Assembly (NCBI RefSeq): GCF_950295315.1
Contig: NC_080166.1
Span: 104,873,693-104,937,692, forward strand
Length of the DNA stretch: 64,000 nt
Source: Erinaceus europaeus
Lineage: Eukaryota; Chordata; Mammalia; Eulipotyphla; Erinaceidae
Reading direction: 5' to 3'
This document shows positions 1 to 64,000 of the stretch, one piece after another. Position 1 is the first letter of the stretch; the number at the start of each line of letters is the position of its first letter. The position numbers and the translations under genes were made by a program. The notes beneath the pieces are model-generated. The model saw nothing but the letters and a program-made list of their open reading frames with translations, was not told the DNA's origin and searched no databases.

Positions 1-398
1 CTAATATTCATATTTACCTACCAATAACTCAAGTTTAAGTTACAAAATATTAATACAAATATATATAAATTAAAATAGCTATCAGCAGTCTCCATATAAC
101 TCATATTTTCTGATAAATAATTAAGTAATAATTTTGTTATTCTTAGGTTACCATAAAGCAAAAAGCAGTTGTAAATAAATTCCACAGTGGACATCATAGT
201 TTTGTCCACTAAGGGTTGCAGATATTGAGTGCACTCAATCAGGATACCACTCAAGCCAACATTCAGAGAATTCTGTATGGCAATAGGCAAACACTCTATT
301 TCTAGATGTCAAACTACCAAGTAATCAGCACTGATTTTATGAAAGTGACTGAATATCTCATCTATAGAAAAGGAAGCAAAATTTATTTTATATTTTGT
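1..398. other. AT-rich unique sequence
   Basis: No gene or repeat recognised. An antisense open frame of about 90 codons at 18-290 shows no domain, no splice context and an AT-driven composition, so it is treated as chance. Confidence 0.5.
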
Positions 399-638
399 AT
401 TTATTACCACTTAGGTTATCACTGGGGCTTAGTGTCTGCATGACAAGTGCATTGCTCTAGGTATACCTTGCCCCGCCCCTTTCCTTCCTTTATAATAGAG
501 ACAGAGATAAACAGAGAATGAGTGGAAGAGAAAAGGAGACATTAGCCATATTCTACTGTTCCTGACATTTTCCCTCTTGCAGATAGGGATCTGGGTCTTT
601 TCATATCTTAATGTTCAGACATGTCACTGCCAGACCCC
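399..638 (-). repeat. Diverged tRNA-derived SINE
   Basis: Antisense SINE. The tail-side motif 'ggttatcactggggctt' lies left, a purine-rich body lies in the middle and the antisense head ('cactgccagacccc') lies right. It is heavily diverged, so an old copy. Confidence 0.6.
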
Positions 639-1015
639 AATAAAAATATTTCTTAAGTCTATGGAACACTGAGTCTTGTGTCTTTTCAAATGTCTAAAAA
701 CTATTCACATTATTATTAAAAAGACTCATAGAAGTTTATATTTTAGCAAGAGCATAAAATTCTTTCTTTAAAATGTTTTTAGACTACATGAAAAATGATA
801 TAACCATGCTTTCTAATATAGTCAGTTAAACTCTATAGCAGAAGTATATAATTGTTATCAAAGTACCTCTTCCAAAAGTGGAAAGTATAGTAGAAGAGTT
901 TATTATAAGAAAAAAAAATAATGAGTAGAGTCACTAATTTAATTTCTGTGTTCTCATAAAACATTTAAGGGTTCATGGAGATGATCTAATTAAAACCAAC
1001 CAAACAAAAAAACAG

Positions 1016-1115
1016 TGGGGCTGCAAAGGTGACTCAGCAGTAGACCATATAACCTGCATGCATGAGACCCTAGGTTCAATCCATGACACTGTGTAAAAAT
1101 AATAAAGACACAGCA
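1016..1115 (+). repeat. Short tRNA-like SINE (type C)
   Basis: About 100 bp with a tRNA-like head and a B-box-like 'taggttcaatcc', ending in an A-rich tail. The rest of the longer family member is missing. Confidence 0.6.
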
Positions 1116-1229
1116 AGAAGAATATTATGGATGGCAGACAAGTGTCCTGGTTCTATCTCAAGTACAATAACACATACAAAATAACTAAAGCATAATTGCA
1201 CAGTAGTGAAATTTCAGTTGCCTGATACT

Positions 1230-2335
1230 TTAACGATGACTCTTTAGTCACTATCAGGCCACCCTATCAGCTGGGGCCCTAGTCAGGGAGTCCTGAGATT
1301 CCCAAACTGTCATGATGGGCCTAGACCTCGAATAAATCCCTCTCTCCATTGTTACTGATAATTTCTATCAGGAACAACACAATAGGCCCCCTTGTGGGCC
1401 CCCATAGGACTTTGCCCTCAACTTGGATCAACAATGGTAAGAGAATGTTCCATCCGCTGAAGGGAGGATGAACATACTCTATGCCACATCTGAGGAAGAA
1501 AGGTCGATACTGGGACAGTTTGGAACGTTCCTACTCATGACCACAGAATGTGAACTCAGATCTACAGGGATGCAGAGGTCACATAGGCTCCTAAGCTGAA
1601 TATGGGCCCTAGATCACATCAAATCAATGGGATTTACATTTACCTCTTTCCCATATTAGAGAGCTACTCTTCTTCTCTGATCCAGCTTCCTGGTTCTTTT
1701 TCCAGCCATGACATCATCCCCCCCAGACAATAATTTGGATCTACCTGCATATCAGATTTCAGAGTCAGGGGAAAAAAGAAAAAGAAAAAAAAAATAGTAT
1801 AGCCACAGACCCTTTGGAATGTAACTAAAATATATTTACTAGCTATCTACAAAATGGAGGATCCCCCAACTCTTCATCTGCACTATTGCAGCCTTTAGGT
1901 CCATGATTGGTCAACAATTTGTGTGGCTTTGTATGTTAACTCTCTTTTCAACCACCAGGTTCCAGATGCTAGCTTGATGCTAACCAGACTTCCCTGGACA
2001 GACAACCCCACCAATATGTCCTGGAGCTCCACTTCCCCAGAGCTCTTCCCCACTAGGGAAAGAGAGAGCGAGAGACTGGGAGTATGGATTGAACTGTCAA
2101 CACCCATGTTCAGCAAGGAAGGAATTACAGAAGCCAGACCTTCAACCTTCTGCTTCCCACAATGACCTTGGGTCCATACTCCCAGAGGGTAGAGGGTTAA
2201 AGAATAAGAAAGCTATCAGAAGAGGGGATGGGATACAGAGTTCTGGTGGTGGGAACTGTGTGGAGTTGTACCCCTCTTATCCTATGACTTAGTCAATGTT
2301 TCCTTTTTAAAACAAAAAACTTAAAAAAAATAAAC
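1230..2335 (+). mobile_element. L1 3' UTR, 5'-truncated, older subfamily
   Basis: This 1.1-kb non-coding L1 3' end shares long stretches with the element at 40903-41935 and, in its last 450 bp, with those at 6195-8173 and 46120-47392. Shared marks are 'ggtcaacaatttgtgtggc', 'cttccctggacagac' and 'tgtggagttgtacccctct'. It ends in an A-rich tail near 2335. Open frames inside it are 3' UTR artefacts. Confidence 0.85.
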
Positions 2336-2862
2336 CACAATATAATATTAAAGGTTTAAAAATTGTTCAATTAAAGTAAAAACATCACTCCTAGAATCAA
2401 CTTAAATGAATTTTTTTAAATATATTTCTATTCAAATGCATGATCATAATAACAAATTATGTGCAATATCTATTATGATGAAATGTTACTATTGTCATTA
2501 TGATTATTTGTTTGTATTGCATTTTAAACTACTTAGTGGGTTTATTATTAATAGTGTTAAAAACATAAATAATGACAGGACTTCGTAGCAGAAAGAAAGC
2601 TGCTTGTGAAGTAGGCTAGACATACCTTCACATCCATGCCATGCAAGGCACTGTGTGGCATTGGAAGTGTTAATTTACTCTATTTTTGTTTCTGTATTTG
2701 TCAAATAGGTATACAATTATGCTTGTGGATATGTGTGAGGTACTTAATTATGTACATAAAATATACTGTATAGTATTAAAAAATGAAATTTCAATTGCCT
2801 GATTGAATGCCATAGTTCTTGTGTGGATATGAAGGAAAAGAGACGTGGAGAAAATAATACCA
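2336..2862. other. AT-rich unique sequence
   Basis: Nothing recognised. The short open frames are AT-driven. Confidence 0.5.
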
Positions 2863-3030
2863 AGGACTGGTGGAAATAACTCAGACTGTTAAAACAGCAA
2901 GTTGGATTGTTGGCATCTGAGAGATCATATGCTCAATTCCTGGCACCACCATATGCCAGAGCTTTATAGAGCTCTGATCTGTCTCTCTGACCTTAGTAAA
3001 GAAATGAACAAATAAAAAAAATGAAAGAAA
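2863..3030 (+). repeat. tRNA-like SINE (type C)
   Basis: The head 'ctcagactgttaaaacagc' is followed by a B-box-like 'gctcaattcctggcacc', the 'ccagagctttatagagctc' hairpin typical of this type, and an A-rich tail that abuts the next SINE. Confidence 0.65.
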
Positions 3031-3645
3031 GGGAGTCGGATGGTAGTGCAGTGTTGGTCTATTTACATTATTTTTGTTTTGTCTGAGACCTGCCCTGTCT
3101 GCAGGGCACTGGCTTAATCCCCACTGGTTCACACTCTCTTTTTGCTCTGCCCTGTCTCCTAGTCACACCATGTTTTCCACCATTTAATCCCCACTGGTTT
3201 GAACTCTCTTTTTGTTCTGCCCCCTCTCCTGGTCACATCCTGTTTTCCACCCTACCACTTCCTTCCTGGAAACTATAAATGCATATTCTTTTCTCAATAA
3301 ACATTGCACTGCTTCCCACTCAGCCATGAGTCCCTGGTCGTCTGTCTCCTGCCCTCGAAGCTAGCCCGGCAGTGCAGAGGGTTAAGTGCAGGTGGCACGA
3401 AGTGCAAGGAACAGCATAAGGATTCTGGTTCGAGCCCCTGGCTCCCCACCTGCAGGGGAGTTGTTCACAAGTGGTGAAGTAGGTCTTCAGGCGTCTGTCT
3501 TTCTCTCCCCCTCTCTGTCTTCCCCTCCTCTCTCCATTTCCCTCTGTCCTATCCAACAACAATGACTTCAATAACAACAAGAATAACTACAACAATAAAA
3601 CAACAAGGGCAACAAAAGGGAATACATAAATAAATAAATACAAAA
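3031..3645 (+). repeat. SINE type A interrupted by a solo LTR
   Basis: The SINE head (3031-3051, 'gggagtcggatggtagtgca') and the rest of the SINE (3372-3645) are separated by an LTR. The right part resumes at 'gtgcagagggttaag' and runs through the 'ctccccacctgcagggga' body to the (ACAACA)/(AATAA)-rich tail. The 6-bp 'gtgcag' is duplicated on both sides of the LTR, so the SINE is the older element. Confidence 0.9.
3052..3371 (+). mobile_element. Solo ERV LTR, about 320 bp
   Basis: Starts TGTTGG and ends CCGGCA (TG...CA). It contains a TATA-like 'ctataaatgc' and the polyadenylation signal AATAAA in 'tctcaataaacattgc'. Perfect 6-bp target duplications 'gtgcag' lie at 3046-3051 and 3372-3377. 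Six-base duplications are usual for class II (ERVK-like) proviruses. The last 60 bp match the LTR at 12467-12854, so the two belong to one family. No internal provirus remains, which points to LTR-LTR recombination. Confidence 0.9.
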
Positions 3646-3745
3646 ATACATTTTTTTTAAAAGAAAGAAAATGGTAAGCAGAAACCAACAGATTTTTGAT
3701 AAGGAAAGCAATTCATAAGGACAGCAAGCTAATTAAATTAAGGAC

Positions 3746-4055
3746 TTTTTTTGTTTGTTTGCCTCCAGGGTTAGTGCTGGGGCTTGGTGCCTAAACTAGA
3801 AATCCACTGCTCCTGGAGGTCATTTTGTTGTTGTTGTTATTATTATTGCTGTTATTGCTGCATAGGACAGAGAAAAGTTGAGAGAGAAGGGGAAGACAAA
3901 GAGGAGGAGAGAGAGAGAGAGTCACCTGCAGACCTGCTTCACCAACTGTGAAGTGACCCCCCTGGACGTGGGGGAGGCGTGGGCTTGAACCGGGATCCAA
4001 ACTTCAGTCCTTGAGCTTCCTGCCATTTGCGTTTAACTGGCTGCTCTACTGCCTG
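3746..4055 (-). repeat. SINE type A, antisense
   Basis: Runs from the antisense tail ('gcctccagggttagtgctgg') through the TTG-rich region and body to the antisense tRNA head ending 'gctctactgcctg'. Moderately diverged. Confidence 0.85.
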
Positions 4056-4195
4056 CCTGTAGGTGTCTACATCTTTCTCTCCCCCTTTCTGTCTTTCCCA
4101 ACTCTCTCCATTTCTCTCTGTCCTAAAAAAAAAAGAGCGAAAGAAAGTAAAAAGAAAGGAGGGATAACTGAGAATGCAAAAACAAGAAAATGAAG
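4056..4195 (+). repeat. SINE type A, 3' half only
   Basis: Begins inside the body ('aggtgtctacatctttctc') and runs to 'tctctctgtcctaaaa' and an A-rich tail. It abuts the head of the antisense SINE at 3746-4055, giving a head-to-body inverted junction. Confidence 0.75.
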
Positions 4196-5877
4196 CATAG
4201 ATTTCATTACTACTACTATGATTATTGTCATTTTATTGCAAAGAAATAGATAAAAGTTTCTAAAGGTAGTGAACAGAGATTTCAGAGTATACACTGAATA
4301 CTGAGTACATAATCTTATGCATTACTAACATCTAATATCAGTATTATCCATTTGTTGCAATTGTTGAATCTGCATTACTATATATTTTAGTGAATGTTTC
4401 ACTGTTTCATATTTTATTATTACTACTGAGTAACCTTAACATAAATCCCATCAGAATACCACACTACATTTAGTTATTAATTAACTGCCACCATTTAGAT
4501 GACTTTCTACATCAGTTTCATACCAGGTCTCTGTTTTCACCACTTCTATCTCTACATCCATACTCTCATATTTTTTAAATTGTTCACTTTCTGTCCTCTA
4601 GTAGATAAGTAATGTGACAACATCTTGGTTTTCCTAGTCAATAAACAAAGTTATTGAAACACTGTGTGGTATTTAAGCATTCATTAAATATTGGTCTAGC
4701 TTATCTCAATAAGCTTATATCAGTAAGCTAGACACTTATCTTGAGCTTTTTCTTTTTTTTCTTTTTGCCTGAATTCTTGAATATTTATCATGTGATCTTA
4801 TCCCTCAGACTCCATTAACAGTCATATCCTTCTGTTAATATATTCATATAATTTTTTTTGCTACAGTTAACATTCTACAAATTTTCATTACCTTTTAAAG
4901 CATTTTAGCACATTCTTACACTGTCTGATTGTCCTAACTTTTATGCTTAGCCAGGCAGTTCCTTGTGCTTCAAGTTAATTTAGTTTTATGTATATATTTA
5001 GTGGAATAAGCATGGTCAACATTTTGCTTTGATATTTGGACAGCTTGCCTTAACATAAAAAAATAACTTGGACAGATGACATGATAAAGATTTGCTTATT
5101 GATTTCCTTTGCTGTGTAAATTAAATTATAGACAAGTTATATAGTCTTAGGATTTTAGCATCCAATCGATGCACTAAATTAAAAAAAAATAATGTCAGAA
5201 TCTGTCAAACAGTAGAACACTTAGAGCACAAGAAATAATTGTGATACTACCTGTTAAAATTAAACATCATTCAATAAAGTACAACTTGTATATAAATCAT
5301 TACACATTATCTTCTTGAAATGTAATGAGACATTCTAGTGTATAAAACTTCTACCACTGGTACTATAAATTTATGGCATGTTTAAATTTTCCAAGGTTGA
5401 CAGGCATTGTTGAATCTGAATACTTTTGATTGACAAGAAAACTTCTGAAGATAAAATGTCTGTTTTTGACACAGTACAATGAAGCAGAAAATGGGCAGAT
5501 GCCACGGTTATGTAATCAGTACAAAGAAGACTCTAGCTAGCATTCATAATGCATCAAACAAACCAACAGGCCAGTTATTGGTTAACTGTAATGTATTAGC
5601 AACCTCAACCATCTGTCTTCAAAATCTATTAGTACAGAAGTCTACTGCTGACCCATGTACATTAGAAAAAAAGACACTTAGGTAAGGGATAATATCTCAA
5701 AGCATGAACAGTAAAACAACAGTTAAATATGCAATGGCTATGCAGCAGTAAATAGCAAGTTTCAGAGTATTTGGTTAAATGATTTTTGTATTATATCTTA
5801 AATTAACATTAGATGAAACCTTTTAAAATGCACAAAATCTAGTATAGTATTAGTGCATGTATTTTTATCAAATTTAA
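4196..5877. other. AT-rich unique sequence
   Basis: About 1.7 kb with no recognised repeat, exon or RNA. It is one of the longer repeat-poor stretches here. Confidence 0.5.
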
Positions 5878-6150
5878 TTTTTATTTATTTATTCCCTTTT
5901 ATTGCCCTTGTTGTTTTATTGTTGTAGTTATTACTGTTGTCATCGTTGTTGGATAGGACAGAGAGAAATGGAGAGAGGAGGGGGAAGACAGAGAGGAGGA
6001 GAGAAAGATACCTTCAGACCTGCTTCACCGCCTGGCCTGTGAAACGACCCCTCTGCAGGTGGGGAGCCAGGGCTCGAACCTGGATCCTTACATTGGTTCC
6101 TGTGCTTTGCGCCACCTGAGCTTAAACCGCTGCTCTACAGTCCGACTCCC
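5878..6150 (-). repeat. SINE type A, antisense
   Basis: The antisense tail 'ccttttattgcccttgttg' leads into 'ggataggacagagagaaatg', the body, and the antisense head ending 'ctacagtccgactccc'. Well preserved. Confidence 0.9.
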
Positions 6151-6194
6151 ACTTAATTTTTATCTTTAATTACAGTATATCTTAGCATGACTTT

Positions 6195-7000
6195 TTCCCC
6201 TAGGGACTTCACCACTTCAAACTGCCATTTTCCAAATCGTGAGAGATAAAGAGACAGGGAAACATCAGACAAAAGGGCTAATAGCCAAAATATATAAAAA
6301 GCTTATGAAACTCAACAACAGGAACAAAGTAACTCCTTTCAAAAGTGGGAAGAAGATATGAAAGGAATACTCACCAAAGAAGAGACACAAAAGTTCAACA
6401 GATATATGAAAAAATGTTCCAAGTCATTGATTGAGAAACACAAATAAAGAAAACAATGAGATACCATGTCACTCCTGTGAGAATGTCATACATCAGAAAA
6501 AAAAAAAAAAAGCAACAACAAATGCTGGAGAGGTTTCACGGGTAAGAGAACCACCCTACTGCTGGTGGGAATATAAATTGTTCCAACCCTGTGGATAGCT
6601 ATCTGGAGAAGTCTAGTAAGGTTAGAAATGGAACCACCTTATGACTCTGCAATTCCTCTCCTGGCAATATATTCTAGTAAATCAAACACACTAAACTAAA
6701 AAAACCTGTGTATTCCTATGTTCACAGCAGCACAATTTGTAATAGTCAAAATCTGGAAGCAGCCTAGGTGTCTAACAACAGATAAGCGGCTAAGAAAGTT
6801 GTAGTACATATATACAATGAAAGTATATACTGCTCAGCTATTAAAAATGATAAATTCACCTTCTTCACTTATCTTGGACAGAGCTTGAAGGAAGCTCTCT
6901 CCAAGATGAGGTAAACTTGAAGGAAGCTCTGTCCAAGATGAGGTCAGCCAGAAAGAATGTATATGGAATCATCTCACTCATTGACAGAAGTTGAAAAATA
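6195..7000 (+). pseudogene. L1 ORF2 C-terminal pseudogene
   Basis: Decayed end of the L1 ORF2 protein, covering the region after the reverse transcriptase and the cysteine-rich C-terminus. Stops and frameshifts in every frame break it. Identification rests on similarity to the better preserved copy at 29956-30616. It is 5'-truncated, has no promoter and cannot be functional. Confidence 0.8.
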
Positions 7001-8173
7001 AGAATGGATGGGTAAAGATAAATCACTAGATAATTAAAGTGAGGGGGAAAATTAATTGTATGTCTCAAAGTTTTTAAAACACAGACTGAGTCTTTTTAAT
7101 ATATAGGATGTGTATTTGATATGAGGACTCTCTCAAAAGCCTAGACCAAGTAGATCAGAAGCAACCAATAGCACAGCTATATACAAGATACTGGATACTG
7201 GACAGCAAACCATAACAAAAGGACTTTTCAAAGTTAACCCAATTACCAAATAATGTGATGATAACATTAACTATCGATTGTCTTTTTGAACCCTAAGACA
7301 GCAGGAACCTCACATCTCCACTATAGAGCCTATATTTCCCCCAGTCCTGGAACCTTAGGATAGGGCCCACTTTCCCGCATGCCTCTCCCAATCCAAATCA
7401 AATAATATTGCATCTGCCGGTGGCAACCTAATCAACACAACGATTGCCACCTCAACATGCTTCCGCTCAGACTGTGTCCAGAGACTTCACGTGTGGAATG
7501 ACAACCCTTCAGCTTCATTACTCAGGTGAGACCTTTCCTTACATAGTATTCTCTAATTACATCCCATGTGGTTCACTTTCTAACAAAGACCCAAAACCTA
7601 GATATACACCAGTTTCTGTGAGAGAGAGCATATATTCACACTTATCCATAAACTAGTGCAAAATATATACCCGAAAGCAGAAGTACACTAGAGTTTGCAG
7701 TGAGTACCCCCCCAACACTTCCTCTCCACTATTCCAAGCTTTGGGTCCATGATTGCTCAACAATTTGTTTGGCTTTGTATGTTAACTCTCTTTTCAGTCA
7801 CCAGGTTCCAGATGCCATCAGGATGCCGGCCAGGCTTCCCTGGACTGAAGACCCAACCAATGTGTCCTGGAGCTCTGCTTCCCCAGAGACCCACCCTACT
7901 AGAGAAAGAGAGAGGCAGACTGGGAGTATGGACCAACCAGTCAACGTCCATGTTCAGCGGGGAAGCAATTACAGAAGCCAGACCTTCCACCTTCTGCAAT
8001 CCACAAGGAAGCCTGGGTCCATGCTCCCAGAGGGATAGAGAATGGGAAAGCTATCAGGGGAGAGGGTGGGATATGGAGATTGGGTGGTGAGAATTGTGTG
8101 GAGTTGTACCCCTCCTACCCTATGGATTTGTTAATTTATCCTTTCTTAAATAAAAAATAAATTAAAAAAAAAA
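6195..8173 (+). mobile_element. L1 3' end: ORF2 C-terminus plus full 3' UTR
   Basis: Positions 6195 to about 7000 match the last part of mammalian L1 ORF2 at nucleotide level ('ctgctggtgggaatataaat', 'gcagcacaatttgtaatag'). About 7000-8173 is the 3' UTR shared with 15875-16892 and 46120-47392. It ends 'tcctttcttaaataaaa' followed by poly(A). A roughly 40-bp duplication ('ttgaaggaagctctgtccaa' units) lies near 6885-6945. Confidence 0.9.
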
Positions 8174-8182
8174 GATAAAGCA

Positions 8183-8385
8183 CTACTTGGATTGAGTTTG
8201 GTGTACTGCATTAAAGTAAAGGACTTGTGGAGGGTGGGTGGGCTTTCAGGTCCTGGTGCATGATAGAGGAGGAGGACCTGGGTAAGGAATTAGAGTGTTA
8301 TGCATAAAACTGAGAAATATTACACATGTACCAACAGGTGTATTTCCTATAAATCATTAATCACCCTAGTAAAAATAAATAAAAA
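8183..8385 (+). mobile_element. L1 3' terminus, second 3' UTR lineage
   Basis: Contains 'ttggtgtactgcattaaagt', 'gtcctggtgcatgat' and 'ctgagaaatattacacatg', the same lineage as 12861-13006, 44615-44815, 58745-58960 (minus) and 61500-61865. It lies directly after the poly(A) of the previous L1. Confidence 0.7.
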
Positions 8386-9539
8386 GAGACAAAGCACATT
8401 AGTCCCCGTTTCCCCAATTGTTGTGGAAATAAAACTAGAACTTAGGTCATGTTTATGACAGAGAAAGCACATCATCCATATGTTATCTTTCTGATTCTGC
8501 TTTTACTATTTTAAGGTTTCAGATAAAATGAAGTTAAAGAACCAATATAGCCAAAATATTTTATTGGGCTGGTGTGGTGTTCCTAGGTTTGAATTATTTC
8601 TATTTCCATTATTTAACCCACACTGACATTATTTTAAATGTTTATAATTTGTTTTATACCTTCTAGGAAAGTCTTATGTTTCATAGTTAATGTTCTATGA
8701 CTTTTAAATGTGTTTCACTTGTAAAAATATATACAAAGATCAATGTCCTTAGATGATGTATAATTTTTTATGTACTAAACCCTCTTAATTAATTTTCTAG
8801 GGTTTTCAAATAAGTAACATAAACTGGGTGACTAATGATCACTATTCACCCTCTGAATCTTCTCTTTTCACAAGTTTTAATTGCGTGTGTTCACATCCTT
8901 TTCCATCTGTGCTTGTCTGTATCTAAATTTCCCTACTTTACAAGTATACTTCTCATACTGATTCTGTGTCCATCCTAATTATCTCATCTTAATGTGATTA
9001 AATCTGCACAGACTTTACTTCCTAGTAAGGTCACATCTGAGAAACAGTAGTTTGAACTTCAGCATGTAATTTTGGCAAGATACAATTCAACCTATAAGAA
9101 TATCCAAGTTGGAAATTAACTTTTTCCACTTAGCCAAATAATATAACCCTCCTGTGTCTCCATTTTCATATATTTGCAGTTGTGAGAGATTAAGAAACAA
9201 CTATATAAAAATTATTTAGAACACTTAGTGATACTAAGATATTAACTGTCATTATGTTTCTCCAATTAAAATATTTGTTCTTACTGTAAGGTTTTTAAAG
9301 TTTCCTTAAATTAGCATTTCATTATTCTTCAGCAGGCACCTGTATGTTTAATTTCATAACGATGGAAAAGAAAATCCCAAGACTCCAGAAATATTCTCAA
9401 CATTGATAGTGTATCATGATGCAGTACTCAACCTAGTCAATCTAAGTTACTGCATTGCACAAGTTATACTGTTCTTTATTCTGCTATGATTCATGATTAT
9501 ATTCAGAATCACTTAAATGTTTTTGGTGTGTCTGTGTAT

Positions 9540-9541
<2 letters not shown>
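8386..9541. other. AT-rich unique sequence
   Basis: No recognised repeat, exon or RNA. Confidence 0.5.
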
Positions 9542-9599
<58 letters not shown>

Positions 9600-9600
9600 G
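9542..9600. repeat. (GT)n microsatellite
   Basis: About 24 uninterrupted GT units followed by 'tatgtatgtg'. Probably length-polymorphic. Confidence 0.95.
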
Positions 9601-9632
9601 TTTTATAGTGAGACAAGCAGATTAAGAATATA

Positions 9633-9785
9633 GTCTGGGAGGTGGCACAGCGGATAAGGCATTAGACTCTCAAGCATGAGGTCCTAAATTCAATTACTGG
9701 CAGCACATGTACCAGAGTCATGCCTGGTTCTTTCTCTCTCTCCTATCATTTCTCATGAATCAATAATAAAATCTAAAAGAGAAAA
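9633..9785 (+). repeat. tRNA-like SINE (type D)
   Basis: The head 'ggtggcacagcggataagg' leads to B-box-like 'aaattcaattactgg', 'cagcacatgtaccagagtc' and the tail 'aatcaataataaaatct'. It provides the template for recognising the LTR-interrupted copy at 60722-61415. Confidence 0.8.
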
Positions 9786-10110
9786 AAGAACATAGGTCAC
9801 CTTCATCTCATTTTAGAAATGTCTTGGGCCCTGACAGATAAACCATCATAAATGTTTAGAACCATAGTTTTTCAGTAGAATTCATTAATACCTTTACCAC
9901 TATAAAGTAGTTATTAATGTCTTTTTAAATTTTCTGACAAAAATGTATTTTAACTGCTATAGTACATCTGCTATTGTACATCGTAAATTTTTCTATTGAT
10001 TTTTCTACCTTTTAATTTTATGTCCATGTTTTGACTTCATAGATAAGGTGAAATATACTTCATCTAATCAAAAATGACACTAGAACTTTATATAACAATT
10101 TAAAATGTGA
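9786..10110. other. AT-rich unique sequence
   Basis: Nothing recognised. Confidence 0.5.
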
Positions 10111-10139
10111 ATGGAAGAGAGAGCATAATGATTCTTCTT

Positions 10140-11105
10140 CTAGCGTTTGCCCTTCTTCCGTAGCTAGTCAACAGCGTCAGGTTGAGCCTGATGTAAAGTT
10201 TCGAGACCTCCTTTGAATCTGGAGAGGTGGCAGTCGTTGACTATGTGGGTCATTGTCTGTAGCCGCAGGGGCAGTTCGGGTCATCTCTGACTCCCCAGCG
10301 GTGGAACATAGCGGCGCACCGGCCATGGCCTGTTCGATAGCGATCGAGGAGGGCCCAATCATAATGTGCTAGGTCAAAGCCGGGTTGACGCTTGCAGGGG
10401 TCTGTGATGAGGTGTTTGTTCTTTACCTCAGCTGACTACCAACTCTGTTTCCAAGAGTCTGGAACAGAGAAGTTCAGTGTAGGCGTAGGGGACCAGATTG
10501 GATGACGAGACGTCAAGCGTTGGACAGGGTGGGCGAAGATATCTGCGTATATTGGCAGGTCCAGTCGAGCGTAGACGTGGGAAATGAACTTAGATGATGC
10601 CGCATCCCGATGAATATCTGGCGGGGCGATGTTGCTAAGAACTGGCAGCCATGGAACCGGGGTGGAACGGATGGTTCCAAAAATTATCCTCATGGAGGAA
10701 TATAATTTGGAATCGACCAAGTGGACATGGGGGCTACGGAACCATACTGGGGCACAGTATTCTGCAGTGGAATAGCATAATGCCAGAGATGATGATCGTA
10801 GTGTGGAAGCACTCGCGCCCCATGAGGAGCTGGCCAGTCTTGCAATGATGTGATTCCTTGCGCCCACCTTTGCTGCAGTTTTTATGAGATGTTCCTGAAA
10901 TGACAGGGTGTGATCTAGAGTAACGCCAAGATAGACTGGCTGGGCTTCATGCCGGATTCTTGTATCGCCAAGCTGCACATTAAGCTCACGCGAGGCCGAG
11001 GCATGGTGTAGATGGAAAACAGATGATACCGTTTTTGCAGTGCTAGGGATTAGTTGCCATTTTTTACAGTAGTCAGATATCAGAGACATGTCTTTCGTGA
11101 GTGTT
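10140..11105 (-). pseudogene. Reverse transcriptase C-terminal pseudogene of a non-L1 LINE
   Basis: Reading the minus strand, the frame opens before 'MSLISDYCKKWQL' (11089) and continues unbroken for 217 codons. It includes the post-catalytic RT motif 'YLGVTLDHTLSFQEHL', then 'YSTAEYCAPVW' and 'STPVPWLPVLSNIAPP'. These are hallmark segments of the thumb and C-terminal region in Jockey-like RTs. The catalytic FADD box would lie upstream and is absent because of truncation. After a TAG at 10436-10438 the same frame continues with 'HYDWALLDRYRTGHGRC' and a Cys-rich 'CPCG'. A frameshift near 10250-10262 moves the following 'HIVNDC' into another frame. A second in-frame TAG lies at 10164-10166 and the terminal TAG at 10140-10142. 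Only three lesions in about 320 codons suggests moderate age. Confidence 0.85.
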
Positions 11106-11121
11106 TCACGAAAGACATGTC
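11085..11121. repeat. 16-bp perfect inverted repeat at LINE 5' junction
   Basis: The arms 11085-11100 and 11106-11121 are perfect reverse complements around a 5-bp spacer. One arm is LINE coding sequence. The other appears to be an inverted copy made at the 5' junction. The next bases repeat 'gtcatacctgatg', which recurs at about 11149 in the SINE. Confidence 0.9.
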
Positions 11122-11296
11122 ATACCTGATGACATTATGCAAAAAGACTGTCATACCTGATGTTCCAGGGTCCTGTTTCTGTTCCCTACATCATCCTAAG
11201 CCATAGCTGAGCAGTGTTCTGGTTAAAAATAAAAAAGAAGAAATACAAAAACATAGAATTAGTTTAAGATAATTATCATTTACTAAGGATCCTCTG

Positions 11297-11440
11297 TGAA
11301 CAGGAATGTGGCTCACTGTTAGAGTGCAGATCTTCATGTGTTAGGTCCCATGTTCTACCCCAGGACCCTAAATATTAGGTGTCTGGTTCTCTCTCTGCTA
11401 TTCTCTTTCCTTGCCATTGATTTTTTCTCAAAAGTTAAAA
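11297..11440 (+). repeat. Diverged tRNA-like SINE
   Basis: Contains 'ggctcactgttagagtgcag', B-box-like 'aggtcccatgttctacccc' and 'tgtctggttctctctctgc', then an A-rich tail. Confidence 0.6.
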
Positions 11441-12460
11441 AACGACTCATAACATGTTAAATAATTGTCACAATTTTCCTTCTCTTCAATGAAATGTACA
11501 GAGGATGACAAAGTTAATTTGAAGTGAGAGTCAACAGGAAATTAAGGAAACTTTAGAGTAAAATTGCTATCTTTGTTAATAAAATTGGTCATATCCTATA
11601 GAATAACAGTACCATTGCATCCATTTGAAATTTTTTTACCATATATTTTGTGAGTATAGAAACTAAAAAGAGGACAAGTAAAGAAAATGCTAACTCAAAA
11701 CAGAATGTTTGATAGACTATACAAAAACTTAACCACTTTATTTGATTTATATTGTTTTAGAATACAACAGTTGCTAACTGAATGGAAAGGATAAATTAAA
11801 AAGACATCTACATTGTTTTCTTTAATTTCAAAAAATAATGTGTATAGAACATCTCATCACAAATATGTACTAAGCACATTTGTTGTGAAATACATGCTTG
11901 AAAATTATCATTGAGTTTTATAACATTATGAAAAATACACTTAATATAGCAAAGACCCATGAGATTTCTTAAATATGTTTTAGTAAGTTAATTCTATTAC
12001 CATTAATTTGACTATTAATCGCTTATTGTAAAACTCATACTCTGAACATTTTCATCATGCTAATGATATTAGTATGTCATTTGTGTGTGGGAGAGTGCAA
12101 GAATGAGTGTATGTTTTTGTTTCACACCATTTTTGAATGGTGTATTCAAAAATGTATTAGCAGTGAATGGGAGAATTCATCAACCCTTGTTAGATATAGA
12201 AGAACATCATATTTAAATAAAAATTAAAAAAGATTTATTGATTTTTTTTAAATAGAGTTAGTGGGTTTTAGTAGGATAATAAGCAAAGTTATACATTTTG
12301 ATAGAAACATAATTTGACTAGGCCACACCCTTGATATGGAAATATATCTTCAAAATGGTAACAGAGTTATCCCTAAGGTATGACGGGAGGAAGCCATGAT
12401 ACAAGAGTCCTCAAGAGAATTCTGATGATTCCTTAAACATAATCCAATGAGGCCTTAGTG
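11441..12460. other. AT-rich sequence, mostly unique
   Basis: No gene. The last 250 bp may be diverged L1 3' UTR interrupted by the following LTR, but I could not confirm this. Confidence 0.45.
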
Positions 12461-12466
12461 AAACTC

Positions 12467-12854
12467 TGTTGGATAGTATGCCAGCCCCCCCCCCCCCTTA
12501 AACACCAGTATGTCTGTATGAGATTAGTTTGATCCCATTCAAAGCTGCGGTCTATTTACATAAATCACTTTTACATTTACATAAAGCACCACCTTCCCTC
12601 CAGGGCATTGGTGGTTCAGTGGTAGAATTCTTACCTGCTCCTCCCCCTCTCCTCACTTTTCTCTCCACCCTCTCTATGTCACATCCTGTTCACACCCTAC
12701 TTGGGAAGTATATATAAAGACAACATTGTTTGTTTTAGTTTAGTTTAGCTTGGCTTAGATTGTGCTGCGTCTTGCATGAATAAAGAGGTACTGTGTACAG
12801 CTCAACCATGAGTCCCGGGTCATCTGTCTCCCACCTGCGAAGCTAAGCCTGACA
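12467..12854 (+). mobile_element. Solo ERV LTR, about 388 bp
   Basis: TGTTGG...CCTGACA ends with perfect 6-bp target duplications 'aaactc' at 12461-12466 and 12855-12860. It has TATA-like 'gtatatataaag' and AATAAA in 'gaataaagaggtactg'. The end segment 'catgagtcccgggtcatctg' pairs it with the LTR at 3052-3371. It carries a poly-C run near 12485 and a tRNA-Gly half in U3. Confidence 0.9.
12605..12638 (+). pseudogene. tRNA-Gly 5' half embedded in LTR U3
   Basis: Beginning 'gcattggtggttcagtgg', 27 consecutive bases match the 5' end of eukaryotic tRNA-Gly(GCC/CCC), covering acceptor strand, D arm with A box, and anticodon stem. Seven further bases match with two differences, where the expected GCC reads ACC. 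The 3' half with the B box is absent, so it is not a tRNA gene. Confidence 0.8.
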
Positions 12855-12860
12855 AAACTC

Positions 12861-13006
12861 AGACTGAACATGGTGTATTGCACCAGAGCAAAGGACTCTG
12901 GGGAGGGAGGGAGAGGGTGAATAGGAAGGAAACCCTGGGAGCCTATTATATAATGAAATTGTATGCACATGTCAGTGATTGTGCTGTAAAGCATTAAACC
13001 CCTCAA
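12861..13006 (+). mobile_element. L1 3' terminus (second lineage)
   Basis: Reads 'catggtgtattgcaccagag', 'ggactctggggagggaggg' and 'gcattaaacccctcaataat'. The LTR at 12467-12854 inserted at its upstream side, after 'aaactc'. Confidence 0.75.

Positions 13007-13009
<3 letters not shown>

Positions 13010-13064
<55 letters not shown>
13010..13064. repeat. (TA)n microsatellite
   Basis: About 27 TA units extending the L1 tail. The sequence 13065-13205 beyond it is not recognised. Confidence 0.95.
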
Positions 13065-13068
<4 letters not shown>

Positions 13069-13205
13069 GTCTAGGTCTGCAGACGTGGAGTAGCAGTTCA
13101 AGAGTCTGTCACTCATCAAACAAGCAAGAACATAAGTGAGGAGGTAACAGAGATATTGAGTACAGACATTTAGGTGGCTTCGAGTTGCCAATGCTATAAT
13201 GAATG

Positions 13206-13776
13206 ATTCCATCCTGAATTCCCTGGGCAGATGACCTCACTGATATGTCTCAGAATTTCATCTTTCCAGAAAACTATCATACTGGAGAAAGATAGAAACA
13301 GGCTGAGTATACGGATCAATCTGCCAATACCCATGTCCAGCAGAGAAACAATTACAGACATCAGACCATCCACCTTCTGCACCCTATAAGGAATTTTGGT
13401 CCATATTCCTAGAGGGCTAAATGTTAGGGTAAGATGACCAGAGGGCTCTGAACTCTAATTCCATCAGGACCCAGAAAGAGAAAAGGAAGAAAAAAAAAGG
13501 GGGGGGTAAAACACTCAGATATAGTAGGTGTGACTTAGAAAGGAAGAGAAGGAAGGTCCATAGAAAACATGGGCAAATATATATATATCAATATAGACAG
13601 ATAGTTATAGAAATAATAGTCAACCCATATTTGTGATCTTGGGAGAACTAGAGCAGTTTCCAATGGAGGGCATGGGGACACACAAGTCTGGTGGTGGAAA
13701 AGGTGTGGAATTACACTCCTGTTATTTCATAATTTTATAAATCACTAATCTTTAAATAAAAAAAAAAACAGGTGTT
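13206..13776 (+). mobile_element. L1 3' UTR (third subfamily)
   Basis: Matches 36087-36578 along its length ('gagggctctgaactctaatt', 'cagacagatagttatag', 'tcttgggagaactagagcag'). The tail is A-rich and was the landing site of the next SINE. Confidence 0.8.
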
Positions 13777-14043
13777 GGGAGTCGGGCTGTAGTGAAGTGG
13801 GTTAAGTGCAGGTGGTGCAAAGTGCAAGGACCAGCGGAAGGATCCTGGTTCAAGCCCCCGGCTCCCCACCTGCAGGGAAGTCACTTCACAGGCGGTGAAG
13901 CAAATCTGCAGGTGTCTCTCTCTCCCCCTGTCTTCCCCTCCTCTCTCCATTTCTTTCTGTCTTATCCAACAACAACGACAACAATAATAACTACAACAAT
14001 AAAACAACAAGGACAACAAAAGGGAATAAGTAAAATAAATATT
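13777..14043 (+). repeat. SINE type A with target duplication
   Basis: Near-complete copy from 'gggagtcgggctgtagtgaa' to an AATAAATATT tail, flanked by a 17-bp duplication (A9 plus 'caggtgtt') at 13760-13776 and 14044-14060. It inserted at the boundary of the L1 tail. Confidence 0.93.
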
Positions 14044-14309
14044 AAAAAAAAACAGGTGTTGATTTTCCTTGGGAAAGGAACCCAGACTTTTAGAATGCAG
14101 AGAACACAAATAATCAAATAGGAGTTATAAATGTTTTGTGACTGAAAGCTGAAGACTGGCCTAATAATAAAGGCCACACAATTAGTTCTAATACAGAACA
14201 GCCCAAATCATCAACCAAATAAAAGAGTTGGTTAAAAAATAGCTGGATCTAGAGTTTTCCCCTAACAGACATAGATCAGTTAATGAAATGGATGCAGAGA
14301 GAATTTTGG

Positions 14310-14498
14310 AAACAAAACAGAGAGATAGAGACATACAGAAAGAGAGAGAGAGAGAATTAAGGAGTGTAAAAAAGATCACAACATTGAGGTTCCCTTCAGT
14401 GGAATAAACCAGTGTAATAGGGACCAGGCTTGAACATGGGACTTCCACATGGCAAAGGAGTTCACTAAACAAGTGAGCTATTTTTCTGGTCCTGGGTC
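14310..14498 (-). repeat. SINE type E, antisense
   Basis: A purine-rich (GA)n stretch, then 'cattgaggttcccttcagtg', 'gggaccaggcttgaacatgg' and 'gtgagctatttttctggtcc', the antisense tRNA-like head. Confidence 0.65.
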
Positions 14499-15340
14499 TA
14501 CAACTCTTGAGTCCACATGAGTGTGTTTAAGGATCCCCAAACTTAATATATAGAGAAGAACTTTTATGATTGTGATTTTTATATTTAGTGTCTTAATTTC
14601 TTTTGTTAGTCTTTTTGGTTTATAACAGTAGTCTAGGTAAGCATCACATGGAGATACTAATTGAGTTTACTTTTTTAAAACAGTGAATTTGATCTTTATA
14701 AAGGTCAGTTAAACATGTGGTTCAAAACAGTTTATATTCTTTACTGTTTCAGAGGTTGGAAAATTGAAGCTAGATTGTAAAACAAGGAAGGCACATTACT
14801 TATTCAATTCATAACTTCTAAACAAAAGAGTTGCTATACAATTTTATCTTCAAATTTGATAACCTAAATTTCTTGTAGAAACCGTGTGTGATCAAGAGTC
14901 TTAGGGTAACACAAACTATTAAAAACTGAACACAATAAAAGGTTCATACTATTTGGAAAACGCCTATCATCATAACAGTATGGCAATAAGTAACTTCTAG
15001 TAATAACTTTATATGTATGTGTGCGTATTATGAGTGCTACCTTTCTCATACCTCCCAGTGTTCCTTAGATCAATAATGAATTTTATGTTTACTCTATTTA
15101 CAGTCATACTCATATCTATGAGTTGAACTAAAGGGATTAGACAATAATTGTTGATACAATCTGAATATTTTATTTCAATGATTTTGCAACTTAGATTGAA
15201 AAAAATAGTCTGTGTTGCATATTCCTTTCAGTATTACTCAATAATAATAGAAAGATGATAACACACAATGAGTTTGCCTTCCAAGCTTATCAGGAGATCT
15301 ACATATCTAGAATCAAAGATACTTTTCACCTTCATATAAT
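14499..15340. other. AT-rich unique sequence
   Basis: Nothing recognised. Confidence 0.5.
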
Positions 15341-15355
15341 AAAAACAACATTTTT

Positions 15356-15421
15356 GTGGAGTTGTACCCCTCCTACCTTATGCTTTTGTTCACTAATCCT
15401 TTCTTAAATAAAAAATTAAAA
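15356..15421 (+). mobile_element. Extremely truncated L1 insertion (about 66 bp)
   Basis: Only the last 66 bp of the L1 3' UTR ('gtggagttgtacccctccta' to 'cctttcttaaata' plus A-tail), flanked by a perfect 15-bp duplication beginning 'aaaaacaacattttt' at 15341-15355 and 15422-15436. Confidence 0.92.
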
Positions 15422-15662
15422 AAAAACAACATTTTTATATGATCTCATCAGCTATATTGAACTTTTCATGTTAACTAGCTTTTATAGATACTGGGCATCT
15501 TATGTCTATGAATTTTACTTTGACTTCTGTCCAAAGTCTTTAGAAATATCTAAAATTGAGTCTGTACACAAATCAAGCATAAGATTAGTAAAGGTAGTTA
15601 TATAATAAGCCTAGACATGGGAAATTCTACTCATGTATAATAAAAAATTAAAAAGAAACTTC

Positions 15663-17101
15663 TGTTAGGCAGGCTTTCTGCTATGAGGTTTAATATAACA
15701 GGAGTTTATTAGGCACGTAATAACACAATGGGAAAACAGGAGAAAAAGGCTAACTAGAATGTGGCAGGAGTCATGAATCCTTAAAATTTGTTCACCAGCT
15801 ACAATAAGTGCAGGTCCTCTGGGAAACAGCATCATCTCATACTGAGAGAACATTAGACAAGAATGACAACAGTGGTCTCTCCCAAAAGCCTAGACCAGGG
15901 AGAACAGAAGCAACCGGTAGCACAGCTATATACAAGATGCTGGGTATTATACCCCAAACCCTAACAAATGGACTTTCCAAGTTAACCCTATCACAAAATA
16001 ATGTGACGATAACAGTAACTATCCATTGTCTTCTTGAACCCTAAGACAACAGGAACTTCACATTTCCACTATAGAGCCTATATTTCCCCCAGTCCTGGAA
16101 CCTTAGGGTGGGGTCCACTTTTCTGCATGCTGCTCTCAATTCAAATCAAATAATACTGCATCCGCGGATCACAACCAAATCAGTGCAACAAGTGCCACCC
16201 CAGCATGCTTCACTTCAGACTGTGACCAGAGACTTCAGGTGTGGAATGACAACCCTTCAGCTTCATCATTCGGGTGAGACCTTTCCTTTCATAGTATTCT
16301 CTAATTCCATTCCAGGTGTTCCACTCCCCAATAAAGTCCCCAAACCTAGATATAGTCCAGATCCCCTGAGATAGAGCATAGATTCACAGTGCCCATAACC
16401 TAGGGGAAAAATATATACCTGAAAGCAGAAGTACACAAGAGCATGCAGGGAATACCCCCCAACTTTTCATCTGCACTATTCCAGTCTTTAGGTTCATGAT
16501 TGTTCAACAATTAGTTTGGCTTTGTATGTTAACTCTATTTTCAGCCACCAGGTTCCTGATGCCAGCAAGATGCTGACCAGACTTCCCTGGACAGACGACC
16601 CCATGAATGTGTACTGGAGCTCCGGTTCCTAGGGAAAGAGAGAGGCAGACTGGGAGTATGGATCAACCAGTCAAAGCCCATGTTCAGCGGGGAAGCAATT
16701 ACAGAAGCCAGACCTTCCACCCACTGCAACCCACAACGACCCTGGATCCACACTCTCAGAGAGATAGAGAATGGGAAGGCTATCAGGGAAGGGGATGGGA
16801 TATGGAGATCAGGTTATGGGAATTGTGCGGAATTGTACCCTTCTTATTATATGGTTTTGTTAATGTCTCCTTTCTTAAATAAAAAAAAATAAAAGAATGA
16901 CAACAGTGAAAGGGAGGCTAGAGTCAAAGAGGGCTGAACTTCCCTTAGACACTTGGTTAAGTACTTTTCCATACCCACAATCCCTTGCGAGTTTACATAT
17001 GTCTGTGGTACGCTCTTGACAGCCTGACTTCATCTGTATGCTAATAATTTTCATGTCATAATTCCTTTTGCTCACCATAAATACAAACTGTGTTCCTAAC
17101 A
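15663..17101 (-). mobile_element. Probable ERV LTR split by an L1
   Basis: Terminal inverted repeats TGTTAGG (15663) and CCTAACA (17101). With the L1 at 15875-16892 and its duplication removed, about 405 bp remain. In minus orientation AATAAA occurs near its 3' end ('cctaataaactcctg' on the minus strand). No clear flanking target duplication is visible, so the boundaries are less certain than for the other LTRs. Confidence 0.6.
15875..16892 (+). mobile_element. L1 3' UTR insertion with 16-bp target duplication
   Basis: A 1-kb 5'-truncated copy of the same lineage as 6195-8173, starting 'gtctctcccaaaagcctaga' and ending in A-rich sequence. The 16-bp 'aagaatgacaacagtg' is duplicated at 15859-15874 and 16893-16908. 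It lacks the ~20-bp 'cccagag...' segment near 16628 present in the other copies. Confidence 0.93.
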
Positions 17102-17120
17102 TCTATGGAATTAAAGATAT

Positions 17121-17262
17121 CCAGGGTTCTAGTGGTGGTGCATCTGGTAGAATACATTTGTTACCAAATGGAAAAACTGAAGTTCAAGTCCCTGACTCCA
17201 CCTGCATGGGTACAGGCTTTATGAGCAAACCTATAGATATGCAACTTTAAAAAGACTATAGT
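17121..17262 (+). repeat. SINE type B, truncated and diverged
   Basis: The head 'ctagtggtggtgcatctggt' leads to B-box-like 'agttcaagtccctgactcc' and part of the body. The pyrimidine tract and tail are absent. Confidence 0.6.
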
Positions 17263-17292
17263 TTCTTACATTATGTTATATATATATATATA

Positions 17293-17435
17293 TTTTATTT
17301 ATTTATTTTAACTAGAAGCAGTGGCAAAGGGAGGGGAGACCACAGCACTGAGGTTTCCTATAATGTAGTGGGGACCAAACTCTGGGTTTCACACGTTAAG
17401 GGAACACACTATCCAAATGAGCTATTTTGCTAAAA
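17293..17435 (-). repeat. SINE type E, antisense, beside (TA)n
   Basis: Starts with a TTTA tail next to a (TA)9 run (17275-17292), then 'cactgaggtttcctataatg', 'ggggaccaaactctgggttt' and 'aatgagctattttgc'. Confidence 0.65.
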
Positions 17436-17456
17436 AAATATGCCAAATAAGTAATC

Positions 17457-17612
17457 TGAGGCAGGGGTAGATAGCATAATGGTTATGCAAACAGACTGTC
17501 ATGCCTGAGACTCAGAAGTCACAGGTTCAATCCCCAGCACCACCATAATCCAGAGTTGATCAATGCTCTGGTAAAATAATAATAATAATAAACAATAATA
17601 ATACAATAAAAA
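17457..17612 (+). repeat. SINE type C, complete
   Basis: A clear copy: 'gtagatagcataatggttat', 'gactgtcatgcctgagac', B-box 'caggttcaatccccagcacc', then (AAT)n. It is the reference for the type C SINE split at 10111-11240. Confidence 0.85.
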
Positions 17613-17919
17613 AGTCATCTCAAAAATATTTCTGCCAAGTCATTGTGCATACAATTATTAATTGTGACTTATAAACTATAATTTACTCCAATAACAGAAA
17701 CATCTGTAAATATTGACAGCCTATACCTCTTTCCAGTATTTCACAAGTGAATTTGAAGTAATAAACAGTTTAAATTCAATCAACACTAAATAATCTAGTA
17801 TTTTTTACTACAGTCAGTAACTATGTTTTTCCAAAACCCATTAGAGGACCTCACATTACAGGATCACATTGGTTCCTACCCAGTATGTACAAAATGGAAT
17901 CTTAAAAATGAATTTTACT

Positions 17920-18129
17920 GGGGGCCAGGTGGTGGAACACCTGGTTAAGTGCACATATCACAGTTTACAAGGACCCAGGTTCAAGCCCCTGGTCCCCACC
18001 CACCTACAGGTAGAAAGCTTCATGAGTGGTGAAGTAGAGCTGCAGGTGTCTTTCTGTCTATTTCCCTCTCTATCTCCTCCTCCCCTCTCAATTTCTCTCT
18101 AGCTCTGTCTAATAATAAATAAATAATTT
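17920..18129 (+). repeat. SINE type B with target duplication
   Basis: Complete type B copy ('ggccaggtggtggaacacct' to AATAAATAA), flanked by a 16-bp duplication at 17904-17919 and 18130-18145 (one mismatch). Confidence 0.9.
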
Positions 18130-18145
18130 AAAAATGAGTTTTACT

Positions 18146-19712
18146 TAAACTTCAATAATAAATGTTATCATCTCAGTGGCAGATAGTTTTGGTAATTGTT
18201 GGAATAGGAAGGGAGTATATACTACTACTACTTTTTCAATCTTCCTTCCCCATCCTTCTCTTCTCTTTCAGGTCTTCTATTAGTAGCTGTCAAGAGGAAG
18301 GATAAAGGAAAGAAAAGGGAAATACTTACTTTAAACTGGTATTTTCACTGTCTTTATTTTTATTGTCTATAACAATATTCTGGGTTGGAGTGTTTACTTG
18401 GCTTTACAAGGTGGTCATGTCACAGATATACCACTGCAGAGAAGCAGTGTACAAATTACTCCATAGCAATTCTCCAATGTATTGTTTTGGTAGTTCCAGT
18501 TTTGCTTTTCTGGACTTCTGACAAGTGATTTGGAAAATTTATTGCTGATTAACTTCTCAGGTGATGAAAAATGTTGGTAATAAATCCTCTACTTCCAATT
18601 TTAGTTATCTAAAATTCAACCTGAAACTCAGTATTTCTGAATAACTTATTACCCCATCTAGAACACATGAAGAAAAAAAAAATCCCTCACTGGACTATAG
18701 GTAAGGTTAAGTAAAAAAGCTATGTATACAATTTCCATAGTAGCTGGATAATACTAACCATACATATGACTTGTTTCACCAAAGTTTGTTAAATTTTATG
18801 ATATGTTTAATACTAATTATTTTGAGGATATAGCACAGCATTTTATGAGGAAATGAATAAATTATAGGTAGCTGGTATACTTTTTCAATTGAATAGGAAT
18901 AAATATTTAAGAAATGAACTCATTGCTAAACTATGCAGGATGATGTGTTACATCTGATTTATTATCTCAGTGATAAAATACTGAAGGCCAATAGCTCCAA
19001 TTTAAAATCAAGTTTAAAATTGAAGGTGTAACTTTATGAGATGAATAGTATTCAGTCTGACAACTGTAATTAGAAGCAACATTTTCATATTCATGGTAAA
19101 AAATAAACCATTCTTTAACTTTTTTAATTCATCACAAAAACTTAATCTTTGTCAATTCAGAATTTTCCTTTGATAGTGAGATACCTAAAAGTTTCAAAGC
19201 CAACCTGTGATGTCCATTTTTTATGGATGTTCTGATCCATAAACATACATCTAGACCTTGCTAAACAGAATTATTTTACCAAAGGCAATGTTTTTACATG
19301 CTCTTATTGATTTGGGCGTATGTTCTGCAATGAACTGGAACAAAGAAGCAAATGCATTCTTACATGAGTGAACAAGCAGCTCTACCAAATTGCTTGAGAA
19401 ATAAAACCACTAGCAGAAATATCTCAAGAAAAGAAAACTTCATGTTCACAACTTCAGATCTCTAGGGGACTGTTCTGTGAATGTTTATCTTCTAAATTTG
19501 AAATATACATATTTTTTAAAAAAGGATAAAGACAGTAAATAGGGATTTCTAACTAGTTTTGGTGAAAAGACATTTTAGTGATTGTATCTGGAACATGGAG
19601 ACATAGTTATAGAAAAAGTAATTTAAAATCACTTTATAGTGGAAATTTCCAAAAAGCAAGTTTTAATGCATTTTCATTTGTCTGTCTTAGAATCACTATG
19701 AGATCTTTAGAC
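18146..19712. other. AT-rich unique sequence
   Basis: About 1.6 kb without a recognised repeat or exon. Confidence 0.5.
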
Positions 19713-20246
19713 CAGGGGTGGGGGATATTTTTTCTGTCAAGCGCTATTTAGAAATTTATTTATTTATTTTTAATACTTTATTTATTTATTTATTTTCCTT
19801 TTTAGTTACCCTTGTTTTATCACTGTTGTGGTTATTATTGTAGTTATTGATGTTATTGTTGCCAGACAGGACAGAGAGAAATGGAAGACAGAGAAGGAGA
19901 GAGAAAGATAGACGCCTGCAGACCTGCTTTACCACTTGTGAAGTGACGCCCCTGCAGGTGGGTACCCGGGGACCTGAACCAGCATCCTTATACCTGTCCT
20001 TGTGCTTCGCACCATGTGCGTTTAACCCTCTGCACTACAGCCCAACCCCCCTATTTGGAAATTTATAACATCATTTGTGGGTCATACAAAATTATCAACT
20101 TAAAAGTTAGCACTTAATGTTGCTGTGGAAAAAAAAGCTTATATATTTATTGAATTTCATGTCTTGCCTGTGGTTGCCTTGTCAGTGTCAGACCAAATGA
20201 TTTTGCAGGTCATAGATGGCCTGCAGGCAAATGCTCCTCACTCCTG
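19713..20246 (-). mobile_element. hAT-like DNA transposon, SINE inside
   Basis: Begins 'caggggtgggggat' and ends 'cctcactcctg', imperfect terminal inverted repeats. The right end read in reverse ('aaaatcatttggtctgac') matches the left part of the copy at 27970-28187, so both are one non-autonomous family. No transposase is encoded. A clean 8-bp duplication is not visible here. Confidence 0.6.
19759..20050 (-). repeat. SINE type A inserted in DNA transposon
   Basis: Complete antisense type A copy with a 15-bp duplication ('ctatttagaaattta', one mismatch) at 19744-19758 and 20051-20065. It dates the DNA transposon as older. Confidence 0.9.
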
Positions 20247-20404
20247 TTTGGTCCTTCTACTTACGACTCTTTAGACTTTTTCCAAAAGTGGTGCTGATGC
20301 TCGTACGAATGCTAATTATAATAATAATTATGATGTCAGTATATTTTTTAAAAAGTCTAAGGAAGTGGGTTACTCTGATTTTTTGATTGCTCTCTATACT
20401 TCTT

Positions 20405-21032
20405 TATCACAGTACTTTCTTAGTCAACTTCTATTGATGAGTGGGATCATCCCATACTCATCTTTATCTTTCTGACTTAGTTCACTTAACATAATTCCTT
20501 CTAGCTCTGTCCAAGATTGGTTAGAGAAGGTGGGTTCATTGTTCTTGATAGCTGCATAGTATTCCATTGTGTATATATACCACAGCTTTCTCAGCCACTC
20601 ATCTGGTGTTGGGCACCTGGGTTGCTTCCAGGTTTTAGCTATTATGAATTGTGCTGCTATGAACATAGGAGTACACACCTCTTTTTGGTTGGGTGTTATG
20701 GAGTCCTTGGGGTATAACCCAGAGGAATTACTGGATCATATGGAAGGCCCAGAGACACACCTTACTAGGGAAAGAGAGATGCAGACTGGGAGTATGGGCC
20801 GACCAGTCAACGCCCATGTTCAGCGGGGAAGCAATTACAGAAGCCAGACCTTCTACCTTCTGCAACCCTCAACGACCCTGGGTCCATGCTCCCAGAGGGC
20901 TAGAGAATGGGAAAGCTATCAGGGGAGGGGGTGGGATACGGAGATTGGGTGATGGGAATTGTGTGGAGTTGTACCCCTCCTACCTTATGTTTTTGTTCAT
21001 TAATCCTTTCTTAAATAAAAAATTAAAAAAAA
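20405..21032 (+). mobile_element. L1 3' end with 5' inversion
   Basis: 20405-20745 is the ORF2 C-terminus in minus orientation. 20748-21032 is the L1 3' UTR in plus orientation, ending 'tttcttaaataaaaaatt' plus poly(A). The switch inside one insertion is the pattern left by twin-primed L1 reverse transcription. Confidence 0.88.
20421..20678 (-). pseudogene. L1 ORF2 C-terminal fragment, open
   Basis: An unbroken 84-codon frame with the L1 ORF2 C-terminal motif series '[19 protein letters not shown]', '[17 protein letters not shown]' and 'MLSELSQKDKDEY'. The lack of stops suggests a young insertion. It is a fragment detached from the reverse transcriptase domain and cannot function. Confidence 0.9.
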
Positions 21033-21254
21033 GAATCCTTCCTTTAATCTTCTTCATAACATTTGCTAGCATTTATTTTAATTATATCCAAAAATTATTT
21101 GTGTGAAAATTAATCAAGGGAATGGGCAGCTTATCTCATGTGAAACCTACTTCTAAAAGACAAAGGCTGAGAATACACTTTTATCAGTTTTATAATAGCT
21201 TTGATGTTGACAGTTTTGGTAAAGATGTCATAAATCTAAAGAGTAGATAGAAGA

Positions 21255-21475
21255 GTCGACTGGGACAGGATGGTTGCACACCTACTAGTGCTCATATCAC
21301 AGAGTGCTAGGACCCTCCTTCATTCAAAGCCCTGCACCTCATCTATAAGAAGGAAGTTTCAAGAGCAGTGAAACAATGCTTCAGGTGTCTCTTCTTCACT
21401 CTCTTTCTATCCTGCCTCCCTCTCAATCTCTTCCTATCTTTATCCCTTAAGTAAGTAATATATATGAAAGTATTA
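21255..21475 (+). repeat. SINE type B, diverged
   Basis: 'ggttgcacacctactagtgc', 'cattcaaagccctgcacctc', 'gaagtttcaagagcagtgaa' and a CT-rich 3' end. Confidence 0.7.
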
Positions 21476-22211
21476 TTAAAAAAAAAACACAAGAGTTGAT
21501 CAAAGTTCATTCTGTTGTGATTACCCTAAAGTGAGCCCCTAAAATGCTGAGTAAAGGCCTGACTGAAAAGTTAAATTGTTAAGACCAAGGGCAGGAAAAT
21601 ACTGAATTAATCACTAAATCTTTATACCATATGAATAAAGTACACTATTCATTTTGTAAATGTCTAGTCTCTAATAATTCTAGATTTTGTTTCCCTTTTT
21701 AAAGTTTATTGAATAATATTAATCTGTTTGCTAATGGTTTTCCTCTCAAGATAAGAATTAGTGATATCTGTCAGTTTAACATGGCCTTTTCTTAGTGAAG
21801 GTCTTTAAGAGAGTGCTGTATTCATTGCACAGCTGCCCTGCTTCTCTGTCAGCTTAGCCAGTGAATGGGCACCTGATGGCTGAAAAACCTTTGTGCATTT
21901 CATAAAGATTGTAAGACCAGTGACATGTATTCTGCTTTATCTCTCTAAAACCTTTCACAAAATTCATGAGGATTGGTTAAATCTCCAAGACACATCTTAT
22001 ATGAAAGTGTATATATTTTCAAAATTTCAAAGAAATTTGTTAATAGAAGTATTACAACATGGTGGCAAGGAGTGATGGATGTGGCTTAGTTTTGATGGAA
22101 ATCTGTCACATCGGTCCACTACCTTTCTACAATACCATCACCCTCCTATCACCTTCTCCTTTGAGTCTGATATTATCCACAGCCATACCCTTGCTATTTC
22201 AATTTCAGAAT
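21476..22211. other. AT-rich unique sequence
   Basis: Nothing recognised. Confidence 0.5.
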
Positions 22212-22400
22212 TCATGTGACTTGGGCAGTGGCTCAGTGAATAGAATGCAGAATTTGCATATGTAAATCTTAGGTTCCATTCTAGGCACCATTCAAATCCC
22301 AAAGGGGAGTAGAGCTCTAGTATTCCTCTCTTTCTCACCTTCCTCCTTTCCTTGACCCACCCCCACATCCCATCTGTCTGTCTGTCTGTCCTAAAAGAAA
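22212..22400 (+). repeat. SINE type C with (CTGT)n
   Basis: 'cagtggctcagtgaatagaa', B-box-like 'ttaggttccattctaggcac', a CT-rich stretch and four CTGT units near 22375. Confidence 0.6.
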
Positions 22401-22675
22401 CAACTCCTTAAAAATACAAGCAAAAGTAATGAAAATAAGTTTCTAAATTTTCATGAATAACAAAAGAGAATTTTTTACCTTCTAGTTCTACTACTCAAAC
22501 TCCCCATTTTAGAAACCCAACCTCAGACAAATTTGCTTCCTAAACATGAAGTAGGTAAATTTCTGTAATGTATCCTACTCATTGCAATCTATTTGTCTCA
22601 GAAAATACATTTTATTTTGAATATTGAACAGTTTTGCTTGTCTCACAGTGGTTTCGTTTACCTCCCCAAAACAAA

Positions 22676-22985
22676 AAAATCCCCTCTGGGAGTATGGACC
22701 AGAATTCTTTATGAGGAGCAAAAGGTGGGAGTTCTGACTTCTGTAATTGCTCCTCTGCTGAACATAGATATTTTTTCTTAATTTTCTGCAACCTCCCCCA
22801 GCCTAGGTCCTCACTAAAATCAACAACAACAAAGCCAAATGACCCCATCCAAAAATGGGGAGAATATTTGAATAGAATATTCCCCAAAGAAGAGTTCCAA
22901 AATGCCAATAGGCATATGGAAAAATGCTCCAAATCATTACTTGTCAGAAGAATTTAATCGAGATAACAATGAGTAACCATAATTC
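22676..22985. mobile_element. Mosaic L1: inverted 3' UTR joined to ORF2 piece
   Basis: 22676-22770 is L1 3' UTR in minus orientation ('ctctgggagtatggacca', 'cttctgtaattgctcctctg'). From about 22805 to 22985 follows an ORF2 segment in plus orientation ('gaccccatccaaaaatgggg', 'ggaaaaatgctccaaatca'). Several hundred bases that normally separate them are missing. Confidence 0.75.
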
Positions 22986-23099
22986 TACTCTACCTCATCT
23001 TTAAGGTTGTTTTTTTTTTTTTTTTAGCTACTTCCACATAAAGATCAATCTTGAATCTGTTTAAAATCATGTTGCTCATTTTGTCCTGAAAATATAAAA

Positions 23100-23300
23100 C
23101 TTAACTCTCAGGGGTGATATACAGGACTCTTTTCAAATAAATAAGCAAAAATTGCTAGCAAAAACTGATATACAGCCAATGCTAAGAACCATGATACAGA
23201 GCATCACAAAGTAATTCAGCCAGAAAATAAACCATCAAAAAAAGTTTTACTCATTGGAAAGTGTAGAAGTTAAAAGAAATAGGGAACTATAAAAGATTTT
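23100..23300 (+). mobile_element. Probable diverged L1 ORF2 end
   Basis: 'agtaattcagccagaaaata' and 'ttttactcattgg' resemble the end of old L1 ORF2. It may continue the mosaic element upstream. Confidence 0.4.
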
Positions 23301-24371
23301 TGCCATCTGATAAATGTCTAAATTAACAAGAATCACTTCACTATTTTTCTATCTAAAATTTTTAACAACAACAACAAAAAAAGACAGCCCATAGAAAGCA
23401 GAACCATCAAGTATGCAAGACAAATGCATAATAACAGTAATAACCTTCCAAAGAATCATTAAAATTGGCTAATGTATACTTTATATGAAAATCCGCTAAG
23501 ACATTTTTCCATGAGAAAATGTTCAGTGTAAGTTCAACTGTGTTATAAGTACATGGCATTTCTCTAGCCCATTTGAATTGTCAGAAGACAGCAAGATGAA
23601 CTCATTGTAATAAAGAACTGAAGAATGTGATCAGTTGAGCCAAAATAGGAGCATTCATTCTGTCAAGACAGTTTAGTTAGGCACCTATCTATAGTAAGTT
23701 CAGAAAATGTGAAATGTATCTATAAAACAGTACCTGCTCAAAAACTAAGTATGCGCAATGAGAAAACAGGTTCATAAAAAATTAGTAGATATCATAAATT
23801 AAATCATATAAAGGACATTGGAAACAGATGTAATATGATTTCACAGAAGTCAGCAATTATTGTAGGATAGAGAGGTTAAACTGGTAACATTCCAAATTAA
23901 ATAAATCTGGATTTATTCTCAGCAGCTACTCAGGCAAGCCAGAGAGCTTACTCACCAACATCTGAGCTCCCTTTATTTGAATTTAATGTGACCTAGTCTT
24001 AGCCTGATGTGCGTACTTCTTATTTGAAGTTTAACTTTCTGTCTCTCATTTGATCCTTGGCATGACTAAGTTCTAGAGAATGACATGCAAGAAATAAGAA
24101 AGTAGGCTTCTCAAAACCTGAAAAGGAACTAGTAAGTCACTACCCATTCCTGCCCTCTTTTCAATGTCAAAGAAGGGAAATAGTCACTGTGGACCCAGAG
24201 ATGGAAATCACATATGATGATGGAAGATTGATTTGCTTTACTCTTGTCAACCCATTACCATATATGTATAGTCACCCATGACATAATTTAATGTGGACAA
24301 TGTAAAAGACACTATCCAATTTTCAATTCTTATGATAGTTACAGTTAATTTTGTCAGTTTATAGAAAATAA
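23301..24371. other. AT-rich unique sequence
   Basis: Nothing recognised. Confidence 0.5.
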
Positions 24372-24528
24372 TCTTCAGGGCTGGCAAAATAGTTCACTCA
24401 ATAGTGTCCTATTATGTCATACATGCAACCCAGACTTAAGTTCTGTCCCCAGATCAGTGAAGGAAGCTCTAGTACTGTGGTCTTTTTCACAATTTCTGTC
24501 TCTATCTAGATAAGAAAAAAAGAAAAAT
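24372..24528 (+). repeat. tRNA-like SINE (type C), diverged
   Basis: 'agggctggcaaaatagttca', 'taagttctgtccccagatca' and 'gaaggaagctctagtactgt', then an A-rich tail. Confidence 0.65.
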
Positions 24529-24532
24529 AAAG

Positions 24533-24852
24533 TAGGGTGTTTCGGTAGTACAGTGGATTAAGCGCACATGGCTCAAAGCACAAGGACCAGCGTAAGGATC
24601 CTGATTCGAGCCCCGGGCTCCCCACCTGCAGGGGGTTGCTTCACAAGAGGTGCAGCAGGTCTGCAGGTGTCTTTCTCTCCTGCTCTCTGTCTCCCTTCCC
24701 CTCTCGATTTCTCTCTGTCCTATCCAACAATAACAACATCAATAGCAACAATAACAATAACGACAACAAGGACAACAAAATGGGATTCATAGTTCAGGCA
24801 CTGAGCCCCAGCAATAACCCTCGAGGCACCAAAAAAAAAAAAAAAAAAAAGA
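24533..24852 (+). repeat. SINE type A, full length
   Basis: Head 'cggtagtacagtggattaag', B box 'gattcgagccccgggctcc', body, (AACAAT)-rich region and the long 3' extension 'gcactgagccccagcaataa' ending in poly(A). Confidence 0.92.
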
Positions 24853-25247
24853 CAGAAAGAAAAATAAAAAAGAAAATAATTTCCAAATACCTAACTTTGA
24901 AAAATGTTTTAGCCATTATTATAGACTCAGTCATCATTTCTCTCTCCTTATATTACAAATTAACAATTATGTATTAAAAGCTATTCATTTTTTTGTGGAA
25001 ACAACATAAAACTTGTCTCCGTTTAGTGCATCAGGATGCAGTATTCAATTGTTATTTCACCTTATTTTTAAGTGGCTGTATTTAAAGAATACTAATTTTA
25101 AATGGCTGTATTAAAGGAATCCTACAGATTTTGTTGTTTTTCAATCTCTATTTTTTCCCTAAATATACAACATTAGAGAAAACAATAATTTTTTAAATGA
25201 AAGTTTATCCTATTCTATTTTTTATTAGGCAAGTTATCTGAAAAAGT

Positions 25248-25375
25248 AATTCCCCCCCCCCCCCAAGGTTATTGGTGCAGCTCAGTGCCACTACAAATCC
25301 ACCACTCTTGGCGGCCATTTTTCCAGGTTTTTGTTTTTTGGTTTTTGTTTTGTTTTCTTTTAAACAGTTTTAAAA
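25248..25375 (-). repeat. SINE type A 3' extension, antisense
   Basis: 'aaggttattggtgcagctca' and 'gtgccactacaaatccacca' after a poly-C run. Only the SINE 3' extension is present. Confidence 0.7.
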
Positions 25376-26144
25376 ACTGCTAAATGGTTAAATTCATAAT
25401 TTCCTTAAAATAGGAAATGACTTCTCAAATTTTAAACTTCATACTAAAGAAAATAACAATGGACTAACAGAAAAGCTTATTACAACTGCTGTGGAGAAAA
25501 TCTAAGAGATCTGACTTTTAGGAATAGGGCATCTGAAAGTTGGAGAGATGCCTAGACAAGCTCCATCTTGGCTTCAAAGTAGCTATTCACTTTTTTCAGT
25601 CCAGTGCGAAACAGGCAGCAATGAAAAAAAAACATTTTATTGTTTTACTGATTTATAATCTATTTTTGTTAAAGAAGTAACTGTTAAATTTGAGGGGGAA
25701 ACTGGTTTTCCTCAACCAATTTTTTGAACAATATTTGAAAATTCATTATGATTTTCTATAACTTACCCCATGAACTATAATGTCATTTTTTTATAAACAT
25801 GATGTCTTTTTCATATGGATATTTAAGGAAAATCAGGTCTACTTAAAAAATTTATCATGACAGCATATACAATAAACAAAAAATCCACTCACTCTCAACT
25901 AAAGATTTACATTTGAAATCGATTTCTAAAATACTAAGTTTTCCTGTCATGATCATTGTAAAACAGGTCCTTGTGTCAGTTTAAGCAGGAATGTTCTTTA
26001 AAATATGAAAATCAAGTCTAGAAAAAGAAAACTAGATTAAATCAAACCAATATATATTGAAATACTTTCTCCAAAAATACGAAATACTTATAAAGGTTAA
26101 CTGGATCTTCTTTGTCATCATAACCTTTAGAAAACATCAAATAG
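25376..26144. other. AT-rich unique sequence
   Basis: Nothing recognised. Confidence 0.5.
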
Positions 26145-26145
26145 G

Positions 26146-26480
26146 AGGTTGGGCAGTGGCACAGAGGGTTAAGCACACATGGCACAAAATGCAAAGATGG
26201 CATAAGGACTCTAGTTCCACCCCTGGTTCCCCACCTGCAGGGTGGTCGCTTCACAAGCTGTGAAGCATGTCTGCAGGTGTCTATCTTTCTCTCCCCCTCT
26301 CTGTATTCCCCTACTCTCTCGATTTCTCTCTGACCTATCCAACAAGGACAGCAATAACAACAACAATAGTAACAACAACGATAAACAACAAGGGCAACAA
26401 AAAGGGAAAATAGCCTCAAGGAGCAGTGGATTTGTATTGCAGGCACCAAGTCCCAGCGATAACCATGGAGGCAAAAAATA
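26146..26480 (+). repeat. SINE type A, full length
   Basis: 'ttgggcagtggcacagaggg' head, body, (AACAAC)-rich region and 3' extension 'gcaggcaccaagtcccagcg'. Confidence 0.9.
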
Positions 26481-26539
26481 AGGAAAAAAAAGAAAAGAAA
26501 AGATCAAAATAAACGAATCCTTAAAATAGAAAATGACCA

Positions 26540-26752
26540 CTACTGATGGCCATTTTTCCAGGTTTTTGTTTTTTGTTCTGTTTTGTTTTTAATCTTCTGT
26601 TTTGTTTTCAATCTTGTTTTATTTGACAGGATAGAGAGAACTGATAGTGGAGGAGAGGGGGTGGGGAGAGAGAGAGAAAAAGAGAGAGAGAGAGAATCTG
26701 CTTCACTACCTGTGAAGCATACTTCTGCAGATAGTGGAGGAGAGGGGGTAAG

Positions 26753-26786
<34 letters not shown>

Positions 26787-26830
26787 CTGCTTCACTACTT
26801 GTGAAGCATACTTCTACAGAGATTCATACC
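26540..26830 (-). repeat. Antisense SINE with internal tandem duplication
   Basis: The tail side 'ggccatttttccaggttttt' leads to an antisense body whose 87-89-bp segment occurs twice, at 26643-26729 and 26730-26818. Each unit starts 'gatagtggaggagaggggg', has a (GA)n core of different length and ends 'gaagcatacttct(g/a)ca'. Confidence 0.8.
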
Positions 26831-26839
26831 CTATTCATA

Positions 26840-26892
26840 CCCACACACACCCACCCACCCCAGAGTCTTTTACTTTGGTGCAATATACAAAA
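26840..26892 (-). mobile_element. Short L1 3' UTR piece, antisense
   Basis: 'cccagagtcttttactttgg' is the antisense of the 'aagactctgg' lineage seen at 29715-30616. Confidence 0.55.
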
Positions 26893-27737
26893 AGTAAATT
26901 CTTGAGTGAAGGTTTTCTAAAGTTGTAAGTAACTTTTAATATGCATAGATTTCATTTTTAACTTGAAAACATATGGCCTAGAAAAAATATTCCTCAACAT
27001 TATTTAATGATGTTGGCATGAATAAATAGTTGGTATCTGCTTATTGTCCTTCTACTTTAACATATCTTTTAATTATTATGATGCTTATGCTGGATATATA
27101 AGTTCATGGTAAGTGTTAAAAATATTTTCATTCACTTATTGTGGAAGTTATCAGACATAACCACAACACTAGACTAGAATTTGTCTACTGGGATATGCAA
27201 TACATTGTATAATAATTTTACACTCTACACCAAATGCATTTGTAATCACTCAAGTGTTTAGTAAATAGTGAAGATATGGGACAAATATGGATTATTTAGG
27301 CCTAGAAGGTGTGATGGGTGAAGAAATGGTGTAATATTTTATGAAATATTAAATAATGACAGATATTTAAAAGTGATTCAGCTTACAATGTTATAATTTA
27401 TTTTAGAGTGGCATACTTGTACAAATATATATTGTTAAATGAGAATATAATATATAATAAAAATTTATTAATCCCCATAAAAGAAATATATTTGTATCTA
27501 TGAAAATATATATGTATCATTAAATATATATGGTAACATATTTGTATATAGGTAATATACAAATTGACAGATATATTAAAGGGGAGTTCTTTTTGTGTTC
27601 TTTCGTGTTATTTTAACTAGTTTCTGTTAACATTATTTTCCTGTTAATTAAGATATTTAAGCTAATTTAAAACATAAATTTTCCAAAAAAAACAAAGAGC
27701 ATTGAAATACAAAGTTCTCAATATGATTTCTTAAATT
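26893..27737. other. AT-rich unique sequence
   Basis: Very AT-rich with many TATA-type runs around 27420-27560. No gene seen. Confidence 0.5.
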
Positions 27738-27890
27738 ATCGTTATTTATTTATTAGATAGAGACTGTCAGAAATCAAGAAGGAAGGAGGTGATAAAGAGG
27801 GAGCGAGACAGAGAGTTACCTGCCACACTGCTCACTATTTGTGAAGCTTTCTCTCTATAGGTAGGGGCTGCAGGCTCAAATCCACTCAGT
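27738..27890 (-). repeat. SINE type B, antisense
   Basis: 'tattagatagagactgtcag' leads to 'gtgaagctttctctctatag' and 'ggggctgcaggctcaaatcc'. The antisense head is lost. Confidence 0.75.
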
Positions 27891-27969
27891 TTAATTTTTG
27901 ATGGAGATTACAGCAAGAGGTTCACAGCTAACATGAAAAGTGTTTACTTTCATAGCCCTAACTGTTAAA

Positions 27970-28187
27970 CAGGGGTAGGGAACTCCTGCTTTTGGGATAT
28001 ATATGGCTCGCAAAACATTTGGTCTGGCCCTGCCAAGGCAAATAGCGGTGGTATTCAAAATTTAGTATGTCTAGGACATTTTTCTTAATATTAAATATTG
28101 ATCTTAAGTTTATGATTCTATATGGTCTGTGAAGAACGTTAGAAATATCCAAATGGTCTTTGGCAGAACGAAGGTTCCCCAACTCTG
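27970..28187 (+). mobile_element. hAT-like non-autonomous DNA transposon
   Basis: Imperfect inverted termini 'caggggtagggaac' and 'gttccccaactctg', flanked by an imperfect 8-bp duplication (ctgttaaa / ctgtcaca, 6 of 8) as expected for hAT. The internal 'aaaacatttggtctggccct' matches the copy at 19713-20246. No coding capacity. Confidence 0.65.
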
Positions 28188-28345
28188 CTGTCACATCAGA
28201 TAACTTAAACAAATGATCTCCATGTGATAGGTGTTACAATAGGCATCACTAGAAGGGAAAGGATAGAACTTGACTAGTTATCAGCAATGAGGTACTGACT
28301 AAGTAAAGTCAAAACTACATAGAGTTAGAAAGCATATTTTAAAGA

Positions 28346-28552
28346 GGCCAGGCAGTGTCACACCTAGTTAAGTGCACACACTACAATGTGCAAGCACCCA
28401 GGTTCAAACCCCTGGTCCCCAACTGCAGGGGGAAAGCTTTATGATTGGTGAAGCAGGGCTGCAGGTGTCTGTCTCTCTCCCTATCTTCCCCTCTCATCTC
28501 AATTTCTCTGTTTCTATAACATAATAAATAAATAAATAAATAAATAAATATA
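28346..28552 (+). repeat. SINE type B, complete
   Basis: 'ggccaggcagtgtcacacct' head, 'aggttcaaacccctggtccc' B box, body and (AAAT)8-like tail. Confidence 0.9.
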
Positions 28553-29017
28553 TTTAAAAAGAAAGTCCATTTTAAAAATTTTAAAAGCATGGGCTCAAAT
28601 TATTTATATGAAAGCAATGTTTTTAGATTTTAGGTGAACTTGAATGTACTTCACAATTAAAAAAACCCCTAAAGGACTTCACATTCTAATGAAGGTTACA
28701 GACCATCTAAGAAGTGTACTGCAATGTTAAAACACTTTGCTATAATTCTGTGGGAACACAAAGAAACTATGGCTATTTCTCCTTTTATTTGTTATATAAG
28801 ATACATAATGAAGAAATGACACTGATTTCAATACAGAAGTGAATGAGAAATGAAGAAGCTATGTATGCAAAAGCCTGTTTTACTTAGGGTAATCAACAGT
28901 GTATGCTTGAATGAATGTGAGTGCTTTGCTATTGCAAATATGATACAATGAATTCACTGTGTGACAAATATCTCTAATAAATCAATGATAAATTATGTTG
29001 ATAAAATATATTTATTC
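28553..29017. other. AT-rich unique sequence
   Basis: Nothing recognised. Confidence 0.5.
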
Positions 29018-29125
29018 TATGGGGCTGAAAGAGACAGAGACCACAGCATATATCTGGCATACAGATAGTATTTGGGATTAAATGGCATATACTTTACCCA
29101 CCAAATCATCTCCTTGGCTAAGTCA
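29018..29125 (-). repeat. SINE type E, antisense, diverged
   Basis: 'ggggctgaaagagacagaga' then 'cacagcatatatctggcat' and 'accaaatcatctccttggct'. Confidence 0.5.
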
Positions 29126-29337
29126 TGGCAGTTCTTTTTCCAACATTAGATACCTTTCAACTTTTGTGTATTAAGACTTGCATAATTGTGGGCCAACAAG
29201 TAGAAATAACTATTTCTGTCTGAAACTGAACCTGTATATACTGACTTTGCTATACTATAAAATAAATCTAAGCATTTGCTCTAGGTACAATACAAATTTT
29301 AACACATCTTAAATTCTCATGTTTACTGATAGCACAA

Positions 29338-29339
<2 letters not shown>

Positions 29340-29375
<36 letters not shown>
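29340..29375. repeat. (GT)n microsatellite
   Basis: About 18 GT units, possibly polymorphic. Confidence 0.95.
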
Positions 29376-29377
<2 letters not shown>

Positions 29378-29714
29378 GAGTAGGAGAGAGAAAGATGTAA
29401 GTTACACAGAACAGAGGCCTAGAAAAATGTGTTGTTTCCTCAAGTTTCAACTTCACAGCTTTGAATTGCATTTTCAGTAAGCCAGTTAAGACATACAAAA
29501 ATTAAAAATATATAAAAATTTACACAAAACACATTTTAAATTATCTGCCATTTCTTAGTTACTGTCCCTATCATTTTATAACCAAATTGGTAATCTTTAA
29601 CACTTTAGTTCTGCTTAAGATGTGTGGGATAAAAAAGATGACTAATGAAATGGCTCATACATTATCTGGATATTTTAGAATATGAAGCATGGTAAACATT
29701 AGAAACTAGTACAT

Positions 29715-30616
29715 ATCTTTTTTTATTTCTTTATTGGGTAATTAATGTTTTACATTCAACAGTAAATATAATAGTTTGTAATGCATGATATTCCCCAGTT
29801 TCCCATATAACAATACAAAGCCCACTAGGTCCTCTGTCATCCTTCTTGGACCTGTATTCTCCCCAGCCACCCACCCCAGAGTCTTTTACTTTGTTGCGAT
29901 ACGCCAATTCCATTTCAGGTTCTACTTGTGCTTTTTTTTTTTTTTCTGATCTTGTTTTTCAACTTCTGCCTGAGAGTGAGATCATCCTATATTCATCCTT
30001 CTGTTTCTGACTTATTTCACTTAACATGAATTTGTCAAGGTCCATCCACGATCGGCTGAAAACAGTAAAGTCACCATTTTTTACAGCTGAGTAGTATTCC
30101 ATTGTGTATATATACCACAACTTGCTCAGCCACTCATCTGTTGTTGGACACCTGGGTTGCTTCCAGGTTTTGGCTATTACAAATTGTGCTGCCAAGAACA
30201 TATGTGTACACAGATCTTTTTGGATGGATATGTTGAGTTCCTTAGGATATATCCCCAGGAGAGGAATTGCAGGATCACTGGGTCGGTCCGTTTCTAGCCT
30301 TCTGAGAATTCTCCAGACTGTTCTCCACAGAGGTTGGACCAATTTACATTCCCACCAGCAGTGCAGTAGGGTTCCTTTGATCCCGCACCCTCTCCAGCAT
30401 TTGCTGCTGTTACTTACCTTTTCTGATGTATGACATTCTCACAGGAGTGAAGTGGTATCTTGTTGTCTTTATTTGCATTTCTCTGACAATCAAAGACTTG
30501 GAGCATTTTTTCATGTGTTTCTCTGCCTTTTGGATCTCTTCTGTGGTGAATATTCTGTCCATGTGCTCCCCCCATTTTTGGATGGGGTTATTTGTTGTCT
30601 TGTTGTTTAGTTTGAT
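29715..30616 (-). mobile_element. Young L1 3' end, second 3' UTR lineage
   Basis: Minus-strand L1: ORF2 C-terminus (29956-30616), a T-rich interruption near 29930, then a 3' UTR containing the antisense of 'caaagtaaaagactctgg' and 'aacattaattacccaataaa'. Near-identical 'atctttttttattt' and 'atcttttttatttt' at the two ends may be the target duplication. Well preserved. Confidence 0.9.
29956..30616 (-). pseudogene. L1 ORF2 C-terminal fragment
   Basis: Open over at least 127 codons up to the stop at about 29959, with '[16 protein letters not shown]', '[11 protein letters not shown]', '[16 protein letters not shown]' and '[15 protein letters not shown]'. The upstream frame also carries the conserved 'CWWECKL' stretch. 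A 4-bp duplication (gtaagtaa on the minus strand, about 30412) breaks the frame further upstream. The reverse transcriptase and endonuclease domains are missing through 5' truncation. Confidence 0.9.
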
Positions 30617-30765
30617 CTTTTTTATTTTATAAGCATGCTCATTTTACACTGAAAAAGCATATATCTTGATTTTTATAAAATGCAAGGCTCTTTAGATTGG
30701 TATTGAGTTTTCCCATTTCATTTACTATTTGGGTACTCCATGTTTACATTTAAAATGTTGCTATA

Positions 30766-30998
30766 GGGGGTCGGAAAGGACCAGCATAAGGATCCTGGTA
30801 CAAGCCCCTGGCTTCCACCTGCAGGGGCGTTGTCTCACAGGTGGTGAAGCAGGTCTGCAGGTGTCTATCCTTCTCTCCCACCTCTGTCTTCCCCTTTTTT
30901 GATATCTCTCTGTCCTATCCAACAACGACATCAATAACAATAATAATAACCACAACAATGATAAAACAGCAAGGACAACAAAAGGGGGAATAAATAAA
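30766..30998 (+). repeat. SINE type A lacking part of its tRNA head
   Basis: 'gggggtcgg' is joined directly to 'aaaggaccagcataaggatc', so about 40 bp of the head are missing, yet flanking 'aaaatgttgctata' / 'aaaatgtttctata' marks a normal insertion. Either the deletion preceded insertion or it came later. Confidence 0.85.
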
Positions 30999-31205
30999 TA
31001 TTTAGAAAAATGTTTCTATATACAAAACTTTCATTGTGTGAGAAAGGTAATGGAAGCTATTAGATGTATATTAAACGGAATTCTAACTCTGGGGAATTGT
31101 CATAGAATTTTCTAGTGGAAAAATACATATCATATATGTACATATACTAAAACAAATGTCTTCTTATATTCTAGGCCTGTTAAAAGCAGTAGATAGTACA
31201 TCAAG

Positions 31206-31462
31206 AGGGAGTCCAGCGGTAGCGCAGCAGGTTAAGCGCACATGGCGCAAAGCACAAGGACCAGCATGTAAGGATCCTGGTTTGAGCCCCTGGATCCCCA
31301 CCTGCAAGGGAGTTGCCTCACAAGTGGTGAAGCAGGTCTGCAGGTGTCTATCTTTTTCTCCTCCTCTCTGTCTTCCCCTCTCTTCATTTCTCTCTGTCCT
31401 ATCCAACAACAATGACATCAATAACAACAAGAACAATAAAAAGCAAATAAATAAATATTTAA
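31206..31462 (+). repeat. SINE type A
   Basis: 'gggagtccagcggtagcgca' head, 'ctggtttgagcccctggatc', body, 'tcctatccaacaacaatgac' and an AATAAATATT tail. Well preserved. Confidence 0.92.
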
Positions 31463-31479
31463 AAAGAAAGTATATCAAA

Positions 31480-33527
31480 AAGTGACAAATCATAGTAAAA
31501 GAAGCTATGATATGGATCTATACCATGTCATAGACCTACAGAGCATCCTAGAGTTAAACAGAAAAACTGATTATGCTCTAAATCATATAAAGATATATAC
31601 AGATGGCTTTACAGGCTTCTTTATGCAGACCATAAGTCAAGGGATATTATTTATGTGTTTTCTGGAAATTAACTTTACTATCTATAACATTATATATGAT
31701 TCCAGTAATATAAAGGTGTTACCCAGATTATTATACAAAAGACTCAGTGATACAGAAATTAAAATAAACCCCAAGAAAGATATTCTTCAAAACACTGTTT
31801 ACCTAAACTGCTGTGAAAAGAAATATATATTTGTGGGTGGCTGGCTACAAAGAAACCTGCTCTTGTGGCTTTAACACAGCTATTCCTTAAAGTACTAAAA
31901 TATCGCCTGCTTCCTCATATCTTTATTTAGCTTTTATGTATTGTCTGAGATGAAATTTCTGGTTTGTGGACCACTTTTCTCCTGCTACCATGATTCTAGA
32001 AAGTAAAAATTTCAGTCTTTTGATACATATAAATCTATATTCCTTTTATGATGGCCATTTGGTGTAATGAGTAAGGAGACAGTATCAGAACATAACCTGG
32101 TTCTGTGTTTCATGTTCATCATATTCTAAATTATCTAATTTTTTAAATTAAAATTATGTGTGAGAACAGATCGATGTGATTTCTACTTTTAGCTCAAAGA
32201 GTATAGAAATCATCTTGTGAAGATGAAAAAAGGTTAAAATTTATGATTTCTTGGACACACTGAAGAAGTAAGGTTATTGGGAAAATTATAGTCTGGGATT
32301 CTGGAGGGATAGGTAATAATTAAAAGAGAGCCACAGTCAAATTTTAATTACTTGAAGCAGAAACAGGTATAGAAGATATAAATTAGTAGGGACACTTAAA
32401 GCATAATAATAATGACTGTTGGATAACTGTGGGATAATTTGATCATGAGAAACTGCAGGGAACCTTGTTTTTAGGGAATACTCCTATATTCTGGGCTTTA
32501 CTTCTAGAAATTTCACTAGAGCATCAGGATTCCCGCCCTTTCTTCTGGAGGACCCTGCTGTTCCATAGGTATGACAGCAAAAGGAAGGGGTGTTGGGGCT
32601 GGGCAGGAAGTCTCCATCTGCTTCTGACCTTTGTAAGTTTCATTTCAGGAGAAGCAAAGATTAATGTAGAGAAATGTCTCTTCTTTTGTTAACGTCTTGT
32701 TAAAATTTCACAATTCAAGAGGTATCCAAATGTTGTATCTATTTTAAGCTTAATTTTAAAGCACAGTGTATGTCCATTTATAGAGGTAGTTCCAGAAACC
32801 TGAACTGTTAGACATGAAACAACTCCCTTCTTTCATGTAAACACTGAGTTTTGCATGCCTTTTTAGAGTTTGCTTTCCAGTTAACTCCAGCATCTGCTTT
32901 ATGACAAGACTTCAATGAGCATGGAGTCAAGTGTGACAGTCCTCCCATTTCTTTTTATAGAAGGAATTAATTGAGTTTTACATCTTTTGAGAGACAATTA
33001 TTCTGATAGGTTCTGTTCAGAGTTCCTATCCTCTTTGGGCTCAGCTGGGTGACACTAGATATTCTTCCCTGCATCAAAATCTGACCTCTGAAGTGAATTT
33101 AACCTGAACTGGTATATGAGAAAGGATGCAAGCTGGCATAATAGCAAAATGAATGTTTTATTTTATATGAAATATTACAGCTTTTGACCATATTTCAACA
33201 TAATAGCTTCTACCATCTGATACTCATAATTTGGGTTATCCCATATTTTAGCTCAGAAGCATATCTCATTCAAATATGAAACTTAGCTACTTGTAGTGCT
33301 TATAATCTGAGAATTAAATAGCAATAATTTACAGCTCATATTTTCAAGAATTTTGACAATTCCATAATGTCACATCATTCTCACAATCACACCATTAATT
33401 TGCAAAATAGCATTCAACCTAAAAGTGTTGCAATATGTATGAAAAAAATGGAGCTATCTAGCATAGTTGCTCATTATTTTTAAAATCTTCATTCTATCAT
33501 TTTAATCATTGTGATTTTTCTTTTCTG
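31480..33527. other. Repeat-poor unique sequence
   Basis: Two kilobases without a recognised transposable element, the longest such stretch here. An open frame of 130 codons at 31482-31874 is AT-rich and matches nothing I know. No convincing exon is seen. Confidence 0.5.
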
Positions 33528-33690
33528 TCTTTTTTATTTATTTGCTGAATACAGATAATCAGAAATTGTGAGAGTAGGGGGAGGTAGAGAGGAAGAGAGA
33601 GAGACACCTGCATCCCTGCTTCACCACTCACAAAGCTTTCCCTCTGCAGGTGAGAACTGGGGGCTCAAACCTGGGATGCTCATTGTAATT
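33528..33690 (-). repeat. SINE type B, antisense
   Basis: 'gagagacacctgcatccctg', 'cacaaagctttccctctgca' and 'gggggctcaaacctgggatg'. Confidence 0.85.
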
Positions 33691-33766
33691 TGCAACTTAG
33701 ATTCATCAGTGAATTTAGAATTCAACTCTATTTTTATTATAAAAGTTTCTTGTCAACAGGTAAAAA

Positions 33767-33792
33767 GTGTGTGTGTGTGTGTGTGTGTGTCC
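33767..33792. repeat. (GT)n microsatellite
   Basis: About 12 GT units followed by 'ccatgcgtgcacacac'. Confidence 0.9.
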
Positions 33793-34456
33793 ATGCGTGC
33801 ACACACGTAAACAGAGATATAAATATAGATATATGGAAGAATACCAAATTTATAAATTTAAAAAAATCATGAAATGTTTACTATTTCTCATATTATATAA
33901 TCACTTGAACAATAGTATTAAAGAGGTCCCTGAAACAAAAATTTACCTCATTCATCTATATTTTAGTATTAATGTTAGTATGACTTTTATTTTAGGAGGG
34001 AAAATACCTATATAGGCTGCTAGTACATAGTATAGTTGTATTAACTAGCAAGAAGTAAAGAAACTGTTGAGAAAAGCATTTTCTTGTAGAATCAAGGCTA
34101 GGGCAAATAAATAAAGAATGATTTGCCAGTCTATCAACTGTCAGACTTGGAGAGATTAGAATGTATTCTGACAGAAGCTATGTAACAAACAGGTAGCTTC
34201 ACAGTAAGGTACAAACTAGAAAAACTAGCAGTAATGTGTGAAAAACGAAAGTTCACATAGGAAAAAGTAGAAACAGGATGTGTAGAAAATAACAATATGG
34301 TGAACAAAAAAAATATTACAAAACTAGTGTGAGTTAACATAGAAATGGATAGATAGTACTATTGCATCATTTTCATAGTGTGATGAAATAAATGTCAAAA
34401 GTTCTGAATTTACAGATATATTATTGATTGCAATTAATGTGTCTAATATGATTCAG
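33793..34456. other. AT-rich unique sequence
   Basis: Nothing recognised. Confidence 0.5.
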
Positions 34457-34612
34457 AAGAGGACCGGAAAGATAAAACAGAGGTAGGGCATTGGACTTTC
34501 ATGTCTGAGACCATAGATGTCCCAGATTCAATCTCTGGCACTACCATACATGGGAGCAGAAGAGTACTCTGGTCTCGTTTGTCCCTCTTTCTCAGGAAGA
34601 TAAACATATTTT
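34457..34612 (+). repeat. tRNA-like SINE (type C)
   Basis: 'agaggtagggcattggactt', B-box 'ccagattcaatctctggcac' and 'gaagagtactctggtctcg'. Confidence 0.75.
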
Positions 34613-35784
34613 CGAAAAAGGATTTAGAAAAATATCAATGACCGGATAAACATATATACTAAAATTATTATTTTACATTACTTTTGTTTCTTGGAAATAA
34701 TCAAAAAGAAAGCAGAAAAGCAAAATAAAAAATTTTAAAAATGCCGACTTCAAATAATTCAAGAAGTATATAAAAGTGAATCATGAAATAGGTAACAGGG
34801 GTTATTTTCCCAAATCTCTGATGGTAAAATTATTAGTGCCCCCCCCAAATAGATTGGCATAGCATAAAGTGCATATTTTGAGGAAGCCTACACAGCACAT
34901 TCTGTCAAATAAAGATTTCTCCCTCAACAATGAGAATTAACAGCAAAGACTGGCCGTGGCAGTTTTCAAGAATGATTTCTTGACAGGCCTGAATAAATGA
35001 AAGCATGGGCTAGTTAGTCAAGGGTCTAAAAGGGAAAGCATTACTGCAGCAAAGGTAAGGAGAGATATCCCGCGAGCAGTTCTGTGTTAATCTTGACTGG
35101 CTGGAGAGATTATTGAGCAAAATAAATTAGAATCAGCATAATATTTTTTCAGACATGATCTAACACACTCTGAACTAAAATCCTCTAGTTTAAAAACAGT
35201 TGAGACAACAATAACAGAACAAGGAAAAAAGCATTTAGACATTCAATATTTTAATTTCACTATTAAAGAGATCTTGGATTTTATCTTTATAGAACATCAT
35301 ATATGTGTCTAATCACACATATATACACATATACTCGCACATTCTTATACACATACATACTTTAGAGAGTCAGAAAAAATGATTAATTTATTTCTAAGGC
35401 AAAAAAAACAGGATGATCTTGAATATCTCCATGGCAGTACTTAAAATGATAATGATTGTGAAAACCACCTATGCAATCTTCACAAAGAAACTAAACAGAA
35501 CCTAGTACATTTGTAACTAGTCAAAGTCCTAATTTAAAAAATGTATGCAAAAGGAACAAGAGAACATTATTTTTTAACTATGAAAAAAATAACTCTTAGT
35601 AAGTTTTTTAAACTACAAATTCATTTTGAAGTAATTCTCAGAGAATATATATCATCCACCACAAATAAAATGGCAAATGAATATCAAGGGACTTTGAGTA
35701 TAGTTAACTATTTTCTTAGATAGAAATAAAAAAACGGAGTGGTAAGGACACAAAACATAATGTAACATTTTTGGTAACACTTTC
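34613..35784. other. AT-rich unique sequence
   Basis: About 1.2 kb. Nothing recognised beyond short A runs and a CACATATA-rich stretch near 35310. Confidence 0.5.
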
Positions 35785-35985
35785 AAAAACTTTTATTTTT
35801 GAGTAGAAATAGAGAGATTGAGGAGTGAGTAGAGATGGGGGGGTGGGGGAGGGAGAAAGGGAGACACCTGCAAAGCTCTCCCACTGCTCATGAATTCACC
35901 CTGACGGCATGGACCAGGGGCACGAATATGGGTCCTTGCTCACTGTAATGTGTGTGCTCAACCAGATCTGCTACTGCCCAGCTCC
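35785..35985 (-). repeat. SINE type B, antisense
   Basis: 'gagacacctgcaaagctctc', 'cactgtaatgtgtgtgctca' and 'ctgctactgcccagctcc'. A poly-G tract lies near 35840. Confidence 0.8.
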
Positions 35986-36018
35986 CAAAATATAACACTG
36001 ATAAGAGAAAATAATGAA

Positions 36019-36040
36019 GATATATATATATATATATATA
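36019..36040. repeat. (TA)n microsatellite
   Basis: About 11 TA units. Confidence 0.9.
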
Positions 36041-36086
36041 ATCTTCGAAAAGTTTGCTCTTTTCCAAATGTTTAAAAGCTGGAGCA

Positions 36087-36578
36087 TAGGGGTATGGGTC
36101 AACCTGCCAACACCCCAATCCAGTAAAGAAGCAATTGCAGATGCCAGTACTCCTACCTTCTGCACCCCAAAAACAAGTTTGATCCATACTCCCAGTAGGG
36201 GAGAAGCTGATAGTAGGAAGAGTATAAGAGGGCTCTGAACTCCAGCTCCATCAGGTCCCAGAGAGAAAGAAAGGGGGAGAGATATTTAGATGTAGTAATA
36301 GGGTTATGTGTGGCTTGGAGGGGAAGAGAAGATTGGACCTGGTAGAAAAGGGGGGCAATTATGTACAAATGTAGACAGATAGTTGTAGAGATGATAGTTA
36401 ACTCATGTCTGAAACCTTGGGAGAACTGTAGTGGTCTGCAGTGGAGGGACTTAGGATTCCGAACTCTTGTGGTGAAAACAGAATTATACCCATGTTAACA
36501 TATAATTTTGTAAAATAATATTGAATCACTAATAAAAGTAAATAAATAAATAAGTAATTAAGTAAATAAATGAGTAAA
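36087..36578 (+). mobile_element. L1 3' UTR insertion with 14-bp target duplication
   Basis: Starts 'taggggtatgggtcaacctg', runs through 'gagggctctgaactccagct' and 'cagacagatagttgtagag' to an (AAAT)-rich tail. 'taaaagctggagca' is duplicated at 36073-36086 and 36579-36592. Same subfamily as 13206-13776. Confidence 0.92.
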
Positions 36579-36687
36579 TAAAAGCTGGAGCAAAATAACA
36601 TTTACTTGAAATAATTTTTCAATTTAAAGTTATAAATATAAACCAAAATAACAATGGCAAGCTTAAATAAAACTAGAAAGTAGAAGG

Positions 36688-36898
36688 GTTGCAGGCCATG
36701 GTGCACCTGGTTAAGCATATATATTACAGTACACAAGGATGCAGGTTCAAGCCCCTGGTTCCCACCTGAAGGGGGTGAGCTTCATGAGTGGTGAAGCAGG
36801 ACTGCAGGTGCATCTCTGTGTCATTCCTTCTCTATCTCTCCTGCCCCGCTCAATTTCTCTCTGAGTCTAACAAAAATAAAAATTAAATTAAATTAAAA
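36688..36898 (+). repeat. SINE type B with target duplication
   Basis: Complete type B copy ('ggccatggtgcacctggtta' to 'aaattaaattaaaa'), with 'agaaagtagaaggg' duplicated at 36674-36687 and 36899-36912. Confidence 0.92.
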
Positions 36899-36912
36899 AG
36901 AAAGTAGAAGGG

Positions 36913-37551
36913 AATTGTGGAAGCAAATTTGCCAGAGAAAGAAAATTTTCTTTTCATTGTATATTTTACTGTATCTTGTAAACTCTCAGTTATATGTACA
37001 TAATATCTATGAAAATCGAAAAAAAGAAATAAAAATGAAAGAAAAAGAGGCAACTGACTAAATAATTGTTAAGTTCCCTTGTAGTTCTGGAATAAAGTAA
37101 CTAACACAAAGGCTTCTCTATTGTTAACTATAAGGATTCCCTAACAGGAACCACCACAACATTTGAGACTTTACATTCTGCTCACAAGTCTTGAAGAACC
37201 TACCAATACATAGTTGGCAAAATAGATTTCAAGTTAATCTGATAATATAAATTGAAAGGTTTCAATAATATAATTCATATTAAACTCAGTGAGCTAAGCA
37301 GCTACCAGATAAAGATTACATTCTCCTCTCCTGGGTTTCTCCATATGAAAAAAAAATTATGAAAGCTTGTGTTCAGAAAACAAATGTTAGCATCATCTTA
37401 TTGTTTCCACGGCAAAAATGAGTCTCTTAAGTTTGTAACCTTTTTCTGAATAGTTTTCTCTTATTAGTCCCCAAGAACTAATGCAGGGAAAGAATGGATT
37501 CCGTTTCAAGAGCACAACTAGACACAGGCATTCAGATTCTGTGGAGGTAGC
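36913..37551. other. AT-rich unique sequence
   Basis: Nothing recognised. Confidence 0.5.
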
Positions 37552-37745
37552 TGACTTTTTATTAATTTTATTATCATTATTTATTCAAGACAGCCAGAAA
37601 TTGAGAGGAAGGGGGAGGTAGAGAAAGAGAGACACCTGTAGTTCTGCTTCACCACTCACAAAGCTTTTCCTTTGCAGGTGGGGACCAGGAGGAGCTTGAA
37701 CCTGGGTCCTTGCTAACTCAACCAAGTACACCACCACCTGGCCTC
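37552..37745 (-). repeat. SINE type B, antisense
   Basis: 'ttattcaagacagccagaaa', 'cacaaagcttttcctttgca' and 'accaccacctggcctct'. Confidence 0.88.
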
Positions 37746-37771
37746 TGGGACCTAATTTTTAAGTGATTAAG

Positions 37772-37996
37772 TGCCGGGAGCCAAAACCTTAGCTAAGTCT
37801 CTCACATAACCAGTGAACGGACATTCCGATCATTGGAACTGCGATTACCATCTAACTGTTTGGAAAGTTGCTCACCCACCTCCCTCCCCCCACTACCTTA
37901 GCAGAACTTCCTCATGGTGTGTGCTTAAAATGCGGCTGCAAAATAAAATTTTCAGAGCTTGATCAGAAAAAAAAAATAAAAAAAATTTTATCAGGC
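37772..37996 (+). mobile_element. ERV LTR (U3-R) ending in A-rich tract
   Basis: Starts 'tgccgggagccaaaacctta', like class II (IAP/ERVK-type) LTRs. It has an AATAAA in 'caaaataaaattttcagagc', ends after 'gcttgatcag' and runs straight into about 18 A/T-rich bases. No U5 with a CA end is visible. This looks like an LTR transcript ending at its poly(A) site, or an LTR cut there. It is opposite in orientation to the adjacent pro-pol piece. Confidence 0.55.
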
Positions 37997-38009
37997 CAGG
38001 AATATCATG

Positions 38010-38103
38010 TTTAACCCTTTATTCCTGGCAAGGCCACTGCTCTACCCTGACTGGGTCATCAGAAAGCCATTCTAGGTGAGGGGTTTCGTGACGAACAGTG
38101 GCG
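38010..38103 (-). pseudogene. Start of endogenous retroviral pol, truncated
   Basis: In the -1 frame after pro, 'EWLSDDPVRVEQWP' corresponds to the conserved N-terminus of betaretroviral reverse transcriptase. It meets a stop within three codons and homology is lost where the A/T tract begins. An 8-bp inverted repeat (ccaggaat...attcctgg) follows. Confidence 0.75.
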
Positions 38104-38494
38104 TTTAGAATTGGGGGTGCTGGTAAGATTTAGAATTTTCACCCTCTTGAGAGAGACGCCCTGTAGAGGGGTCAGAACAGATAGTCACATTTAAAGATTC
38201 TAATAAATCTCTGCCCAATAGGTTAGTGCTGATGTCAGCGATCAAAGGGCGGAAAAGTCCGGTAGTCCCATCAGGATCTTCCCAAACAAGTGGGTCTTGG
38301 GTCTGAAAGGCCTGTGTAAGGCCACCCACCCCATGAAGTCTAGGTCCAGGGAGGAGATTCCAGTGCCTGGGCACCTCCTTCTGTCTTAAAATAGTTCTGT
38401 CAGCTCCGGTATCAATCAGACATTTAAAAGGTTTTTTGTCAGTCAGGAGTGTCATAATTGGGTGACCTCGTTCAATAACAGGGGTAGTCCACAA
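38102..38494 (-). pseudogene. Endogenous retroviral protease (pro), open but orphaned
   Basis: An aspartic protease of betaretroviral type. The active-site triplet lies in 'CLIDTGADRTIL' and the flap-side and C-terminal 'ADISTNLLGRDLL' has the GRD(L) helix motif typical of retropepsins. The frame is open upstream of 38494 and stops at 38102-38104. Pol begins in the -1 frame relative to pro, as in betaretroviruses. The active-site Asp-Thr-Gly is intact, but with the provirus truncated on both sides no polyprotein can be made. Confidence 0.88.
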
Positions 38495-38974
38495 TACTTC
38501 TGGCTCTGGACTAGCACCTACCCTTTCCAGCTGGCTATCTTTATCCTGGGTCCTCTTGTGGACTGGGTCCTCTCCCCTATGCTCAGCAGGGAGCAGTGCA
38601 GGGGGCAGCGGACAGGTTCCCTGGCTGGATGGAGGCGTGATATCTATATTTCCGTATCTTTCCCTCTTTCAGGGGCTAAGGGTTGCCCCAAATCTAGTTT
38701 AAATCTTTGTCAAAGTCTGGTAAAGGTGTGCCATCTTTATGCGTTTTAGAACGACAATTAAGTATATGTTTTAAGTTGTGATCATTACTATTAGTTGCTG
38801 ATAACTCCAGGGCCCCAAGACTGTATCCTTGGAAACATCTTCCTTGGATAAGCTGTTTGTTTCTGCAAGCTGCATTTTAAAGTTCAGATAAAGTTGAAGA
38901 ACTGGGGGGTCAGGGAGAAATGACGGTAAGATTCGGAAATTTATTATTTTGTGATTTTTATAAATGAATTCAAA

Positions 38975-39215
38975 AGTGTTTACTATTATTATTTTATCAT
39001 TACTATTATTATTATTAACAGGGTTTCACTTCAGTAAGGGCTAGGTTTTTCAGATAGACAGAAAGAGAGAGGGGGAGACAGAGAGAGACAGAGAGAGGCA
39101 GAGAGACAGACAAAGAGAGAGAATAGTATCAAATCTTCCATTAATGTTCTGGTGGGGTGGGTACCACACAATACTCATAGCAAGGCCCGCTATCTAGGTG
39201 AGCTATTATGCCAAA
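38975..39215 (-). repeat. SINE type E, antisense
   Basis: An (ATT)n tail side, a long (GA)-rich core (39060-39122), 'gggtgggtaccacacaatac' and 'aggtgagctattatgcc'. Confidence 0.6.
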
Positions 39216-39445
39216 CCATTCAATATTTTTGAAACTCTGCCTTGAGTATTAGATAAAATACTTTCATCTCAGGTCAGTGCTCTGCTTTGCCAAGTGCACA
39301 ACAAAGAGGCTACCACCCCCCACCGCCCCACCCCTCACAGACACTTGTCTGTGAGAGGCTGTGTGTGCTCCTGGATTCCTGGCTAACTTCTCATTGTGTC
39401 AGAGGCCAGGACTCCTCCATGTTTCACCCCTTTTGAAGACAAAGG

Positions 39446-39489
39446 TGGGAAGAGGGGGGAGGGAAGAGGGGGGAGGGAAGAGGTTTGGG
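39446..39489 (+). repeat. G-rich tandem repeat
   Basis: Two to three copies of a ~16-bp unit 'gggaagaggggggagg', giving more than four G-runs of 3 or more within 45 bp. A potential G-quadruplex. Confidence 0.7.
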
Positions 39490-39575
39490 TCCCTGGTTCT
39501 CCACCTGCAGGGACAACAACAACAACAACAATAATTATCACAATAAAAAAAAAAAAGGGCAACAAAAGGAAATAA
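39485..39575 (+). repeat. SINE type A with large internal deletion
   Basis: 'ctggttctccacctgcaggg' is joined directly to (ACAACA)n, 'attatcacaataaaa' and 'gggcaacaaaaggaaataat'. The roughly 100-bp body between them is missing. Confidence 0.75.
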
Positions 39576-39600
39576 TTTTTTCAAAAAGTCTTTTTAAAAA

Positions 39601-40371
39601 ATCAGCTGTAGCAACCTAGTGGATAGATTTTAATTTTAATAAAGAAGTCATCTTCTTTAGAAAAAATATCTCTAGTTAAAAACAGTATCTAAGATACAAA
39701 TATCAGTAAGTTTGCTACTATTACTATCTAAAGGCAGTCTCAATTAAATAATAAATCATTCATATTTAAGACATAAGTTTTAAAATGGTGTGGGAACTTC
39801 ACGTAAATTATTTAAAAATTATTCACGAGCTAATGAAATAGTAAAAAAAGTAAAAATAAAAGTGCTGAACATTGCTCAGCCAACCACATCCATGACCCAT
39901 GACACTGGGCTTTGAAAACATCTAATGTTGTTATCATTTTAAAGCTTGATTTTTGAATTATTTGGTGTACTATAGGATTTAAGAATGACTTATTTTCTAC
40001 AAATTACATATGCATTATATGCACTATACTTCAACAAAAGTAATCAAAGAATGACGTTCAGTTTTATAAAAGTGTCACTGTCTATCTTTTCACTCTTAAT
40101 ATCCCAAAGAAATAACTCCATATTTCATGGACAAGTATGAAAGTTCTAATCATGGTGTCCATGTTCCAGACAGAGTCAGGGTCAGATAAAACAAAATGAA
40201 AACACTTCTCTGTAGAGTAACCTGAAAGTATCATCTGGCATGTTTGCTTTAAGTTAATTGTGATACAAATCACATGACAATGCAAGGTACAATGAAGTGG
40301 TATCTGAGTATTAGTTTGCTCAGTTTTAAAGCAGAAATACTAGTGATTTTGCCTTGAATGTTTTTTTAAAA
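39601..40371. other. AT-rich unique sequence
   Basis: Nothing recognised. Confidence 0.5.
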
Positions 40372-40575
40372 TGTTTATTTTTATTTTATATTTGAGAGGT
40401 CAGAGAGAAATTGAGAGAAGGGAAGATAGGGAAAGAGAGATACCTGCAGCTCCTAGGGAAAGAGATACCTGCAGCTCCGTTTCATTGCTCTGCAGGTGGG
40501 GGCTCAAGGTTTGAACCTGGGGCCTTACGCTTAGTAATATATGAGCTCAACAGGGTATGCCACTTCCCACCCCTT
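40372..40575 (-). repeat. SINE type B, antisense, with 24-bp duplication
   Basis: 'tttgagaggtcagagagaaa' and 'ggggctcaaggtttgaacct'. The segment 'agggaaagagatacctgcag' occurs twice in tandem (about 40429-40478). Confidence 0.85.
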
Positions 40576-40902
40576 ATATGGTTATTTTTATGGTCACATA
40601 AGTCAATAAAGTACTGCTTACAGCACAGTGTCATAAAATAGCAGCTGCAACATGTACAAGATGGAGAAGAATGAAAGCTATGACAGCTACAAGAAAAATT
40701 GTCTAAGAAAATCAAATTAAAAGTGATTCAGTTTACAAAGTATAAATCACTAGCTATAAATAGGTCATTTCATTCACCGGACCTAATAAATAACTCATGT
40801 TTCATTAACTTTGATATATATTTAGAATTGCTTAGTAGAACAAGAAACTTGAACTGGAATAATTTTCAAGGCAAGTAAACATAGTTCTTAGAAAAAGAAA
40901 TA

Positions 40903-41935
40903 TGCTTAGGAGCCTATATGACCTCTGCATCCCTGTAGATCTGAGCTCACATTCTGTTGTCTTAAGTAGCAACGTTCTAAGCTGCCCCAATATCAGGACC
41001 CATCTTCCTCAGGTGTCCCTTCGGAGGATGGAACACTCTCTACCATTGTTGATCCAAGTTGAGGGCAAGGTCCAATGGGGGCCCACAAAGGGGTCTACTG
41101 TGCTGTTCCAGATAGAAATGACCAGTAACAATGGAGAGAGAGATTTATTCGAGGTCTAGACCCATCATGTCTGTTTGGGAATCTCAAGACTCCCCGATTA
41201 GGGCCCCAGATCACATCAAATTGATGGGGTTTACAATGAAAATACTTATATACCTTTCCCATATTTTGGAGCTATTCTCTTCCCTGACCCAGCTTTCTAG
41301 TCCTTCTTCCAACCATGACATCATCTCCCAAGACAATAATTAGGATCCAACTACGTATCAGATTTCAGGCTCAGGGAAAAACAAACAAAAACTAGTATAG
41401 CCATAGGCCTTTTGGAATATAACTAAAATATGCCTACTAGCTATCTACAAAATGGAGGACCCCCCTAATTCTTCATCTGCACTATTCCAGCCATTAGGTC
41501 CATGATTGGTCAACAATTTGTTTGGCTTTGTATGTTAACTCTCTTTTCAACCACCAGGTTCCACATGCTAGCTAGCATGATGCCAACCAGACTTCCCTGG
41601 ACAAACAACCCCACCAATGTGTCCGGGAGCTCCCCTTCCCCAGAGCCCTTCCCCACTAGAGAAAGAGAGAGACAATCTAGGAGTATGGATCCACTTGTCA
41701 ATGCCCATGTTCAGTAGGGGAAGCAATTACAAAAGCCAGACCTTTCACCTTCTGCATCCCACAATGACCTTGGGTCCATACTCCCAGGGGGTTAAAGAAT
41801 AGGAAAGCTATCAGGGGAGGGGATGGGATACAGAGTTCTAGTGGTGGGAATTGTGTGGAGTTGTACCCTTCTTATCCTATGGTTAATCAATGTTTCCTTT
41901 TTTTATAAATAAAAAATTTAGAAAAAGAAAAAATA
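40903..41935 (+). mobile_element. L1 3' UTR with 5' inversion
   Basis: 41200-41935 runs in plus orientation and matches 1600-2335. 40903-41200 is the reverse complement of the part corresponding to about 1276-1610 (for example 'aagttgagggcaaggtccaa' versus the plus-strand 'ttgccctcaacttggatc'). The switch is at 'gggcccc', a short microhomology. It ends 'tttttataaataaaaaattt'. Confidence 0.92.
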
Positions 41936-43288
41936 TGCTGAATTTATAATTTTCCATATTTCATAGATAATGTTGAGACTGAGTTTTCTTAAATCATCTC
42001 ATCAAGGTTATATAAATCAGGTAACTTGAAAGGAGACCGAACCAGTGAGTCCAAGTAACTACAGAGAAAATTTTAACTACTAAATGCCATTCAAAGGAAG
42101 AGACACTATTCATTAGTCCTGGGAAGTAAATTGGAAATTCAATAGTTTTCCTTCTTTCCTTCATTTGGTCTTAAAAAAATATTCAGAGTGGAGGGATTTT
42201 GTGTTAAGTATCAGAAAGGTCTATGAGCCTGGTGGAACCAATGAGAGAAATAAATAACTATTTTCTTTAGCTACAGACTAAACTTAGGAGGTTATCTACA
42301 TGTGTGGTTGCTTTCATTGTTTTTTTGAGTGTAAAAACGTTATGAGTAATACATGTATTAACAATGCCTAAACATTTCAGATGTGTCTGTTGATTTTGGG
42401 AGATAGATTTAAAGAGAATTCAATCCTTATGAGACAAATGAAAAGACAACTCAAAGTAAATTAGATTAACATAATCTGAAAATGATTATTACTTGGTTGT
42501 AAATATTATTCTAGCATGGCTCAAGCACTAATAGCCCTTTTATTTGACTTACGAATAAACAACTTCATTCATAACATTTTAAAAGATGTTTCTTTTGTTT
42601 TCTGTGGTAACAAAGCCTTAAAGTTATGGGCTCTATAAATAAAGATGCAGACAAGATCAAAGCTAATTTTGCTTTTGTCTCTCCATAGGTATTTTTAAAA
42701 GAGACTCCATCAGTCAAAACATACATTCTTTCCTTTCCTTTGTTCAAGCCATTCTCATAATAAACCTATCCTCCAGCTATTTTCCATGCTCTTACTGTAC
42801 TCACTGTTACTGATTATATATAATGGCATGCTGATGCCTATATTTAACCCTCCTACTGTTCATTGTTAAAATTAATCATTATGGTACCTGATCACATTTC
42901 ATATCTTTGCATGTTTGAAGCTAGCTGAACAAAGACAGCAGGCAAGTTCTGGATGTTATAAGACAGGAAAAGCATGTTTTAAAGCAACAGAGTCCCAATT
43001 ATGCTTAATCTAAGAAGAAAAAATAAAGATTCAAGAACAAGGTGTAATACCCTGCTTTGAAATTTGTCAAATCCTTGTCATTTATTTTGGAGAAATACAA
43101 AAGAATTGCTGCTGAATATTCTTTAACAGAAGCAAGCACACTTTGATTTACAAGATATTGCTCTCAAAATAGGAGAGACGATAATTTTTAATACTTGGAA
43201 AAGTGTATCAAGTGATAGAGAAGAAAGAACAAGTATTAATTAACACAAGGAGTGTTCCAGCTTACTTATTTATATTTCTTCAGGAAGT
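41936..43288. other. AT-rich unique sequence
   Basis: About 1.35 kb. Nothing recognised. Confidence 0.5.
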
Positions 43289-43306
43289 AGAAAAGGTGTA
43301 ATAGGA

Positions 43307-43345
43307 GCTCCAGTGGCGCAATCGGCTAGTGAGCAGTACTTATAC
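43307..43345 (+). pseudogene. Retroposed tRNA-Ile(UAU) 5' half
   Basis: 38 bases from 'gctccagtggcgcaatcgg' through 'cagtacttata' match the 5' part of tRNA-Ile(UAU) with few differences: acceptor strand, D arm with A box, anticodon stem and TAT anticodon. It stops at position 37/38, the intron site of this tRNA, plus one base. Flanking 18-bp direct repeats (43289-43306 and 43346-43363, two mismatches) mark an insertion event. No T arm, B box or poly(A) is present, so it cannot be transcribed as a tRNA. Confidence 0.85.
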
Positions 43346-43854
43346 AGAAAGGGTGTAATGGGAGATGCATGAATTTAAGTGACTATATTGCCCTCTTTTA
43401 AAGAAAAATGGGAATGGTGGTTACTTGTATGTATCATCAATATTGTGAGGTTTCAGTACACATTTATTAAAATACTAATATCTTTTCATTATTTTAAATA
43501 TCTATATTCATTTAGATTTAAGTAAAGATGATTTGATAAGGTCTGCCACACATATGCAATGAGTTAAAAAGTTTTATACAAAAAATTAAAGTATACTTGA
43601 AAAAAGAAATTCTGTAACATCAATTGCTGAGAGACAGTATCAATCCTGCCAGATTGGACTCCTTATTTTAATTTTCCAGATCCCATCAGACAGATTCGCA
43701 ATCTATATATCTTCCCACAAACACATGTGTATACATATGTATCTATGCATATATATGTGTGAATCTGCACACAGAAATGCATTCTTTCTTTTTTTATCTT
43801 TTTGCATTGCTAAAAGATTGTGCGCATTCAGTATTGTTGGACTATTTATCACCC

Positions 43855-43900
43855 ATGTTATTATATATATAGAATATATATATATATACATATATAGTTA
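43855..43900. repeat. TA-rich simple repeat
   Basis: Interrupted TA runs. Similar 'atatatgtgtg' sequence lies near 43745. Confidence 0.8.
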
Positions 43901-44106
43901 ATACACAGAAGCTCTAAGAATAACTTCTGATAAATAATTTCAAGTTACACTAGAAAGCATTTATTAAAATTATATTCTGGCATAAGAGGAGTTAGTCATT
44001 CCTAGGTTGGATACATTTTTCACATATGAGGCCCTTAATTCAGACCCTGACATCCCACATGATCAAGAGGCATACTGAGTTCTGTCTCTTAGAAAATCTC
44101 TGTCTC

Positions 44107-44463
44107 CGGGTAGGGCGGTGGGGCAGTGGGTTAAGCGCACGTGGCACAAAGTGCAGGGACCGGCGTAAGGATCCCGGTTCGAGCCCCCGGCTCCCCACCT
44201 GCAGGGGAGTCGCTTCACGGGCGGTGAAGCAGGTCTGCAGGTGTTTATCTTTCTCTCCCCCTCTCTCTCTGTCTTCCACTCCTCTCTCCATTTCTCTCTG
44301 TCCTATCCAACAATGAATTGCGTCAACAAGGGCAATAATTATAACCACAACGAAGCTACAACAAGGGCAACAAAAGGGGGGAAAATGGCCTCCAGGAGCG
44401 GTGGATTCATGGTGCAGGCACTGAGCCCAGCAATAACCCTGGAGGAAAAAAAAAGAAAAGAAA
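44107..44463 (+). repeat. SINE type A, full length, near-consensus
   Basis: Probably the youngest SINE here. It has a CpG-bearing head ('ttaagcgcacgtggcacaaa'), an intact Pol III B box 'ggttcgagccc', the body 'ccccacctgcaggggagtcg' and the complete 3' extension 'gcggtggattcatggtgcag'. A perfect 16-bp duplication 'agaaaatctctgtctc' lies at 44091-44106 and 44464-44479. Retained CpGs and a perfect duplication indicate little decay. Confidence 0.95.
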
Positions 44464-44614
44464 AGAAAATCTCTGTCTCTCCACTTCCCTCCATCCTTCT
44501 TTCTCACTCAAAAACAAAACATTTTTAAATACTATACTGGAATATAATTATATTAGGGTTGATTCATATATACAAATTTACAAAACAAGGACAGAAAGGG
44601 AAAACCAAAGTAAA

Positions 44615-44815
44615 TGTATACTGATTTTAGTGTATTGCATCAAATCAAAGGATTCTGGGGGAAGACATGAAGGGAGGGATGAGGGGCCTATTGTGGTACT
44701 GCTGCAGGAGGGTAGCAAAGGACCTACATTATGAGGTGTTTCATGGGTTCGTAGAGAGATGAGAAATTGTACCCAGTTGCCAACAACTGTAATGTAATCT
44801 ATTTACGTCCCCCAC
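44615..44815 (+). mobile_element. L1 3' terminus (second lineage), diverged
   Basis: 'ttttagtgtattgcatcaaa', 'caaaggattctgggggaag' and 'gagatgagaaattgtaccca'. Confidence 0.65.
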
Positions 44816-45693
44816 CACCATAAAGCTTAGTAATTTTATGGCTTGGCTCAGGTGTCAAGTATCTGTTACTTCCTAATACTTAATGGCATATGATTTTATG
44901 TGAATATGGAGATACATAATTTCAAAGGAAACAGTAGTCACTTTTTTCCAAATAGTTCCTCAATGTCTCCTATTCTTTATTTTTTGCTATTTGGGGTGAA
45001 AACTAGATCAGAGAAAAGGTACCGATAATAATTTTGTAGTGTAGAGAGTTGTTAAAATTTAAGAGTTTCGCTATTTTTTTTGAATCACAGTAGTTATCAA
45101 GTTTTCACTCTAAAGTGGTCTTTGTTTTCTCTTTACCTGTGGTAAGCAAGACAAATGACTACTAAAAGATATTCATGTCAAGGTCCTAGAAACTGGAAAT
45201 GTTACCCTACAAGTTCAGTTTAGGTTAAGGATCTTGACAGAAAATACCGGGGATCATCACCCAGGAAAGTCATAAATGTCATGAAGGGTGTGTTGAGAAA
45301 GTGGGAAAAGGAGATTCCATACAGAAGCACACAGAAGTAAAGAATTGTAAATAGTGTGGTAGGAGTGGGGGAACACCAAAGTGATGAGGCTGAATATACA
45401 AGAATGCCAAGAGAACCACCAGAAGCTAGAAGCTATAAGATGATATATTTCACTCTCCCCAGGAACCCCCAGAGGCATGCTGGGGTTTCAGACATCTGGA
45501 ACTCAGAATAGAGGAAAAATCAATTTCAGTTTTTATAAAATGCCAAGCTTATAGTAACTTGTGACAGTACAGTTAGGAAACTAACACAATACTGCGTATG
45601 ACTTTATGGCTTAAGACAATTAAAAAAAAAAAAGACAGAACCTTAGTGTGCTGGGTTTTATAGTAGAAGTGAAAGACTTGATCAAGCCTGGAC
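44816..45693. other. AT-rich unique sequence
   Basis: Nothing recognised. Confidence 0.5.
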
Positions 45694-45752
45694 TAATGTA
45701 ATGTAATGTAATGTAATGTAATGTAATGTAATGTAATGTAATGTAATGTAAT
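45694..45752. repeat. (TAATG)n pentanucleotide repeat
   Basis: About 11-12 uninterrupted TAATG units, positioned where the tail of the adjacent antisense SINE would be. Probably expanded from that tail. Confidence 0.95.
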
Positions 45753-45908
45753 ATGATTTCTTTTTATTTTGAGACAGAGGGAAATTGAGAAGTAGTAGAA
45801 AGAGAGATCCCTGAGCACAGCTCTATGCTCATGAAGCTCCCCCATGCATAGATGAGGGTCCTTACATTTGGTAATGAGCACTCTACTAGGTGAGTCACTG
45901 CATGGCCC
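45753..45908 (-). repeat. SINE type B, antisense
   Basis: 'tattttgagacagagggaaa', 'tgctcatgaagctcccccat' and 'ggtgagtcactgcatggccc'. Confidence 0.75.
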
Positions 45909-46119
45909 TTATAATAGTTATTTTTTGTTTTTTCATTTATTCTCTAACATCACAGTGAAACATAAAAGGATTAGATGACTCAACAGTGCTCAATACTTTT
46001 CATTTTCAAAGAAAAATAAATGAATACCCAATGAAGTTGGGACCCTTATGCTTAGTATAACCTATCATTCCTCTAGTCTAGCAATAATCATTCAGATAAA
46101 ACCACACAAACTCAATTTT

Positions 46120-47392
46120 TTTTGTATGCAAAAGTATTTAATTTTTTTCTTTTTTATTTAAGAAAGGATTAATTAACAAAACCATAGGGTAGGAGGCGTA
46201 CAATTCCAAACAATTCCCAACACCCAATCTCCATATCCCACCCCCTCCCCTGATAGCTTTCCCATTCTCTATCCCTCTGGGAGCATGGACCAGGGTCCTT
46301 GTGGGTTGCAGAAGGTAGAAGGTCTGGCTTCTGTAATTGCTTCCCCGCTGAACATGGGCATTGACTGGTTGGTCCATACACCCAGTCTGCCTCTCTCTTT
46401 CCCTAGTAGGATGGGTCTCTGGGGAAGCGCTGCTCCAGGACACATTGGTGGGGTCTTCAGTCCAGGGAAGCCTGGCTGGCATCTTGATGACATCTGGAAC
46501 CTGGTGACTGAAAAGAGAGTTAACATAGGAAGCCAAACAAATTGTTGAGTAATCATGGACCCAAAGCTTGGAATAGTGGAGAGGAAGTGTTAGAGTGGCT
46601 GAGAAAGCTGTGGTATATATACACAATCGGTCACAGTCTTTCGGTGGTGGGAATGGTGTTTATGTACACTCCTAGTTAAATGTAGTCATATAAATCACTA
46701 GTTAATTAATACGAGAGGGGGAAAATTAATTGTATGTCTCAAAGTTTTTCAAAACACAAACTGAATCTTTTTAATATATAGGTTGTGTAATGGATATGCA
46801 GACTCTCTCAAAAGCCTAGACCAAGTAGATCAGAAGCAACCAATAGCACAGCTATATACAAGATACTGGGTACTGTACAGCAAACCCTAACAAAAGGACT
46901 TTTCAAAGTTAACCCAATTACCAAATAATGTGATGATAAACATTAACTATCGATTGTCTTTTTGAACCCTAAGACAGCAGGAACCTCACATCTCCACTAT
47001 AGAGCCTCTACTTCCCCCAGTCCTAGAACCACTGCTATAGGGCCCACTTTCCTGTATGCCTCTCCCAATCCATATCAAATAATATTGCATCTGCCGATCA
47101 CAACCTAACCAACACAACGATTGCCACCTCAACATGCTTCACTTCAGACTGTGTCCAGAGACTTCATGTGTGGAATGACAACCCTTCAGCTTCATTACTC
47201 GGGTGAGACCTTTCCTTTCATAGTATACTCTAATTCCATCTCAGGTGGTTCACTTTCTAACAAAGTCCCAAAACCTAGATATACACCAGTTTCTGTGTGA
47301 GAGAGCATATGTTCACACGTATCCGTAAACTACTGCAAAATATACACCTGAAAGCAGAAGTACACTGGAGTTTGCAATGAGTACCCCCCCTA
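46120..47392 (-). mobile_element. L1 3' end with 5' inversion and extra 3' sequence
   Basis: 46139-46592 is the L1 3' UTR in minus orientation. 46593-47392 is in plus orientation: a short ORF2 piece ('gctgagaaagctgtggtata') joined to upstream 3' UTR that matches 7020-7690. A 14-bp duplication 'acaaactcaatttt' lies at 46106-46119 and 47393-47406. On the minus strand the A-rich tail is followed by 18 non-L1 bases and a second A8 before the duplication. Well preserved. Confidence 0.92.
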
Positions 47393-47406
47393 ACAAACTC
47401 AATTTT

Positions 47407-48171
47407 ATACTACTTGTCTCTCTGGTGAAGAAAAAAAATGAGTTTGAGATTTCCCCAGAGTTTGAAATTATCCTAACCTTAACTATCCTACTACCAAAGA
47501 GTCATCAAGGGTCTGTCCACTGAAATATGATCCTTTTCAGACCGTCTATCTTCACAACAAAATGAAAAAGACTTATTTACTTCCCAGCAAATAAATTCTT
47601 TCTAGAACCATCAGAATTTCAGTCGCAGGAATGCATGCATGTTTTATCTCCCAGGAAGTAGCAGGTACCATAGAACAAAAGTTGCATATGCATTACTAAA
47701 TATACTATCTCAATTTAAAGTATTTTGAGTAACAGAACCAATGGGGGTGGAGAGAGAGAGAGAGAGAGAAGAGAGGAAATAGAGGAGAGTGAGGGGAGAT
47801 CATGTTTGGTCATATACTGATAGAATTTTAAGTATTTGACTCAAAAGATTGTGCAGTATTGGCAATCTAAAATTTATAGAGTAGATGAAGGATGTGCATT
47901 CTGGAGACCCAGGAAAGATATAGAGTTAAGTAAGACCAATGGCAGTCTGTTGGGAAGAATTGTTTTCATATCAAGGATGTCAGCCTTTGTTCAGATAAGG
48001 CCTTAAATTGATTCAGTTAGGCTAACCTGATTTATAGAAGTTAATGTGTTTTACTCAATGCCTACTTATTTAAATGTTAATCTCATGCATAAAAATATAT
48101 TAAAAATTACCTGCATACTGTGTTACCAAATTGAATGTCATGGTCCAACAAAGTTGATAAATAAAATTAAC
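47407..48171. other. Unique sequence with a (GA)n run
   Basis: Nothing recognised except a GA-rich run at about 47752-47778. Confidence 0.5.
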
Positions 48172-48383
48172 AGGGCCAGGTGGTGTCACACCTGGTTGAG
48201 CACACACATTACAGAGCACAGGGACCCCGGTTCAAGTCCTTGGTCACTATCTGCAGGGGAAAAGCTTCACAGTGGTGAAGCAAAGCTGCATGTGTCTGTC
48301 TCTCTCTTCCTATCTTCCCCTCAACTCCCAATTTCTCTCAGTCTCTAACCAATAATAAATAAATAAATAAATAAATAAATAAA
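48172..48383 (+). repeat. SINE type B, complete
   Basis: 'gggccaggtggtgtcacacc' head, 'cggttcaagtccttggtcac', body and an (AAAT)7 tail. Confidence 0.92.
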
Positions 48384-48514
48384 ACTGACTACCATATAAA
48401 TATTTGATCCATCATTTCTTCATTTATGAAGTCATTTGTGTCACTATTAACTCACAGACACTATATTTTGATCTTTGACTGATAACTCTATTGGTTAAAC
48501 TGTTACAATTTTGG

Positions 48515-48725
48515 GGTCAGGAGGGCACATACCTAGTAGAGCACAGATATTACCATGCAGAAATATCTGGTTCCAAACACCTGGTCCTAAGCCTCAGGAC
48601 CCCACATGCCGAGGAGAAGATCACAAGAACTGAAGAGGGCTTGTAGGTATCTATCTTCTTATATTCCTATCTCCCCCATCCCTGCCTTTCCTCTCAGTTG
48701 TTCTCTGTATCAAAAATAAAACAAA
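48515..48725 (+). repeat. SINE type B, diverged
   Basis: 'ggggtcaggagggcacatac', 'ggttccaaacacctggtcct' and 'gagggcttgtaggtatctat'. A short internal repeat of the 'cctggtcc' region is present. Confidence 0.7.
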
Positions 48726-48789
48726 ATACATTTTAAAAAGTTGTTATAGCTTTAACCTTAGGAAACAAATTGGATGCATCATATGGAAG

Positions 48790-49920
48790 CATTATGTTGA
48801 ATTTGTTAAGAACTATAAAGCTGCAAAAATTAGTAAAGTCATGGACCCTTTGGAATATACCTAAAATAGACTTCCTAGCTTTATCCAAAATGGAGACCCC
48901 TAATCTCATCTGTTATATGCTTACATTTGGGTTCATGATTAGTAGACAATTCATTCTGCTTTATATTTTAATGCTTTTCAGTCACCAATTTGCAAGTGCT
49001 ACCATGAAGCCAATCTGACTTCCCTGGGTAGACAACTCCACCAATGTGTCTGAGAAGCTCACCTCCCCAGAGCCTTAACCCTCAAGGGAAAGATATAAAC
49101 AAGCTGGGAGTATGGATCAATCTGCCAACACCCATATCCAGCTGTTGAAGAATGGGCAAACTGTCCTGGAAAATCCAGGTCATTGTTTCCATGAGATCCG
49201 AGTGGGTTGACCCCCAACTCTCCCTTCAGGTAGAGAGAAGGGCTGGTTCCCCCAGTCTCTGGGATTTATGACAGCTGGACCCTCGGACATGGGTGCCATT
49301 CTACACATGCCACTCCCTTCCTTCTTTGATTAAAAGCCATGGATTACTGTGTTAGCTTTAAAACCCCAGCAAACATTGCTCAGCTTTTCCTCTCCTGCTT
49401 CTCTAAAGTGCCTGCAATTTACCTCCAAGAAAATGTACATTGTAAAGTTTATGATCAAACAGTCTGTTGGTTAAAATGTAACTATACATTGTCTTGCTCT
49501 GTGTTTGGGTTAATGGATACTCACCCCACCACACCCCCCAGTTATGGCCTATATCTACCTGCTTTTTCTTTCAATAAACGAATTGTCGTCCGAGGCTTTT
49601 CTCAGAGCTGTCTGTCCTGTCTCTCTGCACATTTCGCCCTTGACAAGCTGAGCTACCTGAGGATACCCGGGGGCCACTTTTGTCCTCCATCTCCCAATGG
49701 GCAGGGAGACAGGTGGACCCAGAGAAAGCCTGCATCCAGTGGGGAAGGAATTATAGAAGCGAGATCTTCCACCTTCAGTATCCCATAATGATCCCGGGTC
49801 CATACTACTAGAGAGCTAAAGAATAGAAAAGCTTCCAATGGAGAGGATGGGATGTGGGACTCTGCTGATGGGAATTGTTCTCTTCTTATTTTAATGGTCT
49901 TGTTGATAATTATTAAGTTA
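48790..49920 (+). mobile_element. Older L1 3' UTR interrupted by an LTR
   Basis: The left part (to 49142) includes 'atggaccctttggaatatac', 'cttccctgggtagacaactc' and 'caatctgccaacacccatat'. The right part (from 49735) resumes 'tccagtggggaaggaattat' and ends 'aatggtcttgttgata'. Both halves align to 1800-2300 in order, with the LTR between them. Confidence 0.85.
49143..49734 (+). mobile_element. Solo ERV LTR, about 592 bp
   Basis: TGTTGA...CCTGCA ends. The flanking 6-bp duplications are 'tccagc' (49137-49142) and 'tccagt' (49735-49740), one mismatch. AATAAA occurs in 'ctttcaataaacgaattg' near 49570. It encodes no protein: the 149-codon open frame overlapping it is LTR plus L1 sequence. A different LTR family from those at 3.05 and 12.47 kb. 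Confidence 0.88.
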
Positions 49921-49924
49921 AGTT

Positions 49925-49953
49925 AATGATAATAATAATAATAATAATAATAA

Positions 49954-49984
<31 letters not shown>

Positions 49985-49987
49985 AAG
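49925..49987. repeat. (ATA)n then (AAG)n compound microsatellite
   Basis: About 10 AAT units followed by about 9 AAG units at the tail of the L1. The GAA/TTC class can form triplex DNA. Confidence 0.95.
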
Positions 49988-50345
49988 GACTGCCACGCTG
50001 TTAGCAAAAGTGGTTGTACCATTTTGAATTCCCATTAACAATGTATGAGAGCAGCATATCCTGAATATCTTCAGCAAAATCAGTCCTTTTCATTTCATAC
50101 TTTTTAGTAAGTGTGTGGTTTTAACTTACATTTCTATAGTTACTAATGATTATGACACTTGAAATTCATAAATCTTCAGTGAAGTATCTATTCAAATGTT
50201 GTAACTCATTTTATGAATTGTTTCTTCTCATTGAATGTTTACAGTTCCTTATATTTTCCTGTAAGAAGTTATTTATCAAAGACATAATTTGTAGGTGTTT
50301 TGTAAAAATATATTCTCCACCAACTAAAATATGCTTTTTTTTAAG
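49988..50345 (-). mobile_element. Old L1 ORF2 fragment, antisense
   Basis: 'gactgccacgctgttagcaa', 'accattttgaattcccatta' and 'aatgtatgagagcagcatat' are the antisense of the widespread mammalian L1 ORF2 3' region. Strongly diverged, so pre-hedgehog in age. Confidence 0.75.
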
Positions 50346-50507
50346 CTTTTCAATTATGGATATTGGTATCTTTACCTTTAAGGATAATATTCACTTGTTA
50401 TAAACATGGCTGACCTTTTTCACAGATAGGGCTACCACAAACTACATATAAAATATCCTTTTCCATAAATTAGAAACACTAAAATTCTCTAGCACTGAAA
50501 TTATGTC

Positions 50508-50565
50508 ATTTTTAAAAATATTTATTTATCTCCTTTTGTTGCCCTTGTTTTATTGTTGTAGTTAT
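50508..50565 (-). repeat. SINE type A tail fragment, antisense
   Basis: 'tttatctccttttgttgccc' and 'ttgttttattgttgtagtta' only. Confidence 0.7.
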
Positions 50566-51240
50566 TATATGCTCAAAGTCAGTGATTATCAAAGAAATGC
50601 TAATAAAGATAACGAGTTACTGCTTAACACTTATAAAACTGTTATAAATTAGAATGTATAAAAGTCACAAGTGTTGTTGAGAATGCAAGGGGGAAAGGAA
50701 TCCTTCTCCAGTGTTGTTGGGAAAGTAAATTGGTACAGGACCTGTGGAAAAAGTCTACAGAATTCTTAAAACATTGGAAGTGGATCTACCATATGGCCCA
50801 GCATTTTGTCTCCTGAGAGTTTATCCAAAGGAAACAAAAACACCTATCCAAAGAGATCCATGTATAGCTATGTTCAAAGTAGCATAATTTGTTCTATCAC
50901 AAGTTTGGATGCAGTCCATATTTACAGTAGCAGATAAATGGCTAAGAAACTTGTTTTATATATAAACAGTGGAATACTTCTCAGCTATATTTTCACAATA
51001 GCCAAAGAGTGGAAGAGGCCTAAATGTCCATCAGTATATGGCTGGCTAAAGAAGTTATGGTCTATATGCACTGAGAAATACTATTCTACAATCAAAAAGA
51101 TGATACTGTGTCTGTTAGGACAAAATTGATGAAACTGGAGGTGAATATGCTTAGTGAAATAAGAGATGAAAGAAAAGGACCCGATGGTTTCACTTATGAG
51201 CAATCTAGAGAACTTATACATATAAAGCTACTTAAGCAAC
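50566..51240 (+). mobile_element. Old L1 ORF2 3' end with internal duplication
   Basis: 'gtgattatcaaagaaatgct' to 'atggtttcacttatgagcaa', the L1 ORF2 end. The 'cacaatagcc...' segment occurs in two diverged versions (about 50870-50990 and 50990-51090), suggesting a local tandem duplication. Stops in all frames. Confidence 0.75.
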
Positions 51241-51684
51241 TTAACAGCCCAGTGTTTTGATTCTTAATCTTGTCTAACCCATTTTATTTTCTGAACCTAG
51301 AGCAACATTTCTAGGAAATGCAGAAATCTGATAAGGTCAATTGGGCAGTATCCTTTCCACACAGTCCTACTCAGCTCCTCAATTGCACTGCATTTACTTT
51401 TATATTTACCATTGGTATCAAAGTTCATGAATGAGAGATACCCTGCATTTATTAATTGCTGAGTGTAAGTGATATAGTAAGAACTGTGTGCAAGAAGGAA
51501 AAAATTGGATGTAATGACTACTAATATCTCTACCACCGTATTATTTTATGCTTTTCTGAAAATAGTTTTGTTAATTATGGGTATGTGGAATGTGTTAACT
51601 TGCTTGGATATGTATGTATATATATATATATATATCATAATGTTGTTTTAATTATAATATTTTAAAATTTATTTTAATGTTATT
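51241..51684. other. AT-rich sequence with (TA)n
   Basis: Nothing recognised except (TA)10 at about 51617-51636. Confidence 0.5.
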
Positions 51685-51895
51685 ATTATTACTTATTTAT
51701 TTATTATTGGACAGAGATAGACAGAAATGGAGAGAAAAGGGGGAGATAGAGAGAGAAATAGACAGAGAGACACCTGCAACCTTGCTTCACGACTTGTGAC
51801 GTTTTCTCCCTGCAGGTGAGGACCAAAGGCTTGAACCTGGGTCCTTGCACACAGTAATATATGTGCTTAACCAGGTGCACCAACACCTGGCCCCC
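51685..51895 (-). repeat. SINE type B, antisense
   Basis: 'gagagacacctgcaaccttg', 'ctgcaggtgaggaccaaagg' and 'gtgcaccaacacctggcccc'. Confidence 0.92.
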
Positions 51896-52315
51896 ATTTT
51901 TATCATTATATTAGGGAAATACAGATTTATAAGGGAGATGTTGTTACATGAGTACAATTTCTTGTCTACCTTGTTAGGAATCTTCAGACTACTCCCACTA
52001 CTAACTTAAATCCTCTTCCAATAATTACTGATGGAAGTCAAACTGAGTACTTTCAATGGTAAATTACACTGTGAAGGAAATTGCATTCTAAGTAATTAAA
52101 ACTGAGTGAAAATGGAGATTTTAAAAAGTATTTCAGATGCCAGTTACATGGGTTCCTCCTTTATGATTAATCACCCCAAACCAAAACAACCTGCGTCTTG
52201 ATGTGTATGTTTGTAAAGAAACATATGTAAGTACAAGAAAGGAGTACAGAATTGGACTTCAGTATGGTGGAGACACAAACATTCAGATCATAGCTCTTAA
52301 ATATGTGTGTTTTCT
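51896..52315. other. AT-rich unique sequence
   Basis: Nothing recognised. Confidence 0.5.
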
Positions 52316-52713
52316 TTTTCCTTTTTTTTTTTTTTTTTTCTTTTGGCCTCCAGGGTTATTTCTGGGGCTCAGGAATTCACTGATTACATATAAACCAAGC
52401 ACTCTTAGACAGACCTGTATTTATAAAGTGGTCAGTTTTACCATTTTCCCCCATTTTGTTGCCCTTGTTGTTGTTCCCCTGTTGTTGTTATTGCTGTTAT
52501 AGCTGTTGTTGTTGGATAGGACAAAGAGAAATCGAGAGAAGAGGGGAAGACATGAGAGGGCGAGAGAAAGATAGACACCTGCTAATCTGCTTCACTGCCA
52601 GTGAAGCAGCTCCCCTACAGGTGGGGAGCCTGAGGCTCAAACTGGGAATCCTTACATTTTTTCTTGCTCTAGGCGCCATGTGGCTTAACCCACTGTGCTA
52701 CTGCCTGATCCCC
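52316..52713 (-). repeat. SINE type A, antisense, with internal insertion
   Basis: Full antisense copy from 'ggcctccagggttatttctg' to 'ctgtgctactgcctgatccc'. About 60 bp of unrelated sequence (52370-52440) replaces the usual 'cctgcactacgaatccac' part. Confidence 0.85.
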
Positions 52714-53296
52714 TGAGTTATGTGCTTTTAATTTAAAGATATTTTATCTGAAAGTGGACCAGGAAACGCTAACACCAATATATGTGTATTTTGTACTTTA
52801 CTATCTAGAGTAAGCAACCCTTTCAACCAAATATTGAAAAAAAATCTATCAGTATTTCAGGTTTCATTTAAACATTAAATACTAAAAGAGATGGAGTGGA
52901 GTTTGTAATTGCATATATTTAAGAATGAGTTCTGAAAATTTAAGTATGTTTTCACTAGAGTCAAATGAGGTAGATTCTATTGAATCATTCCTAATTTTTC
53001 TTCCCCCTTTCCTATTTGGGAGACATCTGTGGAAAATATTTGAGAAACATCATATAGGAATGTTAAATTCGAGAAAGCATCTTGTAAACGATGTAGTAAG
53101 CAAAACCAACCACTTTATAAATACAAGTCTGTCTAAGAGTGGTTGGTTTATATGCAAGAATTGAGTTAAAATATTTCAAGCCATTTCTTCAGGGAATTGT
53201 GGCTTGTCAGTTGATTGTTTGTAGCATGAGTCTAACCACAGTGTTTTTCACAAAGGAAAAAAAAAGGAGGAAAGAAAAACTATATGGATAGAAGTG
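52714..53296. other. AT-rich unique sequence
   Basis: Nothing recognised. Confidence 0.5.
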
Positions 53297-53518
53297 GTAA
53301 GTTCTCAGTGGTGGCATACTTGAATAAGCACACATGTTACAATTTACAAGGACCTGGGTTGAAGCCCCCAGTTCCCACCTGCAGGGGAAAGCTTCACTCA
53401 CTAGTGGTGAAGCAATGCTGCAGATGTCTATTTCCCCCTATATCTCCCAACTCCTCTCGATTTTTGGTTGTCTCCATCCAATAAATGGATAAAGATAACC
53501 AAAAAAAAAAAAAAAAGA
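53297..53518 (+). repeat. SINE type B
   Basis: 'cagtggtggcatacttgaat', 'ggaaagcttcactcactagt' (a short insertion in the body) and a poly(A) tail. Confidence 0.82.
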
Positions 53519-53779
53519 AATGGTAACATGCAAAGTTTTATTTTGTATTATTTAATAATATTTCTAGAATTTCATGAAGACAAGTACTATACATATATAA
53601 AATGAGAACTTTTATAATTTAAAGCAAAAACTGAATACAGTATTTATTTTTGAAGAACTGTGAAAATATATAGAATCTTTATAGAAAGCAGATGTTTCAG
53701 AAAAATAATCACAACAAATATTATAATAACTAGGAAATATATTTTATTTAAAAGTTTTTGCTTCATCATTATTGGCTGT

Positions 53780-53920
53780 TTTTTCATTCATAAGAGACCT
53801 AGAGAGACAAACAGAGAGGGAGAGATATCACAGCACCAGAACTTCCACCAGTGCCTTTGCATGTCCCATGTTGTGTTGGGCTCAAACCTGGTTCACAGAT
53901 AAGATAAGGCACAAACCACA
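53780..53920 (-). repeat. SINE type E, antisense
   Basis: 'agagagacaaacagagaggg', 'cacagcaccagaacttccac' and 'gggctcaaacctggttcaca'. Confidence 0.6.
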
Positions 53921-54509
53921 TCTTTTCAACCCAACAAAATTTCTAACGCTTATTTGCATTGCATAGCATTACTGAAGGTACTGCCTAAGATAAAGTACTT
54001 TGCATAGTTCTACAACTGAAAAAATATCAAAATTATTAATTGTATTGCAAACAGTCAAGGACAAGGACCATGTATATTTTTATATAAAATACTCCAAATT
54101 TTATGAAAGAATTTCTGAAATAGCTCATTAAATATGCAGGCATAAAACAGTCTTTTTGTTAAATATCCTGTGGGTAATGGTTGATACATTTCTTCAATAA
54201 GTATCTTCCATAAGTATTTATAAATTGACTATTATCTTTGGGGGATGTGCCAAGGACATGTGATATACTAAATAAGGCAAATATATTTAATAAAACAGTG
54301 GCCAGAAAGACATAAACAAAAAATTAAATATCATATGTATAAATAGATGCTAATAGCATATGAATGTTTTATAAAGTGCTCTATATGAACATAGATATTT
54401 TGATAAGGGTAGCAGATGCTACTCTGTGGAAAAGACGTAAAATTTAAAAATTATTAATAATACATATCTAGTCAGAAAATGAGAGGACAAATCTAGTTAA
54501 GAGTACAGC
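53921..54509. other. AT-rich unique sequence
   Basis: Nothing recognised. Confidence 0.5.
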
Positions 54510-54601
54510 ACCCATGCCTACCAAAAGCTGGAAACAACTTAGATGTTAAACACCAGGTGAGTCAATAAGATGTGATATGTATCCAGAAAGAATAATACTC
54601 A

Positions 54602-54818
54602 ATGGGGCTGGGTGGTGGTGCACCTGGTTGAGCTCACATGTTACAATATACAAGGACCTGAGTTCAAGCCCCTGGTCTATAGGGGGAATGCTGAAAAGCT
54701 TCACAAGTGGTAAAGCAGTGCTGCAGGTGTCTCTCTGTCTCTCTGTCTCTCTCTCTATCTCCCCCTTCCTCTCATTTTCTGGCTGTTTCTATGCAATACA
54801 TAAATAAGAGATAATAAA
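54602..54818 (+). repeat. SINE type B with target duplication
   Basis: 'ggggctgggtggtggtgcac' to a (GA/AATAA) tail, inside the L1, with 'aaagaataatactca' / 'aaagaatcatactca' at 54587-54601 and 54819-54833. Confidence 0.92.
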
Positions 54819-54840
54819 AAAGAATCATACTCAGCCATAC

Positions 54841-54993
54841 AAAAAAGAAGAAGAAAAAGAAGAAGGAGGAGGAGAAGAAAGAGGAGAAGTAGGAGGAGGA
54901 AGAGGAGAAGGAGGAGGAGGAGGAGGAGGAGGAAGAGGAGAGGAAGAAGGGGGAGGAGGAGGAACAGAAGAAGAAAAAAGAAAAAAGAAAACC
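54841..54993 (+). repeat. Polypurine (GGA/GAA)n tract, about 150 bp
   Basis: Almost pure purine strand with GGAGGA and GAAGAA units, expanded from the A-rich L1 position 'cataaaaaagaagaa'. The opposite strand gives only a low-complexity Leu/Pro/Ser frame. Confidence 0.9.
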
Positions 54994-55510
54994 CAGCCAT
55001 TGATAACATGGGTGAGTCTATGAGACTGACACACTGCTACTCAGCCATAAAAAACAAACAAACAAAAAACAGCCATTCATAACATGGGTGAGACTGGCAC
55101 ACTGACAACTGTACTAAGAAGACAACTCATGGGTGGATTTAGAGGGCATTATGCTTAGTGATGTAATTCAGAGAAATAGAAATGCCATCAGATTTCACTG
55201 ATATGCAGTGTATAGAGAAAACAGAAAAAAATATCAATAATAAATGAAATAAATAAACAAAAATAAACATATTTACCATAGTTAGTGTAAAATCAGTGCA
55301 AATGGTTAATGTTGAAAGGAATATTTTAAAAGTATATGAAAATTACGAATCAGAAGTCTGGGTTATTTTGAGCATACAGATATCATTTAAAATGTAAAAA
55401 TGTTATGTGAAAAAATTGAGAAATGTTATGCATGTACAAGCAATTTTATCTACTGTCAAATGTAAAATATTAATCCCCCAGTAAATAAATAAATAAAATA
55501 AAATGTAAAA

Positions 55511-55870
55511 ATTGGCCAAGCAGTGGCACACATAGATAAGTGAATACCATGCAGAAGGATTTGAGTTCAAGCCCCTAGTCTCTACCTGCAAGGGAGATGC
55601 TCCATAAGTGCCAAAGTAGTGGTGTAGAACTCTTCTCTCTCTCTCCCCCTCCCCCTTCTCTCTTTCTCTCCCTCCCTCTCTCTCTCTCTTTCTCTTTTCC
55701 AATCTATCTCCTCTCCCCTCTCAATTTCGTTTAATCCATAAAAGAAAAGATGGTAAAAGAAAAACGGGAGGGAAAAGAAAAAAAGAAAGCAAATAGAAAA
55801 AATTGTTGCCAAGAATGGTGGCTTCATCCTGCAGGCATGGAGGCCCAGGGAGAACCCTGCTGACAAAAAT
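55511..55870 (+). repeat. SINE with type B head and type A-like 3' extension
   Basis: 'ggccaagcagtggcacacat', 'gagttcaagcccctagtctc', a long CT tract and a late segment 'gtggcttcatcctgcaggca' resembling the type A 3' extension. Confidence 0.75.
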
Positions 55871-56051
55871 AAACATATTAAAACATGAATAAAATATTGG
55901 AACATGAAAAATACAGATTATGCTAAGAGTAGCTGTGGTATACATGCTTAAATATTAACAAGCATGAAGAATTTATCATAAACATGGATGTTAGCACATA
56001 AATGCATATGATTTTGTCATTCTTTTTTGGTATTTCATCTGTGATATTATT

Positions 56052-56255
56052 ATTATTTTTAAATTATCTTTATTTATTGGATAGAGACAGCCAGAAATCA
56101 AGTGGGTTATAGAGAGGGAGAGAGACAGAGAGACACCTGCAGCACTACTTCATCACTCGCAAAGCTTTCCTCTGCAGGTGGGGATCGGGGGCTTGAACCT
56201 GGTCCTCGCGCACTGTAATACATGTGTTCAACCAGGTGCACCACCACCCGGCCCC
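56052..56255 (-). repeat. SINE type B, antisense, with target duplication
   Basis: Complete copy ending 'caccaccacccggcccc'. 'ctgtgatattatt' is duplicated at 56039-56051 and 56256-56268. CpGs remain in 'cctcgcgcactgtaatac', so it is fairly young. Confidence 0.93.
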
Positions 56256-56535
56256 CTGTGATATTATTTTTGTGGGTTTTCTACAATTTTCAGTCACAAT
56301 ACAATTTTTCATAAGTGTGGTTTTTTATCTGAGTGATTATAATTATATTGTTATTTGAGTGATTGTAAACATCTTTCCAGATATCAGAAACAAAGATTTA
56401 AACTGGTACTGCAGCTACTGCATGTTCCACTTTATCACAACTTATGTCTCAATAATCACTCAGATTCACTGACTAATATTTATTATCATAACCTTTTTTG
56501 GTTGGCATTAGAAATATTTAGAATAAATATTTCAG

Positions 56536-56760
56536 CGTGGGGATCCTGGTTCGAACCCTGGGCTCCCCACCTGCAGGGGGGTTGCTTCACAAGTGGTGAA
56601 GCAGGTCTGCAGGTATCTCTCTTTCTGTCCCCCTCTGTCTTCCCCTCCTCTCTCCATTTCTCTCTGTCCTATCCAACAAAGATGACATCAAAAACAACAA
56701 CAATAATAATTACAACAATAAAATCCAGGAGAGCAACAAAAAGGAATAAATATTAAAAAA
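56536..56760 (+). repeat. SINE type A, 5'-truncated
   Basis: Starts at 'agcgtggggatcctggttcg', lacking the A-box half of the head. Flanking 'agaaatatttagaa' copies (about 56511 and 56760) suggest the target duplication, with about 10 extra bases at the 5' side. Confidence 0.85.
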
Positions 56761-58030
56761 GAAATATTTAGAATTGGTTGTGCTATAGTCAATGTCGTTA
56801 ATAAGCTTAAAAGGAAAACATTATTTGTCTAGTGAGTGCAACTGAAAATATAATTTAATAGACTTTTCTACGTATATTACAAATGAGTACTCTGTAATCC
56901 TACTTAAATAATTTCTGTACCTTGGCACAATTCATACTGATTGAGGCAACATTGCTTCCAAGACTTTAAGCAATATCTAATTTCAACAATGTCAGTAGAA
57001 TATAATGCATTCACTCAGTGGCTTACTATAATGACCGTATGTCAACCACTGTTTTGACAGCATCTCCTCCTGAGAAGATTGGTCATTCTGGCATTATGCA
57101 AGCATAGTATAATCACCATGCATCACTTAGTGATGTGTGAGTTTATAAAAATTTAGTCCTTGTGGGTGGTGTGTTGGCTATTGACATGAAAGAGTTAACT
57201 TGCCTTCTTCCCCATTAATTACAAGGAAATAACATATATACTGTTGAGAATGAAAGTCATGATACTTTATTTCAATGTAAGTAAAAGCTGCCCTTAGTAT
57301 TATGTACACTATGTATTTTAAAGCTAAAAATCAGTAAGTGAACAGTACAAACCCATGCTTTCCAAAATCCCCTTTTCTTTCAATTTCCTAAACTGAAATT
57401 TCACAGTAAGTTTTTCCATATATGTTTAAGTACCAAAGAGCATTATTTTTCTTCTAAGTAAAGCAGAATTATTGGGGCTTTAATTCTTCCCAGGTTCTTT
57501 ACTTTAATTTGGTCCTTCAAGTAAAATATACCACATGTCCCAAAGCTCTGACGTCTATTGCTACATGTGGTTCTTCAAAGACAGCACCTCACATGTTGAT
57601 TCTTTTTTCCCATTCTGAGGCTGTCCTAGTATTCTCTCTATTGGACCCTTTGAAGTGCCACATGTACTAAAGAAAGTCCTGGGATACATCACGGCATTAC
57701 GAATTCCAGCTGCAATCCAGTTTCCTGCTGAAACTTAGGGGTTGGGAAGAGATCATAATATACCATCCATCTTGTAAAAATAAGCTCAAGAAGGAAGTTG
57801 TTAAGGGAAAACTTTATGAATTATGAAGCTCAAAATAGTCTTCATGCCATTAATATATGAGATTTCTCATTATAAGCTGAATTTAGTATTTGTACTACTA
57901 TTTTGTTATGGTGAATTCTCTGCAGACATTAACTACTAATGATGAAATTCTGTAGATTGACTATCTTAGAAAGGAAAAAAACCAATATTACAAAAAACCA
58001 ATATTTAATTAATATTTAAATATTATTTAA
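56761..58030. other. Repeat-poor unique sequence
   Basis: About 1.3 kb without a recognised repeat. No exon with splice signals or long frame is seen. Confidence 0.5.
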
Positions 58031-58235
58031 ATTTTTAAAAAATATTTATTTATTTATTGGATAGAGACAGAAATACTGGGTTGGGTGGGGGAGACATAGA
58101 CGGAAAGAGGAAAAAAGATACTTGATTCACTACTCATGAAGCATTCTTGCTGCAGGTGAGGACTGGGGATTTGAACCTGGGTCCTTGCATGTGGTAACAT
58201 ATATGATCAATCATGTATACTACCACCTGGTCCCA
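58031..58235 (-). repeat. SINE type B, antisense
   Basis: 'tttattggatagagacagaa', 'ggggatttgaacctgggtcc' and 'ctaccacctggtccc'. Confidence 0.87.
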
Positions 58236-58744
58236 TAATACCTCCCCATGTTTGGGAAGTCAGTAGACAGGCTGGTTACTATTTTCACCACCAAACATAC
58301 AAAAGGATTGTTATACTGTCTCTTGTCCTTTTGGACCGAAGTCAGAAATTCTGAAGTATAACTTAATAGTTAATCCAATCTACTTCTATTCTTTTTTTTC
58401 ATCATCCGACTCATACATGAATGCTACATCAAAATATTTTATTTTGTCTACTTTACTATTTAATCATGTGAATTAAGTAAATGCAGTTATTATCTTTCAC
58501 AAAATGAATGCAGTGTCTTATTGGTATCCATAGCATTTCAAGCTACTCATCCCATTTGTTCAAGAATGTGTCATCTCAAAATAAATTTTTGCTCACATTT
58601 CATTCATTATGATTACTTGTTATTCCAAATATTCATATAAGTATGGGCCACCTACATCCTAGATATAGTCGTAGCTAAGTGTTGGAAAGACTGTATATAT
58701 CACCAGTTTCTAGATTTTCAGTTTGTTCCTTTATTTAGATATCT
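58236..58744. other. AT-rich unique sequence
   Basis: Nothing recognised. Confidence 0.5.
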
Positions 58745-58960
58745 TTTCTTAAATCTTTATTTATTATTTGGTTGGGGAGTTAATGGCATTGTCATTGACA
58801 CACAGGAATTTCTCTTCTCTCTTATAGTTATCTACAAAAACACTTTAAATCCCAGTTTAGGTCCTCTTCATCATCATGCACAAGGAACCACAGGCACTCT
58901 CTACCTCCTTTCTTGCCTGCCTTCCTCAGTGTCTTTTGCTTTGGTGCAATATCCATTGTA
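58745..58960 (-). mobile_element. L1 3' terminus (second lineage), antisense
   Basis: 'catcatcatgcacaaggaac' and 'cagtgtcttttgctttggtg' are the antisense of the lineage at 8183-8385. Confidence 0.7.
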
Positions 58961-59385
58961 TGTGTTTAAAAGGCTTATATGCTTTCCCAGTTTTGAATAC
59001 TGACATTCTTCAAGGGGCAGATTCTCACTAGTCTGCTGGGATGAAGGCACTAGAAAATCTTTGACTTCTGATGTCCTACTCTTCCTGATTTCTACCTTCA
59101 GATCTATAACTCTAATATGTCCTCTGGGTAAAACATTCCACTCTAGTTCTTCTCCATTTAAGATACCCAGAGCAACCTTGTTTCATAAATTCAGTATGGT
59201 CATTTGGGATCTGCCACAATGTGGGTCAACTGGGTTCTCAAAAATTTAACATTAGAAAAGAGTGATAAAAAACAATTTTTATTTCCCCTTGCAAGATAAT
59301 TTTCATATGTAAATGTATTGGCTTTTATTTTAATTGTGAGAAATGCCAGTGTAAGAGGCAAGGAAAAACTGATGTTTGTTTTTTA
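58961..59385. other. AT-rich unique sequence
   Basis: Nothing recognised. The 62-codon frame at 59061-59249 is unremarkable. Confidence 0.5.
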
Positions 59386-59595
59386 AGATTATTTTAAAAT
59401 TTATTTATACTATTTTTTATTTGATAAGACCAAGAAATTGAGGGTGAAAGACAGAGAGAATAAGACCCACACTAGCAGCACTGCTTTCCTCCTTATGAAG
59501 CTTCCCTTCTACAGGTGGAGACTGGGGACTAGAACCTGGATTCTTATACATGGTAGTATGTGTGCTAAACTGAGTGTGCCACCACCCAACCCCTT
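59386..59595 (-). repeat. SINE type B, antisense, diverged
   Basis: 'tttgataagaccaagaaatt', 'gactggggactagaacctgg' and 'gtgccaccacccaacccc'. Confidence 0.8.
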
Positions 59596-60721
59596 GATCT
59601 CTTTCTGGTAAAAAAAAATAAAATATTCAAGGACTTGGGGGATTTGCATTTCTCAGAATTTTCCCAATTTATCTTTATAATTCTATTCTAATCCTCATTG
59701 AAATTATCATAATTTTATAATTAATAACTTTATAATCAATAAACAGTTATTGTGAAGCTATGAATTATTTCATACTTTAATTTAGTAAACTGAAGGAACA
59801 ATTTCTCTGTCCAAGTTTTTGCTAAGAACCTTATGGGTAAATGACTAAAGAAATTTATAGATGCTTCCTGATAAATTCACCATTCTTGTACTGAAAAGTC
59901 TAAATCCTTCATATGTAATTTTCTTCCTTTAAGCTATGTTGTACCTTTTGAATCACTAGTCCATTTTATAGACCTCGTATCCATTCTTTCATGAATAAAC
60001 TACTAAGTATAGAAGTCACATGATTTACCAGTGCTGGCTTTATTGTACCCTTCATTTTAGATGACCACAGGAAATAATTTATGTTCCTAAATTATTAACA
60101 AATTGTCACATGACAATTACAAGCAGTAGGCAGTATTTATCTGCTAATGTTAACAATATTCTAGTTAGTTTTGAAATCACCTAGGCAGGAAAAAATGTAG
60201 ATTTTCCTTTCCTTGAATGTCTTACTCAAAATAATTGCATGTACTTACTTTATTATACAGGGTTCAGTGCTGTTTAGAGAGTCCACTCTAGCTGATAATA
60301 TAGAGAAAGTAGTTTTTATTATATATAAACTCATAAATCTGATATTGGAGGGTCTGAGGATATAGATCCTAAAACTGTTTTTTTTTCTATTTCCACAATA
60401 ATAGATGAGAATGAGTTAGAATAACTTCTTTTTCTTTTTGTAATAGAAAGTTACAGGATATAAAAGTTATTTGTTGAGTTAAGATATGAGTACCGTTGCT
60501 CAACTGTTGAGTCATGTCTTCTATAATCTGATTCACATCAACAAAACTGATGCCCTTTGCCTTCCCACACTCTCTTCATGACTTAACTCTTTCCTACTAG
60601 TTGACTAATCAACTCTGAAATGAAAATCCCATCAAATATTTTATCCATCCTTGGGGATCATCTCCTCATTGCTATTCAGTCACAATTTCTCCTTCTGTAA
60701 CCTTTAACAAATATGTCTTGA
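59596..60721. other. AT-rich unique sequence
   Basis: About 1.1 kb. Nothing recognised. Confidence 0.5.
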
Positions 60722-61415
60722 ATAGTCTGAGACATAGCACAATGGATAAAGCATTGGACTCTCAACCATGAGGTCCAGAGTTCAATCCCCAGCAGCACAT
60801 GTACTGTGGGTATATGGCAGGTCAAGCAGGGCTGACACCCTATCATCTCTCTGGGACCCAAAAATGTCTCCCTGCCCCCCCCCCTTCTCCTCAGCTGGAT
60901 TGCCAGCATTCTGCACCTGGCCCATGGCAGGAGCTGTTTACCCAAAACTGCTACACAGATTATAGTAAAATTTCCATTTCCTGCAGACAAAAGGGTGTGA
61001 AATTCCTCAGTAGTTTAATTATTAAGATTGCATCAGCCCCAGCCAGTCCCTGATAAAACCACAACTTCCTTTCCCAGTTTATTCCAGCTTCATGATATTG
61101 ACCTATACAATGATTGGTCCAACCATACTCCCTTTTTGCCACCTGCTTATTACAGTATAACAATACCTCCGTGTAAGCCAATAAACACACTACCCCCGGC
61201 CATAGTTTCCAAATTGGTCACTCTGCGTGCTCACCCCCCACCACCGCCTGTTCTCCTGCTCCCCTAGGACACTTCTCCGGTGGCCAACAGATTGGTGGGT
61301 GTGGGGTAGTCAAGACAGGCCGTCCAGGGCTTGCCCTACAATGTATCAGAGTGATGTCTGTGTCTCTCTCCTCCTATCATCCTTATTAATAAATAAATAA
61401 GTAAAATCTAAAAAA
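60722..61415 (+). repeat. SINE type D split by a solo LTR
   Basis: The left part (60722-60804) runs 'agcacaatggataaagcatt' to 'agcagcacatgtac'. The right part (61341-61415) resumes 'atgtatcagagtgatgtctg' and ends in AATAAATAAATAAG. The intact type D copy at 9633-9785 reads straight across ('cacatgtaccagagtc'). Confidence 0.88.
60805..61340 (+). mobile_element. Solo ERV LTR, about 536 bp
   Basis: TGTGGG...CCTACA ends. The 6-bp duplications 'atgtac' (60799-60804) and 'atgtat' (61341-61346) differ by one base. AATAAA occurs in 'aagccaataaacacac' near 61180. A poly-C run lies near 60875. Short open frames inside it are not viral genes. Confidence 0.9.
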
Positions 61416-61499
61416 ATGTCTTGATAACATGGGGTAGGTATCTAAAAACAATTTGAGATTTATAGTGTCAAAATATATACAAAGAACATATGTGGTAGA

Positions 61500-61865
61500 A
61501 GAAGAGAGACAAAAAGTTAAAGTTAAACAATGAAAGGATCAAATTAAGTGAGATAAACCAAAAAGAAAAGGATTCATAGCAGATGATTTCATGCTAGGTG
61601 GAACTTCAGAAGCAAGGACAGATAGGGAAAACACAAAATAAAATGCTGACTAGGTATGGCATCTTGCAAAGGACTATGGGAAGGAGGGAAAGGAAAGCAT
61701 GGAGGGAATTTAGAGGTCCTGGTGCATGAATGTGAAAAAGTACTACCTAAGTTGGACTATGAGAGTGTTTTGCAGACGCCTATATGGAGAAATGAGAGCT
61801 TGTACACACATATAAATAACTGTATTGTAAGACACTAGTCCCCTATAAAGTAATGAGAAAAAAAT
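61500..61865 (+). mobile_element. Old L1 ORF2 end and 3' terminus
   Basis: 'aagtgagataaaccaaaaag', 'ttcatgctaggtggaacttc', 'gtcctggtgcatgaatgtg' and 'agacactagtcccctataaa'. Confidence 0.7.
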
Positions 61866-63090
61866 AATCTAAGGCGAATATGCAATGAGTTAAGAAAGTA
61901 CTACAGTGAAGGCTAGAGCATGGATAGATGGTGGTGGCAGGGTTGGGATGGAAGGAGGGGCACCAGAAGACACTGAAAGGAGGAAAGCAAAGATAATTCA
62001 CAGAAAATCAAAGAAAATATGGGATAGAGAGGTAGCAAGAATTTAAGAACAAAATGAATCCTCTTACCCTAAAAAAAATAATAATAAAGCAAAACACACA
62101 TGAAGAAAAACAGCAGCTCTAGTTTGTGAGATACAATACAAGGATGCCTAGAAGATAATGTTCAGTGTCAGAAAGGATAATTTCATTAAGCATAGTGGAT
62201 CTAGAAACAAATTTTGATCTGAGGAGTAAATGGTTAATAAGTAACTTTGGAAAAAATAGTAAAAAGTCAGACCATATTTGGGAGGGACATAGGTTTGTGT
62301 GAGAAATTTCTTCAATTTCTATTTTTCTTAACTGTTCCATTTTATGATCAATAATGGACAAGTTATTCCTATCTGTCTTAGCTATTTAGAAAGTCACATT
62401 AGAAATTACTATGAATTTTATATTCAACTTATTGCTAATAAATTGCCTATCTCTTTCCTGATATGCATTCTCAAAGAATCCTATCGTGTCTGCTATTCTG
62501 AAACCAGACAGATAATGATGCATTATAATTTTATCAAGGATCTTATTAAGTATTCTGTGATACATATGACTAGATAAATATGTACAGAGAAGAAGAGAGT
62601 GTGTGTGGGTATAGTGCTTCCTTTATACATTATATATTGATGAGAAGTTATTTCCATATCTTGGTCACTGTGATCGATACTTCAATGATCTTAGAGTTTC
62701 ATTTTTTTTTTCACGCTAGTGTCTAGATATTCTTCGGGTGAATACCTAGTTATAAGACTGTGGGATCTTACTCCATTGTTTTAGTCAGGAAAGTAGATAA
62801 AATGTCATAGGATGCTGGCTAAATCTGAATGAGAAGAAAATGGAGAAAGTTTTACTTGATGAAGATTTTTTTCATTTATAAAAGAAAATGAGCATACAAA
62901 GGGGAAAATAAAAAGTATATTCTTCTAAGCATTGAATAAAGCAGTATGTAATACAGCTCTGAGTGAAAATTCAGACTTTTGGTGTTAACACTATTTCAAC
63001 AACTAAAATAAATTAAAAAAAAGAATAACTGGACAAGTTTATTTTCTAGTAGACTACTTACTGATTTTAGAGGAACTTATCTGACTCCAC
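61866..63090. other. AT-rich unique sequence
   Basis: About 1.2 kb. Nothing recognised. Confidence 0.5.
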
Positions 63091-63102
63091 TTGAAAGTAA
63101 AA

Positions 63103-63342
63103 ACTGGGAGTCGGACAGTAGCGCAGCAGGTTAAGCACATGTGGCACAAAGCACAAGGACCTGTCAGGATCCTGGTTCAAGCCCCCGGCTCCCCACCTGC
63201 AGGGGTGTTGCTTCACAGGTGCTGAAGCAGGTCTGCAGGTGTCACTCTGTCTCTCTTCCTCTCTATCTCCCCCTTCTCTATCAATTTATTTCGGTCTCTA
63301 TCCAATAATAAATAAATAAAGTTTTTTTTTTAAAAAAAAAGA
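63103..63342 (+). repeat. Hybrid SINE: type A head and body, type B tail
   Basis: The head 'gggagtcggacagtagcgca' and 'gcccccggctccccacctgc' are type A. The end 'cggtctctatccaataataa' with AATAAATAAA is type B. 'gaaagtaaaa' occurs on both sides (about 63091 and 63341), marking one insertion. Confidence 0.85.
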
Positions 63343-63504
63343 AAGTAAAACCAAATGCAGAGCTTTTGACAGTCACTCAAAATGGAAACTATGAGGTGGA
63401 AAATTCTGGCTGGAAGCAAAGAGACGGAAGGATGTTTTCTGCAATCTCAGTGCTTGAAACTTGCCACAAGTACACGATGAGCATCTCATCTCCCCCAACC
63501 AGTC

Positions 63505-64000
63505 CCTGGGTACCCATACTTCTTAAGCTTTTCCATAAGATTGAAGAAACAGGAATACTCCCTTCCACCTTCTATGAAGCCAACATCACCCTGATACCAA
63601 AAGCTGATAGGGACAGAACAAAAAAGGAAAACTACAAACCAATATCTCTGATGAACATAGATGCCAAAATATTAAACAAGATCTTGGCCAACCGGATACA
63701 GCAACATATCAAAAAGATTGTTCATCACGACCAAGTGGGATTCATCCCAGGAATGCAAGGCTGGTTCAACATCCGTAAGTCAAGCAATGTCATTCACCAC
63801 ATCAATAAAAGCAAAGCCAAAAACCACATGATTATCTCAATATATGCAGAGAAAGCCTTTGCCAAAATCCAACACCCATTCATGCTCAAAACTCTACAAA
63901 AATGGGAATAGATGGGAAATTCCTCATGATAGTGGAGTCTATATATAGCAAACCTACAGCTAACATCATACTCAATGGACAGACGCTGAAAGCATTCCCC
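63505..64000 (+). pseudogene. L1 ORF2 reverse transcriptase fragment, runs off window
   Basis: L1 RT fingers/palm region: '[18 protein letters not shown]', '[12 protein letters not shown]', '[19 protein letters not shown]' and '[19 protein letters not shown]'. Motif A reads '[12 protein letters not shown]', where the family normally has an Asp at both the Y and the second A position, so the first catalytic Asp is lost. A one-base loss in the A run at about 63897 shifts the frame before '[14 protein letters not shown]'. The element is 5'-truncated near 63505 and continues beyond 64000. Confidence 0.9.

Follow-up and report, generated by a model that had tools for sequence, protein, structure and literature searches.

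A 5'-truncated LINE copy, probably of the Vingi clade, interrupts a SINE and keeps its 5' joining scar in a hedgehog-like genome

The window analyzed here is a single 64-kb stretch of DNA, whose minus strand carries, at 10131-11121, the final ~321 codons of a reverse transcriptase from a non-L1 LINE. The window holds one copy of this element, its coding block carries two stop codons and one frameshift, and it lies between the remnants of a SINE. The features are given below, with P0122 denoting the closest database protein.

10118..10133, plus strand: left remnant of the interrupted SINE (empty-site alignment)
10134..11105, minus strand: LINE ORF2 copy truncated at its 5' end, retaining the C-terminal region of the reverse transcriptase and the natural 3' end (95-97% match to P0122; CpG o/e)
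10134..10139, minus strand: short AAG-repeat tail, directly past the stop (read from the sequence)
10140..10142, minus strand: natural ORF stop codon (P0122 ends one residue before)
10164..10166, minus strand: second in-frame stop (TAG)
about 10253..10259, minus strand: frameshift (tblastn alignment switches frame here)
10436..10438, minus strand: first in-frame stop (TAG)
10439..11119, minus strand: longest open stretch, 227 codons, of which the first ~10 lie inside the fold-back
11085..11121, no strand: fold-back palindrome at the element's 5' end (opposite-strand self-match, 37 bases, 86.5%)
11118..11131, plus strand: 14-bp copy of the flanking SINE, templated filler (read from the sequence)
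11134..11240, plus strand: right remnant of the interrupted SINE (self-match and empty-site alignment)
17469..17585, plus strand: second, uninterrupted copy of the same SINE (self-match and empty-site alignment)

The stop-to-stop frame at 10436-11119 (minus strand) encodes 227 amino acids; since its first residues sit in the 5' fold-back, about 217 of its codons belong to the real element. A sequence-only reading of this DNA had described a C-terminal non-L1 reverse transcriptase on the minus strand with 217 open codons, and two nonsense codons and one frameshift over about 320 codons; the frame and the P0122 alignment confirm the description, and we found the same counts. The 3' end of the copy is a natural one: the C-terminus of the block frame is that of P0122 (...LRKKGKR), the AAG-repeat tail may extend to 10131, where it is indistinguishable from target sequence, and host sequence begins right after the tail.

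The block (10131-11121) has a CpG o/e of 0.748 and a GC content of 0.507, the remainder of the window 0.155 and 0.36, and among 253 sliding windows the four with the highest CpG o/e all overlap the block. Outside the block, CpG o/e is highest at 43251-44400 (0.486 in the sliding window starting at 43251), where a CpG-rich, apparently tRNA-like SINE near 44100-44300 may represent a younger SINE family. Judged by eye, a 187-codon open frame at 38108-38668 (minus strand) containing LIDTGADRT resembles an aspartic protease of the retroviral type, as encoded by an endogenous retrovirus, and the frames at 63312-63908 (plus strand, 199 codons) and 29962-30438 (minus strand, 159 codons) are L1 ORF2-like. 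Neither Rfam nor a tRNA scan gave a match anywhere in the window.

When the left flank (to 10130) and the right flank (from 11134) are rejoined, the reconstructed empty site can be aligned to 17469-17585, the one further copy of the interrupted SINE in the window, with no gap where the flanks meet and 86 of 117 bases identical (74%, E 5e-13). Left of the join the match covers 13 bases of SINE only (12 of 13 identical), which is short but falls exactly at the expected place. Because the rejoined flanks align gap-free to the second copy, the SINE predates the LINE insertion, which bears out the earlier proposal that the block interrupts the SINE and is hence the younger of the two. We take the interrupted repeat to be the hedgehog-type 'type C SINE', and it is on this SINE sequence that the presumed hedgehog host is based. 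No ordinary target-site duplication was found at the insertion, the longest candidate being at most 3 bp (ATT). Another SINE occurs at 9630-9712 and 60722-60804, the two copies being 81% identical over 83 bases.

The 5' junction preserves a scar in two parts. The fold-back consists of 16-bp arms at 11085-11100 and 11106-11121 separated by a 5-base loop, and the sequence TGTCATACCTGATG at 11118-11131, read directly, repeats SINE bases 11149-11162. The fold-back and the 14-bp repeat are together as expected for the joining of an aborted cDNA end, and we infer that such an end served as its own primer, and next primed on the target, before being joined. Insertion would then have begun with the ORF2 protein (AP-type endonuclease and reverse transcriptase, no RNase H) nicking the resident SINE, after which target-primed reverse transcription would presumably have copied the element RNA from its 3' end until cDNA synthesis halted at a length of about 1 kb. 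The cDNA end left free would have formed a fold-back and been extended on itself; microhomology would then have let it copy a short run of the SINE nearby before it was joined to the target, perhaps by polymerase-theta-like end joining or by template jumping of the reverse transcriptase.

The closest relative, P0122, is a protein of 582 amino acids encoded on a 2072-bp metagenome contig from ENA. It is 96.6% identical to the block over 321 comparable residues, stops excluded, whereas the second-closest of the 105 rows compared reaches 55.8%; tblastn of P0122 against the block matched 273 of 288 residues in frame -1 and 38 of 39 in frame -3. The two share the same C-terminus, but P0122 has no stops in the shared part and contains more of the reverse transcriptase domain. 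Residues 1-20 of P0122 match the antisense of the element's 3' region at 10498-10557 (plus strand) of the window (15 of 20, E 0.002), so a fragment of a related copy, diverged and in inverted orientation, seems to precede the main one on the contig.

Within the shared frame, 12 of 285 codons differ between the block and P0122, which amounts to slight decay; the 12 include the first stop but neither the second stop nor the frameshift. Read by eye, 5 of the 12 codons fit CpG transitions on the block side, one (R to H, residue 406) is consistent with such a transition in P0122, and the other 6 do not fit. The 5 of 12 compare with a crude expectation of 6.9% (p about 8e-4), a test that assumes the share of transitions and takes ancestral codons from a single relative, P0122. 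The copy has decayed after insertion, largely through CpG loss, and the pattern fits a copy that aged in a methylated vertebrate genome.

Further relatives came from protein searches. With the 227-aa piece as query, the first search covered proteins up to ~400 aa and returned 297 at E <= 0.001 among 474 candidates; the best 120 of the 297 showed local identities of 39-64%, and the only organisms named among the matches listed were Trachemys (turtle), Synaphobranchus (eel), and Cirrhinus (carp). A second search, which admitted longer candidates, returned 200 proteins among 1216 candidates; among the matches listed (best 120 of 200), P0122 stood out at 96% over the scored part, and the named longer relatives came from Cordylochernes, Phlebotomus, Uroleucon, and Nilaparvata. 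A third search, for which the C-terminal 143 residues of P0122 served as query, gave 4 relatives from 5 candidates, 50-66% identical, none of them near-identical.

Of 244 database proteins retrieved, 112 were aligned with the window copy; 109 of these 113 rows covered at least 200 residues in the window-copy columns, and 105 were left after removal of identical rows, the carp row having fallen below the coverage cut. The resulting quick tree was midpoint rooted, with SH-aLRT support only, no outgroup of known clade, and no reference clades. The window copy and P0122 pair at SH-aLRT 100 on a bare branch of 0.58. A 24-row group (SH-aLRT 99) that excludes the window copy contains all 8 arthropod-labelled rows and two unlabelled Cordylochernes rows (P0191 and P0192), and the other 81 rows comprise the window copy, P0122, turtle, eel, and 77 unlabelled proteins. 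Because most rows lack a known host and there is no outgroup of known clade, the tree names no donor. Identity to the block is 52% for turtle, 49% for eel, and 41-46% for the named arthropods; the turtle protein (P0016, an uncharacterized protein of Trachemys scripta elegans) belongs to the same family, with its 52% measured over 321 residues, but sits on a separate, weakly placed branch.

Searches for relatives at the DNA level confirmed none: pattern searches of viral contigs matched 0, 15, and 2 stretches, those of GTDB genome contigs matched 31 and 55, and E. coli genomes gave no match. Plasmids gave 238 records, the best 20 of 238 all below 60% identity, and were rejected as relatives, the annotated ones among the matches listed being group II intron reverse transcriptases.

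As to family, Pfam had no match to the 227-aa piece or to two short peptides (one out of frame), and the block frame reaches its natural end without one; PDB gave one match only (E 0.99), and NCBIfam distant matches only, far below cut-offs. When five family proteins were run against the window by tblastn (E 0.01), they matched the block and, at 22-36%, the reverse transcriptase core only of the L1-like frame at 63312-63908. Membership in L1 was rejected, as none of the five matched the L1-like C-terminal frame at 29962-30438; the earlier statement that the element lies outside the usual active mammalian LINEs is supported. The full-length relatives P0128 and P0132, each 54% identical to the window copy, carry Exo_endo_phos and RVT_1 in one ORF, a 5' part that the window copy lacks, and no RNase H was detected at E <= 0.01 in the four proteins scanned, two of them full length (P0128 and P0132).

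Vingi elements encode an AP-type endonuclease and a reverse transcriptase and lack RNase H, in this last point differing from Ingi. To our knowledge, Vingi-1_EE has many young copies in the hedgehog and none in the other mammals sampled; we take Vingi-1_AAl to be a second hedgehog Vingi name, and the host of each of the two names is our assumption. Both are likened to the block by description, not by sequence identity: they are non-LTR elements with endonuclease and reverse transcriptase and no RNase H, an architecture found in the block's relatives, and they are young and belong to a genome with hedgehog-type SINEs. The 2011 abstract of Kojima, Kapitonov and Jurka is said to describe the clade as lacking RNase H, and their paper reportedly implies transfer without excluding vertical descent and finds Vingi in no other sequenced mammal. 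In the available portions of the papers citing that work, Vingi is reported from hedgehogs (Kojima, Kapitonov and Jurka 2011, as cited in PMC5753468 and PMC3183009), from reptiles and as a trace in human (PMC5753468), and from locust (PMC3391268), and 311 hedgehog copies of Vingi-1N3_EE diverged by less than 1% are tabulated in PMC3183009. Since the relatives' architecture without RNase H fits and Vingi is reported in hedgehogs, the block is very probably a dead, 5'-truncated Vingi-clade copy, most plausibly Vingi-1_EE or its Atelerix counterpart, a name that we infer from these citing papers. That it belongs instead to another Jockey/CR1-group clade new to mammals is improbable: the tree has no reference clades and the family was set beside named clades by description only, which leaves some room for such a placement, but Vingi is the one unusual LINE that the available text of PMC5753468 and PMC3183009 reports from hedgehogs, and the architecture fits it. 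The element had been proposed as unreported, whereas hedgehog Vingi is already in print in those same two papers.

How a probable Vingi came to lie in this genome is the remaining question. Contamination by foreign DNA, or chimerism of the assembly, is next to negligible as an explanation; the composition of the block is sharply unlike that of its flanks, as contamination would have it, but the clean SINE empty site, the 14 bp of flanking SINE copied into the junction, and the CpG-type lesions led us to reject it. The earlier argument that the SINE flanks speak against contamination holds, and the clean empty site supports an integrated copy. The same reading had proposed acquisition through a tick, taking YLGVTLD and AEYCAPVW as typical of invertebrates; neither is an arthropod marker, because both occur in the eel and carp proteins and YLGVTLD also in the turtle protein, and we rejected an arthropod origin inferred from them. 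On wider grounds as well, it is very unlikely that a tick or some other arthropod parasite passed on the element recently. Related elements do exist in a pseudoscorpion, a sandfly, an aphid, and a planthopper, Vingi in locust (PMC3391268, available portion) keeps an insect source possible, and most rows on the window-copy side of the tree, being without a known host, leave room for an invertebrate one. The named arthropod relatives are nevertheless only 41-46% identical and group apart, with turtle and eel falling on the window-copy side, and no tick appears by name among the matches listed.

That hedgehogs inherited Vingi vertically from early amniotes, with loss in other mammals and no recent transfer, has more in its favor but is still unlikely. 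Human traces of Vingi (PMC5753468), one human fossil counted as pre-amniote and older than the mammal/reptile split (PMC9004415, both in the portions available), and the 52% identical turtle relative on the window-copy side all suit it, but it requires very long activity in one mammalian line together with disappearance elsewhere, and the available text of PMC3183009 favors transfer. In that text, hedgehog Vingi is a likely horizontal transfer, common to several species; of the earlier proposal of horizontal acquisition, the transfer itself is already suggested in print and is not new, and its arthropod source is unsupported. A parallel within Eulipotyphla is RTE1_Sar of the common shrew, which in the accessible part of PMC6542046 is likewise argued to have been acquired horizontally, but which belongs to the RTE clade, is linked to nematodes, and had no significant matches in hedgehog reads. 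As background, less than 3% of the transfers detected in a survey of 307 vertebrate genomes fell in mammals and birds, according to the portion available of PMC7070016.

The single copy is most likely ordinary in itself, with the LINE clade in hedgehogs, its recent expansion there, and the idea of its transfer all already in print. One copy matters little: it is a clean example, probably of Vingi, in a hedgehog-like genome, dated after its SINE, and its value lies in its well-preserved 5' joining scar. The question it touches is the source of hedgehog Vingi, and here P0122 is of interest. There is a slim chance that P0122 belongs to an animal that is not a hedgehog, such as a parasite, a prey species, or another vertebrate, in which case a 96.6% identical Vingi would exist in two distant hosts; this would indicate a donor or a further recipient, and the suspected transfer could then be tested. 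Knowing the host of P0122 would thus provide a direct test of the published suggestion of horizontal transfer.
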